This document shows positions 1 to 64,000 of a stretch of DNA of 64,000 bases, piece after piece; the first letter of the stretch is position 1, and each line of letters starts with the position of its first letter. The notes under the pieces are model-generated. The model was not told the origin of the DNA and did no database searches. It worked only from the letters and a program-made list of their open reading frames with translations. A program made the position numbers and the translations under genes. Origin of the DNA: Dyadobacter fermentans DSM 18053 (lineage in GTDB: Bacteria > Bacteroidota > Bacteroidia > Cytophagales > Spirosomataceae); assembly GCF_000023125.1 (NCBI RefSeq), contig NC_013037.1, positions 6,674,501-6,738,500 on the forward strand, read 5' to 3'.

Positions 1-1893
1 GCGGTGGGAAAAACCATCCGCATGGATAACAAAGACAACTTTACCGTCGCCGGTGTATTGGCCAATACGCCCCCCAACTCGCATTTGCAATTCGATTTCC
101 TGATCCCCATGAAAACGCTGGCCAGGACGAGCTCCGACTTGCAAAACGATTCATGGGACAATTTTGTCTTTTACACCTACCTCGAACTCGACGCCCAAAC
201 CGCCGCGTCTTCATCTGCCCGCGACAAGCTGATCAAGCAGATGTTCTCGGTTTTCAAAGCCCACGGGCCTACCATCCAGCTCGATTTCGAATTGCAGCCC
301 GTCACCGACATTCACCTCCATTCCAATTACCAGCTCGACGTGGCCGGTCACGGTAACATTCAGTATGTCAATGTGTTCTTCGTCGTGGCGATCTTTATTC
401 TCGTGGTGGCCTGCATCAACTTCATGAACCTCGCCACCGCGCGTTCCGAACGCCGGGCTAAGGAGGTGGGCTTGCGCAAAGTGGTAGGCGCGAACCGATA
501 TCAGCTTGTTTTTCAGTTTCTGGGAGAGGCGCTTATCTTTTCGTTCTTGTCGCTGGTGATCGCCATCGGTCTTGTGTATTTGTTACTTCCCATATTTCAA
601 ATGCTGGCGGAAAAGAACCTTACCATTCAATTGCTGGACGGGAAACTGCTGCTCAGCCTGATCGGCATTGCCATGCTCACGGGCTTGCTTTCGGGAAGTT
701 ACCCGGCATTATTCCTGTCCGGATTTGCGCCCGTGAAGGTCCTCAAAGGCAAAATGAAGGTGGCTGGCGGGAATCTGCTTTTCCGGAATGCATTGGTTGT
801 TACACAGTTCGTAGTAGCGATCGTTTTGCTGGTGGGCACTGCCGTGGTTTACAAGCAATTGCATTTTATCAAGAACCGTAACCTGGGTTTCGATAAATCC
901 AACCTGCTTTATCTCCCCATGAACGGAGACCTTTGGGCGAAACAGCAGGTCCTGAAATCGATGCTGGCGCAGAATCAGCTGACGGAAAACTTTACCGTGA
1001 TCTCCTCACTGCCTACCGGAGTCGAATCCGGGACCGTCGACGTCGTTTGGGACGGGCAAACGTCACGCAACCAGGTCGTGTTTCCATCGCTGGACGTGGA
1101 TGAGAGTTTCATCAATGTTTTCAAAACGGAAGTGCTCGCGGGACGCGGGTTCGAGAAGCGGTTTAGGGGAGATAGCTCTGCATTCATGATCAATGAAAGG
1201 GCGATGCAGATCATGGGGATGAATATCGGTAATGCTGTCGGGAAAAACCTGTCGCTTGGCGATCAGAAAGGGACGATCATCGGGGTTGTGAAAGATTTCC
1301 ATTTCAAATCCCTGCAATATGCGATGGAGCCGCTGATCCTGCGCCTGAATAAATGGGGCGGGGTAGCGATGATCCGTACCAATGCCGGTAAGAACGAGCA
1401 AACGATCGCGGCATTGGAAAAGATCAACCACCAGCTTAATCCCGCGTTTCCATTCCAATTCGGTTTTCTGGACAAAGACCTGGATAATCTCTACCGGAGC
1501 GAGCAGCAGATGGGCAGCATTTTCAACCTGTTCGCCGGCCTGGCGATCTTCATCTCTTGTCTGGGTTTATACGGATTATCCGCCTTCATGGCCGAGCAGC
1601 GCACGAAGGAAATAGGCGTGCGCAAGGTGCTCGGTGCCACCGTCGCCGGCTTGGTAGGCCTGCTTTCCCAGGATTTTCTGAAACTGATAGGCATTGCTAT
1701 TGTGATCGCTTCGCCCATTGCCTGGTATGCTATGAATCAATGGCTCCAAGGATTTGCTTACCAAACTACCCTCGAATGGTGGGTAATTGCCCTGGCCGCG
1801 GTGCTGGCGACGGGCATTGCGATGTTTACGATCAGCTTTCAGAGCATCAAAGCAGCGCTGATGAACCCCGTCAAAAGTTTGCGAAGCGAATAG
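1..1893 (+). CDS. ABC transporter permease, MacB/FtsX type (5' end outside window)
   Basis: Inner-membrane permease of the MacB/FtsX class, which works with a separate ATPase in efflux or mechanotransmission rather than import. The reading frame is open from the first base, and the first residues lie inside the periplasmic MacB core domain (GVLANTPPNSHLQFDF), so the N-terminal membrane segment is missing. Two FtsX-type blocks are visible. The first has hydrophobic segments around residues 122-145, 170-200 and 215-240 with the motif RRAKEVGLRKVVGA; the second, near the C-terminus, repeats it as RTKEIGVRKVLGA with three further membrane helices. This two-block layout of about 800 residues is usual for Bacteroidota. 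The GTG at base 4 is internal, not a start. The substrate cannot be told. Confidence 0.9.
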   Translation, partial: AVGKTIRMDNKDNFTVAGVLANTPPNSHLQFDFLIPMKTLARTSSDLQNDSWDNFVFYTYLELDAQTAASSSARDKLIKQMFSVFKAHGPTIQLDFELQPVTDIHLHSNYQLDVAGHGNIQYVNVFFVVAIFILVVACINFMNLATARSERRAKEVGLRKVVGANRYQLVFQFLGEALIFSFLSLVIAIGLVYLLLPIFQMLAEKNLTIQLLDGKLLLSLIGIAMLTGLLSGSYPALFLSGFAPVKVLKGKMKVAGGNLLFRNALVVTQFVVAIVLLVGTAVVYKQLHFIKNRNLGFDKSNLLYLPMNGDLWAKQQVLKSMLAQNQLTENFTVISSLPTGVESGTVDVVWDGQTSRNQVVFPSLDVDESFINVFKTEVLAGRGFEKRFRGDSSAFMINERAMQIMGMNIGNAVGKNLSLGDQKGTIIGVVKDFHFKSLQYAMEPLILRLNKWGGVAMIRTNAGKNEQTIAALEKINHQLNPAFPFQFGFLDKDLDNLYRSEQQMGSIFNLFAGLAIFISCLGLYGLSAFMAEQRTKEIGVRKVLGATVAGLVGLLSQDFLKLIGIAIVIASPIAWYAMNQWLQGFAYQTTLEWWVIALAAVLATGIAMFTISFQSIKAALMNPVKSLRSE

Positions 1894-1900
1894 CAGAATA

Positions 1901-1924
1901 GAGGGAGCGACTTATTTCTCCCTC
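1901..1924. terminator. Hairpin between convergent genes
   Basis: Perfect 7-bp inverted repeat GAGGGAG/CTCCCTC with a 10-nt loop, lying between the permease stop and the end of the facing lipoprotein gene and overlapping the latter's stop codon. It could serve both directions; the stem is short. Confidence 0.45.
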
Positions 1925-2331
1925 ACATACTTCGTAGAGGTGCCCAGACAGTAGTCGATCAGCAGTTCGTCGTCCGACAGGAGCGTTATCTTCAAATCTT
2001 CGCATTTAACACAGTCGACAAAAATGCATGACGGATCTTCCTCAACCGGCGCCTGCGGCTTCACCTCGAACCGTTTGCCGTTCAGCATGTAGGAATCAGG
2101 CGAGCAGCAAGGTTTGTAGCCCTTTTCATTGACCATTACGCCATCGAACCGGAAAATGAGCGGGCTCACATCCTGTCCCGCGAGGCTTACCGTGTCGTTT
2201 TCCGCCCGGATATATGCCACCGGACGCCATTTGCTCACTATCGATGCGACTTCCGGGATCGGGTCGGTTTTGTCTTTCTTACATGCTGCCATCGCGAGCA
2301 GCGCCAGGATCGCTATTGAAATCGTTTTCAT
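1912..2331 (-). CDS. Small lipoprotein of unknown function
   Basis: 139-residue protein with a lipoprotein signal (MKTISIAILALLAMAACKKD; lipid-attachment Cys18 after AMAA), so probably anchored in the outer or inner membrane. The frame is open further upstream, but starting at the ATG at 2331 puts the signal peptide at the N-terminus. The mature part carries the phrase IVSKWRPVAY, like the small lipocalin-like lipoproteins of Bacteroidota, and a C-rich stretch (KPCCSPDSY, then CIFVDCVKCEDLK) with five cysteines that may form disulfides or bind metal. No function can be assigned. It converges on the ABC permease. Confidence 0.7.
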   Translation of the reverse strand: MKTISIAILALLAMAACKKDKTDPIPEVASIVSKWRPVAYIRAENDTVSLAGQDVSPLIFRFDGVMVNEKGYKPCCSPDSYMLNGKRFEVKPQAPVEEDPSCIFVDCVKCEDLKITLLSDDELLIDYCLGTSTKYVREK

Positions 2332-2516
2332 CGTCAACGGTTTTATGGCAATGACAGCACAGCGGTCCAATCGGTTGTAAACGCCCGTTACATCTGAATG
2401 CATTGTGCGCATCACCTGTCGCAAAAATCCTATTTTATCAGGCTCCCTGAGCATAAGTTTGGCTTTCGATTTTAAAAAGGACAGTCAAACCATGCTCAGG
2501 AAAATATCATACCATA

Positions 2517-3062
2517 TTAATACTCAGCGCCGCGCGTGAGTAAGCCGTTCATGTGCGGCTCGTAATGCTTGCCGTCGGAAGTGATTTCGTGCTTTACCGT
2601 GAGCGTGCGGCGGTCGGCGGATAGGGTGCCGGTGGAGCGCACCTCCTTGCCGGTCCATACCCAGGTGTTGCCGCTGATAGTCAGCTTGTCGATGTTGAAA
2701 GTACCGTCGGGGTTGAAATTGTAGCTGCTGAAATCACCTGTTTCCGGATTGTACCCAATGATTTCCATCGCTCCGAACGGGCCGTTATCGCCAATGCCGT
2801 AGGCGGTATGGACGATGAAGTTGCCATCCGGCGACCATTGATATACGTCGCTGCCGATGATGGACTTTGCCGGGCTCCCGTTTTTGGCAACCGTCGTGGT
2901 TTGGGTGATCCACCGGCCAATGATGCTAGTCGCCAGCGCACGTTTCGCCTCGGGGATTGTATGGCGTTTTGGGGTAAACGGTACTTCGCGCGGTTTAAGT
3001 CCCGTCATCAGCAGCATTCCGGCCAGCATCATGCCCAGCCGCATTGAATTCATGGTTTTCAT
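2517..3062 (-). CDS. Secreted protein, possibly DUF1579-like
   Basis: 181 residues with a hydrophobic N-terminal segment (MRLGMMLAGMLLMTGL) that looks like a signal peptide. The mature part is beta-rich: IIGRWITQTTTV, DVYQWSPDGNFIVHTAYG, then SGNTWVWTGKEV and DRRTLTVKHEITSDG. This pattern of 'sample weight' strands resembles the DUF1579/lipocalin-like proteins, but the match is weak. The start could be any of M1, M4 or M7. It is transcribed away from the HxlR regulator at 3170, so that regulator may control it. Confidence 0.6.
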   Translation of the reverse strand: MKTMNSMRLGMMLAGMLLMTGLKPREVPFTPKRHTIPEAKRALATSIIGRWITQTTTVAKNGSPAKSIIGSDVYQWSPDGNFIVHTAYGIGDNGPFGAMEIIGYNPETGDFSSYNFNPDGTFNIDKLTISGNTWVWTGKEVRSTGTLSADRRTLTVKHEITSDGKHYEPHMNGLLTRGAEY

Positions 3063-3169
3063 ACTTTTCGAAGAATGTTGGTTACTCGTTTGTTCTTCGA
3101 TTTAACTCTCGCCGCAATGGAAAAGTTGTGGTATAAAACGGATAGTGGTAACCAGAAAGTAACTTCAAA

Positions 3170-3493
3170 ATGGCAAATAACAAAGACGCGACATGCCCCA
3201 TTGCGGCCACGCTGGCTTACATTAGTGGGCGGTGGAAGGCGGCCATTTTGCACCATCTGGCGGCGGGTACGCGGCGTTTCGGCGAGATCGCCGTCCGGAT
3301 GCCGCCCATTTCTAAAAAGGTTTTGACCCAGCAATTGAAGGAGCTCGAACGGGACGGCCTGATCCGCCGCGTTCAGAATCCCGGGGCGCCGATGCGGGTG
3401 GAATATTCGCTGACTGACCTGGGCAAAAGCCTTTCCACGGTGCTCAAAGAAATGTCCGACTGGGGAAAAGCAAATGTCCTGGCAAAGAAGTAA
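3170..3493 (+). CDS. HxlR-family winged-helix regulator
   Basis: 107-residue MarR-like DNA-binding protein of the HxlR family, which act as dimers and often sense electrophiles or oxidants through a cysteine near the N-terminus. The family signature is clear: CPIAATLAYISGRWKAAILHHL (Cys9), then RFGEIAVRMPPISKKVLTQQLKEL as the recognition helix region, and a wing (DGLIRRV, RVEYSLTDLGKSL). Length is normal. It is divergent from the secreted protein at 2517-3062; no oxidoreductase of the type commonly controlled by HxlR lies directly beside it. Confidence 0.92.
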   Translation: MANNKDATCPIAATLAYISGRWKAAILHHLAAGTRRFGEIAVRMPPISKKVLTQQLKELERDGLIRRVQNPGAPMRVEYSLTDLGKSLSTVLKEMSDWGKANVLAKK

Positions 3494-3572
3494 CATCGCC
3501 TGATTTTGACAGGCTTTCTGGATTGACAACAATGGTGTATGGGCAGCCGATGATAAAACCGCCGCGAACAGC

Positions 3573-3944
3573 TTATTTTTTAGCCTGTCTGACTGCCTTG
3601 ATCGGGAAATCTCCATACTGCGACGACACGATGCCCGTGAGCGTATCGCCCGTTTGAGCGAAGCTGTATTTGAAAACGCCCGCCTGGTTTTCGATCGTGA
3701 AAGCAACCTTTTCCTGATCTACGGTCAGTTCTTTCATTTCCTCTTTTTCGGTGTCACCCACGTAGCCGACGGTCTTGTCGTCCTTTTTTTCAAAAGTGAA
3801 AAACCCGGATTCGTATTCAGGCGGCACGTCGCTGATCATGTACTTCCAGGTGCCGATAATGTCCGCAGGCAACACGATTTTGGTTGCCGCAACCGAAACG
3901 AAGACCATCGCGATCACCAGCAGGAGATAGAGTTTTCCTTTCAT
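3573..3944 (-). CDS. Small secreted protein of unknown function
   Basis: 123 residues from the ATG at 3944 (an ATG two codons upstream, at 3950, is also possible). A clear signal peptide (MKGKLYLLLVIAMVFVSVAA) precedes a small beta-strand domain: IIGTWKYMISDVPPEY, GFFTFEKKDDKTVGYVGD, VAFTIENQAGVFKYSF and LTGIVSSQYGDFPIKAVR. The layout (strand, GTW motif, 'DTLTGIV' strand) is that of small periplasmic lipocalin/fatty-acid-binding-like proteins. Function is unknown. Confidence 0.65.
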   Translation of the reverse strand: MKGKLYLLLVIAMVFVSVAATKIVLPADIIGTWKYMISDVPPEYESGFFTFEKKDDKTVGYVGDTEKEEMKELTVDQEKVAFTIENQAGVFKYSFAQTGDTLTGIVSSQYGDFPIKAVRQAKK

Positions 3945-4041
3945 CGTCAATCGAAGTTTAAAGGTTGAATTCCAGATTATTTTGTAAAATAATTAAAAAG
4001 CAATCGCGCTACAAATTTTGCCGGAAACCGCAGGCCGCAAA

Positions 4042-4076
4042 GCAACCGGTCCGGCTGCTATGGCCGGACCGGTTGC
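4042..4076 (-). terminator. Strong hairpin downstream of the VOC gene
   Basis: Perfect 14-bp inverted repeat (gcaaccggtccggc and its complement) with a 7-nt loop, 71 nt past the stop of the VOC gene on the minus strand. There is only a short T run after it on that strand. It most likely ends the AraC-VOC transcript. Confidence 0.6.
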
Positions 4077-4146
4077 AACAGTTCAATGAAAAATTACTAC
4101 CAGTGGAACGGTGCAACACCGAATGCAAAGGACGCTTTGCCAGGAC

Positions 4147-4542
4147 TTACAACATCTGGACGATCTGGATGTTGTTACCGCAGGTGTCGTTGAACACCGC
4201 GATCTTCACCGTGCCCATCGCGGTGGGCGCCATACTAAACTCGACGCCCAGCGCGGCGAGCCGTTCATATTCCTGCTGAACGTCGTCCACATCGAATTGT
4301 GTATAGGGAATTCCGGCATCGAACAGCGCCTTTTGATACGTTTTCGCGGGTTCGAAATTGTCGGGCGACGGTTCCAGCAGGACTTCTGTGCCCTCTTGTT
4401 CTTCCCGGGCCACGACGGTCAGCCAGCGGTTTTTGCCACCCACCGGAACGTCGTGTTTTTTGACAAACCCCAATATCTCCGTGTAAAACTTTAATGCCCT
4501 GTCCTGATCCTGGACCGGGATGCCAATCACTCTGACTTTCAT
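4147..4542 (-). CDS. VOC-family (glyoxalase/bleomycin-resistance fold) protein
   Basis: 131 residues. The start at 4542 gives MKVRVIGIPVQDQDRALKFY, the standard first strand and helix of the vicinal-oxygen-chelate fold; a longer frame upstream belongs to antisense of the AraC gene. The second half has DVDDVQQEYERLAALGVEFS and the final strand FNDTCGNNIQIVQ, with N/Q where catalytic glyoxalases carry the last metal-binding Glu. Function may be binding or sequestration rather than catalysis. It lies 32 nt after the AraC regulator on the same strand and is probably co-transcribed with it. Confidence 0.88.
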   Translation of the reverse strand: MKVRVIGIPVQDQDRALKFYTEILGFVKKHDVPVGGKNRWLTVVAREEQEGTEVLLEPSPDNFEPAKTYQKALFDAGIPYTQFDVDDVQQEYERLAALGVEFSMAPTAMGTVKIAVFNDTCGNNIQIVQML

Positions 4543-4574
4543 GTGTATCAATAATTTGGTTTGGTCAAAGTTCT

Positions 4575-4976
4575 CTAAACGCTGCGAGACGGGCTTTGTA
4601 GAAATTGCTCTTTTTGAAACCGGACGGGGCAAATGCCCACTTTTTTCTTGAACAAAGTGCTGAATGAGCTGGGCGTTTCGAAACCGACAGTGTAGCAGGT
4701 TTGTGAAACGGACATGCCGTTTTTCAAACACCTTTTCGATTCTTCGATCCGCCTGATCGTCAGGTACTGCTTCGGAGTAATCCCGTAATACCGTTTGAAA
4801 AGCCGTAGCAAATGGAACTTGGAAGTAAACCTGATGTCCGACAGGAAATCCAGATTAATGTCGGCGTCGAAGTTTTTGTCCATATAGTGTCGGATGCCAA
4901 TCACCGCTTCCAGCTGCTTGTCATTGGGGTAACAAAGGGCCTTGATCCGCATTACTTCTTGCTGATAGTAGTTCAT
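4575..4976 (-). CDS. Short AraC-family regulator (DNA-binding domain only)
   Basis: 133 residues, consisting almost entirely of the double helix-turn-helix of AraC/XylS proteins: HYMDKNFDADINLDFLSDIRF, FHLLRLFKRYYGITPKQYLTIRRIEESKRCL, then the second HTH with the signature VGFETPSSFSTLFKKKVGICPVRFQ. There is no separate ligand-binding domain; such short forms are common in Bacteroidota. The open frame extends about 90 nt upstream without a start codon. It precedes the VOC gene, its likely target. Confidence 0.9.
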   Translation of the reverse strand: MNYYQQEVMRIKALCYPNDKQLEAVIGIRHYMDKNFDADINLDFLSDIRFTSKFHLLRLFKRYYGITPKQYLTIRRIEESKRCLKNGMSVSQTCYTVGFETPSSFSTLFKKKVGICPVRFQKEQFLQSPSRSV

Positions 4977-5283
4977 GGTGGTCTTCTCGTTTGCCAGCTC
5001 GCAGTTTGAATCGCCGCCGGAATATGGAAATTTCAGCCTGCGACGTCCCGTAAAACTACTGCGCGTGCATCAATATTGCGAGGGGGAAACAGGTCTTTAT
5101 CAGGGGCGGAGCGGACAAAATCGACTTCGGTCAGGCTGCATTCCGCCATATGACGCGGCACCGCGGATGCCGGTCCCGGCGATTGTGACCGCATTACCCG
5201 GCATGCTTTTTGATGGTAGCAAGCCACCATGCCCGAAATTTAATGCGGCAAGGCATTCAACGCCACTTAAACAAATACTTCAA
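4977..5283. other. Intergenic region between divergent AraC and DUF4142 genes
   Basis: 307 nt. It should contain promoters for both genes, but no TAnnTTTG element stands out. A frame continuing upstream of the DUF4142 start has the character of non-coding sequence. I see no RNA gene or repeat in it. Confidence 0.4.
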
Positions 5284-5868
5284 ATGAAAACAACAACAGC
5301 ACTATTGACCATCGCAACCGCCGCCATGCTTTGGGGTTGCGGATCAAAACCTAATGATTCAACGGAACTGGCCGACAGCACAAACGAAGCGATGGCCGAC
5401 ACCGCTCAGGAAATGGGAGATTCCGCGGCCTTTGCAGAGGAAGATTCGAAGTTTGCTGTCGATGCAGCTAATGGCGGCCTGGCCGAAGTTCAGCTGGGCA
5501 AAATAGCCCAGGACAAAGGTTCGAGCCCAAAAGTGAAGGAATTTGCTAAAATGATGGTCGCCGACCACACCAAGGCCAACGACGAGCTGAAAAAGCTGGC
5601 GGAGAGTAAAAACATTGCGCTGCCCACCGCGGCTGGTGAGGAAATGCAAAAGGCCACAGCCGATATTTCCGCTAAAAATGGCAAGGATTTCGACAAAGCC
5701 TACATTGCACAAATGGTGAAAGACCATGAAAAAACCGTGAAGCTTTTCGAAGACGGCCAGAAGAATGTAAAAGATGCTGAAATGAAGGCGTTTATCGACA
5801 AAACGCTGCCGGTACTCAAGACGCATCTGGACCATGTCAAAAACCTTGACAAGACAGTCAACAAATAA
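5284..5868 (+). CDS. DUF4142 lipoprotein
   Basis: 194-residue predicted lipoprotein: MKTTTALLTIATAAMLWGCG gives a lipobox with Cys20. The body is a four-helix DUF4142 domain (roughly residues 55-190) with the usual motifs FAVDAANGGLAEVQLGKIAQ, KVKEFAKMMVADHTKANDEL and a C-terminal MKAFIDKTLPVLKTHLDHVKNL. DUF4142 is ferritin-like in fold; proteins of this family are common in envelope stress regulons, but no reaction is known. The start at 5284 was chosen because the signal peptide begins there. A second, non-lipidated DUF4142 protein lies at 28467. A classical terminator follows. Confidence 0.9.
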   Translation: MKTTTALLTIATAAMLWGCGSKPNDSTELADSTNEAMADTAQEMGDSAAFAEEDSKFAVDAANGGLAEVQLGKIAQDKGSSPKVKEFAKMMVADHTKANDELKKLAESKNIALPTAAGEEMQKATADISAKNGKDFDKAYIAQMVKDHEKTVKLFEDGQKNVKDAEMKAFIDKTLPVLKTHLDHVKNLDKTVNK

Positions 5869-5893
5869 ATAAGCGAACTGGAAATAAGTAAGC

Positions 5894-5930
5894 AACTGGC
5901 GACCATTCACACGGCCGCCAGTTTTGTTTT
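5894..5930 (+). terminator. Rho-independent terminator after the DUF4142 gene
   Basis: Inverted repeat aactggcg/cgccagtt with a 14-nt loop followed directly by TTGTTTT, a standard intrinsic terminator for the gene ending at 5868. Confidence 0.75.
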
Positions 5931-6060
5931 ATCCGATAGCACTTCCAACGCCGTTCGCACAATCCCGGGCTGGACCATCAGTTTCCGTCGGGCTTTATGA
6001 ATTGTTCCGCATAATAAGTGGTTCAATGAACACGGTCCTCCATCTGGCCGACGGTTTGAA

Positions 6061-6759
6061 ATGAAACATATCCTCGACAATCCTGTTTGGAACGCGTTGC
6101 GCACGCATAACTATGCGCTAGGCCATGTAACTGGCACCTCGGCATTTTTTGCACCTGAAGTGGCGCCGTTTGCAGCGGTGGAAGGTGCCGCGCTTGCCGG
6201 CCTCCCCGAACTTTATGAAGCCATTCCGTTCGATAATCCTGTGATTTTTGTGAGTAACGAAGAAGTAACCATCCCGCGGCCCTGGCATTTGCTGGCGGCC
6301 GTGCCGGGTTACCAGATGATCTACAAAGGTCCCGACTTTCCGCATTCGGATGGTGCCGTTTCCATCCCGCTGGGCTCCGACCATGTTCCGGAAATGATCG
6401 CGCTCACAAGCCTCACCAATCCCGGCCCTTTCGTCACCGAAACCATTCGTTTCGGGCATTATGAAGGTATTTTTGACAACGCGCGGCTTGTTGCTATGGC
6501 GGGCCAGCGGATGCATCCTGAAGGTTTTGCGGAGATCAGCGCGGTTTGTACGCATCCCGATCATCTCGGAAAGGGCTATGCCCGGCACCTGCTGCTCCGC
6601 CAGGTGAATCGTATCCAGCTTAATGGCGAAGTGCCGTTCCTGCACGTAAAGTCAGATAATGCACGCGCGATAGGCGTTTACGAGTCGCTGGGCTTTGAAA
6701 AACGCACCCGGATTTTCTTTTATGTATTGAAAAAGAATGGCGGTGAGCTGAAAGTGTGA
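6061..6759 (+). CDS. GNAT-family N-acetyltransferase (FR47-like)
   Basis: 232 residues. The C-terminal half carries the GNAT acetyl-CoA site: EISAVCTHPDHLGKGYARHLLLRQV (residues about 159-183, with the Q/RxxGxG/A loop here as HLGKGYA), followed by FLHVKSDNARAIGVYESLGFEKR, the typical last strand and helix. The N-terminal half (FFAPEVAPFAAVEG, PWHLLAAVPGYQMIYKG) fits FR47-like acetyltransferases, which have a divergent first domain. Substrate unknown. It precedes the SDR gene by 89 nt but a promoter and repeats lie in that gap, so it is probably a separate unit. Confidence 0.88.
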   Translation: MKHILDNPVWNALRTHNYALGHVTGTSAFFAPEVAPFAAVEGAALAGLPELYEAIPFDNPVIFVSNEEVTIPRPWHLLAAVPGYQMIYKGPDFPHSDGAVSIPLGSDHVPEMIALTSLTNPGPFVTETIRFGHYEGIFDNARLVAMAGQRMHPEGFAEISAVCTHPDHLGKGYARHLLLRQVNRIQLNGEVPFLHVKSDNARAIGVYESLGFEKRTRIFFYVLKKNGGELKV

Positions 6760-6797
6760 GCTTTTCAGCAAAGTAACTCTGAGCTTTTCAACAAAGT
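6757..6797. repeat. 18-bp direct repeat, candidate operator
   Basis: tgagcttttcagcaaagt at 6757-6774 and tgagcttttcaacaaagt at 6780-6797 differ at one base and have a 23-nt period, about two helical turns. The first copy overlaps the end of the GNAT gene and the second ends at the -33 element of the SDR promoter. AraC-type proteins bind tandem direct repeats placed like this, and an AraC gene is the next gene after the SDR. The regulator assignment is inference. Confidence 0.5.
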
Positions 6798-6824
6798 TGC
6801 GCCGGATGCTGCCCGCTACTTTTG
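6797..6824 (+). promoter_or_regulatory. Bacteroidota-type promoter of the SDR-AraC operon
   Basis: TTG at 6797-6799 and TACTTTTG at 6817-6824 with a 17-nt spacer match the sigma-ABfr consensus of Bacteroidota (TTTG...TAnnTTTG). The predicted transcription start is about 15-20 nt before the ATG at 6849. Confidence 0.55.
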
Positions 6825-6848
6825 CATTGTACTTAAAACAACAAGACA

Positions 6849-7736
6849 ATGACAAAAGTATGGTTCATTACAGGCAGCGCCCGCGGATTGGGACGCAGCC
6901 TTGCAGAGGCAGTTTTGAAAAGCGGTGATCAGGTGGTGGCTACCGCACGGAATATCGCTCAGCTGGATGGCCTCGCGGCGGAATTCGGGGAACAAATTTA
7001 TCCGGTAGCGCTGGACGTGACCAACTATGAGCAGGTTTACCACGTGGTAGCCGATGCGGTTGCCCATTTCGGCCGCATCGACGTGCTGGTGAATAACGCA
7101 GGGTTTGGCATCATCGGAGCGGCCGAGGCATACACCGAAGAGCAGGTGCGCAGCCAGCTCGAAACCAATCTCTACGCACCCATTGAAATCACCCGGGCGG
7201 TGCTGCCGTACATGCGCAGGCAGGGCAGCGGACGCATTTTGCAGATCAGCTCGGTAGGCGGTCGGGTAGGTAACCCTGGCCTCACGATGTACCAGGCGGC
7301 CAAATTCGGCCTGGGCGGTTTCACGGAGGCGCTTGCCAAAGAAGTAGCGCCGCTGGGCATATTCGTCACCAGCGTCGAGCCGGGCGGTTTCCGCACCGAT
7401 TGGGCAGGGGCTTCTATGACTTACGCCCGCGTGATCGAAGGTTATGAAATGGTCAACCAGCGTACGGAGTATTTCAAATCGGGGAATTTCGTGCCGGTGG
7501 GCGATCCTGAAAAGGCTGCGGCGGTGATGGTGGCCCTAGCAGCGCACCCCGCACCGCCCGTCCATCTGGTACTTGGCAGCGAGGCCATTGGTATTCTCAA
7601 AAACGCCGACGAAGCCCGGAAGGCCGAAATGGAAGCATGGCTGGACGTGAGCCTTTCGACAGACCATGATGAATCGGAAGACTTCCTGAGTACCTCGATG
7701 GGCAAATGGTACACCGGCGCTAAAACCAATGCTTAA
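6849..7736 (+). CDS. SDR-family NAD(P)-dependent oxidoreductase
   Basis: 295-residue classical short-chain dehydrogenase with a Rossmann fold. Visible motifs are the cofactor loop TGSARGLG near the N-terminus, an Arg after the second strand (ATARN) suggesting NADPH, the NNAG motif, the catalytic Ser in ISSVGG and the YxxxK pair in YQAAK. The C-terminal extension (AAAVMVALAAHPAPPVHLVLGSEA) is typical of a large group of oxidoreductases commonly found next to AraC regulators. Substrate unknown. It is followed after 15 nt by an AraC-family gene, so the two probably form an operon under the repeat-flanked promoter at 6797-6824. Confidence 0.93.
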   Translation: MTKVWFITGSARGLGRSLAEAVLKSGDQVVATARNIAQLDGLAAEFGEQIYPVALDVTNYEQVYHVVADAVAHFGRIDVLVNNAGFGIIGAAEAYTEEQVRSQLETNLYAPIEITRAVLPYMRRQGSGRILQISSVGGRVGNPGLTMYQAAKFGLGGFTEALAKEVAPLGIFVTSVEPGGFRTDWAGASMTYARVIEGYEMVNQRTEYFKSGNFVPVGDPEKAAAVMVALAAHPAPPVHLVLGSEAIGILKNADEARKAEMEAWLDVSLSTDHDESEDFLSTSMGKWYTGAKTNA

Positions 7737-7751
7737 TTCCTAACTTTGTTT

Positions 7752-8567
7752 ATGGTCGATCCGAAATCCGATAAACTGGCTTCTCCCATCGCGTATTCCT
7801 GCTATTTCACGCGGAATCGCGAGGGCGAGCAGTTTGCGCCCGAACATGTGTTCAGCTACCAGATCTCCGGCACGCTTACGATCAATAATGGCGAAAAGGA
7901 GTACGTTTTCAAGGAAGGCGACTACCGGTTTATCCGGCGTAACCAGCTTGTGAAGTTTGTAAAACAGCCGCCGGTTGACGGTGTTTTCAAGTCCATATCC
8001 ATTTATCTCGACCAGCCGACGCTCCGCAGCTTCGCAATGGAACATGGCTACCAGGCGCATCCCGGTAGCCATGCCGCAGAGCCCATTATCGCATTAAAAG
8101 GCGGCAGCCTCGTGAAGGGGTTCATGGATTCGCTGATGCCTTACAGCTTGGACGACCAGCTGATCGACGCGGATTTGCAGGCATTGAAACTGCGCGAAGC
8201 GATTATGATCCTGCTGCGATCATCGCCCGAAATGGCCGGCATCCTGTTCGATTTCAGCGAACCGGGCAAGATCGACCTGGAAGCATTTATGCACAAAAAC
8301 TTCCATTTCAATGTGCAGCTAAGCCGTTTCGCTTATCTGACGGGACGAAGCCTCGCCACGTTCAAGCGCGATTTCGAGCACATATTTCACACGTCGCCCA
8401 GCCGGTGGTTGCAGCAGCGAAGGTTGCAGGAGGCGCATTATCTCATGAAGGAGAAAGGCCGCACGGCCTCCGAGGTGTACCTTGAGATCGGTTTTGAAGA
8501 CCTCTCGCATTTTTCCTTCGCCTTCAAAAAGATGTTTGGCATCCCGCCGTCGCGGCTTGCGGGTTAA
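7752..8567 (+). CDS. AraC-family regulator with N-terminal sensing domain
   Basis: 271 residues. The N-terminal part is a cupin-like ligand-binding domain (HVFSYQISGTLTINNGEKEYVFKEGDYRFIRRNQLVKF), and the C-terminal 100 residues form the AraC double HTH (FAYLTGRSLATFKRDFEHIFHTSPSRWLQQRRLQEAHYLM, then IGFEDLSHFSFAFKKMFGIPPSRL). The ATG at 7752 is preferred over a TTG two codons upstream. It is 15 nt behind the SDR gene. The likely arrangement is that this protein activates the SDR operon through the direct repeats at 6757-6797; that is inference. Confidence 0.92.
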   Translation: MVDPKSDKLASPIAYSCYFTRNREGEQFAPEHVFSYQISGTLTINNGEKEYVFKEGDYRFIRRNQLVKFVKQPPVDGVFKSISIYLDQPTLRSFAMEHGYQAHPGSHAAEPIIALKGGSLVKGFMDSLMPYSLDDQLIDADLQALKLREAIMILLRSSPEMAGILFDFSEPGKIDLEAFMHKNFHFNVQLSRFAYLTGRSLATFKRDFEHIFHTSPSRWLQQRRLQEAHYLMKEKGRTASEVYLEIGFEDLSHFSFAFKKMFGIPPSRLAG

Positions 8568-8578
8568 AGCGGGGGATA

Positions 8579-9493
8579 TCAGGAAAGCGGCTCCGGCCTC
8601 GGAGGCCCGCCGGCAGGCCGTGAATAGTCCTCCGGCAGCGGGATAAATTCATGATCGTCTGCTGGCGGCAGCTGAATACGCCCTTGTTTCCAATCTTCTT
8701 TCGCCTGTTCAATGCGCTCTTTTCTGGACGAAACAAAATTCCACCAGATGAAACGCTCGCCCAGCGGTTCGCCGCCGAGGAGCATCAAAGTGGTGTTTTC
8801 CCTCGCTCGCACCGTAGGCTGCGCATTTTTATTGAAAACCAGCATCTGACCGGGCTGGTAGAAATGTCCACCCGTTTCAATGGAGCCTTTCACGACATAA
8901 ATGGCCCGCTCCGAATAACCATCGGGAATGCTGAACGTGGCCCCGGCGTCCAATACCACATGCAGGTAGAACATCGGCGAAAGCGTTTCCACACCGTTCG
9001 ATAATCCAAATGCATCACCGGCAATGAGCCGCATCCATACGCCCTTGTCGGTAAACACCGGCAATTCGTCCCGGGTGTAATTCCTGAACGACGGTGCGGC
9101 TTCTTCGTCCTTCTCCGGCAACGCTACCCAGGTTTGGATCATTTCCAGGCCACCGGCCAATGCAGCCGGGTCTTCAAAGCGCTCGGAATGCGCAATGCCG
9201 CTTCCGGCGGTCATCCAGTTCACTTCGCCGGGTTTTATAATCTGCTGCGCACCGGTGCTGTCGCGGTGGGTAACCTGTCCGTCGAACAGATAACTCACCG
9301 TCGAAAGGCCGATATGCGGGTGCGGCAGCACATCCAGTGACGACGGATTGGCCGGAATGGCTCCCAGCGGCCCGGCGTGGTCCATGAAGACAAACGGCCC
9401 GACCATTCTTCTCAGGCGAAACGGCAAGATCCGCTTCACCATCACCGATTCACTGATGGCCGCCTTCCGGGCTTCGATTACGATATCCAGCAT
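8579..9493 (-). CDS. Pirin-family protein
   Basis: 304-residue bicupin protein of the pirin family, cytosolic, binding one iron in the N-terminal cupin. The signature segment PHPHIGLSTVSYLFDGQVTHRDS supplies two metal-ligand histidines and the downstream HSERFEDP a third, as in quercetinase-like pirins. The C-terminal cupin (EPLGERFIWWNFVSSRKERI) is standard. Some pirins have quercetin 2,3-dioxygenase activity and others act as redox-sensing cofactors; which applies here cannot be read. The gene lies 26 nt downstream of the ABC-F gene on the same strand, so they are probably co-transcribed. Confidence 0.93.
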   Translation of the reverse strand: MLDIVIEARKAAISESVMVKRILPFRLRRMVGPFVFMDHAGPLGAIPANPSSLDVLPHPHIGLSTVSYLFDGQVTHRDSTGAQQIIKPGEVNWMTAGSGIAHSERFEDPAALAGGLEMIQTWVALPEKDEEAAPSFRNYTRDELPVFTDKGVWMRLIAGDAFGLSNGVETLSPMFYLHVVLDAGATFSIPDGYSERAIYVVKGSIETGGHFYQPGQMLVFNKNAQPTVRARENTTLMLLGGEPLGERFIWWNFVSSRKERIEQAKEDWKQGRIQLPPADDHEFIPLPEDYSRPAGGPPRPEPLS

Positions 9494-9519
9494 AGGAATG
9501 TTTTTGAGGTTAAATATAA

Positions 9520-11109
9520 TCAGACGAGCAGTATTTCCCGTTCTACATTCGTCTCCCGCAGAAAGTGCGCGTCGTGCGAAACGACCAGCAGCGTCCCGCG
9601 GTATTCGCTGATCGCCGCGGTGAGGATGCCGATGTTCTGAATGTCGAGGTTGTTGGTCGGCTCGTCGAGGATGATCAGGTCCGGTGCCTGGGTGGCAATG
9701 GCCAGCGAACAGAGCATCAGCCGCATTTTCTCACCGCCGCTCAGGCTGCCGCAGCGCTTGCCCCAGTATTCCCGGGTAAAAAGGAAGCGGTTCAGGCGGA
9801 TTTTGATGTCATGCTCCTGCAATGCGCCTGTATTGAACTGCCGGGCCTGCTCGTATACCGTAAGGGCATTGTCGATGAGCGAATAATCCTGATCAATGTA
9901 AATGGATTTGAACTCCGCGCACTCGATGGTGCCGTTTGTGGGCTGCAATTCGCCCAGTATCAGCCGGATGAGCGTCGTTTTACCCGATCCGTTCGCACCT
10001 TTTATGGCAATGCGCTCACCGCTGGTGATCTGAAAATCAAGTGGTTTAGCCCAAATGGGCTGCTCGCCGAAACCGAAGTTGGCATGCGTGGCGGTCACCA
10101 GGATTTTGCCTTTGTGAAGCGAAGAGTTGTCGAAATCAATCTTCATTTTATCGACCGAAGGCAGCTCGCTCCGTAAGTGGCTCAATTCCTGTGCAATGCC
10201 GCCCACTTTTTCGGCGTGGATGCCCTTCATGCGCGCCGTGCTCTTTTCCGCATTGTTCCTGAATGCATTCTGCACGATCGTGGGCAATCCCGCTTTTTCC
10301 TGCTTCTTTTTTCCACGGGCGTCGAGCTTTTGCTGCCGTTCCATCGCCTCTCTTTCCACTTCTTTGGCCTTGCGAAGCGCTTTTTCCTTCGCTTTTACAT
10401 CCGAGCTGAGTGCTTCCTGTTCGATGGCTTTCTGCTCGGCATAAAAGTCGTAATTGCCGCCGTAAACGGTAATGCCCCGCTTGCCGAGCTCGCAAACGGT
10501 GTTGAGCAGGTTGAGCAATGTCCTGTCGTGACTGACCACCACGAGCGTGTCGGTGGTGGACCGGATGTATTCGTAAAGTATCGACCGCGCCGGGGCGTCG
10601 AGGTGGTTGCTGGGTTCGTCGAGGAGCACATTACCGGGTTGGTGGATCATGATTCCGGCGAGAAACACCTTCGTTTTTTGGCCGCCGCTCAATGTGGCCA
10701 TGGGCTGGGAGAGGGATATCCCGCCGAGCTGCCAATGTGCGAACGCTTCCTGGCACCGTTCTTCAATGCCCCAGTCGTCGTCCAGCAATTCGAGGTTCAT
10801 GTCGGTCAAATGCCCGTCGAGGATTTCCCGGAGCGCGAGAAGCTTATCGTGGATGCCGAGCGCTTCCGCGACGGTTTGTCCGTTATACTGACCTAAAAGC
10901 TGCGGTACATAATACGGCTGCGCGTCGGCTCCGACCGTTCCAGAAACCGGCTTGAACTTACCCGCCAGAATGCCCAGCAAAGTAGACTTTCCGGCACCAT
11001 TATTGCCGATCAGCGCGATCTTATCGTGTTTGTTAACAGTAAGTTGTATATCTGAAAACAGCACATCCCGATTCGGGTGTGCATAGGTAACACCTTGAAG
11101 AAAAAGCAT
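9520..11109 (-). CDS. ABC-F family ATP-binding protein
   Basis: 529 residues with two ABC ATPase domains and no membrane segments. Domain 1 has Walker A GNNGAGKST near residue 36, signature LSGGQKTK and Walker B VLLDEPSNHLD. A charged, Lys/Glu-rich linker follows (KAKEKALRKAKEVEREAMERQQ), then domain 2 with Walker A GANGSGKTT, signature LSGGEKMR and ILDEPTNNLD. ABC-F proteins act on the ribosomal E site, either as translation factors or as antibiotic-resistance proteins that dislodge drugs. The linker is long enough for either role. A candidate promoter and about 107 nt of leader lie upstream. Confidence 0.93.
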   Translation of the reverse strand: MLFLQGVTYAHPNRDVLFSDIQLTVNKHDKIALIGNNGAGKSTLLGILAGKFKPVSGTVGADAQPYYVPQLLGQYNGQTVAEALGIHDKLLALREILDGHLTDMNLELLDDDWGIEERCQEAFAHWQLGGISLSQPMATLSGGQKTKVFLAGIMIHQPGNVLLDEPSNHLDAPARSILYEYIRSTTDTLVVVSHDRTLLNLLNTVCELGKRGITVYGGNYDFYAEQKAIEQEALSSDVKAKEKALRKAKEVEREAMERQQKLDARGKKKQEKAGLPTIVQNAFRNNAEKSTARMKGIHAEKVGGIAQELSHLRSELPSVDKMKIDFDNSSLHKGKILVTATHANFGFGEQPIWAKPLDFQITSGERIAIKGANGSGKTTLIRLILGELQPTNGTIECAEFKSIYIDQDYSLIDNALTVYEQARQFNTGALQEHDIKIRLNRFLFTREYWGKRCGSLSGGEKMRLMLCSLAIATQAPDLIILDEPTNNLDIQNIGILTAAISEYRGTLLVVSHDAHFLRETNVEREILLV

Positions 11110-11223
11110 AGTACATTTCTTTTTGAGAATGAATAATAGCAGCCGACATCGTGGCCGCCTGATTTATTTTCCTGAAAGAAATGATCTCCTACACCTGGTG
11201 TTTCCGGTTTGTGAATGATGATG

Positions 11224-11231
11224 CAAAGGTA
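11224..11231 (-). promoter_or_regulatory. -7 promoter element of the ABC-F gene
   Basis: On the minus strand TACCTTTG fits the Bacteroidota -7 consensus TAnnTTTG. A TTCG about 18 nt upstream is an imperfect -33 element. Transcription from here would give a leader of roughly 107 nt before the ATG at 11109. Confidence 0.45.
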
Positions 11232-11272
11232 AGAAAAAATCGAAAAACCCGAACAGGTTAACTATCGGTTAC

Positions 11273-11773
11273 TCAATCAAAAATGGATGTTTGCCTGTAT
11301 GGCGCTTCCAATGCGAGCAGTATCGCCTTGTTTTCAAGCCCGCCGCCAAAACCAACCAGCTTGCCATTGGCACCCACCACGCGGTGGCACGGCGCGATGA
11401 TCGGGATGGGGTTTTTGTTGGCAGCGCCTCCTACGGCCCGCACTGAGTCGGGATTGCCAATTTGCCGCGCAATGTCGCCGTAGGTCCTTGTTTCGCCAAA
11501 AGGAATGGTGAGCATTGCCTCCCACACCTGTATCTGAAAATCGCTTCCTACGAAATCCAGGTGAAGGGTAAATGTTTTGCGTTTTTTGCTGAAATATTCG
11601 TTCAGCTGCTTTTCGGTTTCGAGCAATAATGGGTGCGCAAGATCCTCAACGCCCCGGTCGATGCCCGATTTTTCGGGATTATGGTTCCATAATACCGCCC
11701 GCAAACCCTTTTCACTGGCAATGAGGGTAAGGGTGCCGGTAGGCGAAGCCATTTGCTTAAAAATGTTTCCCAT
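11273..11773 (-). CDS. ogt: Methylated-DNA-[protein]-cysteine S-methyltransferase
   Basis: 166 residues from the ATG at 11773; a longer frame (to 11800) starts within a less likely leader. It directly reverses O6-alkylguanine damage by transferring the alkyl group to its own cysteine in a one-time reaction. The active-site motif PCHRVVG is present with Cys129, preceded by the HTH segment FGETRTYGDIARQIGNPDSVRAVGGA. The Arg finger (SVRAVG) and Asn-hinge (ANKNP) are intact. There is no AdaA domain, so it is a stand-alone Ogt-type enzyme. Confidence 0.93.
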   Translation of the reverse strand: MGNIFKQMASPTGTLTLIASEKGLRAVLWNHNPEKSGIDRGVEDLAHPLLLETEKQLNEYFSKKRKTFTLHLDFVGSDFQIQVWEAMLTIPFGETRTYGDIARQIGNPDSVRAVGGAANKNPIPIIAPCHRVVGANGKLVGFGGGLENKAILLALEAPYRQTSIFD

Positions 11774-11848
11774 GTTTGCTGCTTTGCATTCGTGCAACAA
11801 ACAAAACGGTTTTATTGGTTCGGCAGCTGCTTCACTGATACCAAGTCG

Positions 11849-12175
11849 TCAGGACGGTTTTGAAAAGCGCTTTTTAAGCGTTGTGATCGATATCCATAGC
11901 ACAGCCGCACCGCCGTAACCGGTATAGAACTTATCCATTTCCATTACGGCATCGGGCTTGCAAAGCTCCTTGAATACGTGCAAAACCAGCCTGCAACCGC
12001 TCGTAATCGAAACAATCTGAAAACCCGTGCTGATCAGGTCGGGCAGATTGGTTTGAACAAACCGGTTTTGGAACCAAAACGTGAACAAATAAGTAACACT
12101 TCCCAATCCAGCCAATACAAAGATGATCCTGGGAGCGAGAACATCCCTGATAATCGAGTTCAGAAAATCAACCAA
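11849..12175 (-). CDS. Small membrane protein of unknown function
   Basis: 108 residues with hydrophobic stretches at about 16-34 (IIFVLAGLGSVTYLFTFWF) and 48-65, then a soluble KELCKPDAVMEMDKFYTGYGG segment and a last weakly hydrophobic run (AAVLWISITTL). It begins 8 nt after the stop of the preceding small gene, so the two form a pair. No family is recognised. The call as a real gene rests on frame length, a plausible ATG and the tight spacing. Confidence 0.5.
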   Translation of the reverse strand: MVDFLNSIIRDVLAPRIIFVLAGLGSVTYLFTFWFQNRFVQTNLPDLISTGFQIVSITSGCRLVLHVFKELCKPDAVMEMDKFYTGYGGAAVLWISITTLKKRFSKPS

Positions 12176-12183
12176 CTATTGCT

Positions 12184-12351
12184 TCAGTTGCTGGTGGAAG
12201 AAGTCTTTTTGTTTTGGTATTCGGAGCATAATGCGATGAAAATGCCGAACAGGCCGCCGACCAGGGCGCCGGAAATGTGCGCAATACTACCGCCGATGAC
12301 GGCGCCGCCCATGGAAGTGGAAATAACAGAAGGGATAATGGAAGATTGCAT
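12184..12351 (-). CDS. 55-residue glycine-zipper membrane protein
   Basis: MQSSIIPSVISTSMGGAVIG begins a short protein with one or two helices containing spaced small residues (MGGAVIGGSIAHISGALVGGLFG), the pattern of glycine-zipper membrane peptides, and a polar tail. The ATG at 12351 fits a promoter-like TATTTTTG 42 nt upstream. It precedes the 108-residue membrane protein by 8 nt. Function unknown; its size makes the call uncertain. Confidence 0.45.
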   Translation of the reverse strand: MQSSIIPSVISTSMGGAVIGGSIAHISGALVGGLFGIFIALCSEYQNKKTSSTSN

Positions 12352-12392
12352 ATTTAGTGTGGTTTGTTTGAGATGAAATTGATCTATTTCTG

Positions 12393-12418
12393 CAAAAATA
12401 AAAAATGTCCCGAAACAA
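12393..12418 (-). promoter_or_regulatory. Candidate promoter for the small membrane gene pair
   Basis: Minus-strand TATTTTTG (12393-12400) preceded by TTG (12416-12418) with about 15 nt between; the spacer is slightly short for the Bacteroidota consensus. It points at the gene starting at 12351. Confidence 0.4.
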
Positions 12419-12535
12419 CATATCATTTATCGACCCACAAATTTTAAGTAACTCATTGTAGTACTTGTTGTTAACGGTATTTTGTTACCAATTATCAAAC
12501 GGCAAATTAGAAACGGAAGCAAGGCCCAAAGCCGG

Positions 12536-12567
12536 TTTGCTATCCCCGGTTTCCGGCATTAGCTTTG
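12536..12567 (+). promoter_or_regulatory. Promoter of the Cys-rich protein / SCO operon
   Basis: TTTG at 12536-12539, 20-nt spacer, TAGCTTTG at 12560-12567: a full match to the Bacteroidota promoter pattern. Transcription should begin near 12574, which excludes any translation start upstream of that point for the next gene. Confidence 0.6.
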
Positions 12568-12602
12568 CAGGACGTTATTTTCACCGTTTTGCTCTTCTAT
12601 TC

Positions 12603-12995
12603 TTGATACCGTTAGGAAAACAATGGATTACCCTGGGCTTCGTGCTGCTGATGCTTGTGAAGGCATGGGTTATCCCTTTGGTGTACCTCGATTATGAATT
12701 GCGAAAGGAGTATATCATTGCCAATCTCTGCGTGAACCGCGGGAATCCCATTGCCGTGTGCGAGGGGGCGTGCTACCTGGCGAAAAAGATCGTCGATGCT
12801 AAAAAGCAGGACGAGCGCCAGGCCGAACGGACTTATATGGCGCATTTGCTTTTTCAGGTGATGGATACCGGTAAGCCGTTGGTGTTTCGGTCGCCGGAAC
12901 GGTTCGAAATGCCGCTCACGGTGGTTTTTAAATACACTTCCCCTTTTCTTTCCCGCACACCCATTGCGGATATCTTCCATCCGCCATTAGTCTGA
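12603..12995 (+). CDS. Small membrane-anchored Cys-motif protein upstream of SCO
   Basis: About 130 residues if translation begins at the TTG at 12603; the first in-frame ATG is at 12651. The frame is open back to 12465, but the promoter at 12536-12567 rules that out. One N-terminal membrane helix (ITLGFVLLMLVKAWVIPLVYL) is followed by DYELRKEYIIANLCVNRGNP and then AVCEGACYLAKK, three cysteines that form a conserved motif in a family of small Bacteroidota proteins of unknown function. The rest is poorly conserved. It precedes the SCO gene by 108 nt, suggesting a link with copper or thiol handling; this is inference. Confidence 0.65.
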   Translation: MIPLGKQWITLGFVLLMLVKAWVIPLVYLDYELRKEYIIANLCVNRGNPIAVCEGACYLAKKIVDAKKQDERQAERTYMAHLLFQVMDTGKPLVFRSPERFEMPLTVVFKYTSPFLSRTPIADIFHPPLV

Positions 12996-13103
12996 ACGGC
13001 TGTTTGACGCTGGTTTGCAGACTGTTCCTGCAAAATCTTCCCAGCTGGTGCGGCGCGCTGCCGTGGCCGGACTGTCATTTGTTTTATCCAAAACCCAATA
13101 TCC

Positions 13104-13742
13104 ATGCGAATGCATATATTCCTGCTGCCGGGACTGCTGGCGGCGGCTTTGCTTACCTCTTGCCAGGACCGTAAACTTCCGTACCTGGGCGAGCCTGAAA
13201 AAATTGTCAAAACCGTTGATGGCCAAGCCGTCGACGAGCTGCATTATCCGGCCATTCCCGCGTTTTCCTTCACCAATCAGGACAGTCAGAACGTGACGGA
13301 GGCGGATTTTAAAGACAAGATTTATGTCGCGGATTTCTTTTTCACCACCTGCCCGACGATCTGTCCCGTCATGAAAAAGAATATGCTCAAAGTGTATGAC
13401 GAAATCAAGAACAAGCCTGATGTCCGCATTCTCTCGCACACGATCGACCCCGAGCACGACACGCCTGCCGTGCTCAAAACGTACTCGAACGACCTCGGGG
13501 TAAGCAATGCGATCTGGCAATTTGTGACGGGCGACCGCGAGAAAATTTATGAAATAGGGCAGCAGCATTACCTCATTACCGCCGCCGAGGATGCCAAATC
13601 ACCGGGCGGCTTCCTTCACAGCGGACATTTTGTGCTGCTCGATAAAGACCGGCACATCCGCGGCATGTACGATGGCACAACCGATGAGGGCACATACGAG
13701 CTCATCCGCGACATCCGCACGTTGCTGAAAGAATACGAGTAA
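13104..13742 (+). CDS. SCO1/SenC/PrrC-family copper/thiol lipoprotein
   Basis: 212 residues with a lipoprotein signal ending LLTSC (Cys20) and a thioredoxin fold. The SCO copper-binding CxxxC is present as CPTICP (Cys83, Cys87), and the distant third ligand is His172 in FLHSGHFVLLD. DPEHDTP matches the conserved SCO loop. SCO proteins deliver copper to the CuA centre of cytochrome c oxidase or act as periplasmic thiol reductants. No oxidase gene is in this window. It lies downstream of the Cys-motif membrane protein and is likely in its operon. Confidence 0.93.
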   Translation: MRMHIFLLPGLLAAALLTSCQDRKLPYLGEPEKIVKTVDGQAVDELHYPAIPAFSFTNQDSQNVTEADFKDKIYVADFFFTTCPTICPVMKKNMLKVYDEIKNKPDVRILSHTIDPEHDTPAVLKTYSNDLGVSNAIWQFVTGDREKIYEIGQQHYLITAAEDAKSPGGFLHSGHFVLLDKDRHIRGMYDGTTDEGTYELIRDIRTLLKEYE

Positions 13743-13782
13743 GAAAAACGGTTCTTGGCGGACAGCTCGTAACGTTACAGCA

Positions 13783-13811
13783 GGCCGGGTTTGCGTCGCA
13801 GGCCCGGCCTC
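13783..13811 (+). terminator. Hairpin after the SCO gene
   Basis: aggccggg/cccggcct, 8 bp with a 13-nt loop, 40 nt past the SCO stop. No T run follows, so termination strength is doubtful. Confidence 0.4.
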
Positions 13812-13866
13812 TGCATTGTCCTGTCGCACTGTTCCAGGGTTGCGAAAAGGAAAATGGTGCGTCGCG

Positions 13867-13897
13867 TTGGTGGTCCGCGCAAATCGCCCTATTTTTG
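13867..13897 (+). promoter_or_regulatory. Candidate promoter upstream of the EamA gene
   Basis: TTG at 13867-13869, 20-nt spacer and TATTTTTG at 13890-13897 fit the Bacteroidota consensus. It lies 259 nt before the EamA ATG, implying a long leader unless another promoter nearer the gene is used (TACCTTTT at 14131-14138 is a weaker candidate). Confidence 0.4.
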
Positions 13898-14155
13898 AGG
13901 GACAATTTTCGTTGCTATGTCCAAACACCGACTTCTTTTCAGCATTTCGCCTCCTCCGGTAGCCTGATCGGCTTAATGACCGGAATTTATTGGTACTTCC
14001 CGCGTTTTCGGGAGGCGATTTTACTATTACCTGCTACCATTGTTCATGAAGGTTGTTGAGCCTTAGCCCTTCCGCAGGGTTTCGATTAACCGGTTTGCGT
14101 CGCATGCGTGGCGCCCGGAGTTTATTTCAATACCTTTTTTTGAACAAATATTACA

Positions 14156-15061
14156 ATGAAACAAGCTTTCATCAAGCTGCATATAGCGATCATTCTGGCC
14201 GGATTCACTGGCATTTTCGGCAAGCTCATTACGGTAAATGAAGGGCTGCTATCGTGGTACCGCATTTCGCTGGCGGGCATTCTCATGCTGCTCATCCTGG
14301 CCGCCACCAAAAAGCTTGAACGCATATCGGTTGGCGAATTTATGCGTACGTCGCTGGCCGGGCTGTTCCTCGGGCTGCACTGGATCTTCTTTTATGGGAG
14401 TATCAAGTATTCCAATATTTCGGTAGGGGTGGTTTGTTTCTCGCTGGTCGGGTTTTTCACCGCTATTTTTTCGCCGCTGATCAATCGCAAGCGTTTCGTG
14501 CTTTCCGAATTACTCCTGAGCGTGCTCACGTTGCTGGGTATCGCGCTGATTTTCAGTTTTGATTCCCGCTACCGCGTCGGGATTGGGTTGGGCGTCGTGT
14601 CCTCGGCACTTGGGTCACTTTTTACGATCAGCAACGAGCGGCTGGCGCATTCGTTTAAAAGTGAAACGGCCACGGTTTACGCGCTGATCGGCGGGGCCAT
14701 TGCGCTCACGCCGCTAATGCCTGTCTATTTTTACTTTTTCCCAGTGGCCACACTCGTGCCGTCGTGGGCGGATGTGGGTTACTTGCTGCTGCTGGCGTTT
14801 TTCTGCACGGTAGTTCTCTATATGCTGCAAACGCAGGTGCTGCAACGCATTTCGGCGTTCACCGTCAACCTGAGTTTGAACCTGGAACCGGTGTACACGA
14901 TTATTCTCGCCATTCTGATTTATCACGAAAATAAGGAGTTGCGGTGGTCCTTTTACCTCGGTTTGGGGCTGATTATCCTGTCGGTGGCGCTGCAAATGCT
15001 GCAAGTGATGCGGGCGCACAGGAATGCGGCGACGGGTCCTGCTGCATTGAGTAACCAATAA
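14156..15061 (+). CDS. EamA-family (DMT superfamily) transporter
   Basis: 301-residue inner-membrane protein with about ten hydrophobic helices arranged as two five-helix EamA repeats: the first from AIILAGFTGIFGKLI to about residue 135, the second from GVVSSALGSLFTISNE to LGLIILSVALQMLQ. Typical phrases are WYRISLAGILMLLIL in repeat 1 and NLSLNLEPVYTIILAILIYHENKELRWSFYLGLGLII in repeat 2. These transporters export metabolites, often amino acids or nucleosides; the substrate is not readable. A strong hairpin separates it from the convergent glycosyltransferase. Confidence 0.93.
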   Translation: MKQAFIKLHIAIILAGFTGIFGKLITVNEGLLSWYRISLAGILMLLILAATKKLERISVGEFMRTSLAGLFLGLHWIFFYGSIKYSNISVGVVCFSLVGFFTAIFSPLINRKRFVLSELLLSVLTLLGIALIFSFDSRYRVGIGLGVVSSALGSLFTISNERLAHSFKSETATVYALIGGAIALTPLMPVYFYFFPVATLVPSWADVGYLLLLAFFCTVVLYMLQTQVLQRISAFTVNLSLNLEPVYTIILAILIYHENKELRWSFYLGLGLIILSVALQMLQVMRAHRNAATGPAALSNQ

Positions 15062-15064
15062 AGG

Positions 15065-15098
15065 AGACGGGGCGCCTGCTTGGAAAGGTGCCCCGTTT
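15065..15098. terminator. Bidirectional hairpin terminator
   Basis: An 11-bp stem (acggggcgcct at 15067-15077 with aggtgccccgt at 15086-15096, one G-T pair), extended by A-T and G-T pairs at its base, loop of 8 nt. It lies between the convergent EamA and glycosyltransferase genes. Confidence 0.7.
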
Positions 15099-15114
15099 GC
15101 AAAACCCTTCGGTG

Positions 15115-16206
15115 TCAGTTTTTCAATTGTTTCAAAGCGGCGTCGATCACTGCCTGCATTTGCACCGGTTTCCCGGCGTGCGGCGTGGATGAGAATCCCT
15201 TGTAGTGCAATGCCGCCGCAATGTCTTGCTTCAAATCCAAATCCGCCTGCTTTCTGCTGAGGGCAATGCCTTGTGCATTTAAATGCCCGGCCAGATATTC
15301 CTGTTCCGACTGCCCTGGCGTAGGGATAAGCAATGCCTTTTTGCCAAGCGTGGCCAGGTCCATGAGCGTGGAGTAGCCGCTGCGGCAAATGACCAGCTGC
15401 GCGGCGGAAATAGCGGTTACGAGCTCGCGTGCGTTCGCGTGGGTAGCGTAGGTAATGTGCCCCGGAAGGTGCGGCTGCGGTTTACCCGAGGGATTTCCGG
15501 CGATGATATGAAATTGATTTTCAGTTAATTCGGAAGCTTGCCCAATAATCAGTTTTTCCAGAATAGTCCGCATCGGCTCCGGGCCGGAAAGCAGCGCCAG
15601 TATTTGGCCTTGCTCCTCCGCATCATGAGCCGGAGTTTCCAGTTGAGAAAGCAACCCCACATAATGCGCATTGGCGGGAATGTTTGGCGGATGCGACAAT
15701 GCGCCGGCCAGCCCATCCTCCTGCGCGTCCACGACCCAGCATTCATCGAATTGTTCCAGCATGCGGTAATGCAGCTTACGCATTAGGTAGTCCGCGAAGC
15801 CGCCGAATCCCGTCATGATCTGCAACTGGTGCGTCATGATCACCGAATGCAATCCATTTATGTTCAATCCATAGCGATTGTCGGAAATCACCAGGTCGAA
15901 TTGGTGCGTGGCCTGCATGTTACGGAGCCATCGTCGCTCACGGCGGATCGCGCGCAGGATTTTGGGAATTTGCAACACAATTTTCGCCACAAATGTGCCG
16001 CCGCTACGGCTATACGCGATATCGTAACCGGCGAGCGGTAGCTGTGGCAGGCCGGGAAAATTGTCTTTCAGCAAAAGCGCCGTCGCGCCGGATGCTGCGA
16101 TCGTCACCTCGCAGCCCCGCGCCAAAAGGTGCCTGATGACGGGGATACAGCGCGTGGCATGTCCCAGTCCCCAGTCCAGCGGCGCTATCAGGATACGGAA
16201 TGGCAG
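15115..16206 (-). CDS. MurG-like glycosyltransferase with non-canonical start
   Basis: GT-B fold glycosyltransferase related to MurG/undecaprenyl-linked GlcNAc transferases. The conserved N-terminal strand and glycine loop read RILIAPLDWGLGHATRCIP, and the C-terminal nucleotide-binding half has VICRSGYSTLMDLATLGKKALLIPTPGQSEQEYLA, a textbook match. No ATG, GTG or TTG precedes this N-terminus in frame: after the in-frame TGA (16213-16215) only CTG at 16206 is available, giving MPFRILIAPLDWG. A TTG at 16125 would delete the first strand. A promoter-like TATTTTTG sits 26 nt upstream of the CTG. Either CTG is the start or there is a base error. Confidence 0.82.
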   Translation of the reverse strand: MPFRILIAPLDWGLGHATRCIPVIRHLLARGCEVTIAASGATALLLKDNFPGLPQLPLAGYDIAYSRSGGTFVAKIVLQIPKILRAIRRERRWLRNMQATHQFDLVISDNRYGLNINGLHSVIMTHQLQIMTGFGGFADYLMRKLHYRMLEQFDECWVVDAQEDGLAGALSHPPNIPANAHYVGLLSQLETPAHDAEEQGQILALLSGPEPMRTILEKLIIGQASELTENQFHIIAGNPSGKPQPHLPGHITYATHANARELVTAISAAQLVICRSGYSTLMDLATLGKKALLIPTPGQSEQEYLAGHLNAQGIALSRKQADLDLKQDIAAALHYKGFSSTPHAGKPVQMQAVIDAALKQLKN

Positions 16207-16231
16207 GGTGGATCAATGTTTGGTTACAAGG

Positions 16232-16239
16232 CAAAAATA
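16232..16239 (-). promoter_or_regulatory. -7 promoter element for the glycosyltransferase
   Basis: TATTTTTG on the minus strand, placing transcription start near 16226 and so only about 20 nt before the CTG at 16206. A TTG lies 23 nt upstream, a longer gap than usual, so the -33 part is weak. Confidence 0.4.
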
Positions 16240-16251
16240 GCGAGTCTGCCG

Positions 16252-16665
16252 CTATTTCGGGGCAACGAATGACAATACGCGTTCGGTAACTTCTTTCAGA
16301 GAAGGCATCTGAACCGGTTTTTGAAGGTAGTCCATCACATGCCCGGAGCCCATCGCACGGTCGTAATCTTCGAGGTCGGAGGAAGAGCTCATCATGCAGA
16401 TCGATATCGGTTGGGGTACCGTCGGTTCCAGTTTTCCATATTCACTCAAAAACTGCCAGCCGTCCAGAATGGGCATATTGATGTCGAGCAGGATGAGTTG
16501 AGGAAGTTTCAATGCGTCGTCGCGGTGATTTGCCAGATAATCGAGCGCATCACGGCCGTTTTCGAAAAATATGATTTCCCGTGCAATTTTGGCCTTTTCA
16601 ATGATGCGTTTCAAGAGGTAGGTAAAGATTTTGTCGTCGTCGACTACGCAGAGGATTTCAAGCAT
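16252..16665 (-). CDS. Single-domain response regulator
   Basis: 137-residue stand-alone receiver (REC) protein beginning MLEILCVVDDDKIF, which supplies the acidic pocket. The phosphoacceptor Asp is in LILLDINMPILDGWQFL, the Ser/Thr in MMSSSSD and the Lys in YLQKPVQMP. There is no output domain, as in CheY/Rcp1-type regulators. The start at 16665 overlaps the end of the upstream histidine kinase by 8 nt, so the two are translationally coupled and are almost certainly partners. A longer frame upstream lies wholly inside the kinase gene and is rejected. Confidence 0.93.
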   Translation of the reverse strand: MLEILCVVDDDKIFTYLLKRIIEKAKIAREIIFFENGRDALDYLANHRDDALKLPQLILLDINMPILDGWQFLSEYGKLEPTVPQPISICMMSSSSDLEDYDRAMGSGHVMDYLQKPVQMPSLKEVTERVLSFVAPK

Positions 16666-17869
16666 TTTCGTTGAATGTAATTTTAAAAGTAATACCCGCG
16701 TCGACCTTACTGAATACCTCAATGTTCCCGCCCTGGGCTTCAATCTGATTTTTTATCAAAAATAGTCCAACTCCGTGAGCATCCCGGTGTTTATGGAAAG
16801 TTTTATACAAACCAAAGATCTTGTCCGAATGAAGCGAAAGGTCGATGCCCTTTCCTTCGTCGCTGTATTCCAGTACTTTAAGGCCATTTTCGTTACGGTA
16901 GAAACGCAATGTGATCAAAGGAGGTTCACCATCTTTTTTGTATTTTATACCGTTCGAGATCAGGTTCATCAGAATGCTTTCCAGGTAAATGTGCGGAAAC
17001 ACGATTTCCCGCTCGCTGAAATCCATCCGTACCTCGGCCTGGCTCGTGTGCAGGCTTTCGTCGAGCACGCCCAACACCCGTTCGGTCACTTCCCGGATGT
17101 CCAGCTGTTCGCCTTCCAGCTGGTTGTCGCGGATTTTGATCACCTGCGACAGGTCGTCGAGGGTGGTATTGAGGTGTTTGGATACGGTTTTAATCTTCTG
17201 GAAAAGCTCTTCATTATCCTTCGAGAGCGTCGATTCGTCCACGAAATCGGTGAGGAGCGCAATATTGCTCGCGTGGTTCCGCAGGTTGTGCGAGAGGATG
17301 TGAGTGAAGCTTTGCAGCTGGCTGTTCTTCTGCGCCATCTTCTCTTCGATCGTCGTCCGCTCGTCGATCTCCCGTTGCAGATCGGCCACGGACCTGAGCA
17401 GGAGGACGTTCGGGAATATTTTGAACAGATAATAAACCGTGGTGAGCGATACAATGGCCGTCGCGAACCGTACCAATGAGCTGAAACGGTACACCGGCAC
17501 CCAGAAAGTCAGCGCGTCGATTAAATGCGTGGCGCCGCAGAAAAAGATGAAGGCCACGAAGAGCCAGATGGTTTTCGGGAATGGAAAGTCTTTCCGTTTT
17601 AATATAAACCGGACCAGGAAAGTGGGGATCACAAAGTAGGCCGCCCAGATGAAAAGATCGGAAACGATGTAAAGCCAGCCATGGAAATCGGACCAGTAGC
17701 CGCAGTACCACCTCGCCGGCCATTCGGAGGTGCTGAAAATCCCGGTAAAAAATTCAGATAGCTGCTCCGGAAGCGCTTTTGGGCCGGCGTTTAAGACGCT
17801 GCCGCCTACCCGGCAAAGCGGGATATTGTCATGGGAAATGGTGTGTAAATGGGGTGCTTCCGGGTTCAT
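16658..17869 (-). CDS. Histidine kinase with ethylene-receptor-type N-terminal domain
   Basis: 403-residue membrane kinase. Three membrane helices (about 64-90, 100-122 and 131-153) form a domain like the ethylene-binding domain of plant ETR1: SDLFIWAAYFVIP supplies Asp71, Tyr78, Ile81 and Pro82, and IFFCGATHLID supplies Ile108, Cys111 and His115. These correspond to ETR1 Asp25, Tyr32, Ile35, Pro36, Ile62, Cys65 and His69, the last two being the copper(I) ligands. A short coil (ADLQREIDERTTIEEK) leads to a dimerisation helix with phospho-His194 (SHNLRNH) and an ATPase domain (NLISNGIKYK, DEGKGID, HGVGLFLIKNQIE). The coupled receiver protein follows. Confidence 0.9.
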   Translation of the reverse strand: MNPEAPHLHTISHDNIPLCRVGGSVLNAGPKALPEQLSEFFTGIFSTSEWPARWYCGYWSDFHGWLYIVSDLFIWAAYFVIPTFLVRFILKRKDFPFPKTIWLFVAFIFFCGATHLIDALTFWVPVYRFSSLVRFATAIVSLTTVYYLFKIFPNVLLLRSVADLQREIDERTTIEEKMAQKNSQLQSFTHILSHNLRNHASNIALLTDFVDESTLSKDNEELFQKIKTVSKHLNTTLDDLSQVIKIRDNQLEGEQLDIREVTERVLGVLDESLHTSQAEVRMDFSEREIVFPHIYLESILMNLISNGIKYKKDGEPPLITLRFYRNENGLKVLEYSDEGKGIDLSLHSDKIFGLYKTFHKHRDAHGVGLFLIKNQIEAQGGNIEVFSKVDAGITFKITFNENA

Positions 17870-18314
17870 CGATCGTGCATTAGCGGGAGGAGTAATTCGA
17901 AATATTAACTATAATTCCGCTACCGAACAACCCGGCGGAGGGCACGGTAATTAACGGCCCCAAAGCCGTAAAAATACTATTCAGAGGTATTTGTAAAAAT
18001 AGTTTTTAGCCAACCGTCCGGTTGACCACAACCTGCTTTTGCATGGCCGCCAAGTCGATGGATCTGCTAGTACCCAGGCACCCGGCTGGCGCGCTGCCGC
18101 GGCCATTCGCGCTCGCATGAAGCGTAAGCAGCTGTTTCTGGCGGCCGTTTGTCCGCGATGTAGTTTGGAATGATTATCATTTGCAGGAAAAAAGGTGCCC
18201 GAATAAATATTTTGAAATGTAGAAAAAGTTCAAACAATGCCGCTGCCCGTGCAGGGCGCTTTTTCACTAACTTCGCATTCCGGCGATCTACAAACTTTCC
18301 GGCCGGGTTTAGCT
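17870..18314. other. 445-nt divergent intergenic region
   Basis: Between the ethylene-receptor-type kinase and the DUF4180 gene. It holds two short palindromes: CAACCG-TC-CGGTTG at 18011-18024 and AATGAT-T-ATCATT at 18169-18181. A weak TAACTTCG near 18268 may be the promoter of the DUF4180 gene. No gene or RNA is supported. Confidence 0.45.
18169..18181. promoter_or_regulatory. Fur-box-like palindrome
   Basis: AATGATTATCATT is a perfect 6-1-6 inverted repeat matching the central 13 positions of the classical Fur box; the flanks mostly do not match. It could be an operator for an iron- or metal-responsive repressor of one of the divergent genes. Single-site evidence only. Confidence 0.3.
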
Positions 18315-18674
18315 ATGAATGTTCAGGTTCACGAACAAAACGGGAGCACAATTGCCGAGGTAACGTCGGACGAGGTGCTCATTCACACCACCGACGACGG
18401 CCTGCAAATCATGGCCGACCTGTATTACCAGGGTTACGACGCCGTCGTGCTGCACGAGCGAAACATCACACCACATTTCTTTGATCTCAAAACGGGTATT
18501 GCAGGAGAAATTTTGCAGAAGTTCACCACCTACCGCGTGCGGCTGGCCATCGTCGGCGATTTTTCGGGTTATGAAAGTCAGAGTTTGCGCGACTTCATTT
18601 TTGAAAGCAATAAGGGAAAACAGGTTAACTTTCTGCCCTCGGTGGAGGAAGCCTTAGGCCGGCTATCTCGCTGA
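18315..18674 (+). CDS. DUF4180 protein
   Basis: 119 residues, start at 18315 giving MNVQVHEQNGSTIAEVTSDE. The phrases DGLQIMADLYYQGYDAVVLHE, ITPHFFDLKTGIAGEILQKFTTYRVRLAIVGDF and SLRDFIFESNKG are the hallmark of DUF4180, a small alpha/beta cytosolic protein of unknown function that resembles STAS-like folds. Its stop overlaps the ATG of the Crp/Fnr gene by one base (TGATG), so the two are translationally coupled. DUF4180 genes often accompany regulators and may modulate them; this is inference. Confidence 0.9.
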   Translation: MNVQVHEQNGSTIAEVTSDEVLIHTTDDGLQIMADLYYQGYDAVVLHERNITPHFFDLKTGIAGEILQKFTTYRVRLAIVGDFSGYESQSLRDFIFESNKGKQVNFLPSVEEALGRLSR

Positions 18675-19243
18675 TGTTCATGGAAATAGACGAAATTCTG
18701 GAACGGATTCATCCCTTGCCTACGGGCTCGCGGGAGGCCCTGAAAGCGCACATTTCCGAAGTGCGCTGTCTGAAAGGGCATTCGCTCATCCAGGCTGGGA
18801 GGGTCGGTAAAACGCTGTATTTTATCCGCAGCGGCATCGTGCGCGCTTATTCCGATACGGACGGGGGCGATGTTACTTTCTGGTTTGGAAAGGAGGGCGA
18901 CGTGGTGATTTCGATGAAGAGCTTCGTGTCCGGCCAGCCCGGTTATGAGCATATTGAAACGATGGAGGCGAGCGATCTCTACCAGATGAAGTCCCAGCAC
19001 CTCGAATCGCTTTTTGCTACCGATATCCACCTGGCCAACTGGGGTCGGAAGCTGATCGGGCGCGAGCTGATCAAAACAGAGGAACGGCTCATTTCCATGC
19101 AATTTAAAACAGCCCAGGAACGGTACCTGGACCTGCTTTCGGCCACGCCCGACCTACTCCAACGTGTCCCATTGTGCCACATTGCTTCATTTCTCGGCAT
19201 CACGCAGGTGAGCCTGAGCCGGATTCGTTCAGAAATCCGGTAA
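18674..19243 (+). CDS. Crp/Fnr-family transcriptional regulator
   Basis: 189 residues: an N-terminal cyclic-nucleotide-binding-type beta barrel (LKGHSLIQAGRVGKTLYFIRSGIVRAYS, then VTFWFGKEGDVVISMKSF) and a C-terminal helix-turn-helix (IASFLGITQVSLSRIRSEIR). No Fnr-type cysteine cluster is visible, so an iron-sulfur sensor is unlikely; the ligand is unknown. A second ATG at 18680 is possible. It is coupled to DUF4180 upstream and lies 71 nt before the gdx gene, a likely target or operon member. Confidence 0.92.
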   Translation: MFMEIDEILERIHPLPTGSREALKAHISEVRCLKGHSLIQAGRVGKTLYFIRSGIVRAYSDTDGGDVTFWFGKEGDVVISMKSFVSGQPGYEHIETMEASDLYQMKSQHLESLFATDIHLANWGRKLIGRELIKTEERLISMQFKTAQERYLDLLSATPDLLQRVPLCHIASFLGITQVSLSRIRSEIR

Positions 19244-19314
19244 TTCGTTTTTTAACATTTGTAAAATTCTTTTCAAATCCTGTGCAGGACCTTTGTATCA
19301 AAAAACAAAGTGCT

Positions 19315-19644
19315 ATGAACTGGATTATTTTGATTGTCGCCGGTCTTTTCGAGGTCGGGTTCGCTTCGTGTCTTGGCAAAGTCCGCGAAACATCGGGTAG
19401 CGAAATGTACTGGTGGTTTGCCGGATTCATCGTTTCCCTCACCGTGAGCATGGGTTTACTGCTGAAAGCCACGCAAACGCTGCCGATCGGGACCGCCTAC
19501 GCCGTTTGGACGGGCATTGGCGCGGTGGGCACGGTGCTGGTAGGTATTTTGGTGTTTAAAGACCCCGTCACTTTCTGGCGGATATTTTTTATTACCACGC
19601 TCATTCTTTCGATCGCCGGCCTCAAAGCGGTTTCGAGTCACTGA
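19315..19644 (+). CDS. gdx: SMR-family exporter, Gdx/SugE type
   Basis: 109-residue four-helix small multidrug resistance protein working as an antiparallel dimer. The essential Glu13 is in LIVAGLFEVGF, and LPIGTAYAVWTGIGAVGTVLVGI is the Gdx/SugE signature that separates guanidinium exporters from the polyaromatic-cation EmrE group. The likely role is proton-coupled export of guanidinium or small quaternary ammonium ions. The ATG at 19315 is the family start; the frame is open farther upstream into the Crp gene. No guanidine riboswitch is visible in the 71-nt leader. Confidence 0.9.
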   Translation: MNWIILIVAGLFEVGFASCLGKVRETSGSEMYWWFAGFIVSLTVSMGLLLKATQTLPIGTAYAVWTGIGAVGTVLVGILVFKDPVTFWRIFFITTLILSIAGLKAVSSH

Positions 19645-19703
19645 TCATTTCCCCAACGGCACGCTATTTTCTGCAAATGGGTAGCAACCAACCGCAGAAG
19701 GTT

Positions 19704-20732
19704 ATGGCAAAAAGAAACATAGTGGTAATAGGTGCCTCCCTGGGAGGACTGGAAGCGTTCAAAAAACTGGTTTCTGGTTTGCCGGCCGATATCGGCGCTT
19801 CTATTTTCCTGGTTTGGCACATTTCGCCGAACGCCGAAGGTGTATTGCCGGGCGTTTTGGGCGAGCTCACCGACCTGACCGTGGTACACGCCGACCACGG
19901 CGACCTGATCAGGCCGAACCGCATTTACGTAGCCCGGCCCGACCATCATTTGCTGGTGGACGACCGGCACGTCCACGTGACACGCGGACCGAAGGAAAAC
20001 CGCTTCCGTCCGGCAATAGACCCGCTCTTCCGCTCCGCCGCGTACGCATTCGGTAGTCGGGTGATCGGCATTGTGCTGTCCGGCGCGCTCGACGACGGCA
20101 CGGCCGGGTTATGGAGTATCAAACGCTGCGGGGGCATCGCCATTGCGCAGGACCCCGACGACGCCGAAATGCCTTCCATGCCGAAAAATGCCATTCGGGA
20201 AGTGGCGATTGATTATATTGTGCCGGTTTCGGAAATGGCGGCGTTGCTGGTGAAACTTTGTAATGAAACGGTTGAGATAGGCACCAGGCTCGATAAAGAA
20301 GAGCTCGGACAGCTGGAAGCGGAAGTGCGGGTTGCGGCGGACCAGAACAGATTGGATATCGATATTCCCCAATACGGCGAAATGAGCAAACTGTCCTGTC
20401 CTGAATGTCAGGGCGTGCTGACGTTGCTCAAAGACGGTTCATTATCCCGCTACCGATGCCATACCGGGCATGCATTTTCACCCGAAACACTTTTGGAGGC
20501 CATTGCCGAAAAAATCGAAAGCAACCTGTTTGCCGCGCTCCGGGGCGTGGATGAACACGTGATCCTGCTCAATCACATGGGCGATCACTTCGCCGAAGCC
20601 AACTACCGGGCAGATGCCGCCCGCTATTTCCGGAAGGCCCGTGAAGCCGAGCAGCGCGTGGCCCTGATCCGCAATGCAATCCGCGCCAGTGCGGATATCG
20701 AAGTGATAAGGACATCCGAGGAGCGGCTTTAA
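19704..20732 (+). CDS. CheB-type methylesterase domain protein
   Basis: 342 residues from the ATG at 19704 (an ATG at 19677 is possible). The CheB methylesterase domain has the complete triad: Ser12 in GASLGG, His39 in LVWHISP and Asp131 in SGALDDGTAG. No receiver domain precedes it. The C-terminal third contains a zinc-ribbon-like CPEC ... CHTGH motif and a helical segment (ALRGVDEHVILLNHMGDHFAEA). It resembles the stand-alone CheB proteins that occur beside CheB/CheR-kinase hybrids. No chemoreceptor or flagellar gene is nearby, so a role in stress signalling rather than chemotaxis is inferred. Confidence 0.9.
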   Translation: MAKRNIVVIGASLGGLEAFKKLVSGLPADIGASIFLVWHISPNAEGVLPGVLGELTDLTVVHADHGDLIRPNRIYVARPDHHLLVDDRHVHVTRGPKENRFRPAIDPLFRSAAYAFGSRVIGIVLSGALDDGTAGLWSIKRCGGIAIAQDPDDAEMPSMPKNAIREVAIDYIVPVSEMAALLVKLCNETVEIGTRLDKEELGQLEAEVRVAADQNRLDIDIPQYGEMSKLSCPECQGVLTLLKDGSLSRYRCHTGHAFSPETLLEAIAEKIESNLFAALRGVDEHVILLNHMGDHFAEANYRADAARYFRKAREAEQRVALIRNAIRASADIEVIRTSEERL

Positions 20733-20760
20733 GCAACCATTGAGTTACTGAATTCAGAAT

Positions 20761-23700
20761 ATGAAAAACCCTAAAAAGGAGACGCCCGAAAAGGCTTCCC
20801 TTCATCAGATGTTGGTCGTGGGCATTGGTGCCTCGGCGGGAGGTATTGAAGCACTCACAGAATTTTTTGAACACGTACCCGCCCGCACCGGCCTCGCTTA
20901 CCTGGTGATGCTGCACCTGGCGCCGGACGAGGACGAGCAACTGACCGAAATACTGTCCAAGGTGGCGAAATTACCGGTGCTGAACGTGGCAGACAGTGCC
21001 GAAATCGTTCCTGACAGGATTCTGATCCTTCCGGCCATCAAGCACGTGCAGATAACCAGCGGCCGGATTTCGATCGTCAGGGATATGCAGATTGAAGAAC
21101 GGCGCGCGCCGGTAGATGTCTTTTTCCGGACGCTCGGGGAGGCTTACCGGGACCAGAGCGTGGCCGTCATATTGTCGGGAACGGGCGCCAACGGCTCCAT
21201 GGGCCTCAAAAGGATCAAGGAATATGGCGGGGCGTCGTTCGTGCAGAATCCCAGGGAAGCCACTTTCAATGAAATGCCGCGCAGCGCGATCGCCACGGAA
21301 CTGGTTGACAACATCCTGCCCGTTGCCCATATTCCTGCCCAACTCCTGTCGTACCGCCAAGGCCTGGGTACGGTGGCGATCACCGTGGAATCAGAAACAC
21401 GCCCGCCGGACGAGCAGCAGGCGCTCCGGGAGGTGTTTACCCAGCTGCGCATGCGCACCGGCCACGATTTTTCGAATTATAAAAGGCCGACGCTCATGCG
21501 CCGCATCGAGCGGCGCATTAATGTGCTCAACCTGCCCAACCTGCCCGCATACGTCGCTTACATGCGCGAGCATCCGGACGAAACGCAGGCATTGCTCAAA
21601 AATCTGCTGATTTCGGTCACGAACTTCTTCCGCGATAGCCGCGCATTTCTCGCGCTCGAGCAGGAAACACTGCCGCTGATCATGGAAGGGAAAGATCAGG
21701 AAAATACGGTGCGGGTGTGGGTGGCAGGCTGCGCTACGGGTGAGGAGGCCTATTCGCTCGCCATGCTGTTTGCCGAGCGGACCATGAGCACGATCGACGC
21801 CCCGAAAGTACAGATCTTCGCGACGGATATCGACGAAGCGGCACTGGCCATTGCCAGGGATGGAAAGTACAGCATCAACGACGCCGCCGACGTATCGCCG
21901 GAGCGGCTGAGAAGGTTCTTCACACGCGATGGAGACGAATACCGTATCCGGCGTGAGATACGCGAAATGGTGCTTTTTGCGAGACATAATGTGCTGAAAG
22001 ACCCGCCATTTTCGCAACTCGACCTGGTGACCTGCCGGAACATGCTGATTTATCTCAATCAGACGGCTCAGGAAAGGGCGATGGAAACATTCCATTTCGC
22101 GCTCAAACCGGGCGGATTCCTGTGGCTCGGCATGTCCGAAACGGTGGACGGATCGAGCGATTTGTATTTCAATGTGAGCCGGGAATACCATTTGTACCAA
22201 AGCCGCCAGGTAACCACGCGGTCGTACCCCGTGCCGGAAACCATTCCTCAGTTTATCCCCGAAAAGAAAAGTACCGTCCCCACTGTGAGTGAAATAGAGG
22301 TGCGCCCGGCGGCACGACTGAGTTTCGGCGATTTGCACCAGCAGCTTCTGGAACAATATGCGCCGCCTTCCATTATTGTAAATGAAGAATACGACATCCT
22401 GCACCTGTCCGAACGCGCGGGTAACTACCTGCACATTACAGGCGGCGAACCGACGAAAAACCTGCTGAAACTGATCCGGCCGGAGCTGCGTCTGGAGTTG
22501 CGGACGGCATTTTACCAGGCCGTGCAGCAGCAGGCCCACGTAGAGGCAAGAAACCTGAAAATCCGGGTAGGAGAACATTCCGAAACCGTAACAATGCACG
22601 TGCGGCCGGTAATGCGGGAGGGTGATCCCGCCCGAGGGTTTATCCTGATTTTGTTTCAACAAACCGGGCAGGACAACGAAGCTGAAAGTTTGCAGACGTC
22701 GGTGGAGCCGATGGCGCGCCACCTGGAAGAAGAACTGATCCGCGTCAAAGCGCAGCTGCGAACCTCGAACGAGCAGCACGAGGTGCAGGCCGAAGAGTTA
22801 AAAGCGTCCAATGAAGAGTTGCAGGCCATTAATGAAGAGCTGCGGTCGGCAGCGGAGGAGCTGGAAACAAGCAAGGAGGAGTTGCAGTCGATCAACGAGG
22901 AGCTGACGACCATTAACCAGGAATTGAAAGTGAAGGTGGAGGAAATATCGCTGACCAGCAATAACCTCCAAAACCTCATTAATTCCACCAACATGGCCAC
23001 CCTGTTTCTCGACCGCAGTTTCCGGGTAAACCTGTTCACGCCTGCCACACGGGAGATTTTCAACCTGATCCCGGCCGATTTCGGACGTCCGCTGTCGGAC
23101 ATTACCAACCGCCTCGATTACCTGCATTTGCAGGAGGACGCGGAGCTGGTGCTGGAAAAGCTGCAAACCGTGGAACGGGAGGTTAGAAGTAAGGACGGGC
23201 GCGTGTATATGATGCGCGTAATGCCCTACCGCACCGCCGAGGACCGCATTAACGGGGTAGTTTTCACTTTTGTGGACATTACGGGCCCCAAGGCGGCCGA
23301 GGAGGCGCTGCGGGAAGCAGACCGCCGGAAAGACGAATTCCTGGCTATGCTTGCCCACGAGCTGCGGAACCCGCTCGCGCCTGTGCGCAATACGTTGCAG
23401 ATCATGAAGATGACCTCTGGCGACGACGAGCGTGTGAATGCATCGGTGGCCATGATGAACCGCCAGGTGGATCACCTGGTGAGGCTGGTGGACGACCTGC
23501 TGGATGTGAGCCGCATCAGCCGCGGGAAAATCGAGCTGCGGCGCGAGCAGGTAGACCTCAGTGCGCTGGTAGCCGAAGCGGCCGAAGCGACACGCTCCTT
23601 GTACGACTCGGGAAACAGGAAGCTGATACTGGAATTGCCGGGTACTCCACTGTATTTCAACGGCGACGCCACACGACTGAATCAGGCAGTGACCAACCTG

Positions 23701-24417
23701 CTGACGAACGGCGTCCGGTTCACCAAAGAAAACGGCAATGTATGGGTTGCATTGGAGCAAAAGGGCAGTGAGGTTATTCTAAGTGTGAAAGACGACGGCA
23801 TTGGGCTCACTTCGGACCAGTTCGAAGCTATTTTCGAGCTTTTTGCACAAGTTGACCTCTCGCCCGGAAAAGCGGAAGGCGGTTTGGGCCTCGGCCTGAC
23901 GCTGGTGAAGCAGCTCGTCGAAATGCACGGCGGCAGGGTGGAGGCCAGCAGTAACGGACTCGGCGAGGGAAGCGAATTCCTGGTTTACTTCCCATACCTC
24001 GACGTGCCTGTGGAATTTACGCCCCCCATCACTGAAAAACACGCGAAAGCCGCCGCAAGGGAAATATTGGTGGTAGACGACAATACCGACGCCGCCGACA
24101 CGCTGGCCATGTTGCTGAAATACCAGGGGCATCATACGAGCGTAAGTTACAGTGGGGCCCAGGCGCTTGAGATGCTGGACCAGCAGCCGGTGGAAGTGGT
24201 GCTGCTGGATATTTCGATGCCGCAGATGGACGGGTTCGAAACGGCAAAGCAGATCCGCAAACGCCCGAACGGGCGGAAGGTCATGGTGATCGCACTCACT
24301 GGTTACGGCCAGTCGGAAGATAAAAAACGCACGAGACAATCGGGATTTGACGGGCATTTGGTGAAGCCGGTGGACCTGATGGAATTGAATGAGCTTTTGG
24401 CAAAACTCTTTCCCTGA
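20761..24417 (+). CDS. CheB-CheR-PAS-histidine kinase-receiver hybrid
   Basis: 1218-residue multi-domain signalling protein. Order: CheB-like domain (about 18-195), CheR methyltransferase (about 220-480; RPTLMRRIERR, VWVAGCATGEEAYSLAM, DLVTCRNMLIYL), a PAS-like segment, a long heptad coil (about 665-735, repeated EELQ/NEEL), a PAS domain (about 745-850), HisKA with His866 (LAHELRNPLAP), HATPase (NLLTNGVRFT, DDGIGL, GLGLGLTLVKQLVEMHGG) and a receiver with Asp1150 (LLDISMPQMDG). In the CheB part Ser25 and His52 are present but the catalytic Asp is Asn144 (SGTGANGSMG), so esterase activity is doubtful. No membrane segments. It follows the intact CheB gene by 28 nt. Confidence 0.95.
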   Translation: MKNPKKETPEKASLHQMLVVGIGASAGGIEALTEFFEHVPARTGLAYLVMLHLAPDEDEQLTEILSKVAKLPVLNVADSAEIVPDRILILPAIKHVQITSGRISIVRDMQIEERRAPVDVFFRTLGEAYRDQSVAVILSGTGANGSMGLKRIKEYGGASFVQNPREATFNEMPRSAIATELVDNILPVAHIPAQLLSYRQGLGTVAITVESETRPPDEQQALREVFTQLRMRTGHDFSNYKRPTLMRRIERRINVLNLPNLPAYVAYMREHPDETQALLKNLLISVTNFFRDSRAFLALEQETLPLIMEGKDQENTVRVWVAGCATGEEAYSLAMLFAERTMSTIDAPKVQIFATDIDEAALAIARDGKYSINDAADVSPERLRRFFTRDGDEYRIRREIREMVLFARHNVLKDPPFSQLDLVTCRNMLIYLNQTAQERAMETFHFALKPGGFLWLGMSETVDGSSDLYFNVSREYHLYQSRQVTTRSYPVPETIPQFIPEKKSTVPTVSEIEVRPAARLSFGDLHQQLLEQYAPPSIIVNEEYDILHLSERAGNYLHITGGEPTKNLLKLIRPELRLELRTAFYQAVQQQAHVEARNLKIRVGEHSETVTMHVRPVMREGDPARGFILILFQQTGQDNEAESLQTSVEPMARHLEEELIRVKAQLRTSNEQHEVQAEELKASNEELQAINEELRSAAEELETSKEELQSINEELTTINQELKVKVEEISLTSNNLQNLINSTNMATLFLDRSFRVNLFTPATREIFNLIPADFGRPLSDITNRLDYLHLQEDAELVLEKLQTVEREVRSKDGRVYMMRVMPYRTAEDRINGVVFTFVDITGPKAAEEALREADRRKDEFLAMLAHELRNPLAPVRNTLQIMKMTSGDDERVNASVAMMNRQVDHLVRLVDDLLDVSRISRGKIELRREQVDLSALVAEAAEATRSLYDSGNRKLILELPGTPLYFNGDATRLNQAVTNLLTNGVRFTKENGNVWVALEQKGSEVILSVKDDGIGLTSDQFEAIFELFAQVDLSPGKAEGGLGLGLTLVKQLVEMHGGRVEASSNGLGEGSEFLVYFPYLDVPVEFTPPITEKHAKAAAREILVVDDNTDAADTLAMLLKYQGHHTSVSYSGAQALEMLDQQPVEVVLLDISMPQMDGFETAKQIRKRPNGRKVMVIALTGYGQSEDKKRTRQSGFDGHLVKPVDLMELNELLAKLFP

Positions 24418-24481
24418 AAGTCTGCCCCTGGGCTGGTATGGATTTTAAGCTGAATGCATGCTCTAAAAAACAAACCGGTTA

Positions 24482-24955
24482 ATGATGGAAAACTACACGA
24501 ATGTACTGATACACGCTGCCCGGGTAGGGGAATTGGATGTGATCCGTGAACTGCTTTCACGGGGTGTGGATGTGAATGTGAGGGATGAAAAAGGATATAC
24601 GCCGCTGCTGATCGCATGCTATAACAATCGCCCCGAGGCGGCCAGACTGCTGCTCGATTCGGGAGCAGATGTCAATGCGGGCGACTATGGCGGCAATACG
24701 GCGCTGATGGGCGCAGCATTTAAAGGGTTACCCGAGATCGCGTCTTTGCTGATCAGTTACGGTGCCAACCTGAACAGCCAGCACGGCAACGGCGGTACAG
24801 CATTGATGTTTGCGACAATGTTTGGCCGCAATGAAGTGGTGAAACTGTTGCTCGAAAGCGGAGCCGATACTGACATTCTCGACATCAGGGGCCAGTCCGC
24901 GTTTGACCTCGCCATGCAGCAAGGTAACCACGAAGCCGTTACGCTACTGGCCTGA
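24482..24955 (+). CDS. Ankyrin-repeat protein
   Basis: 157 residues made of about four to five ankyrin repeats; consensus pieces include GYTPLLIACYNNRPEAARLLLDSGADVNAGD, GGTALMFATMFGRNEVVKLLLESGAD and QSAFDLAMQQGNHEAVTLL. There is no signal peptide, so it is cytosolic and probably mediates protein contacts. It converges on the catalase gene. In pseudomonads an ankyrin protein (AnkB) is encoded beside a catalase and is needed for its full activity; a similar link here is possible but unproven. A second ATG follows one codon later. Confidence 0.92.
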   Translation: MMENYTNVLIHAARVGELDVIRELLSRGVDVNVRDEKGYTPLLIACYNNRPEAARLLLDSGADVNAGDYGGNTALMGAAFKGLPEIASLLISYGANLNSQHGNGGTALMFATMFGRNEVVKLLLESGADTDILDIRGQSAFDLAMQQGNHEAVTLLA

Positions 24956-24960
24956 TGCAA

Positions 24961-25007
24961 GAGCGGAGCCGGAGGCCGGTTTTGCACCGGTGTTTCCGAC
25001 TCCGCTC
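24961..25007. terminator. Hairpin between ankyrin and catalase genes
   Basis: gagcggagccgga (24961-24973) pairs with tccgactccgctc (24995-25007) over 13 positions with one mismatch; an inner ccgg/ccgg pairing adds to it. It can act on both convergent transcripts. Confidence 0.6.
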
Positions 25008-25052
25008 ATCGCAACTATTTATCGAGGTGGCATTCAAATAGCCACGCCTGCA

Positions 25053-27245
25053 TTACGCCGGGATCTTTCTCGGCTTTTCTCTTTCCCAGAACCTGTGTTG
25101 CGCTATGGCGGTAATGAACCGCCTTGCCAGTGTCGCCGGATCGTCGCTGATCACGATGCCGTCCAGCAGTACCGCTTCGTCCGAGAACTCGGCGGGGATC
25201 TTTTTGGCAAAATAGGTCGCCTCGATCACCTGCATCGCTCCGGCGTCCGCTGCAATGGCTTTGCAATGCTTGAACGCCTCATTCAGGAAATGAACGGCGT
25301 CGGCATCCGCCTCCACGGTAGCCACGCTGTTGGTGCCGCCTGGTACAAACACGGCGTCGTATAATACCGATGCGGCCGTGAGGAAACTGTGATGCACATG
25401 GATTTCCTCGTCGGTGGTGGACAATACATAGTTGAGCCTCGGGGCAATCACTTCAACGATGGCGCCTTCCGCTTCCAGCGCGGCTTTTACGGTATTGAGT
25501 GAATTGCTATCCACGCCATCGGCAGCCAGGAATGCGATTTTCCTCGTCTTGATGGAGTCTTTCGGGCTGTTGGCCATGCTCAGCGCAGCCGAGGCCGCGA
25601 GCGAGCCTTCCACCATTACGGGGTCGTAATCGGCCGGATCGCCGTCTGCGGGAATGCTGCGGTTTACAGGCAACTCGGGGTCTTCCGGTACGGACAGACG
25701 CAACGAGAATGCCACTTCGGCGGCCAGTCCCTTATCCACCATCGACAGAATGCCCAGCATCCGCTGACGTACTTCCACCGATTGTACCTTGCCCAATTCA
25801 AAGCTGAACGCCTCGATCATATGGTTTTTCTCAGGGTCCGACTGGCTGTTGAAAAACAACCTGGCCTGGCTGAAATGATCCAGGAAGCTCTTGCTTCGCG
25901 CCCTGATCTTGCGGGCATCGATCCTTTCGGGGTAGGAGGTAAACCCGCCTTCCGACGCCTTGGCTTGCAACGGGTAGTTGTCGCCCAGCGAATTAGGCCC
26001 GTAGCTGATCTTGCCGCGATTGATCGTCTGGCGCATATAGCCGTCGCGCTGGTTGTTGTGCACCGGCACAATCGGCCTGTTAATGGGTATCTCCTGGAAA
26101 TTCGGGCCGCCGAGGCGGATCAGCTGGGTGTCGGTGTAGGAGAACAGCCTGCCTTGCAGCAATGGGTCATTGGTGAAGTCAATGCCTGGTACCACGTGGC
26201 CGATGTGGAATGCCGACTGCTCCGTTTCGGCAAAAAAGTTCTCAGGATTGCGGTTCAGCGTGAGCTTTCCGACCTTGATCACCGGTACGAGCTCTTCGGG
26301 GATGATCTTCGTCGGGTCGAGCAGGTCGAATTCGAATTTAAACTCGTCTGCTTCGGGCACGATCTGTAAACCGAGCTCATATTCCGGAAAGTTGCCGCTC
26401 TCGATCGCGTCCCAAAGATCGCGCCGGTGGTAATCAGGATCTTTTCCCGAAATGTTCTGCGCCTCGTCCCAGGCTACGGCATGCACGCCCAGCAGGGGTT
26501 TCCAGTGGAATTTTACAAAATGGCTTACCCCTTCGGCATTGATCAGCCTGAAAGTGTGCACCCCGAACCCTTCCATCATCCGGTAGCTGCGCGGAATGGC
26601 ACGGTCGCTCATAAGCCACATGATCATGTGCGCCGACTCCGGCATGACCGATATGAAGTCCCAAAACGTATCATGTGCCGATGCCGCCTGCGGGATTTCA
26701 TTGTCCGGCTCTGGCTTAACGGCGTGCACCAGGTCGGGGAACTTAATGGCGTCTTGAATAAAAAACACCGGCATATTATTCCCTACCAGGTCAAAATTGC
26801 CTTCCTGCGTATAAAACTTGACGGCGAAACCGCGCACGTCGCGGGCCAGATCGGTTGACCCGCGTGACCCGGCAACGGTCGAGAACCGGACAAACACCGG
26901 CGTTTCGATGGATGTGTCGTTGAGGAATTGCGCTTTGGTATACTGCCCCAGCGGCTCGTAGAGCTTAAAAAACCCGTGCGCTCCCGATCCGCGTGCGTGT
27001 ACGACACGCTCAGGGATACGCTCGTGGTCGAAATGCGTTATTTTTTCGCGGAGGATGAAATCTTCCAGCAGCGACGCGCCGCGGTCGCCGGCTTTCAGGG
27101 AATTCTGGTCGTCGTTAATGCGTACGCCCGTGTTGGTATTCATCAGTTCGCCCGTTGAGTCCTCCATGTGTGGTTCGAGGCTCCGGATCTTGTCGTTTTC
27201 CGGCTGATCGACGGCCGGGTTTTGTTGTGCTTTTCTTTTCGCCAT
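25053..27245 (-). CDS. katE: Large-subunit (clade II) monofunctional haem catalase
   Basis: 730 residues, the length of HPII-type catalases. Degrades hydrogen peroxide in the cytosol. The haem pocket is intact: catalytic His83 (IPERVVHARGSGAHG), the Asn in VGNNMPVFFIQDAIKFPD, and the proximal Tyr in GRLFSYTDTQLIRLGG. The last 150 residues form a flavodoxin/DJ-1-like domain (KIAFLAADGVDSNSLNTVKAAL ... DAVFVPGGTNSV) found only in large catalases. The N-terminus is polar and Lys-rich as usual. It is 18 nt behind the DUF892 gene and likely co-transcribed, a general-stress pairing. Confidence 0.96.
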   Translation of the reverse strand: MAKRKAQQNPAVDQPENDKIRSLEPHMEDSTGELMNTNTGVRINDDQNSLKAGDRGASLLEDFILREKITHFDHERIPERVVHARGSGAHGFFKLYEPLGQYTKAQFLNDTSIETPVFVRFSTVAGSRGSTDLARDVRGFAVKFYTQEGNFDLVGNNMPVFFIQDAIKFPDLVHAVKPEPDNEIPQAASAHDTFWDFISVMPESAHMIMWLMSDRAIPRSYRMMEGFGVHTFRLINAEGVSHFVKFHWKPLLGVHAVAWDEAQNISGKDPDYHRRDLWDAIESGNFPEYELGLQIVPEADEFKFEFDLLDPTKIIPEELVPVIKVGKLTLNRNPENFFAETEQSAFHIGHVVPGIDFTNDPLLQGRLFSYTDTQLIRLGGPNFQEIPINRPIVPVHNNQRDGYMRQTINRGKISYGPNSLGDNYPLQAKASEGGFTSYPERIDARKIRARSKSFLDHFSQARLFFNSQSDPEKNHMIEAFSFELGKVQSVEVRQRMLGILSMVDKGLAAEVAFSLRLSVPEDPELPVNRSIPADGDPADYDPVMVEGSLAASAALSMANSPKDSIKTRKIAFLAADGVDSNSLNTVKAALEAEGAIVEVIAPRLNYVLSTTDEEIHVHHSFLTAASVLYDAVFVPGGTNSVATVEADADAVHFLNEAFKHCKAIAADAGAMQVIEATYFAKKIPAEFSDEAVLLDGIVISDDPATLARRFITAIAQHRFWEREKPRKIPA

Positions 27246-27263
27246 AGTCGTTGATGATTGGAA

Positions 27264-27815
27264 TTATGCCTCCTGCGAAGCCTGGTAAGCAATGTCATTT
27301 TCTGCGATGGACGCCAGCAGCTGGTCGCTTGCCTGCTCTTCGGCGAGTGATTCTTCCAGAATGCCCGCTACCTCTTCCAGTCCGAGTGTAGTGGCGAGCT
27401 GGATGAGGCCCAGGTACGAGGCGATCTCATAATGCTCTACTTTTTGGGACGAAAGAATAATACCAACGTCGCGGGTGGCCGTGCCGGCATCGGTGCTTTC
27501 GATTACTCCTTCGCCTTCTTTGGTAATGCCTTCCATCGCATCGCATTTCTTGGCAATCGTTTTTTGATCCAGCAGCCCGAAAATCTTTTCGAGACGTGAT
27601 ACTTGTTCTACGGTTTGTGCAAGATGCTGTTCGATCGCTGTCACCAATTGTTTCGAACTGGCCGCCTGGCTCATCTTGGGCAGGTTTTTAACCAAGTGGT
27701 TTTCGGCCCAGTAAATATCCCTCAGGCAATCCAGAAATAGTTCATAGAGAGCCGGTTCGGCCATTGTTGAGGTCTTGGTTTTAAATTTCGGTTGCGAATT
27801 GGTTTCGTTTTTCAT
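27264..27815 (-). CDS. DUF892 (YciE/YciF) ferritin-like protein
   Basis: 183 residues. The start at 27815 (MKNETNSQPKF) is preferred; the frame runs on to 27857. The DUF892 domain is clear: LYELFLDCLRDIYWAENHLVKNLPKM, then ITKEGEGVIE, SSQKVEHYEIASYLGLIQLATTLG and a final LAEEQASDQLLASIA. The Glu/His residues spaced in four helices form the ferritin-like di-metal site of the YciF family, known in enterobacteria from stress regulons. It is first in a probable operon with katE. Confidence 0.93.
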   Translation of the reverse strand: MKNETNSQPKFKTKTSTMAEPALYELFLDCLRDIYWAENHLVKNLPKMSQAASSKQLVTAIEQHLAQTVEQVSRLEKIFGLLDQKTIAKKCDAMEGITKEGEGVIESTDAGTATRDVGIILSSQKVEHYEIASYLGLIQLATTLGLEEVAGILEESLAEEQASDQLLASIAENDIAYQASQEA

Positions 27816-27966
27816 TGTTGCATGGTTTAAAAAGTTGGAGCGCATATTGCAAAACATGTTCCAGCACTATCCGGGCTGGTACATAAGTTGCTATCGCATC
27901 GGTTTTCGGGCCTGCGACCACAAACGCGGCCCCTCAACCACCACAGTAAATGCAATGTTATACACC

Positions 27967-28383
27967 ATGAAAACCTTAGTCTTTTCAGCGAAAGTTGTAC
28001 TGGACGGCGTCCCTGCGGGCTTTTCAGGGCGCTTTAAAATGCTTCACCTCGAAACCGGCGAGCTGTACATGTACCGGGTCCACATCACCAAACAGAAGTA
28101 CACCGGCACACACGTTCCGGGGATGGGAAGCCCCGATGAGGACATTGCCTGGTGGCAGCGGATGTTTCATGCCCTGGTCACGTTCATCGAGCAGTATAAC
28201 CTTGAATACGGTTACCTGCCTTCGGACCGGAATATTTACCAGGACAGCCGTTTTTACACCGGCGAGAAAATGTTCGGCAAAAAAATCCCTTTCCTGGTCG
28301 AGGAAGGCAAACAGCGCAGCCTTGCCGACAAGGAGGTGATCTTGCAGGATTTTGCCGGCCAGGCGCCCGCGATCGAAGCATAA
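27967..28383 (+). CDS. Protein of unknown function (138 residues)
   Basis: Begins MKTLVFSAKVVLDGVPAGFSG; another ATG lies four codons upstream (27955). It contains GELYMYRVHITKQKYTGTHVPGM, DIAWWQRMFHALVTFIEQYNLEYGYLPSDRNIYQDSRF and a charged C-terminus. No membrane or signal segment. I do not recognise a family. It is divergent from the DUF892-katE operon and sits in a run of stress-type genes, so it may belong with them. Confidence 0.7.
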   Translation: MKTLVFSAKVVLDGVPAGFSGRFKMLHLETGELYMYRVHITKQKYTGTHVPGMGSPDEDIAWWQRMFHALVTFIEQYNLEYGYLPSDRNIYQDSRFYTGEKMFGKKIPFLVEEGKQRSLADKEVILQDFAGQAPAIEA

Positions 28384-28466
28384 CGCAGCCCGTTTCCGGG
28401 CATTGGCTGGCACGATTTTGTACCTCATACCCGCTTTATTTTTTAAGCCCCATTCTACTTTATTAT

Positions 28467-29006
28467 ATGAGATCTATTTTCCTTTTGACTACATGCGCGG
28501 CCCTCTCGGCGCTGCTGGCTTTTTCTGACCGCTTTGCCGGTGAGCAGCATTACCTGTCCGAATCCCCCGACCAGCAATTTGTGACAGAGGCCGCCGAAGG
28601 CGGAATGCTGGAAGTAAAACTGGGTGAGCTGGCTTCGCAAAACGGCGTTTCACAGGAGGTGAAAACATTCGCGAAGACAATGGTAACCGACCACACAAAA
28701 GTAAATGAGGAGTTGAAGGCTTTGGCACAGAAAAAGCAACTGAGCATTCCGACAGGGCTGAGCGCGAAAAAACAGCAGAAATTCGACAGCCTGGCCGTAT
28801 TTAAGGGAGAGCAATTCGATATGCTCTATATGAACATGATGATCGCCTCGCATGAGCAGACGATCGGACTTTTCCAGACGGAGTCGAACAAAGGACAGGA
28901 CCCGGAATTGAAGAAATGGGCCGATGCCAAAGTGCCGGCCCTGAAACACCATCTTGAAATGGCCAAGAAGCTTTTCAAAGCTTCTCCGGGTGCAGCGAAG
29001 CATTAA
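28467..29006 (+). CDS. DUF4142 secreted protein
   Basis: 179 residues with a Sec signal (MRSIFLLTTCAALSALLAFSDRFA) and no clear lipobox, then the DUF4142 four-helix domain: FVTEAAEGGMLEVKLGELASQNG, VKTFAKTMVTDHTKVNEELKALA and ELKKWADAKVPALKHHLEMA. It is a paralogue of the lipoprotein at 5284. DUF4142 proteins are probably periplasmic and metal-binding, but no activity is established. The terminator at 29032-29079 ends the transcript. Confidence 0.9.
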   Translation: MRSIFLLTTCAALSALLAFSDRFAGEQHYLSESPDQQFVTEAAEGGMLEVKLGELASQNGVSQEVKTFAKTMVTDHTKVNEELKALAQKKQLSIPTGLSAKKQQKFDSLAVFKGEQFDMLYMNMMIASHEQTIGLFQTESNKGQDPELKKWADAKVPALKHHLEMAKKLFKASPGAAKH

Positions 29007-29031
29007 TCGCCCGCCCCGGCTAAGGATATTG

Positions 29032-29079
29032 CCCCAGTTGCCTTCCGCAAGGTGCGGAGATGGCACTGGGGATTTTTTT
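29032..29079 (+). terminator. Intrinsic terminator after the DUF4142 gene
   Basis: CCCCAGT (29032-29038) pairs with ACTGGGG (29065-29071); inner gcc/ggc and tccgc/gcgga pairs extend the stem, and seven T residues follow. This is the clearest rho-independent terminator in the window. Confidence 0.85.
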
Positions 29080-29096
29080 GTACAAACCTGAGACCT

Positions 29097-29783
29097 ATGA
29101 ACCGAAGTAACGACATCGTATTCGCCGACCGCCGAGATGCCGGAGAACAACTGGGGCGTTTCCTCGCACACCATTACAAACATGCGGACCCGTTGGTGCT
29201 GGGTGTTCCAAGGGGCGGGGTAGAAGTGGCCTATCACGTTGCCAGGCATCTGAAAACCGATCTCACGATGGTCATTTCCAGAAAGTTGCCCGTGCCAGGG
29301 CATCCGGAAGTCGGCTTTGGGGCCATTGCCGAAGACCTGTCGGTGTACGTAGCGCCGCGCTACCGCGAGTCGCTTGAACCGGAGAAGATCGGACTCATTA
29401 TCGACGAGCAGACCGACGAGGTAAACCGGCGGATCAAAGCCTACAAGCAGGGCAGGGCGCTGCCCGATATGCGAGGCCGCACGGTCATCGTTGTAGACGA
29501 CGGCATTGCTACGGGCGTAACGCTCGTGCCGGTGGTGCACATGTGCCGGAAACGGGGAGCGGCTCGGGTAATTGTGGCTGTGCCCGTCGCGGGCAACCAT
29601 TACGATGCCCGCCTGGGCGATGCCGATGCCGTGGAAGCGCTCGTTATGCCAGAATGGTTTTATGCCGTAGGCCAGGTGTACGCATCATTCCGCGACCTTA
29701 CCGACGAGGAAACACAAGCCATTGCCGCCAAAGGCTCGCTTTTGAAACCGGGCTGGGAGCACGTAAGAAGTTTGCAGGGCTAG
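29097..29783 (+). CDS. Phosphoribosyltransferase-fold protein
   Basis: 228 residues. The PRPP-binding motif TVIVVDDGIATGVTLV is intact and the substrate hood reads VLGVPRGGVEVAYHVA. This family is often annotated as a 'predicted phosphoribosyltransferase' in stress or dormancy clusters; it is not one of the common purine or pyrimidine salvage enzymes, and the substrate is unknown. The start at 29097 follows directly on the terminator. It ends in a 3-nt overlap with the convergent LLM oxidoreductase gene (29780-29782). Confidence 0.9.
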   Translation: MNRSNDIVFADRRDAGEQLGRFLAHHYKHADPLVLGVPRGGVEVAYHVARHLKTDLTMVISRKLPVPGHPEVGFGAIAEDLSVYVAPRYRESLEPEKIGLIIDEQTDEVNRRIKAYKQGRALPDMRGRTVIVVDDGIATGVTLVPVVHMCRKRGAARVIVAVPVAGNHYDARLGDADAVEALVMPEWFYAVGQVYASFRDLTDEETQAIAAKGSLLKPGWEHVRSLQG

Positions 29784-30745
29784 CCGCGCAATGCAGGCAG
29801 CACCTTTTCTCCAAAAACATCAATGAATTGCTCCTGCAACAGATTCACATTGTGCAGGTAGAGATGATCAGCCCCCGCTTCTATGTCGCCCGCGAGCCAT
29901 TCGATATGCTGATCCACGCTGTCGGAAATGCGTACGGATGCGAACATGTCCGCTTCGCTCACCATTGAGCCGGCCGCATCCAGCCCCTCAGGCGAGCGGA
30001 TGTCGGACAGCAGCTGCGACGGAAAAACATTGTTCCGCCATTGTTCATGCGCCATTTGTAGTGCTTTCTTCTTGTCGGGATCATAAGATAGCTGCACCTT
30101 CACATACACGGGTTTGCCTTCCCCGCCACCTTCGCGGAATGCCGCGATGATTTTCTTCAATGCTTCCGGCGGACGTGACGTGGTAATGAGCCCGTCGGCC
30201 CACCCGCCGAGCCAGCGCGCGGTCGACTCCGTCAGTGCGGCGCCGATGACCGTCGGCATGTAGGAAGGCAATGTGTACAGCCGGGCTTCGAAAATCTGGA
30301 TAAGTCCTTGCCGGGTGATCGTATCGCCGCGCCATAATGCACGCATAATGTCCACGCTTTCACGCAGGCGCTCGTTGCGGATGTGTTTGGCGGGCCATGC
30401 CTGGTCGGTCACGTGTTCGTTGAGGAACTGTCCGCTTCCCGTGGCGATCCAGAACCGGCCGGGGAACATTTCGCACAAGGTAGCTACGGCCTGGGCGATA
30501 ATGGCCGGGTGGTAGCGCTGGCCGGGAGCGTTCACGATCCCGAAGCTGAGTGATGTGGCCTGCATGGCCGCGCCGAGCCAGCTCCATGCGAAACCGCTTT
30601 CGCCCTGCGCCTCGCTCCACGGATAAAAATGGTCGGAATTGAGAATGTTGTTGAACCCCGCAGCGGAGGCGCGTTGCACGAGCGCAAGCAGTTCACTAGG
30701 TTTAAATTGCTCATGCGACGCATGGTAGCCTATGCGTGAGGTCAT
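29780..30745 (-). CDS. LLM-class flavin-dependent oxidoreductase (TIGR03885-like)
   Basis: 321 residues, luciferase-like TIM barrel. MTSRIGYHASHEQFKPSELL starts the first strand, NILNSDHFYPWSEAQGESGFAWSWLGAAM and FGIVNAPGQRYHPAIIAQAVATLCEMFPGRFWIATGSG carry the family motifs. The sequence fits the TIGR03885 group, a non-F420, probably FMN-dependent subset of unknown substrate. The ATG at 30745 overlaps the stop of the preceding response regulator by 4 nt (ATGA), so it is translated as part of the signalling operon at 32840-29780. Confidence 0.9.
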   Translation of the reverse strand: MTSRIGYHASHEQFKPSELLALVQRASAAGFNNILNSDHFYPWSEAQGESGFAWSWLGAAMQATSLSFGIVNAPGQRYHPAIIAQAVATLCEMFPGRFWIATGSGQFLNEHVTDQAWPAKHIRNERLRESVDIMRALWRGDTITRQGLIQIFEARLYTLPSYMPTVIGAALTESTARWLGGWADGLITTSRPPEALKKIIAAFREGGGEGKPVYVKVQLSYDPDKKKALQMAHEQWRNNVFPSQLLSDIRSPEGLDAAGSMVSEADMFASVRISDSVDQHIEWLAGDIEAGADHLYLHNVNLLQEQFIDVFGEKVLPALRG

Positions 30746-31215
30746 TGCGCGGATATTTGGTTGACAATATCGTTGGTGGCCTGGCGGTTGTAGTCGATCC
30801 AGTAGCGGCACAGGGTGTCGAGCATCACGTGCAGCTCTTCAAAATCGGGTGGTTTGATAAAAAATGAATTCGCACCCGCCTGGTAGCAGCGGTTGATATC
30901 CTCTTGCCGTGCCGTGCCGCTGAGAATCACGATCGGGAGAGTTTTCCACACTGTTTCCGCATTAGCAGGCGTCTGGCGCACCAGTTTGAGCAGTTCAAAT
31001 CCATTGATGGTGGGTAATTCGAGATCGAGGATGATCAGCGCAGGCCGGCGTCCTTTGAACTGCTCGGCCGATTGCAGCACCATATATTGATAGAGCTCTT
31101 GCGCTCCCTGGAAAAAACGGACGTGGTAGTCGGGTAGGAATTTGGTGAAAATGCCCCGGACAAGCTGACGAAAGTCGCTCGAATCCTCAACAAGGTAAAT
31201 TTCTTTTTTGCTCAT
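30742..31215 (-). CDS. Single-domain response regulator
   Basis: 157-residue receiver protein beginning MSKKEIYLVEDSSDF. Phosphoacceptor Asp is in LIILDLELPTINGFELL, the Thr in ILSGTARQED and the Lys in FFIKPPDFEE. The tail (MLDTLCRYWIDYNRQATNDIV) has no output domain. It follows the degenerate kinase gene by 57 nt and overlaps the LLM gene by 4 nt. It probably passes phosphate in a phosphorelay or acts by protein contact. Confidence 0.92.
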   Translation of the reverse strand: MSKKEIYLVEDSSDFRQLVRGIFTKFLPDYHVRFFQGAQELYQYMVLQSAEQFKGRRPALIILDLELPTINGFELLKLVRQTPANAETVWKTLPIVILSGTARQEDINRCYQAGANSFFIKPPDFEELHVMLDTLCRYWIDYNRQATNDIVNQISAQ

Positions 31216-31272
31216 GTTTTCTTTCAAAGTGTGGTGTCCGCTGAGCTATCAAAATGCGTTCCAGTGGATTAC

Positions 31273-31974
31273 TCAAAGAGGAAAATGCAGCGCAATGCCC
31301 CGCCGACCAGGAGTTTCAACAGGCATTTCGCGGATCTTACCACCCAGTACCGACACCAGCCGCCGCACGATCAGCAAGCCCACGTGCGAACCTATCGATT
31401 CATCATAAGACTGATCTCCCGCATAAAACAGCCATGCAGGCAGCGGTTCGCCGAGGTAGTTTACATTCACATGCCAGCTGTGGGCGCTTTGTCCCCACGT
31501 AACTGCAATATCCCGCACTCGGGCTACGCCGGCGAGGTGAAACACAAGGTTACGCACAATGCACTGGACTTTTTCTTCATCACCGTCTACCCGCATTTCA
31601 CGGTCGCCGTCGAGGGTGAGCGAGGCGCGACGCCTTTCCAGCATCGGCTGTGCTTTTTTGCGAATGTATTCCAAAGCCCCGGCCGGTCGGAATGAAGAAC
31701 TCTCCACCTGTACCGGACCTGTTTCCATCGCGCAATAGTCTTCCAACGCGGTGAAAAGCTGCGCCGCATATTCTGTGTTGTTTTGCAGGCGATGGAACAT
31801 ATCTCTTCGTTCGTCTTCCCCTGATGCCAGCGGAAGCAGCGAATGCATACCGGAAATAATACCGAACACACTGCGAAGCTCATGACTCACGGACTGCACC
31901 ATCATTAGGTACGGACTCTGAACCTGGTGCTGATCTGGTTCATTGTCAGCGGTTTCAAAAGTGATGTCGTTCAT
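31273..31974 (-). CDS. Degenerate histidine-kinase-like protein
   Basis: 233 residues, cytosolic. A dimerisation/phosphotransfer helix is present with the H-box SVSHELRSVFGIISGMHSLL. The ATPase part is reduced: the N-box reads IVRNLVFHLAGVA without the usual NA/N metal-binding Asn, no DxGxG box is found (the place is taken by NYLGEPLPAWLF), and only the last helix (GLLIVRRLVSVLGGKI) looks normal. It may be a phosphotransfer protein or pseudokinase instead of an active kinase. Start and stop overlap the upstream receiver gene by 4 nt (ATGA). Confidence 0.82.
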   Translation of the reverse strand: MNDITFETADNEPDQHQVQSPYLMMVQSVSHELRSVFGIISGMHSLLPLASGEDERRDMFHRLQNNTEYAAQLFTALEDYCAMETGPVQVESSSFRPAGALEYIRKKAQPMLERRRASLTLDGDREMRVDGDEEKVQCIVRNLVFHLAGVARVRDIAVTWGQSAHSWHVNVNYLGEPLPAWLFYAGDQSYDESIGSHVGLLIVRRLVSVLGGKIREMPVETPGRRGIALHFPL

Positions 31975-32840
31975 CGCGGATCGGGTGTAGATACGGTGTT
32001 CCACCAAAAATTATGCAGATTTTTGAAATCGTTCTTCCAATGAGCGGCATTCTTGTCCTTGGTCATATACGCGCTCGCATTGCGCTGGTAGCTGGCGTGC
32101 ATGTCTTCGGGCTTGTCGGAATAGGAAAATACGATCACGGGGATCGAACGGCTGTTTTTACTGACCAGAAGCTGATGAATTTTCACAAGCAGGTCCAGCC
32201 CGTCCTGCCGGCCGGGGAGATAAAGGTCCATCAGGATCAGGTGCGGTGCGGGATCGATGCTGTCCCAGGCGGGGCCGAGCTGCTCGATCACATCCGCCGC
32301 ATTGGGAAACTCCACCACCCGCACCTCCGGCATGGATTCCTGCAATGCGTGCCGGATAAAAAACATATGGTCCTCATTATCCTCGATCACGATCACGCTG
32401 CCGTTTTTTCCTTGTGACGGCGGCCGGGTGTCGCCCGTTACGTGGCTGGCATTCAGGAAGCAGGCATCCACTGCTTGCGCGAGTTTGATAAAATCGGCTT
32501 CATGAACAGGCTTTTCCAGAAATGCATTCACCCCACGCTCGTAGGCGTCGCGCACGAGGTCGCGGTTGGATGTGGACGAGAGCATTACCACAGGAATATG
32601 ACAACAAAGCTCATTGAGTTTCAGGATGCGGACCGTTTCCAGGCCGTTCATCCGCGGCATGTTCATGTCCATGATGATCATCGCCGGGTCATCAGACAGG
32701 CCTTGACTTACAATTCTTTTTACAAGCTGATCGCCGGAATCTAATTCTACTATGCGGACAGGATGGATGACCTGCTCAACCGCGAGGCGTATCAGCATGC
32801 GGTCGTCTTCGTCATCGTCTGCCAGGTATATTGTCTTCAT
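31971..32840 (-). CDS. Tandem two-receiver response regulator
   Basis: 289 residues with two REC domains and no effector. REC1 (about 1-125): LADDDEDDRML, Asp in MIIMDMNMPRMNG, SST and Lys in FLEKPV. REC2 (about 147-280): VIEDNEDHMFF, Asp in LILMDLYLPGRQDG, FSYSD, and TKDK in place of the usual KP. Both resemble Rcp-type receivers. It is the first gene of an ATGA-coupled chain: receivers, kinase-like protein, receiver, LLM oxidoreductase. Such a set can form a branched phosphorelay with the kinases encoded nearby. Confidence 0.92.
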   Translation of the reverse strand: MKTIYLADDDEDDRMLIRLAVEQVIHPVRIVELDSGDQLVKRIVSQGLSDDPAMIIMDMNMPRMNGLETVRILKLNELCCHIPVVMLSSTSNRDLVRDAYERGVNAFLEKPVHEADFIKLAQAVDACFLNASHVTGDTRPPSQGKNGSVIVIEDNEDHMFFIRHALQESMPEVRVVEFPNAADVIEQLGPAWDSIDPAPHLILMDLYLPGRQDGLDLLVKIHQLLVSKNSRSIPVIVFSYSDKPEDMHASYQRNASAYMTKDKNAAHWKNDFKNLHNFWWNTVSTPDPR

Positions 32841-32970
32841 TGCGTTCGGTTGTGCCTACTGGGAAATATACAACCCGACCGGCAAACAAATCATGCCAGG
32901 AACCATTCCACAGGGCGCTGATGGCACAATTTTTACCGTCAGCAGGGCAAAGATTTTAAACGAACATGGA

Positions 32971-33939
32971 ATGAGAACGGAAAATAATGAATCAGGATCT
33001 TTCTTCCGGGTGACGGAGGGAGTGTGGGGGATTAAAGATATTATGGTTAATGTTTACCTCATCGCCAATCCGGACAAGTCATGGGTGCTCGTCGACGCTG
33101 GTCTGAAAAGCGCATTTCCCAAAATAAAAAAGGCTGCTGCCGAGCTCTTCGGGGAAGATGTGCCGCCGGTTGCGGTTATTCTCACCCACGGCCATTTCGA
33201 TCACGTAGGTTCGCTGGAAGCGGTGCTGCGCGAATGGCACGTGCCTGTGTACGCGCATTTCCTGGAAACGCCCTATCTGACGGGTAAGTCGGATTATCCA
33301 CCGGCGGATTCAAGCGTGGGCGGCGGATTGATGTCTTCATTGGCAGGCCTCTATCCCAACGACCCCATCGATTTGATCGACGCCGTCAAATCACTGCCGA
33401 TTGACGGTAACATTCCTTTCATGCCCGAATGGAAATACATTCATACGCCGGGACACGCGCCCGGGCATATCAGCCTGTGGCGTGAGCAGGGCCGCGTGCT
33501 CGTGGCAGGGGATGCCTTCGTAACTACGCGGCAGGAATCAGTTTTCAGCGTGGTAACGCAGCGCAAGGTGATTTCGGGACCGCCCAAGTATTTCACTTAT
33601 GACTGGTACCAGGCCGATAAATCTGTGAATGCCCTGGCCGACCTTTCCCCGGAAATTGTGGCAACGGGCCACGGCAAGCCCATGGCCGGGCAGGAAATGC
33701 GCCAGCAGCTGATGGACCTTGCCCTGAACTTCTCCGACCGTGCCGTGCCTCGTTACGGACGCTACGTGGCAGAACCTGCTGTGGCTAATCGCGATGGCGT
33801 AGTGTCTGTGCCTCAGGACCGGACGAGCACAGGCGCAATCTGGGCATTAGCAAGCAGCGTGGCTGTGATCGCATTGGGATGTGTGTATTTTTCGCGGCAG
33901 CGATCAAAAAAAGGGGTATTGTCACTCCCCAGTTTTTAA
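32971..33939 (+). CDS. MBL-fold metallo-hydrolase with C-terminal membrane anchor
   Basis: 322 residues from the ATG at 32971; upstream in-frame sequence overlaps the opposite receiver gene. The metallo-beta-lactamase motif HGHFDHVG is present, with further ligands in HTPGHAPGHISL, VLVAGDAF and ATGHGKPM. It ends with a hydrophobic helix (IWALASSVAVIALGCVYF) and a basic tail, so it is probably tail-anchored in the membrane. The reaction cannot be told; the layout fits the glyoxalase II/hydrolase group rather than a beta-lactamase. Divergent from the receiver operon. Confidence 0.9.
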   Translation: MRTENNESGSFFRVTEGVWGIKDIMVNVYLIANPDKSWVLVDAGLKSAFPKIKKAAAELFGEDVPPVAVILTHGHFDHVGSLEAVLREWHVPVYAHFLETPYLTGKSDYPPADSSVGGGLMSSLAGLYPNDPIDLIDAVKSLPIDGNIPFMPEWKYIHTPGHAPGHISLWREQGRVLVAGDAFVTTRQESVFSVVTQRKVISGPPKYFTYDWYQADKSVNALADLSPEIVATGHGKPMAGQEMRQQLMDLALNFSDRAVPRYGRYVAEPAVANRDGVVSVPQDRTSTGAIWALASSVAVIALGCVYFSRQRSKKGVLSLPSF

Positions 33940-34146
33940 ATGATTAGTTAATGTATTCTTTCAAAATCGCCTTATCTAAATACTTGTTTAAGAGTGCAAT
34001 GCATTAATTCGGGCGTTTGTAGCCCTTCGGAATCCCGCAAACCGGCTACTTCACTCGCGCGGTGGAACGATTTTTACGTAACCCGCGCACATTCCAACGG
34101 TATAATAAGTGATTAAGGGTAGAATAATGCTACAATATTCAGGACT

Positions 34147-34617
34147 ATGAGTGATGCAAGGAACATGGTGAAGTGTATCGCCAGAATTTGGCGGATGTAC
34201 AAGAGGCAGGAGTCGCTGTTCCGGTCGGCGATGGCGCTCGATATGTCCAGCAAATTACGTCGGATTTGCAGCAACGGCTATATGATGTCGCTGCTGTTTA
34301 AAAAGGATGTGGGAAGCATGTACGAATCGGTGAAAAGCAACCTCGACGACGGTGAGCTCACCAGCATTACCCGGAGTGTGGATGAATTTGATGCCGAAAT
34401 GGTGGACCGCTACGAGCTGCTGACCGAGATCGCTACGCATCAGCAGGTGATGCTCGAAGAATACCGCGCACTTTTGCCGCACCTCGATCAGGATAGCGAC
34501 GCTGCACGTGCTTGCAGCGAGCATATCGACAAACTTTCCACATTGGAAAACTGGCTGATCAAAGAGGTAAGCAGCTTGCCGGACGAGCGCCAGGAAGATT
34601 TTTCTCATGTAGCCTGA
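34147..34617 (+). CDS. Helical protein of unknown function
   Basis: 156 residues, rich in helix-forming residues, no signal or membrane segment. Segments such as DGELTSITRSVDEFDAEMVDRYELLTEIATHQQVMLEEYRALLP and HIDKLSTLENWLIKEV look like a four-helix bundle of the DUF2383/ferritin-like type, but metal ligands are not obvious. Its codon choice and position between clear genes support it as real. About 200 nt of sequence before it holds no recognised element. Confidence 0.65.
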   Translation: MSDARNMVKCIARIWRMYKRQESLFRSAMALDMSSKLRRICSNGYMMSLLFKKDVGSMYESVKSNLDDGELTSITRSVDEFDAEMVDRYELLTEIATHQQVMLEEYRALLPHLDQDSDAARACSEHIDKLSTLENWLIKEVSSLPDERQEDFSHVA

Positions 34618-34730
34618 TACCTATGGATAGACTTTGCGATCTCTGAAATCGGATTAGCAGTACCAAACCAAAGCCGGTGAATTACCCGATGGCAACAGCG
34701 AGTAGTTTACCGGCTATTCTTTTAATTTTT

Positions 34731-35765
34731 ATGACAAATAATATGGGAAAACTGAATAACGGCTGGCCGGCCTGGGGCATCGCGCTCGCAGGACTGGGCG
34801 CGCTGGCGGTTGCGCGGGCGGCTTACAAGCGCATTACACGGCTGGATTTTAAAGGTAAAGTGGTGGTAATCACCGGAGGATCGAGGGGGCTTGGTCTGGA
34901 AATGGCCCGCATTGTAGCGGCAAAAGGCGCGAAGCTGGCCATCTGCGCACGCTCGGAAGAGCACCTCGCGCGCGCTGTGGATGAACTCACTAGCGGAGGT
35001 GCGGAGGTGCAGGCGATCAGCGCCGACCTTTCCGACCCGGCGGAAGCGCCGCGCGTGGTGCACGAGATCATAGAACGGTTCGGCCGGATAGATGTGCTGA
35101 TCAATAACGCCGGTATGATGCTCGTGGCACCCGAAAATGTGCTCGCAACGGAGGATTACCATCGCGTAATGGACGCCAATTGCTGGTCGGCGCTCTATAT
35201 GGCCCAGGCTGCATTGCCCTATTTCAGGCGGCAGGGAGGCGGGCACATTGCTAACATTTCCTCCATCGGCGGGAAGATTGCCGTGCCGCATATGCTGCCA
35301 TACAGCGTGAGCAAATTCGCCCTCACGGCGCTGTCGGAGGGATTGGCGGCGGAGTTGAAAAAGGACAATATCCATGTCACGACGGTAATCCCCAACCTCA
35401 TGCGCACCGGCAGCCCGAGGAATATCTCGCTGAAAGGTGCCCATGAAGACGAATATGCGTGGTTCAAAATAGCGGATTCACTTCCTGTTTTGTCCCAGGA
35501 TGCGCAAAAAGCCGCTGCCGCGATCATCGAGGGCATTGCTGCCCATGAAAATGAAGTGATCCTTACACCCATAGCCTACGCCGCATCCGCGCTGAATGGC
35601 GTGGCGCCCGGGCTGCTCACCACCCTGATGCAGTGGACCAACCGCTGGCTGCCGGAAAGTGACAATGCCGAAGAGAGAAAAGGCTTCGAGAGCGAATCCG
35701 AGGCCACGAGCGGCGCCATCGGCGCGCGGACGAATGCCGCCGCCGCCCGGAACAACGAGCTTTAA
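34731..35765 (+). CDS. SDR-family oxidoreductase with N-terminal hydrophobic segment
   Basis: 344 residues from the ATG at 34731 (a GTG at 34677 and an ATG at 34743 are alternatives). A hydrophobic stretch (WPAWGIALAGLGALAVA) precedes the Rossmann domain, so it may be membrane-attached. Motifs: TGGSRGLG, NNAG, catalytic SSIGG and YSVSK. A C-terminal extension (TPIAYAASALNGVAPGLLTTLMQWTNRWLP) and a polar tail of about 30 residues are typical of this SDR subgroup. Substrate unknown. A clear hairpin separates it from the convergent SDR at 35828. Confidence 0.9.
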   Translation: MTNNMGKLNNGWPAWGIALAGLGALAVARAAYKRITRLDFKGKVVVITGGSRGLGLEMARIVAAKGAKLAICARSEEHLARAVDELTSGGAEVQAISADLSDPAEAPRVVHEIIERFGRIDVLINNAGMMLVAPENVLATEDYHRVMDANCWSALYMAQAALPYFRRQGGGHIANISSIGGKIAVPHMLPYSVSKFALTALSEGLAAELKKDNIHVTTVIPNLMRTGSPRNISLKGAHEDEYAWFKIADSLPVLSQDAQKAAAAIIEGIAAHENEVILTPIAYAASALNGVAPGLLTTLMQWTNRWLPESDNAEERKGFESESEATSGAIGARTNAAAARNNEL

Positions 35766-35771
35766 ACAAAA

Positions 35772-35798
35772 GAAACCGGGTGCAATTGCCCCGGTTTC
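35772..35798. terminator. Hairpin between convergent SDR genes
   Basis: Perfect 9-bp repeat gaaaccggg/cccggtttc with a 9-nt loop (tgcaattgc), 6 nt past the stop of one SDR gene and 29 nt before the end of the other. Confidence 0.65.
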
Positions 35799-35827
35799 AA
35801 ATAACTCATCTGATTTAGTTGCGGTTG

Positions 35828-36625
35828 TTATTTCTCGTGAACAGGTCTCTGCTGCTCGTTCATCTGGTGCGCCAGCACGTCGTCCGGCAAGACTGAGCTC
35901 ATAGCTACCTGTATTTTATTTTTCAATCCCGAAACCACCCGGTCTTTACCGGCCATCAGGGCTTCGTAGCCGTCGCGTGCCACGTCGGTTGGGTCGGCCT
36001 TGTCGTCCTCATCCTGCACCGCCTTGCTGGCTTGCATATCTGCTTTGTTGAAGAAGTCGGTGTCGGTTACGCCCGGCAGGAGCGCCGTGATGGTTACGCC
36101 GGTGTCTTTGGTTTCTTCCCGCACGGCTTCACTGAACGACAGCACGAATGCTTTTGTACCGTGGTACACGGCCTGCCAGGGGCCCGGCATCTTGCTGGCG
36201 ATCGACGCCAGGTTTAGAATGCGGCCGGAACCACGCTCCACCATGTCGGTCAGGAAACATTTGGTGAGCACAACCAGCGATGCGATATTGAGGTCGATGA
36301 TCCGCAGTTCGCGGTCGATGTCCGTTTGATCGAACTGCCCATACACGCCCTGGCCGGCATTATTGACGAGGATTTCTACCTCAATTCCTTTCTGTTTGAT
36401 GTCCGCATAAAGCCCGAATGCCTGCTCACGATCGAAAAGATCTTTGGCAATGGGCCACACTTCCACGCCTTCGGCGCGCAGCAGCGTGCTGGTTTCGTCC
36501 AGTTCGGCAATGTCGCGTGCTGTGATGATCAGGTTAAAGCCGTCTTTTGCAAACAGTTTAGCCAGTTCAAGCCCGATTCCGCTTGTAGCGCCGGTAATCA
36601 GGACATATTTTCCTTTATTTTCCAT
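35828..36625 (-). CDS. SDR-family oxidoreductase
   Basis: 265 residues of the classical SDR type: cofactor loop TGATSGIGLELAKLF, NNAG in VNNAGQGVYG, the catalytic Ser in LASIASKMPGP and YHGTK. It has ITARDI at the second strand. The C-terminus (RDGYEALMAGKDRVVSGLKNKIQVAMSSVLPDDVLAHQMNEQQRP) matches the DltE/YqjQ-like group often called 'SDR family NAD(P)-dependent oxidoreductase'. Substrate unknown. It shares little beyond the fold with the other two SDRs in this window. Confidence 0.92.
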   Translation of the reverse strand: MENKGKYVLITGATSGIGLELAKLFAKDGFNLIITARDIAELDETSTLLRAEGVEVWPIAKDLFDREQAFGLYADIKQKGIEVEILVNNAGQGVYGQFDQTDIDRELRIIDLNIASLVVLTKCFLTDMVERGSGRILNLASIASKMPGPWQAVYHGTKAFVLSFSEAVREETKDTGVTITALLPGVTDTDFFNKADMQASKAVQDEDDKADPTDVARDGYEALMAGKDRVVSGLKNKIQVAMSSVLPDDVLAHQMNEQQRPVHEK

Positions 36626-36726
36626 AATGATCCATGTTGATTAAAGAGCTCCTACCAGGGTAAAAACCGTGCCTTGACAACGCCCGAATGGAATGCCTCC
36701 GAATTGCTGCTTCTGCTAAACCCGCA

Positions 36727-37164
36727 TTACCGCAGGCTCTTGATTGCCATAGCCGCAGCGAGGCCGCCGAGTAAGTACCAGGTGATCGTTAGCAGCTTGG
36801 TTTCGCCGGAGCGGGCTACCGCGCTTTCATTCAGGCCCAGCGGTTTGGCAAGCCCGATGGCCCCCAGGCCGGCCATAAGTCCGTAACCAGCGCCTCGAAG
36901 CAGGATGGTGTCATTATCGCCCTTGCCGATCATGGCATAGTAACCGGCATTGCTCGCGAGGTCGGCCACGAATGTGGAGGCGGTGAGCACTTCGCCGGAA
37001 GGCGCATCCACGCCTACGGCTTCGGCGGTTTTGGCCAGGGCTTCTTCGCCCAGCAAGTCGATTCTCGGTGCTTTGTGTGAAACGCGTTTGGCTACTTCGT
37101 GGACCAGGTTGAGCACCACGGCGCCCGTGATCCCGCCCAGAATGTTTCTGATCTCTGGTTTCAT
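36727..37164 (-). CDS. Membrane protein of unknown function
   Basis: 145 residues from the ATG at 37164 (37170 is also possible). MKPEIRNILGGITGAVVLNLVHEVAKRV, then a soluble loop and three hydrophobic stretches, ending LLTITWYLLGGLAAAMAIKSL. It has many small residues and Gly, typical of small integral membrane proteins. No family recognised with confidence. It lies 101 nt upstream of the SDR on the same strand and could be in its operon. Confidence 0.75.
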   Translation of the reverse strand: MKPEIRNILGGITGAVVLNLVHEVAKRVSHKAPRIDLLGEEALAKTAEAVGVDAPSGEVLTASTFVADLASNAGYYAMIGKGDNDTILLRGAGYGLMAGLGAIGLAKPLGLNESAVARSGETKLLTITWYLLGGLAAAMAIKSLR

Positions 37165-37379
37165 ATGCATGTTGATGTTTGGATTAAGAATTAAATGATC
37201 CAGCAGTCCGAAAAAACCGAACCAGCCGCATAAGCACCTGTTAGTTGACATTTTTCCACAAAATCAGAACCTCAAATGTCCATTCGGCCGCGAACCAGGA
37301 TGGCATATTTATTTCCTCCGACCCGCATGCTTTGAAAAACCGGGATAGCCGGTATGCATCAACATCAAACCGGAGTTAC

Positions 37380-38414
37380 ATGGAAAAGAAAAACAAACTG
37401 GGCGTAGCGCTGGTGGGGCTGGGAAAGTACGCCACCGGCGAGCTGATCCCCTCGCTGCAAATCACGCAAAACTGCTATCTGGCCGGGCTGGTGAGCGGCA
37501 GCGAGGAGAAGAAGCTGAAATATCAGCAGGAATTCGGGTTGAAAGACGAAAGCCTGTACAGCTACGACGATTTCGACCGCATTGCGGATAATCCCGACAT
37601 CGACATTGTGTATGTGGTATTGCCCAATTTCATGCATGCCGAATACTGCATTCGCGCCGCAAGGGCAGGCAAGCATGTGATTTGCGAAAAACCGCTTGCT
37701 ATGAATGTGGACGAATGTTACCGGGTCGCAGAAGCCGTGCGGCAGGCGAATGTGCGCTTTTCAATGGGATACCGCCTGCATTTTGACCCTTTCAACCAGG
37801 AAATGATGCGGCTCGGGCAAAAAGAGGTATTTGGTCCGGTGAAAAAGCTGGAACTGCTCGATAGCATGGATATCGGCACCGAAACGCCCTGGCGCGTCGA
37901 CCGTGAACGCGCCGGCGGCGGCCCCCTGGTGAACAACGGAATTTACTGTATCCAGGCCGCAATTTACATTACGGGCAAGTTACCGGTGGCCGTAGAAGCG
38001 CGCTTCGCGCCGGTCACCAACCCCGATCGGTTCAGTGAGGTGGAAGAGGGCGTGATATGGACGATGTTTTTCGAGGATGGCGTGACGGCGCATTGCGAAA
38101 CGAGTTATTCCAAAAACCAGAACCTGATGCGCGCCGAGGGAAGCGAAGGATGGTTTGAACTAAATCCTGCTTACGAATACAAAGGGCTGGTGGGCCGGAC
38201 GTCCAGCGGCGCAATGGATATCGAACCTGTGAAACAGCAAGCCAGGCAAATGGACGATTTTGCCCGCTGCATTATAGAAAACACCGAAACCCGCGTGCCG
38301 ATTGAAATGGGCATCCGGGACATGCAAATCATCGAAGCAGTATACGCATCCGCCCGTGCAGGTGATCGTGTAGAGCTGCATTTGGAAGCGTTTGAAAACC
38401 TTCCCGAATATTAA
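37380..38414 (+). CDS. Gfo/Idh/MocA-family oxidoreductase
   Basis: 344 residues. The N-terminal Rossmann domain has the cofactor motif VALVGLGKYATGELIPSL and the family's EKPLAMNVDE; the second domain carries RLHFDPFNQEMMRL and GGGPLVNNGIYCIQAAIYITG, where a Gly-Pro-Leu-x-x-x-G segment with a conserved Asp/His region is typical. These enzymes oxidise or reduce sugars and inositols with NAD(P). No secretion signal, so cytosolic. An unknown gene follows after 11 nt and is probably in the same operon. Confidence 0.93.
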   Translation: MEKKNKLGVALVGLGKYATGELIPSLQITQNCYLAGLVSGSEEKKLKYQQEFGLKDESLYSYDDFDRIADNPDIDIVYVVLPNFMHAEYCIRAARAGKHVICEKPLAMNVDECYRVAEAVRQANVRFSMGYRLHFDPFNQEMMRLGQKEVFGPVKKLELLDSMDIGTETPWRVDRERAGGGPLVNNGIYCIQAAIYITGKLPVAVEARFAPVTNPDRFSEVEEGVIWTMFFEDGVTAHCETSYSKNQNLMRAEGSEGWFELNPAYEYKGLVGRTSSGAMDIEPVKQQARQMDDFARCIIENTETRVPIEMGIRDMQIIEAVYASARAGDRVELHLEAFENLPEY

Positions 38415-38425
38415 TATACCTTATT

Positions 38426-39034
38426 ATGGAAGAGAAAAACTACACGGGCGCCGTGCCCGGACAAAATCGCGGCGACTCGGTAACAGCCGAAGGAAGCCGC
38501 TCATTCGAAGATGTGATTGCGGCCAAAGCATTCTTTTTTCAAACGGAGGCACGGCTGCTGGACGTCAACCAATGGCACGCCCAGGCCGGAGAGGCGCTGG
38601 CACGCTTCACACTCACCGACGACGCGGGTAATCCGCTCGACGGTATCGCAAAACAGGGCCTGCTCGTCAAAATCGACATTCCCGGCCCTGGCTCGGAAGC
38701 AGGCGGAGGTTTCGACTGGGTGAGGATCGAGGAGATCAAAAGGACCGATTCGCCGGATGTGCAAAGTACTGCGTTGCGCGTGCGCCCGGTAACCGCGCCG
38801 GGATCGGACAAAGAGGAACCGACGCATTTCTACGACGAGGAGTCGACCAGCACGTTCACCCTCACGCGTGAACATGCCGTGATCACGGCCGCCGTGTACG
38901 ACCGCAATATCAACCCCAACACCGAAGCCGATTCGTTGATCGACAAGGTCCGAAATGCCATTACCGGGTTGGTAGGGGAGAAGGTTTTTTCCAAAATCCA
39001 GTGGCAGGCGCTGGTGGACGGCCTGTTGAAATGA
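38426..39034 (+). CDS. Protein of unknown function in the oxidoreductase operon
   Basis: 202 residues, no signal peptide. It begins MEEKNYTGAVPGQNRGDSVTAEG and contains a compact beta-rich middle (LARFTLTDDAGNPLDG, LLVKIDIPGPGSE, FDWVRIEEIKRT, STALRVRPVTAPG) and a helical tail (DSLIDKVRNAITGLVGEKVFSKIQWQALVDGLL). No catalytic motif is recognised. It starts 11 nt after the Gfo/Idh/MocA gene, so the two are likely co-expressed. Confidence 0.75.
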   Translation: MEEKNYTGAVPGQNRGDSVTAEGSRSFEDVIAAKAFFFQTEARLLDVNQWHAQAGEALARFTLTDDAGNPLDGIAKQGLLVKIDIPGPGSEAGGGFDWVRIEEIKRTDSPDVQSTALRVRPVTAPGSDKEEPTHFYDEESTSTFTLTREHAVITAAVYDRNINPNTEADSLIDKVRNAITGLVGEKVFSKIQWQALVDGLLK

Positions 39035-39035
39035 A

Positions 39036-39069
39036 ACCAGGGCGCCTGGTTACGGCCGGGCGCCCTGGT
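39036..39069. terminator. Hairpin at the convergent GT9 junction
   Basis: accagggcgcc (39036-39046) and ggcgccctggt (39059-39069) form a perfect 11-bp stem with a 12-nt loop. It lies right after the stop at 39034 and covers the last codons of the facing GT9 gene, whose stop (39050-39052) is in the loop. Confidence 0.65.
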
Positions 39070-40054
39070 ATTGTTCTTCGAGTAATGTTTCCATTTCGGA
39101 AAGGACGAGTTGGAAATCAGCGTGTTGTGTCCAGTCGATGGTTTTGTGAAGTTGTTTGTTGATAGGCCCCCAACGTTCCGGTTCGCTATCCATGCTGATC
39201 ACGATGCTGGGCGTCTCCACGGCTGCGGCAATGTGCGACACGCCGGTGCAGTTGCTGATCAGCAGATCGGCACCTTGAATGAGCTGCGCGATTTCGCCGA
39301 GGCCGGTTTGCCCGGTGAGGTCTACGGCAGGGTAATCCATGAATCTGATCACTTCGGAGGTGATCGGTTCTTCGGCAGCGGTGCCGGTCACGACCACCTG
39401 GTAACCCATTCCGGCGCATTGATCAGCCAGGCAGGCGAAATACGAGGGTGGCCATTGTCGCCACGCGCCGCGCGAGCCGGGGTGCACGCACACGTAATGC
39501 GCACGCGCGAGCGCGGGGACTTTATTGAACAAACTTATCGTTTCATCCTCCGCAATGGGGAATTCCAGCTTGTCATTCGTCGCGGGGATGCCCAGGTGCT
39601 CCATCAGCCGCAAGTGCCGGTGAATTTCGGAAATACCGTCCGGATACCGGACAAACCAGGCCGGATTGCCTTCATTACCCTCGCTATGGAACCCGGCCAC
39701 CGTGCCCGTGTCGAGGTCTCTCAGCATTTTGTTCACGATCGTGCCGTTTCCCTGCATTTGCAGGATCAGGTCGAAACCCTCGTTGCGCATTTGGTTCACA
39801 AATTGCTGCCAGGCTACCTGTTCGAAAGGCTGCTCGGGCAGGCCGGGGTATCCCGGGAAATGGATAAAACCATCCAAATACGCGTGGAACCTTTCGGTGA
39901 ACGATTTGGCCCAGGGCAAGCCCAGAAGCACGATTTCGGCGTCGGGATATGCGGCGCGCAGCGCACGGAACGCCGGAACGGCACAAAGCATGTCGCCCAG
40001 CTGCAGCGCCCTGAATACGGCTATTTTTCGGGTTGTTTCTGCGGGAAATGTCAT
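39050..40054 (-). CDS. Glycosyltransferase family 9 (heptosyltransferase-like)
   Basis: 334 residues. GT-B fold of the ADP-heptose:LPS heptosyltransferase family: N-terminal RALQLGDMLCAVPAFRALRAAYPDAEIVLL, C-terminal VHPGSRGAWRQWPPSYFACLA, VVVTGTAAEEPI and LISNCTGVSHIAAAVETPSI. No signal peptide; works at the inner membrane face. The start at 40054 overlaps the stop of the GT2 gene by 4 nt (ATGA), which fixes it. With the carbamoyltransferase and GT2 it forms one coupled operon arm. Confidence 0.92.
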   Translation of the reverse strand: MTFPAETTRKIAVFRALQLGDMLCAVPAFRALRAAYPDAEIVLLGLPWAKSFTERFHAYLDGFIHFPGYPGLPEQPFEQVAWQQFVNQMRNEGFDLILQMQGNGTIVNKMLRDLDTGTVAGFHSEGNEGNPAWFVRYPDGISEIHRHLRLMEHLGIPATNDKLEFPIAEDETISLFNKVPALARAHYVCVHPGSRGAWRQWPPSYFACLADQCAGMGYQVVVTGTAAEEPITSEVIRFMDYPAVDLTGQTGLGEIAQLIQGADLLISNCTGVSHIAAAVETPSIVISMDSEPERWGPINKQLHKTIDWTQHADFQLVLSEMETLLEEQYQGARP

Positions 40055-41037
40055 AGGAAGAATACTTTGTATCGCAATGCCCCGCGAAGCGTCCAGTACA
40101 CGGACAGGTAGGGGATCACCAACGAAGTGAAAATCATTTCGAGGCGGTGGGAGAGCGAATCGGACGTGCCTCGCATGCGCCTGATCACGAAGGAAGCAAC
40201 CGCCGCCACCCACACTGCCGCAGCCCCGAGCGAAACCGCCGGATTGCCGGCGGCCAACGCTGCCACGCACACGACCGTCGCCAGAATAATAATGTAGTAA
40301 TTCCAAACAGGACCCGGGGCAATTTTGCGCCTGTAAAACTTCGGATGTTTCTTAAAAAGCAATGCATTGAACATGCTTTTGCGCTGTTCGGCCACGCTTA
40401 CACCCCAGCGCGCCTCCCGCACAGGATGGCATATCGCCGCGTCGGGCACATGCACAATGGGGATTTGCTTTTCGAGCAGTTTGAATTCCAGGTCCGAATC
40501 TTCACGCCAGGCAATGGGGAAGTCCTCATCGAAGCCGCCGGTCAGTTCCAGCGCCGCACGGGAACAGGCGCAGTTGGCGGTGATAAATTCTGCCGTGGCA
40601 AGGTGTGCTACATTCTTTTCATAATCCGTCGGTTTTTCCGAAATAGGCACAATCACCTTTCCTGTGAACCCTACGAAGCGCTCTGCTTGCGCGCGGTAGG
40701 CTTCGCTGTATTCTTCAAGCCAGAACGGGTCGGGAATGCAGTCGTCGTCGGTGAACACCACGAGCTCGCCGCTGCTGTTTTTCCAACCGTGGTTGCGGGC
40801 TGAGGCGGGGCCCTTTTTGGCAGGTAAATGAAGGAACAGCAGGGCAAAATCAGGCTGCTCACGGATGACCCGCGCCACCAGCGCCTCGGTTTCAGGATCG
40901 GGGCCGTCGGACACGACGATCACTTCATGGAACGTGCGCCAGTAGGTCTGGTCACGAAGCGCGTCCAGGCACTTCCTCAAAAGTGCCGGACGCTTATAAG
41001 TGGGGATCACAACGCTGATATTGACTGGCAGCATCAT
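40051..41037 (-). CDS. Glycosyltransferase family 2 with C-terminal membrane region
   Basis: 328 residues. GT-A fold: VVIPTYKRPALLRKCLDAL, the acceptor/nucleotide DxD region as FTDDDCIPDPFWLEEY, then GGFDEDFPIAWREDSDLEFKLLEKQIPI. The C-terminus has two or three hydrophobic helices (NYYIIILATVVCVAALAAG and AAAVWVAAVASFVI), so the enzyme is membrane-attached and acts on a lipid-linked acceptor. It is coupled to the carbamoyltransferase upstream and the GT9 downstream by ATGA overlaps. Confidence 0.92.
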   Translation of the reverse strand: MMLPVNISVVIPTYKRPALLRKCLDALRDQTYWRTFHEVIVVSDGPDPETEALVARVIREQPDFALLFLHLPAKKGPASARNHGWKNSSGELVVFTDDDCIPDPFWLEEYSEAYRAQAERFVGFTGKVIVPISEKPTDYEKNVAHLATAEFITANCACSRAALELTGGFDEDFPIAWREDSDLEFKLLEKQIPIVHVPDAAICHPVREARWGVSVAEQRKSMFNALLFKKHPKFYRRKIAPGPVWNYYIIILATVVCVAALAAGNPAVSLGAAAVWVAAVASFVIRRMRGTSDSLSHRLEMIFTSLVIPYLSVYWTLRGALRYKVFFL

Positions 41038-42743
41038 TTTTCGAGAATGAATGAGTTGATAATCAATGCATCAAAAGGCGAAGTCCAGAAACATTCGATC
41101 GCATCGCGCGGGGAGCAAACGATCGGTTCGCCGCGGGTGTTGAACGACGTGTTCACGAGTACCGGTACGCCCGTCAATGCTTTGAATTCGCTCAGCAGCT
41201 CGTGGTAGAGCGGGTGTTGGCCGGCGTTCACGGTTTGTACGCGGGCCGTGCCGTCGGTGTGCCGCACGGCAGGTATCCGGTCGGCCTTATCGTCGTTAAC
41301 AGGATACACAAATAGCATGAAAGGCGAGACATGCGCGTTTTCGAACCATTCCGGCGCATCTTCCTCACGGACTACCGGCGCCACAGGACGGAAATCCTCG
41401 CGGTCTTTGATGTCGTTGAGCCGGGCCTGCATTTCGGGGCTGATGGGCGAGGCGAGAATGGACCGCGCACCCAGTGAACGCGGACCGAACTCCATTCGTC
41501 CCTGGTACCAGGCGATAATCTTGTCCTGCGCCAGTATCGCGGCGGTTTCTTTGGCCACGTTGTAAAGTCGTTTGTAGGGTGTTTTGGCCCAGATCATGAA
41601 TTGCTCAATCTCATCGTCGGTATATTCCGGGCCCCAGTACACGTGCTCCATCGGCTGGGTGTAACGCTCGCCGCCAGCCTGGGCGTGCAGTTGGGCATCC
41701 AGCCATTGTCCCGCGCCCAATGCGGTGCCAGCGTCGCCGGCAGCGGGCTGTACCCACACGTTGCGGAACGGGCCGTGGTCGCGGATGACGGCATTCATGA
41801 CGCAGTTCAGCGCCACTCCGCCGGCCATGCAGAGGTTTTCGGAGCCGGTTTGGTCGTACAGCCATTGAACGAGTTTCAGCACGGTTTCTTCCAATGCTTT
41901 TTGCAGGGAATGCGCAATGTCGTGGTGGAGCTGCTCAAACGGGTCGTCTTTCCGGCGGCCCTGGCCCCACCATTGTTCGGGGTCGAAATCGTCGATGGTA
42001 TATTGCCCGTTTTCACCCACATGGATGATCGAACGGAAGTCTTCCAGGTAAACCGGCTTGCCGTAGGAGGCCAGCGCCATCACTTTGTATTCATCCGACG
42101 AGTGCAGAAAGCCCAGGTAGGTCGTGATTTTTTCATATAACATCCCGAGCGAATGCGGCATGTCCACGGTTGCCAGTTGTTCGAGCGTGTTGCCTTTGCC
42201 GAGGAAATACCCCGTTGTCGCTTTCTCCCCGCGGCCGTCGATGGTGAGCACGGCGGCTTCTGCAAATGGCGATGGGAAGAATGCGCTGGCTGCGTGGGAA
42301 ATGTGGTGGTTTACAAATTCCCATTTCGATGAAAGGTCGCCTGCATGGGCGAGGCGCTTCTGCAAATGGTGCGGGTAGCCGTCGCGCAGCTGCTCGGGGG
42401 CTTTTCGGATGTAGTTCAGAAAAATCGTATCCCACCCATTGTACACCTTCGAAGGCATCATCACGTCGTCGTAACCCTCTTCTTCATACACCGACGCATC
42501 GCTCACGCCCTCGGGATCGAAGGAATAGGCAATGCGGTCCACGTCCTTCATGGTGATCCCCGCCGTTTTCAGGCAAAAATCGATGGCGTGGAATGGCAGC
42601 TCCCAGGTCGTGAAGGGAACAGGGCGCTTGCCGTGTTTGATATGTGTAAATCTCTCTTCTTCGGCGGCTGCGATGATCCGGCCGTCCTTAACCAGTGCCG
42701 CAGCGCTGTCGTGAAACGCTGCATTGATTCCCAGTATGTACAT
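41034..42743 (-). CDS. NodU/CmcH-family O-carbamoyltransferase
   Basis: 569 residues from the ATG at 42743 (MYILGINAAFHDSAAALVKDG). Transfers a carbamoyl group from carbamoyl phosphate to a hydroxyl of a sugar or antibiotic. The Kae1-like N-terminal domain has metal-ligand histidines His146 and His150 in NHHISHAASAF and Asp169 in LTIDGRGE; VALNCVMNA carries the ATP-site motif. The C-terminal domain has WYQGRMEFGPRSLGARSILA and VLVNTSFNTRGEPIV. It is the first gene of a three-gene arm with GT2 and GT9. The longer frame upstream (to 42965) lies in the divergent promoter region and is not used. Confidence 0.94.
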   Translation of the reverse strand: MYILGINAAFHDSAAALVKDGRIIAAAEEERFTHIKHGKRPVPFTTWELPFHAIDFCLKTAGITMKDVDRIAYSFDPEGVSDASVYEEEGYDDVMMPSKVYNGWDTIFLNYIRKAPEQLRDGYPHHLQKRLAHAGDLSSKWEFVNHHISHAASAFFPSPFAEAAVLTIDGRGEKATTGYFLGKGNTLEQLATVDMPHSLGMLYEKITTYLGFLHSSDEYKVMALASYGKPVYLEDFRSIIHVGENGQYTIDDFDPEQWWGQGRRKDDPFEQLHHDIAHSLQKALEETVLKLVQWLYDQTGSENLCMAGGVALNCVMNAVIRDHGPFRNVWVQPAAGDAGTALGAGQWLDAQLHAQAGGERYTQPMEHVYWGPEYTDDEIEQFMIWAKTPYKRLYNVAKETAAILAQDKIIAWYQGRMEFGPRSLGARSILASPISPEMQARLNDIKDREDFRPVAPVVREEDAPEWFENAHVSPFMLFVYPVNDDKADRIPAVRHTDGTARVQTVNAGQHPLYHELLSEFKALTGVPVLVNTSFNTRGEPIVCSPRDAIECFWTSPFDALIINSFILEK

Positions 42744-43072
42744 AAGCGAATGGTAGATTTTGAAATGCGGCGAGCTCGCTACAAGTACCATGCCAGTTCC
42801 CGGGTGAAAAAGCGCCTCGCGCACGATCCGTATATGCGCCGGCGAAAGTAGCCCGGCGGCTTCCGCACATGCCGTATGGGGTGTGTTCTTACCTGTGGAA
42901 GTTCTTCCATGCACCGGCAAATGCTGGATGTTACTATACGTTGCGTTTGGAAGCGCTTCTCCCACACTTTGAGCCGCTTACCGGTAATGGCCTCGCAATC
43001 AGGGGAGCGTTTGTTTCGGAATGGCACTGTTTTTTACAGGGCGCCGTCTGTTTTAATCCAAATGCAACAAAT
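42744..43072. other. 329-nt divergent promoter region of the glycan locus
   Basis: Separates the carbamoyltransferase arm (minus) from the GT4 arm (plus). Both reading frames remain open into it without plausible starts. It must hold the promoters of both arms, but no strong TAnnTTTG is visible on either strand, which leaves the start points undetermined. Confidence 0.45.
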
Positions 43073-44074
43073 ATGAACGGGACGAGCGCCACAGATTCGC
43101 GGCTGAAAATCTTCACATGGCATGTTCATGGAAGCTATTTGTACTACCTCTCACAAGGTAATTACGACATCTATATTCCCGTGGCTGACACCCGGACGGA
43201 AGGCTACTTCGGGCGGGGAGAGACGTTCCCGTTCGGCCCGAACGTGATCGAAGTCCCGGTTGCGGAAGTGCGGCATATGGAGTTCGACTGTATCCTGTTC
43301 CAGTCTGAGCGCAACTTCCTGATCGACCAGCACGACATCCTTTCTGAATCGCAAAAGCGTTTGCCGCGGGTTTACGTGGAGCACAATACGCCCGAAGGGC
43401 ATCCGACCAACACCCGCCATATCATGACCGACCCGGAGGTGACGCTGGTGCACGTGACGCATTTCAACAAACTGATGTGGGATAGCGGCGGCATTCGCAA
43501 CGTGCGGGTGATCGAACACGGCGTATGCATTCCCGAGGTAACCTGGAAGGGTGATATTCCAAAGGGCATTGTGGTGATTAACCACATCCAGCAGCGCGGG
43601 CGCATTACGGGCTGGGACGTTTTTGAGGAAGTGCGGAAGCACGTTCCCATTGACCTCATCGGCATGGGTACCGCCGAATCCGGCGGGCTGGGAGAAGTGC
43701 TCAACCCGCAGCTGCCGGAATTTATCAGCCATTACCGCTTCTTTTTCAACCCGATCCGCTACACGAGTTTCGGACTGGCCGTGTGCGAAGCCATGATGAC
43801 CGGCATGCCGATCGTGGCGATGGCGACCACCGAGTATGTGACGGTGATCAAAAACGGAGAGGCGGGATTCATCGATACCAATCTCGACAAACTCATTGAG
43901 GGCATGCGGCAACTGATCGACGCGCCGCAGCTGGCACGGACCATGGGCGAGCAAGCCCGGAACATCGCGCTCGACCGCTTCGACATCGCCCGGTTCACTT
44001 CCGATTGGGAGAAAATATTTACAGAAACCATTCAACTTCATCAGCATGAAACGGAAAATAGCATTTATCAGTGA
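43073..44074 (+). CDS. Glycosyltransferase family 4
   Basis: 333 residues from the ATG at 43073 (MNGTSATDSRLKIFTWHVHG). It has a GT-B fold: HGSYLYYLSQGNYDIYIPV at the N-terminus and the retaining GT4 signature in YTSFGLAVCEAMMTGMPIVAMATTEY, followed by GEAGFIDTN. Cytosolic, nucleotide-sugar dependent; the sugar is unknown. It shares a 29-nt overlap with the next GT4 gene. Confidence 0.9.
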   Translation: MNGTSATDSRLKIFTWHVHGSYLYYLSQGNYDIYIPVADTRTEGYFGRGETFPFGPNVIEVPVAEVRHMEFDCILFQSERNFLIDQHDILSESQKRLPRVYVEHNTPEGHPTNTRHIMTDPEVTLVHVTHFNKLMWDSGGIRNVRVIEHGVCIPEVTWKGDIPKGIVVINHIQQRGRITGWDVFEEVRKHVPIDLIGMGTAESGGLGEVLNPQLPEFISHYRFFFNPIRYTSFGLAVCEAMMTGMPIVAMATTEYVTVIKNGEAGFIDTNLDKLIEGMRQLIDAPQLARTMGEQARNIALDRFDIARFTSDWEKIFTETIQLHQHETENSIYQ

Positions 44075-45368
44075 GCATGCATCGCCGCTAGCGGTGCTAG
44101 GCGGGGTGGATAGCGGTGGACAGAACGTGTACGTGGCCGAGATTTGCAAGTCGCTCGCCAGGCTGGGGTATCATATTGATATTTACACCAGAAAGGATGA
44201 TGAAGGCCTTCCGGAGATCGTGGAATGGCTGCCGGGTATCCGGGTGGTGCACGTAGAGGCAGGTCCGGCGTGCGAGGTGCCGAAGGAGCAATTGCTGGGT
44301 TTTATGGATGAGTTTACCAACAGCATGGTGCGGATTATCCGCCGGCTGCATCTGGATTATGAACTGGTTCATGCCAATTTCTTCATGTCGGGCCTGGTGG
44401 CGTCGCGGATTAAGCTGATACTCGGGATTCCGTACGTGATTACATTTCATGCATTGGGTAAAATCCGGATGATCCATCAAAAGGAAAATGATGCATTCCC
44501 CGCTTCGCGCCTCGACATTGAGCAGATGATCGTAGAGGATGCCGACTACATTATAGCGGAATGCCCGCAGGATAAGCAGGATCTCATCGAACACTACCAT
44601 GCCGATCCGTCGCGCATTACCATTATTCCCTGCGGGTTCAGTTCCGAAGAATTCGGCCCGGCCTCGAAGGCTGGCGCACGCCGCAGGCTGGGATTGCGTA
44701 AAAACGATGTCGTATTGCTGCAACTCGGCCGCATTGTGCCTCGGAAGGGCGTCGATAATGTGATCCGCGCCATGCATTATCTGCGCACGATACCGCATAT
44801 TAAGCTGCTCGTGGTGGGAGGCTCGGACGACAAGCCCGATTTCGACCGCGATCCGGAATTCAAGCGGCTCCAAGCGTTGGCCCGCGACGAGGGTGTGGAG
44901 GACAAAGTGATTTTCACAGGTCGCAGAAACCGCAAGCAATTGAAATACTATTACCAGGCTGCCGATTTCTTCATTTCAACGCCCTGGTACGAGCCGTTCG
45001 GCATTACCCCACTGGAAGCGATGGCCTGCGGAACGCCGGTGATCGGCTCGGAGGTAGGGGGGATCAAATACACGGTGCGGCATGGCGAGACGGGCTTCCT
45101 GGTACCGCCGCACGATCCGGCCGCGCTGGCGGAGGCGGTAAAAGCAGGCATTTCGTGCCCTGAAAAATACGAAGCGCTTTGCCGGAATGCCCTGCAACGC
45201 GTGAATGAGAACTTCACCTGGTCGTTTGTTGCCACGCAGGCCCACCGGCTTTACATGCGGATAGCAGCCGAACGCAAAGCGAAAACCACTTATTTGCTGG
45301 ACCTGCGGCGTGCGGAAAGCAAGCCGTTGAATGGTTACCAGCCTAATGCGATCACCTATGCGTCCTGA
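44046..45368 (+). CDS. Glycosyltransferase family 4 (MshA/sucrose-synthase-like)
   Basis: 440 residues. N-terminal EHASPLAVLGGVDSGGQNVYVAEI is typical of the MshA and sucrose-phosphate-synthase branch of GT4; the donor half has LQLGRIVPRKGVDNVIRAM and the E-x7-E motif in EPFGITPLEAMACGTPV, then GGIKYTVRHGETGFLVPP. It probably transfers from a UDP- or GDP-sugar to an early acceptor. It overlaps its upstream neighbour by 29 nt and the HAD gene downstream by 11 nt, so expression is tightly coupled. Confidence 0.93.
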   Translation: MKRKIAFISEHASPLAVLGGVDSGGQNVYVAEICKSLARLGYHIDIYTRKDDEGLPEIVEWLPGIRVVHVEAGPACEVPKEQLLGFMDEFTNSMVRIIRRLHLDYELVHANFFMSGLVASRIKLILGIPYVITFHALGKIRMIHQKENDAFPASRLDIEQMIVEDADYIIAECPQDKQDLIEHYHADPSRITIIPCGFSSEEFGPASKAGARRRLGLRKNDVVLLQLGRIVPRKGVDNVIRAMHYLRTIPHIKLLVVGGSDDKPDFDRDPEFKRLQALARDEGVEDKVIFTGRRNRKQLKYYYQAADFFISTPWYEPFGITPLEAMACGTPVIGSEVGGIKYTVRHGETGFLVPPHDPAALAEAVKAGISCPEKYEALCRNALQRVNENFTWSFVATQAHRLYMRIAAERKAKTTYLLDLRRAESKPLNGYQPNAITYAS

Positions 45369-45936
45369 TCAGGAATTGTTAAAAGCAGCCTTTCTGGATA
45401 AAGACGGCACACTCATCCGCGACGAACCCTACAATGCCGATCCGGCCAAGGTAGTGTTTGAGGAGGATGTGTTCGAAGGGCTGCGTACGTTACAGGGCGA
45501 CGGTTACCGGCTGGTGATCATTTCCAACCAGCCGGGCCTGGCCATGGGGCTGTTTTCCCAAATGGAACTGGATGCATTGATCCATTATTTCGACGACCAG
45601 TTCGCGCAAAACGGGCTCGTGTTGTCGGGTTTCTATTACTGTCCGCATATGCCGGCTACCACGGAACCCGGCTGCACCTGCCGCAAACCCGAGCCCGGAC
45701 TGCTGCTCACGGCCGCGCAAGAGCTGAATATCGATTTATCGCGTTCCTGGATGATCGGGGATATCCTCAACGACGTGGAAGCCGGAAACCGCGCAGGCTG
45801 CCGGACGGTGCTTATCGACAATGGAAACGAGACTGAATGGGTGAAAGGCCCGTACCGCGAACCGGATTACACCACCCGCTATTTCCTGGATGCCACCGAC
45901 TACATCACTACCCAGACCGTCAGAAGGGATGCCTGA
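45358..45936 (+). CDS. gmhB: HAD-IIIA phosphatase, GmhB-like
   Basis: 192 residues. HAD motif I is FLDKDGTLI (Asp nucleophile, acid two residues on), motif II VIISNQPG, motif III in CRKPEPGLL and motif IV MIGDILNDVEAG. A zinc site of the GmhB type is visible (YYCPHMP ... GCTCRKP). GmhB removes the 7-phosphate from glycero-manno-heptose 1,7-bisphosphate, on the route to activated heptose for LPS or other glycans. The start at 45358 overlaps the GT4 stop; the end overlaps the GT9 start by 8 nt. No gmhA or hldE is in this window, so the pathway must be completed elsewhere. Confidence 0.85.
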   Translation: MRPDQELLKAAFLDKDGTLIRDEPYNADPAKVVFEEDVFEGLRTLQGDGYRLVIISNQPGLAMGLFSQMELDALIHYFDDQFAQNGLVLSGFYYCPHMPATTEPGCTCRKPEPGLLLTAAQELNIDLSRSWMIGDILNDVEAGNRAGCRTVLIDNGNETEWVKGPYREPDYTTRYFLDATDYITTQTVRRDA

Positions 45937-46999
45937 AAATATTGGCGAAAACGTACTTTGCATCCGTGCGGATAACATGGGCGACGTGATCATGTCGTCG
46001 CCGGCGATTCGTGCATTAAAACATTCATTCGGATGCCGCATTACGCTGCTCACGTCACCAGCCGGTGCCATCATCGTGCCGCACCTGGACTGCGTGGACG
46101 AAGTGATTACGGCTTCGCTACCCTGGGTGAAAAGCGACGGGATGCACGACCGAGCCCTGCTGGCACTAGCGGAGGAACTGCGCGCCCATGCATTCGATTC
46201 GGCGGTGATATTCACGGTCTACAGCCAAAGCGCGCTTCCGGCCGCCATGCTGGCATTTATGGCCGGCATTCCGGTGCGCGTCGCGTATGCGCGGGAAAAT
46301 CCTTATGGCTTGATCACCCACTGGACGCCCGACCTGGAGCCTTACCAACGTATACTACATCAGGTCGAGCGCGATCTGGACCTGGTGCGGTCACTGGGGG
46401 CGGGCATTGGGGACGACAGGCTGATGCTGCAAACGACCGTCCACCAAGAGGCCGGCCTGGCCGTAAAGCTCGGAGAGGCGGGGGTAGGAGGCAGGCCGTT
46501 TATGATGTTACATCCGGGCGTTTCGGAGGCGAAGCGGGAGTATCCGGTGGAGAAATGGATAGAAGTGGGTAAACTTTTGCGGCACCAGTTTGCCATGCCT
46601 TTGCTGGTAACTGGCTCTGCTTCGGAGAGCCAGCTGGCCACCGAGATAGCAGAAGGAATCGGTTCCATGGCCATTGCGGCGGCGGGGATGTTTGGCGTGG
46701 GGGAGTTTATCGCGCTTGTCGATAGGGCCGTTGGCGTGGTGTCGGTGAATACGGGCACCATTCACATTGCTGCTGCCATGCAAACGCCCGCTGTGGTGTT
46801 GTATGCGCAAACCAACCCGCAGCACACGCCCTGGAAATCCCCGCATGAACTTCTGCCGTTTTCTGTTCCGGGGCATCTGCGGAGTAAGAACCCCATTATT
46901 CAGGATGTGGCTGAGCGGTTGTACCGGCACGAAATCCCTTACCCGTCGTCCGAGCAGGTGCTGGCGGCGATGAAGCGGCTCCTGTCTGTCAGGCATTAG
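45929..46999 (+). CDS. Glycosyltransferase family 9 (heptosyltransferase-like)
   Basis: 356 residues. RADNMGDVIMSSPAIRALKHSFGCRITLL is the N-terminal GT9 motif; the C-terminal half has MLHPGVSEAKREYPVEKWIEVGKLL, LLVTGSASESQLA and VVSVNTGTIHIAAAMQTPAVVLYAQTNP. With the GmhB-like enzyme directly upstream, heptose transfer is the best guess. Its 3' end overlaps the convergent MFS gene by 11 nt, so no terminator separates them. Confidence 0.92.
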   Translation: MPENIGENVLCIRADNMGDVIMSSPAIRALKHSFGCRITLLTSPAGAIIVPHLDCVDEVITASLPWVKSDGMHDRALLALAEELRAHAFDSAVIFTVYSQSALPAAMLAFMAGIPVRVAYARENPYGLITHWTPDLEPYQRILHQVERDLDLVRSLGAGIGDDRLMLQTTVHQEAGLAVKLGEAGVGGRPFMMLHPGVSEAKREYPVEKWIEVGKLLRHQFAMPLLVTGSASESQLATEIAEGIGSMAIAAAGMFGVGEFIALVDRAVGVVSVNTGTIHIAAAMQTPAVVLYAQTNPQHTPWKSPHELLPFSVPGHLRSKNPIIQDVAERLYRHEIPYPSSEQVLAAMKRLLSVRH

Positions 47000-48488
47000 G
47001 GTCGGGATTGGCCAGCTGATCGTCGCCCATCCGCCTTCTTTTGAGCATTCCATTCACCGACGATTGCCAGTTGAGTATCATTTCAATGACAAAGAAATCG
47101 CGCAGGTTGCTTCGCAGGCTGGTTCGCATAATGCGTTTGACGATGCTTTTATTTACTTCTCCGGCCTCCCGCACCCTTGGTAACAGCTGGATGGCAACGA
47201 CCGTCAGCACGGCGCCGATCAGGAACAGGAAGTTCCATTCATGAAGCAGCAGCAGCCGGAAGCTCTTTTGCAGCTGCGGACCGGTCCATTGGGCAATCAC
47301 GCGCAGCTGGCGTAAAGTGTAATAATCTGCCAGGTAACCGCCTATCAGTGGCGCGAGGGATGAAAATACGGATGTAATGATGTTTTTGACCGATAAATAA
47401 ATGATGGCTTCCTTGGCCGGCGCCAGTTTGAGGCCAATGTTGGTAAGCGCCAGGTTAATGCCCGCATTACTCGCCCCGCTTGCAATGTGAATGAGCGCCA
47501 GCAATACCAGGTTCGAGATCAGATTGGAATAAATCCCCACAAAACACCAGGCAATGACGCAGCAGAGGTAAAGCGGCGCGCAGATCGAAATGATGGTTTT
47601 GTTGCTGTAACGATCGGCGAAAACACCCCAGTAGCCAATGGTAACAATGCTGCTAAGCTGACTGAGGATCGTGAGCGGGATAATGTACATGAGCGTCAGC
47701 CCAAGGGTTTTGAGCATAAACACGGTAAAAAACGGTGTCGCGATATTGACCGCGAAAAGCCATGCCGAGTTGAATACCAGCAGCCTTCTGAAATTGAGGT
47801 CGCGGAGGGGCTTCTGGAACATCCTGATGATGTTTTCATTGCCGAGATAGGACGTAGGCTCGGGCACGGTCGAGAGCAGCCATGCTCCTCCGAGCCCCAC
47901 CACACCGGCCAGCATAAACATGACGGCGTACGTGGTAAGCTCGAATGCCGGGAAATTCTTACGGATGTAATCCACGGCCAGGGCCAGGATGATGCTCATG
48001 ATCACATTGAGGATTTGCGCATAGCGGCCCCGTTTGGAAAAGTACACGCCCAGCATATCGCCCGGCACGAGGTCTTTCATCCACGCATTCCAGCTCGGCC
48101 CGGCAATGGAACCGAACAGGTAGAAGAAGAAAAGAAAGAATAAAAGCAGATTCACGGGCGCCCCGGCCGGGAATATAAAAGGCAATGTCCCGATCAGAAT
48201 GAGCGGAATGCGGGCGAATACCGAACAAATGACCGACACGGCGCGACGGTTGTTGTACCGCCGGATGAGCCACACGGAGGTCAGCTGGAAAATGTTCGTG
48301 AATGTGGGCAGCGAGGCGAGCAAGCCGATCTGGAAATTGTTGGCGCCCAGCAGCAGGGCAAACGCGACCAGGAACGTGCCCCCGGTGAGCGTGGTCATGG
48401 CCTCAGTGGTCAGGCCTTCTTGGAGAATGGTATGCAGCCCTTTCTGCACTTCCTCCTGGGTCAGTCTTTCCCTGGGTTGTAAAATCAT
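46989..48488 (-). CDS. MFS transporter
   Basis: 499 residues from the ATG at 48488 (MILQPRERLTQEEV). About 12 hydrophobic helices, with the loop-2 basic motif RRYNNRRAVS and the loop-8 equivalent YWGVFADRYSNKTI. It has an extended N-terminus and a polar C-terminal tail (MLKRRRMGDDQLA). The group is typical of Bacteroidota and lacks a known substrate. It faces the heptosyltransferase-like gene and may export or import material linked to that locus, but the opposite strand makes co-expression unlikely. Confidence 0.9.
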   Translation of the reverse strand: MILQPRERLTQEEVQKGLHTILQEGLTTEAMTTLTGGTFLVAFALLLGANNFQIGLLASLPTFTNIFQLTSVWLIRRYNNRRAVSVICSVFARIPLILIGTLPFIFPAGAPVNLLLFFLFFFYLFGSIAGPSWNAWMKDLVPGDMLGVYFSKRGRYAQILNVIMSIILALAVDYIRKNFPAFELTTYAVMFMLAGVVGLGGAWLLSTVPEPTSYLGNENIIRMFQKPLRDLNFRRLLVFNSAWLFAVNIATPFFTVFMLKTLGLTLMYIIPLTILSQLSSIVTIGYWGVFADRYSNKTIISICAPLYLCCVIAWCFVGIYSNLISNLVLLALIHIASGASNAGINLALTNIGLKLAPAKEAIIYLSVKNIITSVFSSLAPLIGGYLADYYTLRQLRVIAQWTGPQLQKSFRLLLLHEWNFLFLIGAVLTVVAIQLLPRVREAGEVNKSIVKRIMRTSLRSNLRDFFVIEMILNWQSSVNGMLKRRRMGDDQLANPDPNA

Positions 48489-48727
48489 AGGTAATGTGTG
48501 GTTTTTTTCTCTGGATGTTGAGTCGTAATGGCGGTTGCCGCGATGGGCGTTTTTTTGAATAAAACCATACCAAGAGGCGGGCATCTTGCCTGATAAGCTT
48601 CCGGAAAAACGGAATAATGACTATTTGCTTCCGGCGGATATTTTGAATGCCGGCTTTACAAAGGCCAAACTGAAAGCGGGTCGAAAAGCGTTATCATTTT
48701 TTCAACCCATTTTGAACCTCCATCCGC

Positions 48728-50686
48728 ATGCCCTTTTCTTTCATAACATATGTTTTCCCGGGTTGCCGCAAAATCATCGCTATGGCGTTTTGGCTGATCA
48801 TCGTTGCCCTGGGAAATGCATTCGCCCAACAGCCGATCACGATATCCGATTCCCGCGACCAGCATATTTTCACAGGGAATGAAATTCAATACCTGGAAGA
48901 CACAGCCGCCACTTTTACGCTCGGAGATGTGCGCTCGCCCGCTTTGAGTGCACGTTTCGAAAACAGCAAAACCAATACACCGCAGAATTACAATCTGAAA
49001 TCGACCTACTGGTTCCGCATCAACATCCGCCATAATCCCGAAAGCGGTAAGAACTGGATACTGGAATTTTTTGACCAGACGATCGACGATATCACCGCTT
49101 ACCTGCCCGACGGAAAAGGAGGTTACACCGTTCGCCGGATGGGCGATCAGTTGCCGTTCAGCGAGCGGGAGTATGCGCATAAGAATTTCGAACTGAATAT
49201 TGAAAACGATGCGGCCTTTGATGGTACCTACTATTTCCGGGTGAAATCCCACCAGACGGCCGACGCGATCATCGTGCTGCGCTCGGTGAACCGGTTCATT
49301 GCCTACGCGCTCGACGAGTACTTTATTTTCGGGATATTCTACGGCATGGTGCTGGTTTTCAGTTTCTACAACCTGATGATGTACCTCGCCGTGCGGCAGG
49401 TGCAGTACCTGTATTACGTGCTGTACAACCTCTGTGTGGGGTTGTTCGAAATGTGTATCGATGGGGTGGCCTACCAGTACCTGTGGCCCAATGCGCCCGA
49501 ATGGAACCAGTATGCCTACGGGATCGCGTTGTACGGGATCAGCATTTTTGCGCTACAATTCACCAGAACGCTGCTTTACACGCACAAAAAAGCCCCGCGA
49601 CTCGATCGCTTCATCATCCTGATCATGGTTCTCAGGACGATCTTCTTCGGCATTTGCTTTGTGGTGGACACCAATTGGTTCAGCTATAAGTTTGTGGAGC
49701 TGGTGCCGCTTGCCGTGGCATTTTATACGGGGATTTATATTTACAGGCAGGGTTATTATCCTGCGCGTTTCTTTGTTCTGGGGTACACTTTTCTTTCTAT
49801 TGGCTTCATTCACAAGCTTTTGCTCATGCTGCATGTGGAGGGGCTGAATTTCGGGGTCGTTACGTATTACAGCCTGAGCATTTGTTTCGTCATCGAAATG
49901 ATATTCCTGTCGTTTGCGATCGGGGATAAGGTGCGGATTTTGAAAAAGAAAAAGGATAAGGCGCAGAAACAGATTATCCACCAGATGCGCGTGAACGAGA
50001 AACTCAAAGATTCATTGAACATCCGGCTGGAAGCGGAAGTAGAGGAGCGGACGCGGGAGGTGCTTGAAAAATCGGCGATCATTGAGGCGCAAAACCAGGA
50101 GCTGACCGAGGTGAATGCCCTTTTGCAGCAGCAAAAAGAGGAAATTCTGCAAATGAACGTGTTGCTGGAAAAAGACAATGAAGTGCTGCACACGAATGTG
50201 GTGAAGGTGACGCAGGCACGGGTAATGTCGGCGGAGGTGGATTTCGAGGAGTTCAGCAAAATATACCCCGATAATGACAGCTGTTTCAGGTTCCTGGCGG
50301 GCATGAAGTGGGGCAATGACGCGGACGGCGATCGCTACGAATGCCGCAAATGCGGGCACGACCATTACTTTCACGGGCATTCGCCATACAGCCGCCGCTG
50401 TGCCAAATGCGATTACGACGAGTCGGTAATCGCGCATACCGTTTTTCAGAACACCCGCATTCCGATCAACAAGGCATTTTATATGGTCTTCCTGATCTTT
50501 ACCACCAAAGGTAAAATCTCTTCCCACAAGCTTTCGGAAATCCTTTCCATTCGCCAGGGCACTTGCTGGGCCTACGCGAGCCGGATCAAAAAAGTAATGC
50601 AGGACCGGCGCAGGGAGATTGCCGGTTCCAGGTCGGGGGAAGGGTGGAGTCTCCTCGTTTTGGACCATTCCCTGGAAACGGCCTGA
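48728..50686 (+). CDS. 7TM-DISM sensor fused to an IS1595-type transposase DNA-binding domain
   Basis: 652 residues. A signal peptide (MAFWLIIVALGNAFAQ) leads into a periplasmic 7TMR-DISMED2-type domain (about 40-185; ITISDSRDQHIF, STYWFRINIRHN), then seven membrane helices (about 190-400; FGIFYGMVLVFSFYNLMMYL ... SICFVIEMIFLSFAIGDKVRIL) and a coiled coil (about 400-500). From residue 505 comes a second module: FEEFSKIYPDNDSCFRFLAGMKW, a zinc ribbon with Cys539, Cys542, Cys558 and Cys561, and a helix-turn-helix (KISSHKLSEILSIRQGTCWAYASRIKKVM). That module matches the N-terminal part of IS1595/ISXO2 transposases; the DDE catalytic domain is absent. A membrane-tethered, one-component regulator is the likely role. 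Confidence 0.88.
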   Translation: MPFSFITYVFPGCRKIIAMAFWLIIVALGNAFAQQPITISDSRDQHIFTGNEIQYLEDTAATFTLGDVRSPALSARFENSKTNTPQNYNLKSTYWFRINIRHNPESGKNWILEFFDQTIDDITAYLPDGKGGYTVRRMGDQLPFSEREYAHKNFELNIENDAAFDGTYYFRVKSHQTADAIIVLRSVNRFIAYALDEYFIFGIFYGMVLVFSFYNLMMYLAVRQVQYLYYVLYNLCVGLFEMCIDGVAYQYLWPNAPEWNQYAYGIALYGISIFALQFTRTLLYTHKKAPRLDRFIILIMVLRTIFFGICFVVDTNWFSYKFVELVPLAVAFYTGIYIYRQGYYPARFFVLGYTFLSIGFIHKLLLMLHVEGLNFGVVTYYSLSICFVIEMIFLSFAIGDKVRILKKKKDKAQKQIIHQMRVNEKLKDSLNIRLEAEVEERTREVLEKSAIIEAQNQELTEVNALLQQQKEEILQMNVLLEKDNEVLHTNVVKVTQARVMSAEVDFEEFSKIYPDNDSCFRFLAGMKWGNDADGDRYECRKCGHDHYFHGHSPYSRRCAKCDYDESVIAHTVFQNTRIPINKAFYMVFLIFTTKGKISSHKLSEILSIRQGTCWAYASRIKKVMQDRRREIAGSRSGEGWSLLVLDHSLETA

Positions 50687-51010
50687 CCCGGGCACCGTAT
50701 TTGCAGAGGCGATTTTTAAATGTATTCTGCAACAAATTCCACAGTTTTTTATTTAAAAATTCACGGCGTGCAGGCGTATCAATCCTGCGCGCCGGTTCCA
50801 TGGCGGCACTGTTCGCAAGCACTGTGAATCAGGATTATCGGTGCTTCGCGGCTCCGGTGTTGAAGCGTATCAATATTGATGTAAGTGTCTATTTTACAGT
50901 CGATTATGATATTTTTTCGCTATTGATTTTCTCAAAGTATCCTTACCTTTGACCCCATGGAAATATCCAAGAAATTATCAGATTAATTACCAATAATTCA
51001 TTAACATCCT
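50687..51010. other. 324-nt region upstream of the SusC gene
   Basis: Contains the promoter at 50923-50951 near its right end. The rest is unassigned; no hairpin or small gene is supported. Confidence 0.5.
50923..50951 (+). promoter_or_regulatory. Promoter of the SusC-SusD-GH30 operon
   Basis: TTG at 50923-50925, 18-nt spacer, TACCTTTG at 50944-50951: a close match to the Bacteroidota consensus. Transcription would start about 50 nt before the SusC ATG at 51011. Confidence 0.65.
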
Positions 51011-53977
51011 ATGGGAAAGAGAATTACAATGTTCATTGCCGTGATTTTGGCGACGCTCGGCCTGGCGCATGCGCAGGAGATCGTCGTGAAAGGGGTGATC
51101 AGGGATCAGCAAAACGAGGCGCTTCCGGGCGCGAGTGTTCTGGTGAAGGGGACGCAATCAGGTACTGTAACAGATGTCGACGGAAATTATTCGATCGGGG
51201 TGCCCAACGAACAGGCAGTGCTGGTCTTTTCATTTATCGGTTACGGATCGCAGGAAGTTACTGTCGGCAATCGTACGCAGATCGACGTAACGCTCGGTGC
51301 GGACCTGAAAACGCTGAACGAAGTAGTGGTGATCGGCTACGGTACCCAGAAACGGGGCGACGTAACGACGTCCATTGCATCGGTGGATACGAAGGATATC
51401 GAAGAGCGGCCGATTTTGCAGGCCGCACAGGCACTGCAGGGTAAGGCTGCCGGTGTGCAGGTAACGCAGCCGTCGGGCAAGCCGGGTAGCGCATTGTCCA
51501 TCCGCGTGCGCGGGGCCACGTCCGTTCAGGCGGGCAATGAGCCGCTGTACGTCGTGGACGGCGTGCCGACGATGGATACGCGGGACCTGAACGTGAACGA
51601 CATTGAAAGCATTCAGGTGCTCAAAGATGCGTCATCGGCGGCTATTTACGGGGCGAGGGCTTCCAACGGGGTGGTGATCGTGACCACCAAGAGAGGTAAG
51701 GCCAACCAATCGCAGGTTAACTTCTCGGCTTACTACGGCATTTCGAACATGGCGAAGAAGATCAATGTGCTTAACCCGCAGCAGTATGCCGACCTGATGA
51801 ACGAAATGGGCCAGAACGTGACGGTAGGCAGCGAAACGACCGACTGGAACAAGGAAGTTTTCACGACGGGCAGCAACCAGAACTACCAGCTTAACTTTTC
51901 CGGTGGTACGGATAAAAACAGGTATTTCGTGTCAGGGGCCATCACCCAGGATAAAGGGATTATCCAGCCTGCCAGCTACCGTCGGTATTCATTCCGTATG
52001 AACCTTGATAACCAGATCAAAAGCTGGTTCAAGCTGACTACGAACGTGAGCTATGCCAATGCCAAAGTGCGCGATGTGAAGGATAACAACAATGCCGGTC
52101 GCAATGCCGTCGTGCTTGGTGCACTGGGCGCGCCGCCTACGATGGGCATCTACACGCAGGATTCGCTAAGGGGAACGATTTTCTCGACCAACCCGCTCAA
52201 AGCCGGGTGGGATAACCCGCTTGCTGCGATGTTCGGCCCGACACAGTCGGCACGCGACAACCGGATCTTTGGTAATGTGGCCGGAGATCTGACGCTGGCG
52301 AAAGGGCTGGTGCTGCGCTCCAACTTCGGGATCGATTTTATGAACCACGCGAACGACTATTACCTCGATCCGTTCGGCACCACCGAAGGATGGGGCGCCA
52401 ATGGCAGCACCCATGGCCTGGGCAATGCAACCCGCAGCAACTCATTCACCTACCTTTGGGAAAATACGGCCAACTACGAGAAGAAGTGGGACAAGCACGA
52501 GTTCTCGGCCCTGGCGGGTACGACGGTCCAGAAAAACACCTGGAACAATTCGTACATGGCAGGCCGCGATTTCCCGGCGGACGGTGTCGTGAAAACGATG
52601 AATGCGGCGAACGAGATTACCGAAGCCTACACCGAGCAGTCGGAATGGTTCCTGAATTCTTATCTGGGACGGTTGATGTATAATTTCGATAGTAAATACC
52701 TGATTACGGCCAATTTCCGGGCGGACGGGTCGTCGAAATTGGCCAGAGGCAACCAATGGGGCTTCTTTCCGTCGGTATCGGCCGGATGGCGTATTTCCGC
52801 CGAGCCGTTCATGGAGGATGTCAAGTTCATCAATGACCTGAAATTACGCGGAGGATGGGGCCAGAATGGTAACCAGGAGGGCCTGGCGAACTACGCGTCG
52901 TTCGGGCTGAACAGTTACACGCGCCGCACGCCTACCTCCCCGCCATCGGGCCCGGCCGTCACGCCGCCTACCTACGCGCCCAATCCTGATCTCCGTTGGG
53001 AAACGACTACGCAAACCAATATCGGTGTGGACCTGAGCATGTTGCAGGGACGACTGACACTTACCGCGGACGCTTATCTCAAAAAGACGAACGACCTGTT
53101 GCTGAACGTCCCGCTCCCCAATACGAGCGGCTACACCTACATGCCCAGGAATTCGGGTAAACTGGAAAACAAGGGTCTGGAATTTGTGCTGTCGAGCGTG
53201 AACTTCGATAAGGCTGATTTTCAATGGACTACGGATTTTAACATTGCATTCAACCGCAACAAAATCACCGAATTACAGCTGAGCAAAATTTACCGGTATG
53301 CCGATGTGGAAGGCCGGAGCGACCAGATCATCATTTTGCAGGAAGGTGCTTCGCTCGGGACTTTCTACGGATACATTGCCGACGGCGTGAACCCGGAAAC
53401 CGGGGATATGATCTACCGCGATGTGAATGGCGACGGTTCTTTTTCACCATCCGACCGCACGATCCTGGGTTCGGCCCAGCCGAAATTCACCTACGGAATG
53501 AACAACAACCTGACTTACAAGAATTTCAGTTTGTCGTTCCTCTTCCAGGGTTCGCATGGAAACAAGGCATTCAATGCATCGAGGCTTGAAACGGAAGGGA
53601 TGTATGACAGCAAGAACCAGTCGACCGAAGTGCTGAGACGCTGGCAGAAGCCGGGTGACATTACCGACATTCCGAGGGCAACCGACGGCAATGTCAACAA
53701 CTCGCTCATTTCGTCACGCTTTGTTGAAAATGCATCGTTCCTCCGGATGAAAAGCGCCACCATTTCCTACGCACTCAGCAAGGAACTGGCCGGCAAGATT
53801 AAGCTGAGCCGGGCATCCGTTTACCTGACGGCCCAAAACCTGTTCACCATCACGAAATACAAAGGCTTTGATCCCGAGGTGAATGCATTCACTTCAAGCG
53901 GCGCCACGTTAGGAATCGACTACGGCACTTACCCCGTTTCCCGTGCATTTGTAGCAGGTATCAATGTTTCGTTTTAA
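51011..53977 (+). CDS. SusC/RagA-family TonB-dependent transporter
   Basis: 988-residue outer-membrane protein. Signal peptide (MFIAVILATLGLAHAQ), then a carboxypeptidase-regulatory-like beta-sandwich (VVKGVIRDQQNEALPGASVLVKGT, residues about 25-100), the plug (LNEVVVIGYGTQKRGDVTTSIASVD; YVVDGVPTMDTRDLNVNDIESIQVLKDASSAAIYGARASNGVVIVTT) and a 22-strand barrel ending with aromatic FVAGINVSF. It imports oligosaccharides or glycans with TonB energy and its SusD partner. No anti-sigma or sigma factor sits beside it, so regulation must be by another route. Confidence 0.97.
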   Translation: MGKRITMFIAVILATLGLAHAQEIVVKGVIRDQQNEALPGASVLVKGTQSGTVTDVDGNYSIGVPNEQAVLVFSFIGYGSQEVTVGNRTQIDVTLGADLKTLNEVVVIGYGTQKRGDVTTSIASVDTKDIEERPILQAAQALQGKAAGVQVTQPSGKPGSALSIRVRGATSVQAGNEPLYVVDGVPTMDTRDLNVNDIESIQVLKDASSAAIYGARASNGVVIVTTKRGKANQSQVNFSAYYGISNMAKKINVLNPQQYADLMNEMGQNVTVGSETTDWNKEVFTTGSNQNYQLNFSGGTDKNRYFVSGAITQDKGIIQPASYRRYSFRMNLDNQIKSWFKLTTNVSYANAKVRDVKDNNNAGRNAVVLGALGAPPTMGIYTQDSLRGTIFSTNPLKAGWDNPLAAMFGPTQSARDNRIFGNVAGDLTLAKGLVLRSNFGIDFMNHANDYYLDPFGTTEGWGANGSTHGLGNATRSNSFTYLWENTANYEKKWDKHEFSALAGTTVQKNTWNNSYMAGRDFPADGVVKTMNAANEITEAYTEQSEWFLNSYLGRLMYNFDSKYLITANFRADGSSKLARGNQWGFFPSVSAGWRISAEPFMEDVKFINDLKLRGGWGQNGNQEGLANYASFGLNSYTRRTPTSPPSGPAVTPPTYAPNPDLRWETTTQTNIGVDLSMLQGRLTLTADAYLKKTNDLLLNVPLPNTSGYTYMPRNSGKLENKGLEFVLSSVNFDKADFQWTTDFNIAFNRNKITELQLSKIYRYADVEGRSDQIIILQEGASLGTFYGYIADGVNPETGDMIYRDVNGDGSFSPSDRTILGSAQPKFTYGMNNNLTYKNFSLSFLFQGSHGNKAFNASRLETEGMYDSKNQSTEVLRRWQKPGDITDIPRATDGNVNNSLISSRFVENASFLRMKSATISYALSKELAGKIKLSRASVYLTAQNLFTITKYKGFDPEVNAFTSSGATLGIDYGTYPVSRAFVAGINVSF

Positions 53978-53989
53978 CCCAGGAATTTC

Positions 53990-55456
53990 ATGAAAAAGAT
54001 TAAATATATAGCACTTGCTCTGGGGTCGGCCATGCTGCTGCCGGCGTGCCAGGATCAGTTGGATTTGCAGCCTGTATCTCAAACAGTGGTAGGGGAAAGC
54101 GGAAGCGGCACAGCCGGGTCGTCCATCAAAGATGCGGCCAGCGCCGAGGCTGCGCTCGCTGGTGCCTACGCCATTTTCAAAAACGGCTCCGCGGAATATT
54201 ATGTCATGGACTATTTCATCCTCGGTGACGGGCAGTCCGACAACTCCTACGCCGGTGCCGACAATGCGGCCTGGTTTGAAGTAGACGAATTCAGGGTGCT
54301 TTCCACGAATGCGGTTGCGGCAAGGGACTGGCGCTATTTGTATAACCACGTGGCGAGTGCCAACTCGATCATTGCCAATGTGCCGAAGGTGACGGACGCA
54401 TCGCTCTCGGCTACCCGCAAGGCGCAGATCGTCGGTGAAGCTAAGTTCATTCGTGCGCGGGCCTATTTCGACCTTGTGCGGATTTACGGGGACGTGCCGC
54501 TGGTGGTGGACGAGCTGCCTACCATTACATCTTCCAATGTGGAAGAGATCTATGGCCAGCTCTACCCGGCCAGAAGCGCGGCCGAGGAGGTTTATGCGCA
54601 GATTGTAAAAGACCTGGACGAGGCAGCCCCTGCTGTGCCCAAAACAGGTCCGAACAAAATGACCGTCACGCCCGGCGCCGTGCATACCCTGCTGGCGAAG
54701 GTATACGCAACCCGCAAGGATTGGGCAAAAGTGAAGGAGAATGCCGACAAGGTGATTGCCCTGGGCTACACGCTCATGCCGAATTTCGAAGATCTGTGGG
54801 ACGGAAAGCATGAAAACAGTGCAGAAGCCATTTTTGAACTAAACTTTGAAGAATGGGCCACTGGCGGAAACTGGGGATCATCCATGTTCTATGGCACCGA
54901 CTGGAAGAAGTTTAACACCCCTTCCAACGACCTTGTGAAGGCCTATGACGATGAAAAGGACGTGGTGCGCAAGGCTTCCACGATTTACACAGCCAATGTG
55001 ACGGGCAAATGGTCCGACCGTTACTGGCCATTGAACAACTTCCCGTTTGCCTATAAAATGCGCAATACGGACGCTTCGCAGAACATCATCATGTACCGCC
55101 TGGCCGACGTGCTGCTGCTCAAAGCGGAAGCATTGAACGAAACGGGCGACCTGGCGGGTGCCCGCACGCTGGTAAACCAAGTGCGAACGCGCGCCAAGCT
55201 GCCAGCCACACCGGCGGCCGATCAGGCGGCTATGCGCCTGGCCATCGAAAAAGAGCGCCGTTTGGAGTTCGCATTCGAAGGGCAGCGGTGGCACGACCTC
55301 GTGCGCACGGGAAGGGTAGTACCGGTAATGGAAGCCGTGAAGGACGGCGCCGGCAACAGCCTGAATTACAAACTATCCGATACGAAGCTGCTATGGCCGG
55401 TTCCGCAAGGTGAAATCGATAAAAATGCGAATCTGAACCAAAATAACGGTTATTAA
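53990..55456 (+). CDS. SusD/RagB-family nutrient-binding outer-membrane lipoprotein
   Basis: 488 residues with lipobox MLLPACQD (Cys20). SusD-type helical tetratricopeptide scaffold: KAQIVGEAKFIRARAYFDLVRIYGDVPLV, LADVLLLKAEALNETGDLAGA and IEKERRLEFAFEGQRWHDLVRTG are hallmarks. It caps the SusC transporter and captures the glycan at the cell surface. It starts 12 nt after the SusC stop, so the two are co-transcribed. The C-terminus, WPVPQGEIDKNANLNQNNGY, is the family's usual ending. Confidence 0.96.
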   Translation: MKKIKYIALALGSAMLLPACQDQLDLQPVSQTVVGESGSGTAGSSIKDAASAEAALAGAYAIFKNGSAEYYVMDYFILGDGQSDNSYAGADNAAWFEVDEFRVLSTNAVAARDWRYLYNHVASANSIIANVPKVTDASLSATRKAQIVGEAKFIRARAYFDLVRIYGDVPLVVDELPTITSSNVEEIYGQLYPARSAAEEVYAQIVKDLDEAAPAVPKTGPNKMTVTPGAVHTLLAKVYATRKDWAKVKENADKVIALGYTLMPNFEDLWDGKHENSAEAIFELNFEEWATGGNWGSSMFYGTDWKKFNTPSNDLVKAYDDEKDVVRKASTIYTANVTGKWSDRYWPLNNFPFAYKMRNTDASQNIIMYRLADVLLLKAEALNETGDLAGARTLVNQVRTRAKLPATPAADQAAMRLAIEKERRLEFAFEGQRWHDLVRTGRVVPVMEAVKDGAGNSLNYKLSDTKLLWPVPQGEIDKNANLNQNNGY

Positions 55457-55537
55457 TCCACGATGTCAGGTCATGCGGGAATGGTCCGGGTTTTCCGGCA
55501 GCCGTTCACTGGCATGGCCTGGCTTTTTTTATATATC

Positions 55538-56998
55538 ATGAAAAGAAATGTGATTGCAACGTTCACCTGGCTGGGTTTTGCGTTGATGAGCTGCTCAGCG
55601 GAAACACCGGAAGAAAGCAATAATCCCGCTCCTGCGGACACCACAGCGGCTAACAAAGTGGCCGTGTGGGTAACGAACGGCACGCAGGGCAAGCTGCTGA
55701 AAAGCGAGCAGCCGCTCTCCATCGTGAAAGCGGGGACGGTTTCGCCCGCCGCCAACCTGATTAATATTGATTTTTCCACCAAATTGCAAGAAATGGAAGG
55801 CTTCGGTGCAGCGCTCACGGGCTCATCGGCCTATCTCATCCAGCAAAAGCTCAATGCCTCGCAGCGCGAAAACCTGCTGAAAGACCTTTTTGATCCTAAC
55901 ACCGGCATCGGGATGAGCTATTTGCGCGTTACGATGGGCGCGTCGGATTTTTCCCTGGAAGATTTTACGTACAACGACCTGCCCGCAGGACAAACGGACG
56001 CGGCTTTAAGCAAATTCTCCATCGCAAAAGATCAGGCGGACCTCATTCCCGTCCTCAAATCCGTGCTGGCCTTGCAGCCTTCGATCCGCATTATGGCAAC
56101 GCCGTGGTCGGCGCCGGCGTGGATGAAAACCAGCGGAAAACTGGCCGGCGGCAGCCTCAAACCGGAATGGTATGGTGCTTATGCCCAGTATTTTAAAAAA
56201 TACCTCGACGCTTACCAGAAAGAAGGCATAACGATCGACGCCATTTCGGTGCAGAACGAACCGTTGCACGAGGCGGCATATCCTTCCATGGGCATGGATT
56301 CGGCGGCGCAGGGGAATTTCATTAAGAACCACCTGGGCCCGTTGTTCGAGGCCAATGCGATCCGGACGAAGATCCTGCTTTACGATCATAACTGGGACAG
56401 GCCGGGGTATCCCATCTCGATCCTCAACGACCCGCAGGCGAGCCGGTACGTGGCCGGATCGGCATTTCATGCTTATGGCGGCAATGTGTCGGCGATGAGT
56501 GAAGTGCATGACCGCTTTCCCGACAAGGGCCTGTATTTTACCGAAATATCAGGCGGCCGCTGGGCGACCAATTTTTCCGATAATCTGAAATGGAACATGT
56601 CGAATATATTCATCGGCACGGCCAACAACTGGTCGAAAAACGCGCTTTTGTGGAACATTGCGCTGGATGAGAATGATGGCCCCAAAAACAAGGGCTGCGA
56701 CAATTGCCGCGGCGTGGTAACCATCGCTTCCAATGGCAGTATTACCAAAAATGTGGAGTACTACACGATCGCGCACATGTCGAAATTCGTGCGTCCGGGC
56801 GCATTCCGCGTGCAAACGGACCGGCTGAGCGCATCGAGCCAATTGGAACACGTCGCATTCCTGAACCCCGACGGCTCAAAAGTGCTGGTTATACTGAACC
56901 AGGGCGCCGATAACCGGAAGTTTACGGTGGCCGTTGGTAAAAATCAGTACAGCTACACCATTGATCCAAATGCGGTGGCAACGCTGGTTTGGAAATAA
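55538..56998 (+). CDS. Glycoside hydrolase family 30 lipoprotein
   Basis: 486 residues. Lipobox LMSCS (about Cys18) marks a lipoprotein. A (beta/alpha)8 domain has acid/base Glu241 in AISVQNEPLHE and nucleophile Glu336 in YFTEISGGRW; GFGAALTGSSAYLI is the GH30 entry motif, and a C-terminal beta-sandwich follows (AFLNPDGSKVLVILNQGADNRKFTVAVG). GH30 enzymes include glucosylceramidases and beta-1,6-glucanases; the latter are common in SusCD loci of Bacteroidota, so a beta-1,6-glucan is the favoured target. The start is at the lipoprotein signal, 81 nt after the SusD stop. It closes the operon. Confidence 0.94.
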   Translation: MKRNVIATFTWLGFALMSCSAETPEESNNPAPADTTAANKVAVWVTNGTQGKLLKSEQPLSIVKAGTVSPAANLINIDFSTKLQEMEGFGAALTGSSAYLIQQKLNASQRENLLKDLFDPNTGIGMSYLRVTMGASDFSLEDFTYNDLPAGQTDAALSKFSIAKDQADLIPVLKSVLALQPSIRIMATPWSAPAWMKTSGKLAGGSLKPEWYGAYAQYFKKYLDAYQKEGITIDAISVQNEPLHEAAYPSMGMDSAAQGNFIKNHLGPLFEANAIRTKILLYDHNWDRPGYPISILNDPQASRYVAGSAFHAYGGNVSAMSEVHDRFPDKGLYFTEISGGRWATNFSDNLKWNMSNIFIGTANNWSKNALLWNIALDENDGPKNKGCDNCRGVVTIASNGSITKNVEYYTIAHMSKFVRPGAFRVQTDRLSASSQLEHVAFLNPDGSKVLVILNQGADNRKFTVAVGKNQYSYTIDPNAVATLVWK

Positions 56999-57006
56999 AA
57001 TCACAA

Positions 57007-57052
57007 GGCCCGGCCGCGACAATGCATGAAATTGCCGTGGCCGGGCCGTTTT
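57007..57052. terminator. Strong terminator between GH30 and serine hydrolase genes
   Basis: ggcccggcc (57007-57015) and ggccgggcc (57039-57047) pair perfectly; inner caat/attg pairs lengthen the stem, and GTTTT follows on the plus strand. It separates the convergent GH30 and hydrolase genes. Confidence 0.75.
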
Positions 57053-57064
57053 GAAATACCATCT

Positions 57065-58531
57065 TCACTTTTGGAACGCGGGAAGAATAACTTCCTGCAT
57101 GTGTTTCCAGGTAATGCTGTGGCTTCCGTTGATATCCGACTGATTATGGTGGAGTGTAACGGCTACCAGGTTCAGGTCGGGCACGATGTAGAGCATTTGC
57201 CCGCCATAACCGGCCGCATAAATCACGGTTAATGCATTACTGCCGAACTTCGCCACGCCCCGCCACCATTGGTAGCCATAGCCTGATTCCCTGTTCCCCG
57301 CCTGCGTTGGCAGGATAAAAGCCGTGCTTTCGTTGATCCATGCTTCCGACACAATTTGCCGGCTGTTCCATTGCCCTTTGTCCAGCACCAGCTGACCGAT
57401 TTTCAGCAAATCGCGGGGCCGGAGAAACAATCCGCCGCCGGTGTGCACCTTGCCGCCCAGGGTTGTCCATGCGAAATGATTGATCCCCAGGTCGCGAAAG
57501 AGCGTGTTTTTGGCGAGACTATCGGCCGGTTTTCCGGTAGCATGGAGTAGAATGCCTCCCAGCAGGATCGAAAGGCCGCTGTTGTATTCAAACCGCTCGC
57601 CGGGCTTGTCGGTGGGGTCGGGCTTTTTGGACAGCACATATTGGTACAGATCATCGCTCTGGTTCATCCTCACGGCATCATTTTCGGGATCGGAATAGGG
57701 GATATCCTCTTTCCAGTCGAGCGCGGCGGACATGGTGAGCGCATTTCGTAAGGTGGGTGACGTGATGGTTGGCAGCGAGTCGGTGTAGTTGGGGAAATAG
57801 CTTCTGAGCGGACTGTCAAGGTTTTTAATGAGTCCTTTGTCCCGGGCCATGCCTACGAGGAGCGACGTGACGCTTTTGGTAACCGACTGGACGCTATGCA
57901 GCCGCTCCCGACCGCCGAGGTAAAAGTACTCTTCCAGCACGAGCCGCCCGTCCTGAGCCACGAGCAATGCATCCAGCCCATGAAATTTACCTTCCAGAAT
58001 CCGGGCCAGCAAGTCGTTCAATGGCTTTGATTGTAATATTCTGGGCTCCAATGTGCCGCTGGCCCAGCCATCTCCTGCCTCGACGGGCGCCTGGTAAGTC
58101 CACGCTTTGAGCGGCTTGCCTTTGGCGTCGGCGCGTGCGGGTATTTGTGCAGACCAGTTCGGGGTTTTGGTAAAACTGAGGTTTTCAGGTTGCTGGTTGG
58201 GGATGTGCAGAATGCCTTTGATCAGCTTTCGGTCACCCGATACTTCACCTTTGAATGTGGTACCTGCGCCCAGGTCCAGCATTACGTTCGGGCCATCGAT
58301 ATGGATAGCGGGGATTTGTTCCGCAGCCATCAGCTCGGGCAATTCGAAACGGCCGGTCCATTTTCCGCTCATGAGCTCCTGGTTCAGCTGAATATCCAGC
58401 GCCGTTTTCAAACCCGGCACCGCCTCGAACTCCGCGTGCCAGATGCCTTTCAGTTCCTGTCCGTCGGAGGAACAACCCGTCACCAGAAGCATAATCCAGC
58501 TAAGGGCAGCGAACGTCGATTTTAGTTTCAC
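57065..58531 (-). CDS. Serine hydrolase, class C beta-lactamase fold, lipoprotein
   Basis: 488 residues. Lipobox VTGCSS (Cys20). An N-terminal domain of about 125 residues (LKGIWHAEFEAVPGLKTALDIQLNQ) is followed by the beta-lactamase/transpeptidase-fold part with SVTK (Ser216, Lys219) and the second motif YNS (Tyr316). HTGGGLFLRPRDLLKIGQLVLDKGQW and GYGYQWWRG are usual in esterase/peptidase members of this family. It probably acts on a small ester or peptide in the periplasm; a true beta-lactamase is unlikely. It faces the GH30 gene but is on the other strand. Confidence 0.93.
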   Translation of the reverse strand: MKLKSTFAALSWIMLLVTGCSSDGQELKGIWHAEFEAVPGLKTALDIQLNQELMSGKWTGRFELPELMAAEQIPAIHIDGPNVMLDLGAGTTFKGEVSGDRKLIKGILHIPNQQPENLSFTKTPNWSAQIPARADAKGKPLKAWTYQAPVEAGDGWASGTLEPRILQSKPLNDLLARILEGKFHGLDALLVAQDGRLVLEEYFYLGGRERLHSVQSVTKSVTSLLVGMARDKGLIKNLDSPLRSYFPNYTDSLPTITSPTLRNALTMSAALDWKEDIPYSDPENDAVRMNQSDDLYQYVLSKKPDPTDKPGERFEYNSGLSILLGGILLHATGKPADSLAKNTLFRDLGINHFAWTTLGGKVHTGGGLFLRPRDLLKIGQLVLDKGQWNSRQIVSEAWINESTAFILPTQAGNRESGYGYQWWRGVAKFGSNALTVIYAAGYGGQMLYIVPDLNLVAVTLHHNQSDINGSHSITWKHMQEVILPAFQK

Positions 58532-58764
58532 TTCAAAACAAGTTTACGTTGCGATACAAAGCGGACACTTCTGGAAATTTACCGAAAGAAGCGGACAGAC
58601 GTCGAACATTTGTGCGGTAAAAGGTGTGATTAGTCGAAAATTATTCTATCTTTATGGCTAGCCCATCTTTCCGACTATCATTCATAACAGCCTGGTCGCC
58701 TAATAGGGAAAAAACCTCCGGCAAACCGCTCCTGCCGGATGTAGGTAAATTTCTCTTGTGTGAA

Positions 58765-59970
58765 ATGATCACTTTCAACGATTCTGGCGAAGCTTCCGCC
58801 GGACACCTCGTCGCTTTCTTGTCCGAAAGGCAACAGATATTACTAAGCAACTGGCGCATTGCCTGCAATGATGACCTTACCTTGAAAGGGTCCGCAACGC
58901 TTAGTTACAGGCACTTCATCAACAATATTCCGATCATGCTGGGTGTGCTGGCGCAGCGCCTACAGGGCGACCCGGACAATGCTGGTTTCGGTGCACTGGC
59001 CGCGGAACATGGCCTGCACCGCTGGCACCGTGGCTATTCGCTTGCAGGGCTTGTGGCCGAGATGCAGCATCTGGGCCGTTTGTTACTCGCCGAAGTGCGC
59101 GCATTCTGGCAATCATCTCCGGGTTCCGATGCCCATTTTATCGCATTCAGCTACGAACAATTGGCTGAATTTCGCAGCGATATCAACACAGGGAGCATTG
59201 CGAAATATGCTGATCTGCAACGACAAGCGGCCCTCAGTCGCATTGAGGCGCTGCAAAAAACACTAAATCAACTCAACGAAATAGGCAAGCAGCGGACGCA
59301 TTTGCTGCGCGAGTCGTCGCACGATCTGCGGGGTAGTTTCAGTGCCTTGCAGGGCGCCGCGGCGTTGCTGGATATGATGGTGGATTCGGACGACGAACGC
59401 AAGCATATCCTCGAAATCCTCCGGCGGAACTTGTCGAACTGCCGGGTGCTGGTAACACAGCTGATGGACCTGGCCCGGTTGGAAGCAGGCCAGGAGGTGG
59501 TAGAAGTGAAGCAGGTGGATGCGGCCCAGGTGCTGACAGACCTGGTGGAAGCCTACCAGCCCATCGCAATGGAGCGCGGCCTGGCATTGAAAGCGGGCGG
59601 CCCTGCCAGCCTCAAAGTAGAATGCGACCCGATCCATTTCCGGCGGATCATCCAGAACCTGGTGCTCAATGCGCTGAAACACACCCCGTCAGGCTGGGTG
59701 TCCGTAACGTGGGCCGAAGCGAATGACGGCCAATGGATCGTGTGCGTGGAAGATACCGGCCCGGGACTTCCCACGGCCATGCAGGCATCGGCGCCGAGCC
59801 GGCAAGTTACCAGCCGAATGGGCGAAAACACGGCGTTTATGGAGAAAGGTGAGGGGATAGGGCTGTCGATCGTAAAAGGTTTATGCGAGCTGCTGGGCGC
59901 AAATCTTGAAATAGAAAGCAGGCGCGGGGAAGGGACGAGGTTTCAGATCACGCTTTCGACAGGGAGCTGA
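58765..59970 (+). CDS. Soluble histidine kinase with RsbRD-like N-terminal domain
   Basis: 401 residues from the ATG at 58765; an ATG at 58654 would add 37 residues that look non-coding. The N-terminal half (HLVAFLSERQQILLSNWRIAC, LAAEHGLHRWHRGYSLAGLVAEM, SYEQLAEFRSDIN) is a four-helix sensing domain like those of RsbR-type stressosome proteins. The kinase half has His186 (LLRESSHDLRGSFSALQGAA), the N-box NLVLNALKHTPSG, EDTGPGLP and GEGIGLSIVKGL. No membrane segment, so it senses a cytosolic signal. No response regulator is adjacent; its partner may be one of the single receivers elsewhere. Confidence 0.9.
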   Translation: MITFNDSGEASAGHLVAFLSERQQILLSNWRIACNDDLTLKGSATLSYRHFINNIPIMLGVLAQRLQGDPDNAGFGALAAEHGLHRWHRGYSLAGLVAEMQHLGRLLLAEVRAFWQSSPGSDAHFIAFSYEQLAEFRSDINTGSIAKYADLQRQAALSRIEALQKTLNQLNEIGKQRTHLLRESSHDLRGSFSALQGAAALLDMMVDSDDERKHILEILRRNLSNCRVLVTQLMDLARLEAGQEVVEVKQVDAAQVLTDLVEAYQPIAMERGLALKAGGPASLKVECDPIHFRRIIQNLVLNALKHTPSGWVSVTWAEANDGQWIVCVEDTGPGLPTAMQASAPSRQVTSRMGENTAFMEKGEGIGLSIVKGLCELLGANLEIESRRGEGTRFQITLSTGS

Positions 59971-60031
59971 AACCTAAAAACCCAAGTAGGTTGTCAGGTG
60001 GTCACCTTGCAAAACATGCGCAGGCCGAGCA

Positions 60032-63000
60032 TTACTGTTTCACTACTTTCCTGATTTCGGACGTACTTCCGTTTTCAAACTTCAGGATATTCAGACCGGG
60101 GGAAAGCTTATCTATCGTTATTACATTTAATCCGGGCTTTAATGACACCGTTTTTTGTGCGCGTAATCTTCCTGTCAAATCGTAAGTCGTCATTTTCCAG
60201 GAGGTTTTTTTGATTGAGTTGATATCAATATATACTTCACCTGAACTTGGGTTAGGATAAAAATTGCCGACTATGGGTTTGAGTGCGTTGTTTTCTATCG
60301 CGATAATTTTCGAATAGCTGTATCTGGTATCCAGATCCATCATTTTAAGGCGATAAAACACAGTTGCCTGAGGAGGATCCGAATCAAGGAAAGTATAACG
60401 ACCAGATTCGCTGGCCACTTTCTTTCCAATGTTTTCAAATGATCTTGCATTCACGCTTCTTTCAATTTCAAAATGGCTGAAGTTAACTTCTGAACTCGTT
60501 TTCCAGATCAGCTCATTGTTGGTCTCTTGCGGTTTACCTGTGAACGTAACTAATGTGACCGGTAAAGACTGTTCGACCGACTTCGCCAAAAAGCCGCTGA
60601 AACCTGCTACCGGAAATGTTACTTCCCAAATCGAGTGCGTCGGATTCCAGATCAAGGTGTAATCCCCCGTGTTCCAGCTATGGTTATCCCCGGGAATGAA
60701 TGAAGGTGGTCCCGCGTAGCCCAGTCCTGTCGGGCTGGTCCCGGCGAACTTAACGATTTGGAAATTGGCAATCCCTGAAACATCATCGGGCCCCGTTGGC
60801 AGAAAGCCCAGAGGTATAGTGCCGTTATAAGCGTCAAAATCGGCTTGCGTGAAATACAGGGTTACTATCCCGGTGGCCGTGTTCGGATTGGTGGCGGGCG
60901 TAATCTCATAATGACGGGGCACATACCTGAACGGTGGCGTTGTTTCCAGCCAGCTTTTGACGGTAACGTCGGTAAAACCCTCCCCAGGAACTACCTTGGC
61001 GAAATATTGGCAATCAATACTGACCAGGGGCGTCGTAGCTACATTCTGTGTGTGACTTGTTGCGGTCGCCGGGAGGGAAACCGGGCCATCACAGCCCGGA
61101 GCAACGATGTTTATATAATAGTCTTCCGTTTCTCCATACACATATTCACCGCATGCGGAAAGGGTTGGATCCGCTCCGCCGCTGACGATAATCACGCGCA
61201 TACGTGTTTTGCCGGTCAGGGCATTTTCGGGAATTACCATAGAACCGGTAAGGTTGTAAGGTACACGCCAGTCAATAGGGCCCGAATTGTAAACATGTTC
61301 GCCAGGTGAGTCGAAACTTCCGTTATGGTTATAATCGATCCAGATGGACACGGTTGAGGCACGATAGCCATTGCAGTCAGAGATTTCGATAGCAATTGGA
61401 ATATTTTCCTGTTTCACAAGGTCCGGAGCTTCCAGCATGGTATAATCTGAATACCTGCTCGCCAGCGAACCCGGCCCGCCGGTTTCTCCGCAGTTCGAGG
61501 AATTATCAAGCGCTCCGATCGTCACATTCACGATATCCTGATAGTCGGAAGAAGTTGCGCCGGAAACACAAGGACAATACAGGTACGCTGCGTCCACCTT
61601 AGCAGGAGTTGACGAAGTAGTTTCGTTACTATTCAGACAGGTAATTTCGCAGTAGAAACTATCCTCCGTCGTAATTGCAGTTGTATAGGTTTTGTCCGTG
61701 GCGCCCTCAATGGGGCCGGCATTGTTGTACCATTGATAAGTAATGCCAGGGGTATAAATAGCAGGGGTCAGGCTGAATGTAAAATTGACATCCGGGCAAC
61801 TCGGGTTTTGAGTGGCGATGGTTTCAGTTTGTACCGGGCTCCCACTGCATGCAGGGATCGGCAGGAGATTTACAAAATAGTCTTCGGTTTCACCGCTCGC
61901 GTAAGTACCACAGGCAGCGCTCATAGGCAGCCCTCCCTGGGCCGCAGTAATTATTCTCATACGCGCTAGCCCGGGAAGTGCGTCGGCTGGGATTACGAAT
62001 GAGCCTGATAAAGTGTAAGACTCCTGCCACGTATAACTATTCGAATTGAACACTCTTTCACCCGGAGCATCAAAGACGCCGTTATGGTTGAAGTCAATCC
62101 AGATCGAAGTAGAGGTCGATCCGAAGGCCCCGCACGCTGTGTTAGTTACAGAATAAGGAATAGGTACCGTTAAAGCCAAATCCGGCGGTGCAAGCAGCGT
62201 GGTATAATCGGAATATTTTTTTAAAACGGACCCCGGACCGCCGGTTTGGCCGCAACCGGAAGAATTGTTTAGAGTACCAACGGTAACATTGGACACACTT
62301 TCGCCAATGGATTCAGTCGAGGCCGAGGTACAAGCGCAGTACAGGTAGGGGGCATTTACAACTGCGGGAACGGATGCGGTTGTTTGCGCGCTATTGGGAC
62401 ATGTTACATCACAGTAGTAAGTATCCGCTTTTGTAATTGACGCAGTGTAAGTCTCATTTGTTGCGCCGATAATCGGACCGTCGCTGTTATACCATTGATA
62501 TGTGTTTCCGGTAGTGGTAATCGAAGGAGTTAAAGAAAAAGTAAAACTTACATCCGGGCAAACCTCGTTTTGAGTGGCTACTGTGGTCGCTTGAATCGGG
62601 CTGCCGCTACAAACGGGAGGCGAAAGAATATTCACGAGGTAGTCTTCCGTTTCGCCTTCTTCATATTCCCCACATGCCGAAATCATTTCTTCCTGCCCGT
62701 ATCTTGTAATGACCCTCATCCGGGTGATCCCGGTTAACGATGTCGACGGAATCTTGAAGGAACCGTTGAGAACATGACTTCCAAAGCGGGAGCCCGTAGA
62801 TTGATATACGCGTTCTTCCGGATACTCAAATATACCGTTTTTGTTATAGTCGATCCAGGCAGAAGTTTGAGTATAGTAATCACTGCTTATATCAACGGAA
62901 AAAGGAATGGTGGCAAGCTGGTTAAAGTCCGGTGCGGCCACCAGCGTGGTGAAATCGGAATAGCTGCCCAATATGGACCCCGGCCCTCCTGTTTCATCAA

Positions 63001-63916
63001 AATCGGTTGAATGGTTCAGAGATCCTGCTGTTACATTGAGAATTTCCATTCCCGTGTTGTCAATGGCAGCGGAGAGGCAATAGCATTCGGTATAAGTTTT
63101 CAAACTGATTGAGACGGGTGTAGACTGGCCTGTTTGTCCTGTTTGATTACAGGTTACCTGGCAGTAGAAATTATCCGCCTGGGTAATTGTCGCCGTGTAA
63201 GTCCTGCCGGTTGCGCCAGTAATCGGACCGGCATTATTGTACCATTGATAGCTTATTCCGATTTCATCAATATCGAGCAATGACCTGGACGAAAGCGAGA
63301 AGTCAATCACTGAATTAAGGCATACTGTTGTTTGTGCGGTTGTTGTGTTGCCCAGCTCGGGTACGCCCGTACACAGCAAGGGTTCCACTATATTAATCGT
63401 ATAATCTTCCGTTTCACTCCCCTGATAATCATCGCAGGGGATTATATCCGCGTTTTTTGAAGTTATTATTCTCATGCGGGTTAATCCCAACAACGCGGTT
63501 TCCGGAATTTTGAGTGAATCGGAGATGGTGAAATGAGACGCGAAAAGGCGGCCTGATTGAAAAACGCGTTCATCAGCCTCTTCAAAACTGCCATTGTGGT
63601 TCAAATCGATCCAGATGGTCACATAAGAAGATCCGTAAGAGGGCCCGCAAAGCGCGATGTCCACAGAAAACGGGATATTGTTTAATTGAGGAAGCGATAT
63701 CGGTGTGAGGTCAGTGTAGTTGGAATACCTGCCAGGTATGGAGCCGGTACCTGCCGTTTGGTTGCAGCCGGAGGAATTATTCAGTGCGCCGATTGTGACA
63801 TTGACGATGTCTTGGTTCGAGTCGGATGTTGAAGCGGAAGCGCAGTAATTTTGCGCATAAATTCTGCCGCTGGCCGTAAAAATCAAAAAAAGGTATAGCG
63901 CCAACCGCCTGAACAT
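60032..63916 (-). CDS. GEVED/Ig-repeat secreted protein with T9SS sorting domain
   Basis: 1294 residues. Signal peptide (MFRRLALYLFLIFTASGRIYAQ), then four GEVED domains (about 24-180, 278-435, 527-688 and 781-942) separated by three Ig-like domains (about 181-275, 436-525 and 689-778; each has YQWYN and a paired Cys). Each GEVED has a Ca-site-like WIDxNxNGxF loop and ends in (S/G)ETEDY. A linker of about 260 residues leads to a type A C-terminal sorting domain (NFYPNPSSGEVYIDI ... LKFENGSTSEIRKVVKQ) used by the type IX secretion system. It is probably a cell-surface adhesin or carbohydrate-binding protein. Composition looks more AT-rich than the neighbours. Confidence 0.93.
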   Translation of the reverse strand: MFRRLALYLFLIFTASGRIYAQNYCASASTSDSNQDIVNVTIGALNNSSGCNQTAGTGSIPGRYSNYTDLTPISLPQLNNIPFSVDIALCGPSYGSSYVTIWIDLNHNGSFEEADERVFQSGRLFASHFTISDSLKIPETALLGLTRMRIITSKNADIIPCDDYQGSETEDYTINIVEPLLCTGVPELGNTTTAQTTVCLNSVIDFSLSSRSLLDIDEIGISYQWYNNAGPITGATGRTYTATITQADNFYCQVTCNQTGQTGQSTPVSISLKTYTECYCLSAAIDNTGMEILNVTAGSLNHSTDFDETGGPGSILGSYSDFTTLVAAPDFNQLATIPFSVDISSDYYTQTSAWIDYNKNGIFEYPEERVYQSTGSRFGSHVLNGSFKIPSTSLTGITRMRVITRYGQEEMISACGEYEEGETEDYLVNILSPPVCSGSPIQATTVATQNEVCPDVSFTFSLTPSITTTGNTYQWYNSDGPIIGATNETYTASITKADTYYCDVTCPNSAQTTASVPAVVNAPYLYCACTSASTESIGESVSNVTVGTLNNSSGCGQTGGPGSVLKKYSDYTTLLAPPDLALTVPIPYSVTNTACGAFGSTSTSIWIDFNHNGVFDAPGERVFNSNSYTWQESYTLSGSFVIPADALPGLARMRIITAAQGGLPMSAACGTYASGETEDYFVNLLPIPACSGSPVQTETIATQNPSCPDVNFTFSLTPAIYTPGITYQWYNNAGPIEGATDKTYTTAITTEDSFYCEITCLNSNETTSSTPAKVDAAYLYCPCVSGATSSDYQDIVNVTIGALDNSSNCGETGGPGSLASRYSDYTMLEAPDLVKQENIPIAIEISDCNGYRASTVSIWIDYNHNGSFDSPGEHVYNSGPIDWRVPYNLTGSMVIPENALTGKTRMRVIIVSGGADPTLSACGEYVYGETEDYYINIVAPGCDGPVSLPATATSHTQNVATTPLVSIDCQYFAKVVPGEGFTDVTVKSWLETTPPFRYVPRHYEITPATNPNTATGIVTLYFTQADFDAYNGTIPLGFLPTGPDDVSGIANFQIVKFAGTSPTGLGYAGPPSFIPGDNHSWNTGDYTLIWNPTHSIWEVTFPVAGFSGFLAKSVEQSLPVTLVTFTGKPQETNNELIWKTSSEVNFSHFEIERSVNARSFENIGKKVASESGRYTFLDSDPPQATVFYRLKMMDLDTRYSYSKIIAIENNALKPIVGNFYPNPSSGEVYIDINSIKKTSWKMTTYDLTGRLRAQKTVSLKPGLNVITIDKLSPGLNILKFENGSTSEIRKVVKQ

Positions 63917-64000
63917 CCCTGAAGAGTGAGAAAACGGCCCGCCGGCAGATTTATGTTGGCCTGCGCTGCCTTTCGGAACCGCTATTGGTTTGAAGGCGCG

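What the first reader, a model, noticed from the sequence alone, without database searches (positions are those of the whole stretch)
48728..50686. Membrane sensor fused to a transposase-derived DNA-binding module
A signal-peptide, 7TM-DISM sensor and coiled coil are followed by a zinc ribbon (Cys539/542/558/561) and a helix-turn-helix that read like the N-terminal half of IS1595/ISXO2 transposases, including the typical lead-in (YPDNDSCFRFLAGMKW) and the step from ribbon to NTRIPINKAFYMVFLIFTTKGKIS. The transposase catalytic domain is absent, so this looks like a domesticated DNA-binding part. That gives a one-component regulator that binds DNA while in the membrane, a design rarely described for this domain pair. 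Possible targets are the glycan locus on its left and the SusCD locus on its right.
Basis: partly seen in the sequence, partly recalled or inferred. Interest (0 to 1): 0.85.

Follow-up and report, generated by a model that had tools for sequence, protein, structure and literature searches.

The report
Membrane glycan regulator with transposase-derived DNA-binder
A bacterial membrane sensor protein carries the DNA-gripping end of an old jumping-gene enzyme and very probably uses it to switch on the neighbouring genes for eating a beta-glucan, a kind of regulator of which no description was found.

Summary
The 652-aa protein at 48728-50686 is a DISMED2 + 7TM-DISM receptor, a helical linker, and a C-terminal zinc ribbon and HTH homologous to the N-terminal part of IS1595 transposases, without the DDE domain. 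It is not a one-off: full-length relatives occur in several Bacteroidota genera. In a 117-row tree, 62 DISM, 3 propeller, 8 coiled-coil and 17 of 21 standalone rows form one clade next to IS1595-like proteins (100/96). Most of the 80 closest loci (55-87% identity) have a SusC-SusD and GH30 locus like the Bacteroides 1,6-beta-glucan locus, which there has a SusR-type regulator (PMC5481569). The regulator-SusC gap carries direct repeats of GGTATTNAAGCGTATCA: 56 of 61 gaps have the site, 48 have two 90-93 bp apart, against 1 of 403 other gaps, itself a mis-called regulator-SusC gap. Best reading: a membrane-bound one-component activator with a domesticated transposase DNA-binding domain. It works like SusR but shows no homology to a SusR-like protein tested. 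DNA binding is inferred; some relatives with other neighbours lack the site.

The parts
48728..50686 (+). membrane regulator gene (652 aa): DISMED2, 7TM-DISM, helical linker, zinc ribbon, HTH
48875..49279 (+). periplasmic sensor domain 7TMR-DISMED2 (residues 50-184)
   Evidence: Pfam PF07696, E 3.9e-33
49316..49930 (+). 7TMR-DISM seven-helix membrane domain (residues 197-401)
   Evidence: Pfam PF07695, E 1.6e-46; 5 matches in the own genome, two of them overlapping at one place
49931..50239 (+). helical linker, probable coiled coil (residues 402-504; no coiled-coil predictor was run)
   Evidence: two long predicted helices, 377-452 and 463-499, with low confidence from about residue 440 on; sequence
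50267..50416 (+). zinc ribbon (residues 514-563; Cys539/542/558/561)
   Evidence: Pfam PF12760, E 1.5e-4, below cut-off; Cys invariant in 17 of 17 rows
50450..50617 (+). helix-turn-helix (residues 575-630) like the segment between ribbon and DDE domain of IS1595 transposases
50765..50781 (+). putative operator copy 1, GGCGTGCAGGCGTATCA
   Evidence: phylogenetic footprint
50822..50832 (+). second conserved element between the copies, CTGTGAATCAG, role unknown
   Evidence: footprint
50856..50872 (+). putative operator copy 2, GGTGTTGAAGCGTATCA; the only exact GGTNNNNAANCGTATCA in the genome
50923..50951 (+). likely SusC promoter, TTG ... TACCTTTG (Bacteroidetes consensus recalled, from no call)
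   Evidence: sequence; box 88 bp from the start of copy 2; in relatives 18 matches at 99 bp, 13 at 88 bp and 7 elsewhere
51011..53977 (+). SusC-type TonB-dependent transporter, likely target
   Evidence: TIGR04056, E 2e-281; no STN domain listed
53990..55456 (+). SusD-type lipoprotein, likely target
   Evidence: Pfam SusD_RagB, E 3e-38
55463..56998 (+). GH30 enzyme, likely endo-1,6-beta-glucanase, likely target
   Evidence: PF02055, E 5.5e-47; NF053856 (BT3312 model) E 2.4e-131, 438.7 bits, below cut-off 700

Best explanation
The protein is a membrane-bound one-component transcription activator of the beta-1,6-glucan-type PUL encoded just downstream. Its periplasmic DISMED2 domain senses a ligand, probably a beta-glucan oligosaccharide (inferred). 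The 7TM domain and helical linker pass the signal (inferred). The cytoplasmic zinc ribbon and HTH, taken from an IS1595-type transposase that lost its DDE domain (supported by homology and tree), bind two direct-repeat sites of consensus GGTATTNAAGCGTATCA upstream of the SusC promoter (sites shown; binding by this protein inferred from linkage) and activate susC-susD-GH30 while the protein stays in the membrane (inferred).
For: Homology to the ribbon and HTH of IS1595-like proteins that carry PF12762. One clade of 90 rows without a DDE-sized tail (100/96). Purifying selection on the HTH. Of 80 loci, with the gene called in 79, SusC lies within 6 genes downstream on the same strand in 60, and a GH30, GH3, GH5 or GH16 gene lies near in 77. 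Site in 56 of 61 regulator-SusC gaps, 48 of them with two copies spaced 90-93 bp, none reversed, against 1 of 403 other gaps (the mis-called L007 regulator-SusC gap); first-order resampling expects 0.005 (the pattern was drawn from these same gaps). The 5 misses hold GTATCA or GTATCG near-matches. In other loci AAGCGTATCA precedes GH30 (8), GH3 (3) or GH5 (2) in the same orientation. In 12 regulator-bearing genomes of 48 of the genus the exact pair lies right behind the gene in 11; 12 further matches lie elsewhere, 11 of them in genomes without the gene, against 5 for the reversed control pattern. The sites lie upstream of a promoter-like box, at two offsets 11 bp apart. A diverged group shares AAGYGTAT in 15 of 17 downstream gaps.
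Against: No binding or expression data. Ribbon and HTH matches of the single sequence are below curated cut-offs. The full-length model is of middling confidence (pLDDT 70.4, pTM 0.48) and fold matches of the C-terminal model are weak. Of the 80 loci, 16 show no non-coding site by either pattern (in L012 it lies under a called small ORF), among them 11 of the 19 loci that lack a regulator-SusC gap. Of five further relatives of about 50-59% identity, four have no such site within 900 bp downstream and one (L159/L199, with SusC, SusD and GH30 matches) has two imperfect copies 78 bp apart. A diverged group (f2) shows no AAGYGTAT in 7 of 7 gaps. Only 6 of 20 hand-picked further loci have SusC next downstream. 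With up to two mismatches the genome has 533 site-like matches against 377 for the reversed control, so a wider regulon cannot be read from it.
Confidence: 0.78

Rival explanations
1. The conserved sites are bound by another regulator, for example the response regulator encoded next to it in part of the loci, and this protein signals by protein contact.
For: A response regulator and kinase pair (my labels from length and sequence, not Pfam-scanned) lies upstream in 18 loci, all with the site; half-sites GTATY 10 bp apart would suit an OmpR-type dimer (recalled).
Against: 37 loci plus the window have the site without that pair; the site also stands before GH30 and GH5 genes by the regulator.
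Confidence: 0.1
2. It binds the same sites but represses, or acts after proteolytic release of the cytoplasmic part.
For: Not excluded by any search; the sites alone do not show the sign of regulation.
Against: Copy 2 starts mostly 88 or 99 bp before the promoter-like box, not overlapping it; no protease site was looked for.
Confidence: 0.15
3. The C-terminal part binds RNA or protein, or is a decaying transposase remnant.
For: Zinc ribbons can bind RNA or protein (general knowledge); single-sequence scores are below cut-offs.
Against: Conservation; homology to transposase DNA-binding parts; linked DNA sites.
Confidence: 0.05

Closest known systems
SusR-like regulators (SusR BT3705; SusR3 BT3309 of the Bacteroides 1,6-beta-glucan PUL)
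   Same: Membrane protein with periplasmic sensor and cytoplasmic DNA-binding part, serving a SusCD locus; [quoted passage not shown] BT3309 belongs to a locus with SusCD, GH30_3 and GH3 (PMC5481569, passages).
   Different: The SusR-like protein tested has DUF6377, no ribbon match, and no significant similarity to this protein or its profile. The spacing here is 90-93 bp.
IS1595-family transposases (ISXO2-like DDE)
   Same: Zinc ribbon followed by HTH.
   Different: No DDE domain; sensor, membrane and linker parts added; the only match of the module profile in the own genome.
7TMR-DISM histidine kinases
   Same: Same DISMED2 and 7TM parts; two in this genome.
   Different: Output is ribbon-HTH instead of a kinase.
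Hybrid two-component systems (HTCS) of PULs
   Same: Sensor-to-PUL control; three proteins from two genomes of the order carry Reg_prop and Y_Y_Y sensors before this module.
   Different: No kinase, receiver or AraC domain listed.

Membership tests
7TMR-DISM receptors | 7TMR-DISM_7TM membrane domain | tested here: met
   159.3 bits against cut-off 29
7TMR-DISM receptors | periplasmic DISMED1 or DISMED2 domain | tested here: met
   DISMED2, 114.7 bits against cut-off 22
IS1595 transposase | zinc ribbon PF12760 | tested here: inconclusive
   22.1 bits against cut-off 25.4 in this protein; listed among precomputed domains of several relatives
IS1595 transposase | DDE domain PF12762 | tested here: not met
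   no match; protein ends after the HTH and a short tail; present in 8 of 8 compared proteins
SusR-like regulators | homology to SusR (DUF6377 and its HTH) | tested here: not met
   no DUF6377 in this protein; no significant BLASTP or hhalign match to one SusR-like protein, recognised by its place beside GH97, SusC-type and SusD genes
SusR-like regulators | direct-repeat operator with long spacer at a PUL | tested here: met
   90-93 bp pairs in 48 of 61 gaps; likeness of design, not of descent
HTCS | HisKA, HATPase, receiver and AraC domains | tested here: not met
   none listed up to E 1
ECF sigma/anti-sigma PUL control | SusC with STN domain | tested here: not met
   no STN among Pfam matches of the SusC
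ECF sigma/anti-sigma PUL control | cognate sigma/anti-sigma pair | not tested
   the genome was not searched for such a pair
Transcription activator | binds operator and raises transcription | not testable with these tools
   needs bench work

The most novel reading that the evidence does not exclude
One ancient domestication of an IS1595-type transposase gave Bacteroidota a large, undescribed superfamily of transcription factors whose ribbon-HTH is joined to 7TM-DISM receptors, to HTCS-type beta-propeller sensors, to coiled coils, or stands alone. Here it takes the place of SusR as the membrane-bound regulator of the beta-1,6-glucan locus, with its own long-spaced direct-repeat operator.
Probability: 0.7. 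Interest if true: 0.85.

Novelty: new variant of a known kind. Interest (0 to 1): 0.78.

Why it matters
For Bacteroides, PUL control has been described by SusR-like proteins, HTCSs and ECF sigma/anti-sigma pairs (PMC3878776, passages). A further class with a transposase-derived DNA-binding domain would help to explain regulation of many loci in other Bacteroidota: the module profile hits 150 of 390 sampled genomes of the order at E 1e-12 (most listed frames are of DISM size, but hits were not all checked for a sensor and some may be transposases). It would also be a clear bacterial case of a transposase domesticated into a membrane-bound regulator. The predicted operator makes it directly testable.

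Full report
What is there. The reading frame 48728-50686 encodes 652 aa. Pfam finds 7TMR-DISMED2 and 7TMR-DISM_7TM far above cut-off, and Zn_ribbon_IS1595 at 514-563 slightly below cut-off. NCBIfam's IS1595 transposase model matches 575-630 with its first 57 of 215 positions, also below cut-off. No DDE domain follows. Four cysteines (539, 542, 558, 561) are invariant in the 17 relatives aligned (17 of 120 listed).

Not a one-off. A search of 5.8 billion proteins gave 1522 matches at E 0.001 among the 7987 candidates scored; the best 120 are listed, near full length, with the same two DISM domains, 58-89% identical apart from the protein itself, and where a source names an organism it is Dyadobacter, Chitinophaga, Pedobacter or Mucilaginibacter. 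A scan of 84,980 species genomes found 209 confirmed stretches; the best 80 were kept. Of these 80, 77 contain the IYPD motif that opens the ribbon module, 2 have a variant of it, and in one (L007) the gene was not called by my ORF caller, though its tblastn match runs to residue 651. The window's genome shares its genus with Dyadobacter luticola: G750, same genus, has the gene at the same contig position as L009 (inference).

Origin of the DNA-binding part. A profile of nine C-terminal modules (A2) hit 57 of 395 phylum genomes, among them about 300-aa IS1595-like proteins at up to E 4.7e-37. Eight such proteins were scanned and all eight carry PF12762, the IS1595 DDE domain. In the own genome the profile hit only this gene. 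In 390 genomes of the order it hit 150 at E 1e-12, up to ten in one genome, ten being also the number of candidates scored per genome. I pooled 410 module-bearing sequences and put 117 of them in a tree; left out were rows with under 100 profile positions, duplicates, and part of the rest, mostly close relatives and fragments. The 62 DISM, 8 coiled-coil, 3 propeller and 17 of 21 standalone rows fall in one clade (100/96); 4 standalone rows lie outside. Its sister is a group of 8 IS1595-like proteins from one genome that, by eye in the alignment, lack the usual catalytic motifs (93/80); next come a transposase with PF12760 and PF12762 (L098 = L150) and two long-branched rows. The columns are few (137) and long branches are present, so the sister order is unsure. 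The labels rest on lead and tail lengths; only some rows were checked with Pfam.

Sensor exchange. Three proteins of about 1000 aa, from two genomes, carry Reg_prop and Y_Y_Y, the sensors of HTCSs, before this module; Pfam's ribbon matches in two of the three, while the A2 profile covers all three. One of them (L188) is followed by SusC- and SusD-like genes. A form of 244 aa (P0184) and one of 143 aa (P0206) match the ribbon model with no other Pfam domain.

Neighbourhood. I clustered the neighbours of the 80 loci. With the regulator called in 79, SusC lies within six genes downstream on the same strand in 60, SusD in 59, GH30 in 66, and a GH30, GH3, GH5 or GH16 gene is near in 77 (arrangement; labels from cluster representatives scanned). 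The first downstream plus-strand ORF over 150 aa is SusC in 60, GH30 in 5 and something else in 14. In the window the order is regulator, SusC, SusD, GH30; the GH30 protein matches NCBIfam's endo-1,6-beta-glucanase BT3312 model at E 2.4e-131, below its cut-off. In B. thetaiotaomicron the 1,6-beta-glucan PUL has a SusR-type regulator BT3309, SusCD, GH30_3 and GH3, and its genes other than the regulator's are induced by pustulan (PMC5481569, passages). So a similar locus appears to have a different regulator type here.

Operator. Aligning the 61 regulator-SusC gaps (60 relatives and the window) showed a repeated element. Its consensus, from 99 copies chosen by the core CGTATCA, is GGTATTNAAGCGTATCA, itself two GTATY half-sites 10 bp apart. 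A relaxed form occurs in 56 of 61 gaps, in two copies in 48, always in the same orientation, 90 to 93 bp apart (4, 14, 23 and 7 cases). It occurs in 1 of 403 other gaps of the same loci, and that one is the L007 regulator-SusC gap whose regulator was not called. Seven hits lie in 1.54 Mb of called coding DNA, and first-order resampling of the gaps expects 0.005 hits. The pattern was drawn from these same gaps, so the comparison with other gaps, not the resampling alone, carries the weight. The five gaps without it contain near-matches. Counting AAGCGTATCA over all 80 loci, non-coding same-strand hits precede SusC 69 times, GH30 8, GH3 3 and GH5 2; four hits stand opposite to the next gene and five are in coding DNA. 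Of the 19 loci without a regulator-SusC gap (L007 not counted), 8 have AAGCGTATCA and 11 have no site. In the genus, 12 of 48 genomes have the gene and 11 of the 12 have the exact pair just behind it; 12 further matches lie elsewhere, 11 of them in genomes without the gene, against 5 for the reversed control. In the own genome the exact site GGTNNNNAANCGTATCA occurs once; with two mismatches there are 533 matches against 377 for the control. Relative to copy 2 a promoter-like TANNTTTR box lies at 99 bp in 18 and at 88 bp in 13 matches, with 7 at other offsets, among 48 gaps. A diverged group in the same order has TGTGnnGTAAGYGTATA-like elements with AAGYGTAT in 15 of 17 gaps (18 rows, L164 and L193 being one locus).

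Against generality. None of 7 gaps of another diverged group shows AAGYGTAT. Of five further relatives of about 50-59% identity (L087, L088, L157/L198, L158/L197, L159/L199), four have no such site within 900 bp downstream; the fifth, which has SusC, SusD and GH30 matches behind it, has two imperfect copies 78 bp apart. Among the ten other DISM-size relatives, SusC-like genes come next downstream in 6 and GH3-like ones in 2, by BLAST labels in short loci. Only 6 of 20 hand-picked further loci have SusC next downstream, two of these after a small called ORF; others lie by PfkB kinase and permease genes (L181) or a PEP carboxylase gene (L185).

Comparison with SusR. SusR-like regulators are membrane proteins with predicted direct-repeat operators 67 or 77 bp apart, and their DNA-binding domain was said to have no significant similarity to those of other known regulators (PMC3878776, section 7 read). 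This made homology a real possibility. A SusR-like protein, recognised by its place beside GH97, SusC-type and SusD genes, has DUF6377, no ribbon match, and no significant similarity to this protein or its profile. One such protein was tested. The two kinds work alike in outline and appear to be of different descent.

Conclusion. I extend it with a predicted operator, a likely substrate class, a single-clade origin and sensor exchange. DNA binding, activation, ligand and action from within the membrane are inferred and need the bench.

Noticed in passing
L136-L143 (G162): Ten IS1595-like matches in one genome; the 8 fetched lack, by eye, the usual VDE and TD motifs of the DDE domain, and two (L139, L141) have 25-bp inverted ends.
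   Followed up: partly
L188, L189, L190: HTCS-type sensors (Reg_prop, Y_Y_Y) joined to the ribbon-HTH with no kinase or receiver listed; L188 precedes SusC- and SusD-like genes.
   Followed up: partly
P0189-P0240; L148:1194-1607: Many standalone ribbon-HTH proteins, mostly 128-157 aa, fill the lower part of the 120 rows listed; 17 placed in the tree group with the regulators. Function unknown.
   Followed up: partly
P0178-P0185: Ribbon-HTH proteins of about 245 aa with a helical lead and no sensor domain found in the one scanned.
   Followed up: no
window 50822-50832 and after copy 2: A second conserved element ending in ATCAG lies between the operator copies, with a related one after copy 2 in several groups; role unknown.
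   Followed up: partly
G786:C2:3507010-3508952; L192: Broken copies of the regulator gene (stops inside, or split over two frames); in G786 the operator pair is still there.
   Followed up: no
genome 6672550-6673164 (L003), just left of the window; 2950112-2950723 (L001): Two other 7TM-DISM proteins of this genome are histidine kinases.
   Followed up: yes
database names: Relatives bear names such as ParA, ribosomal protein L37E or LadS kinase, for which the protein's Pfam domains give no reason.
   Followed up: partly
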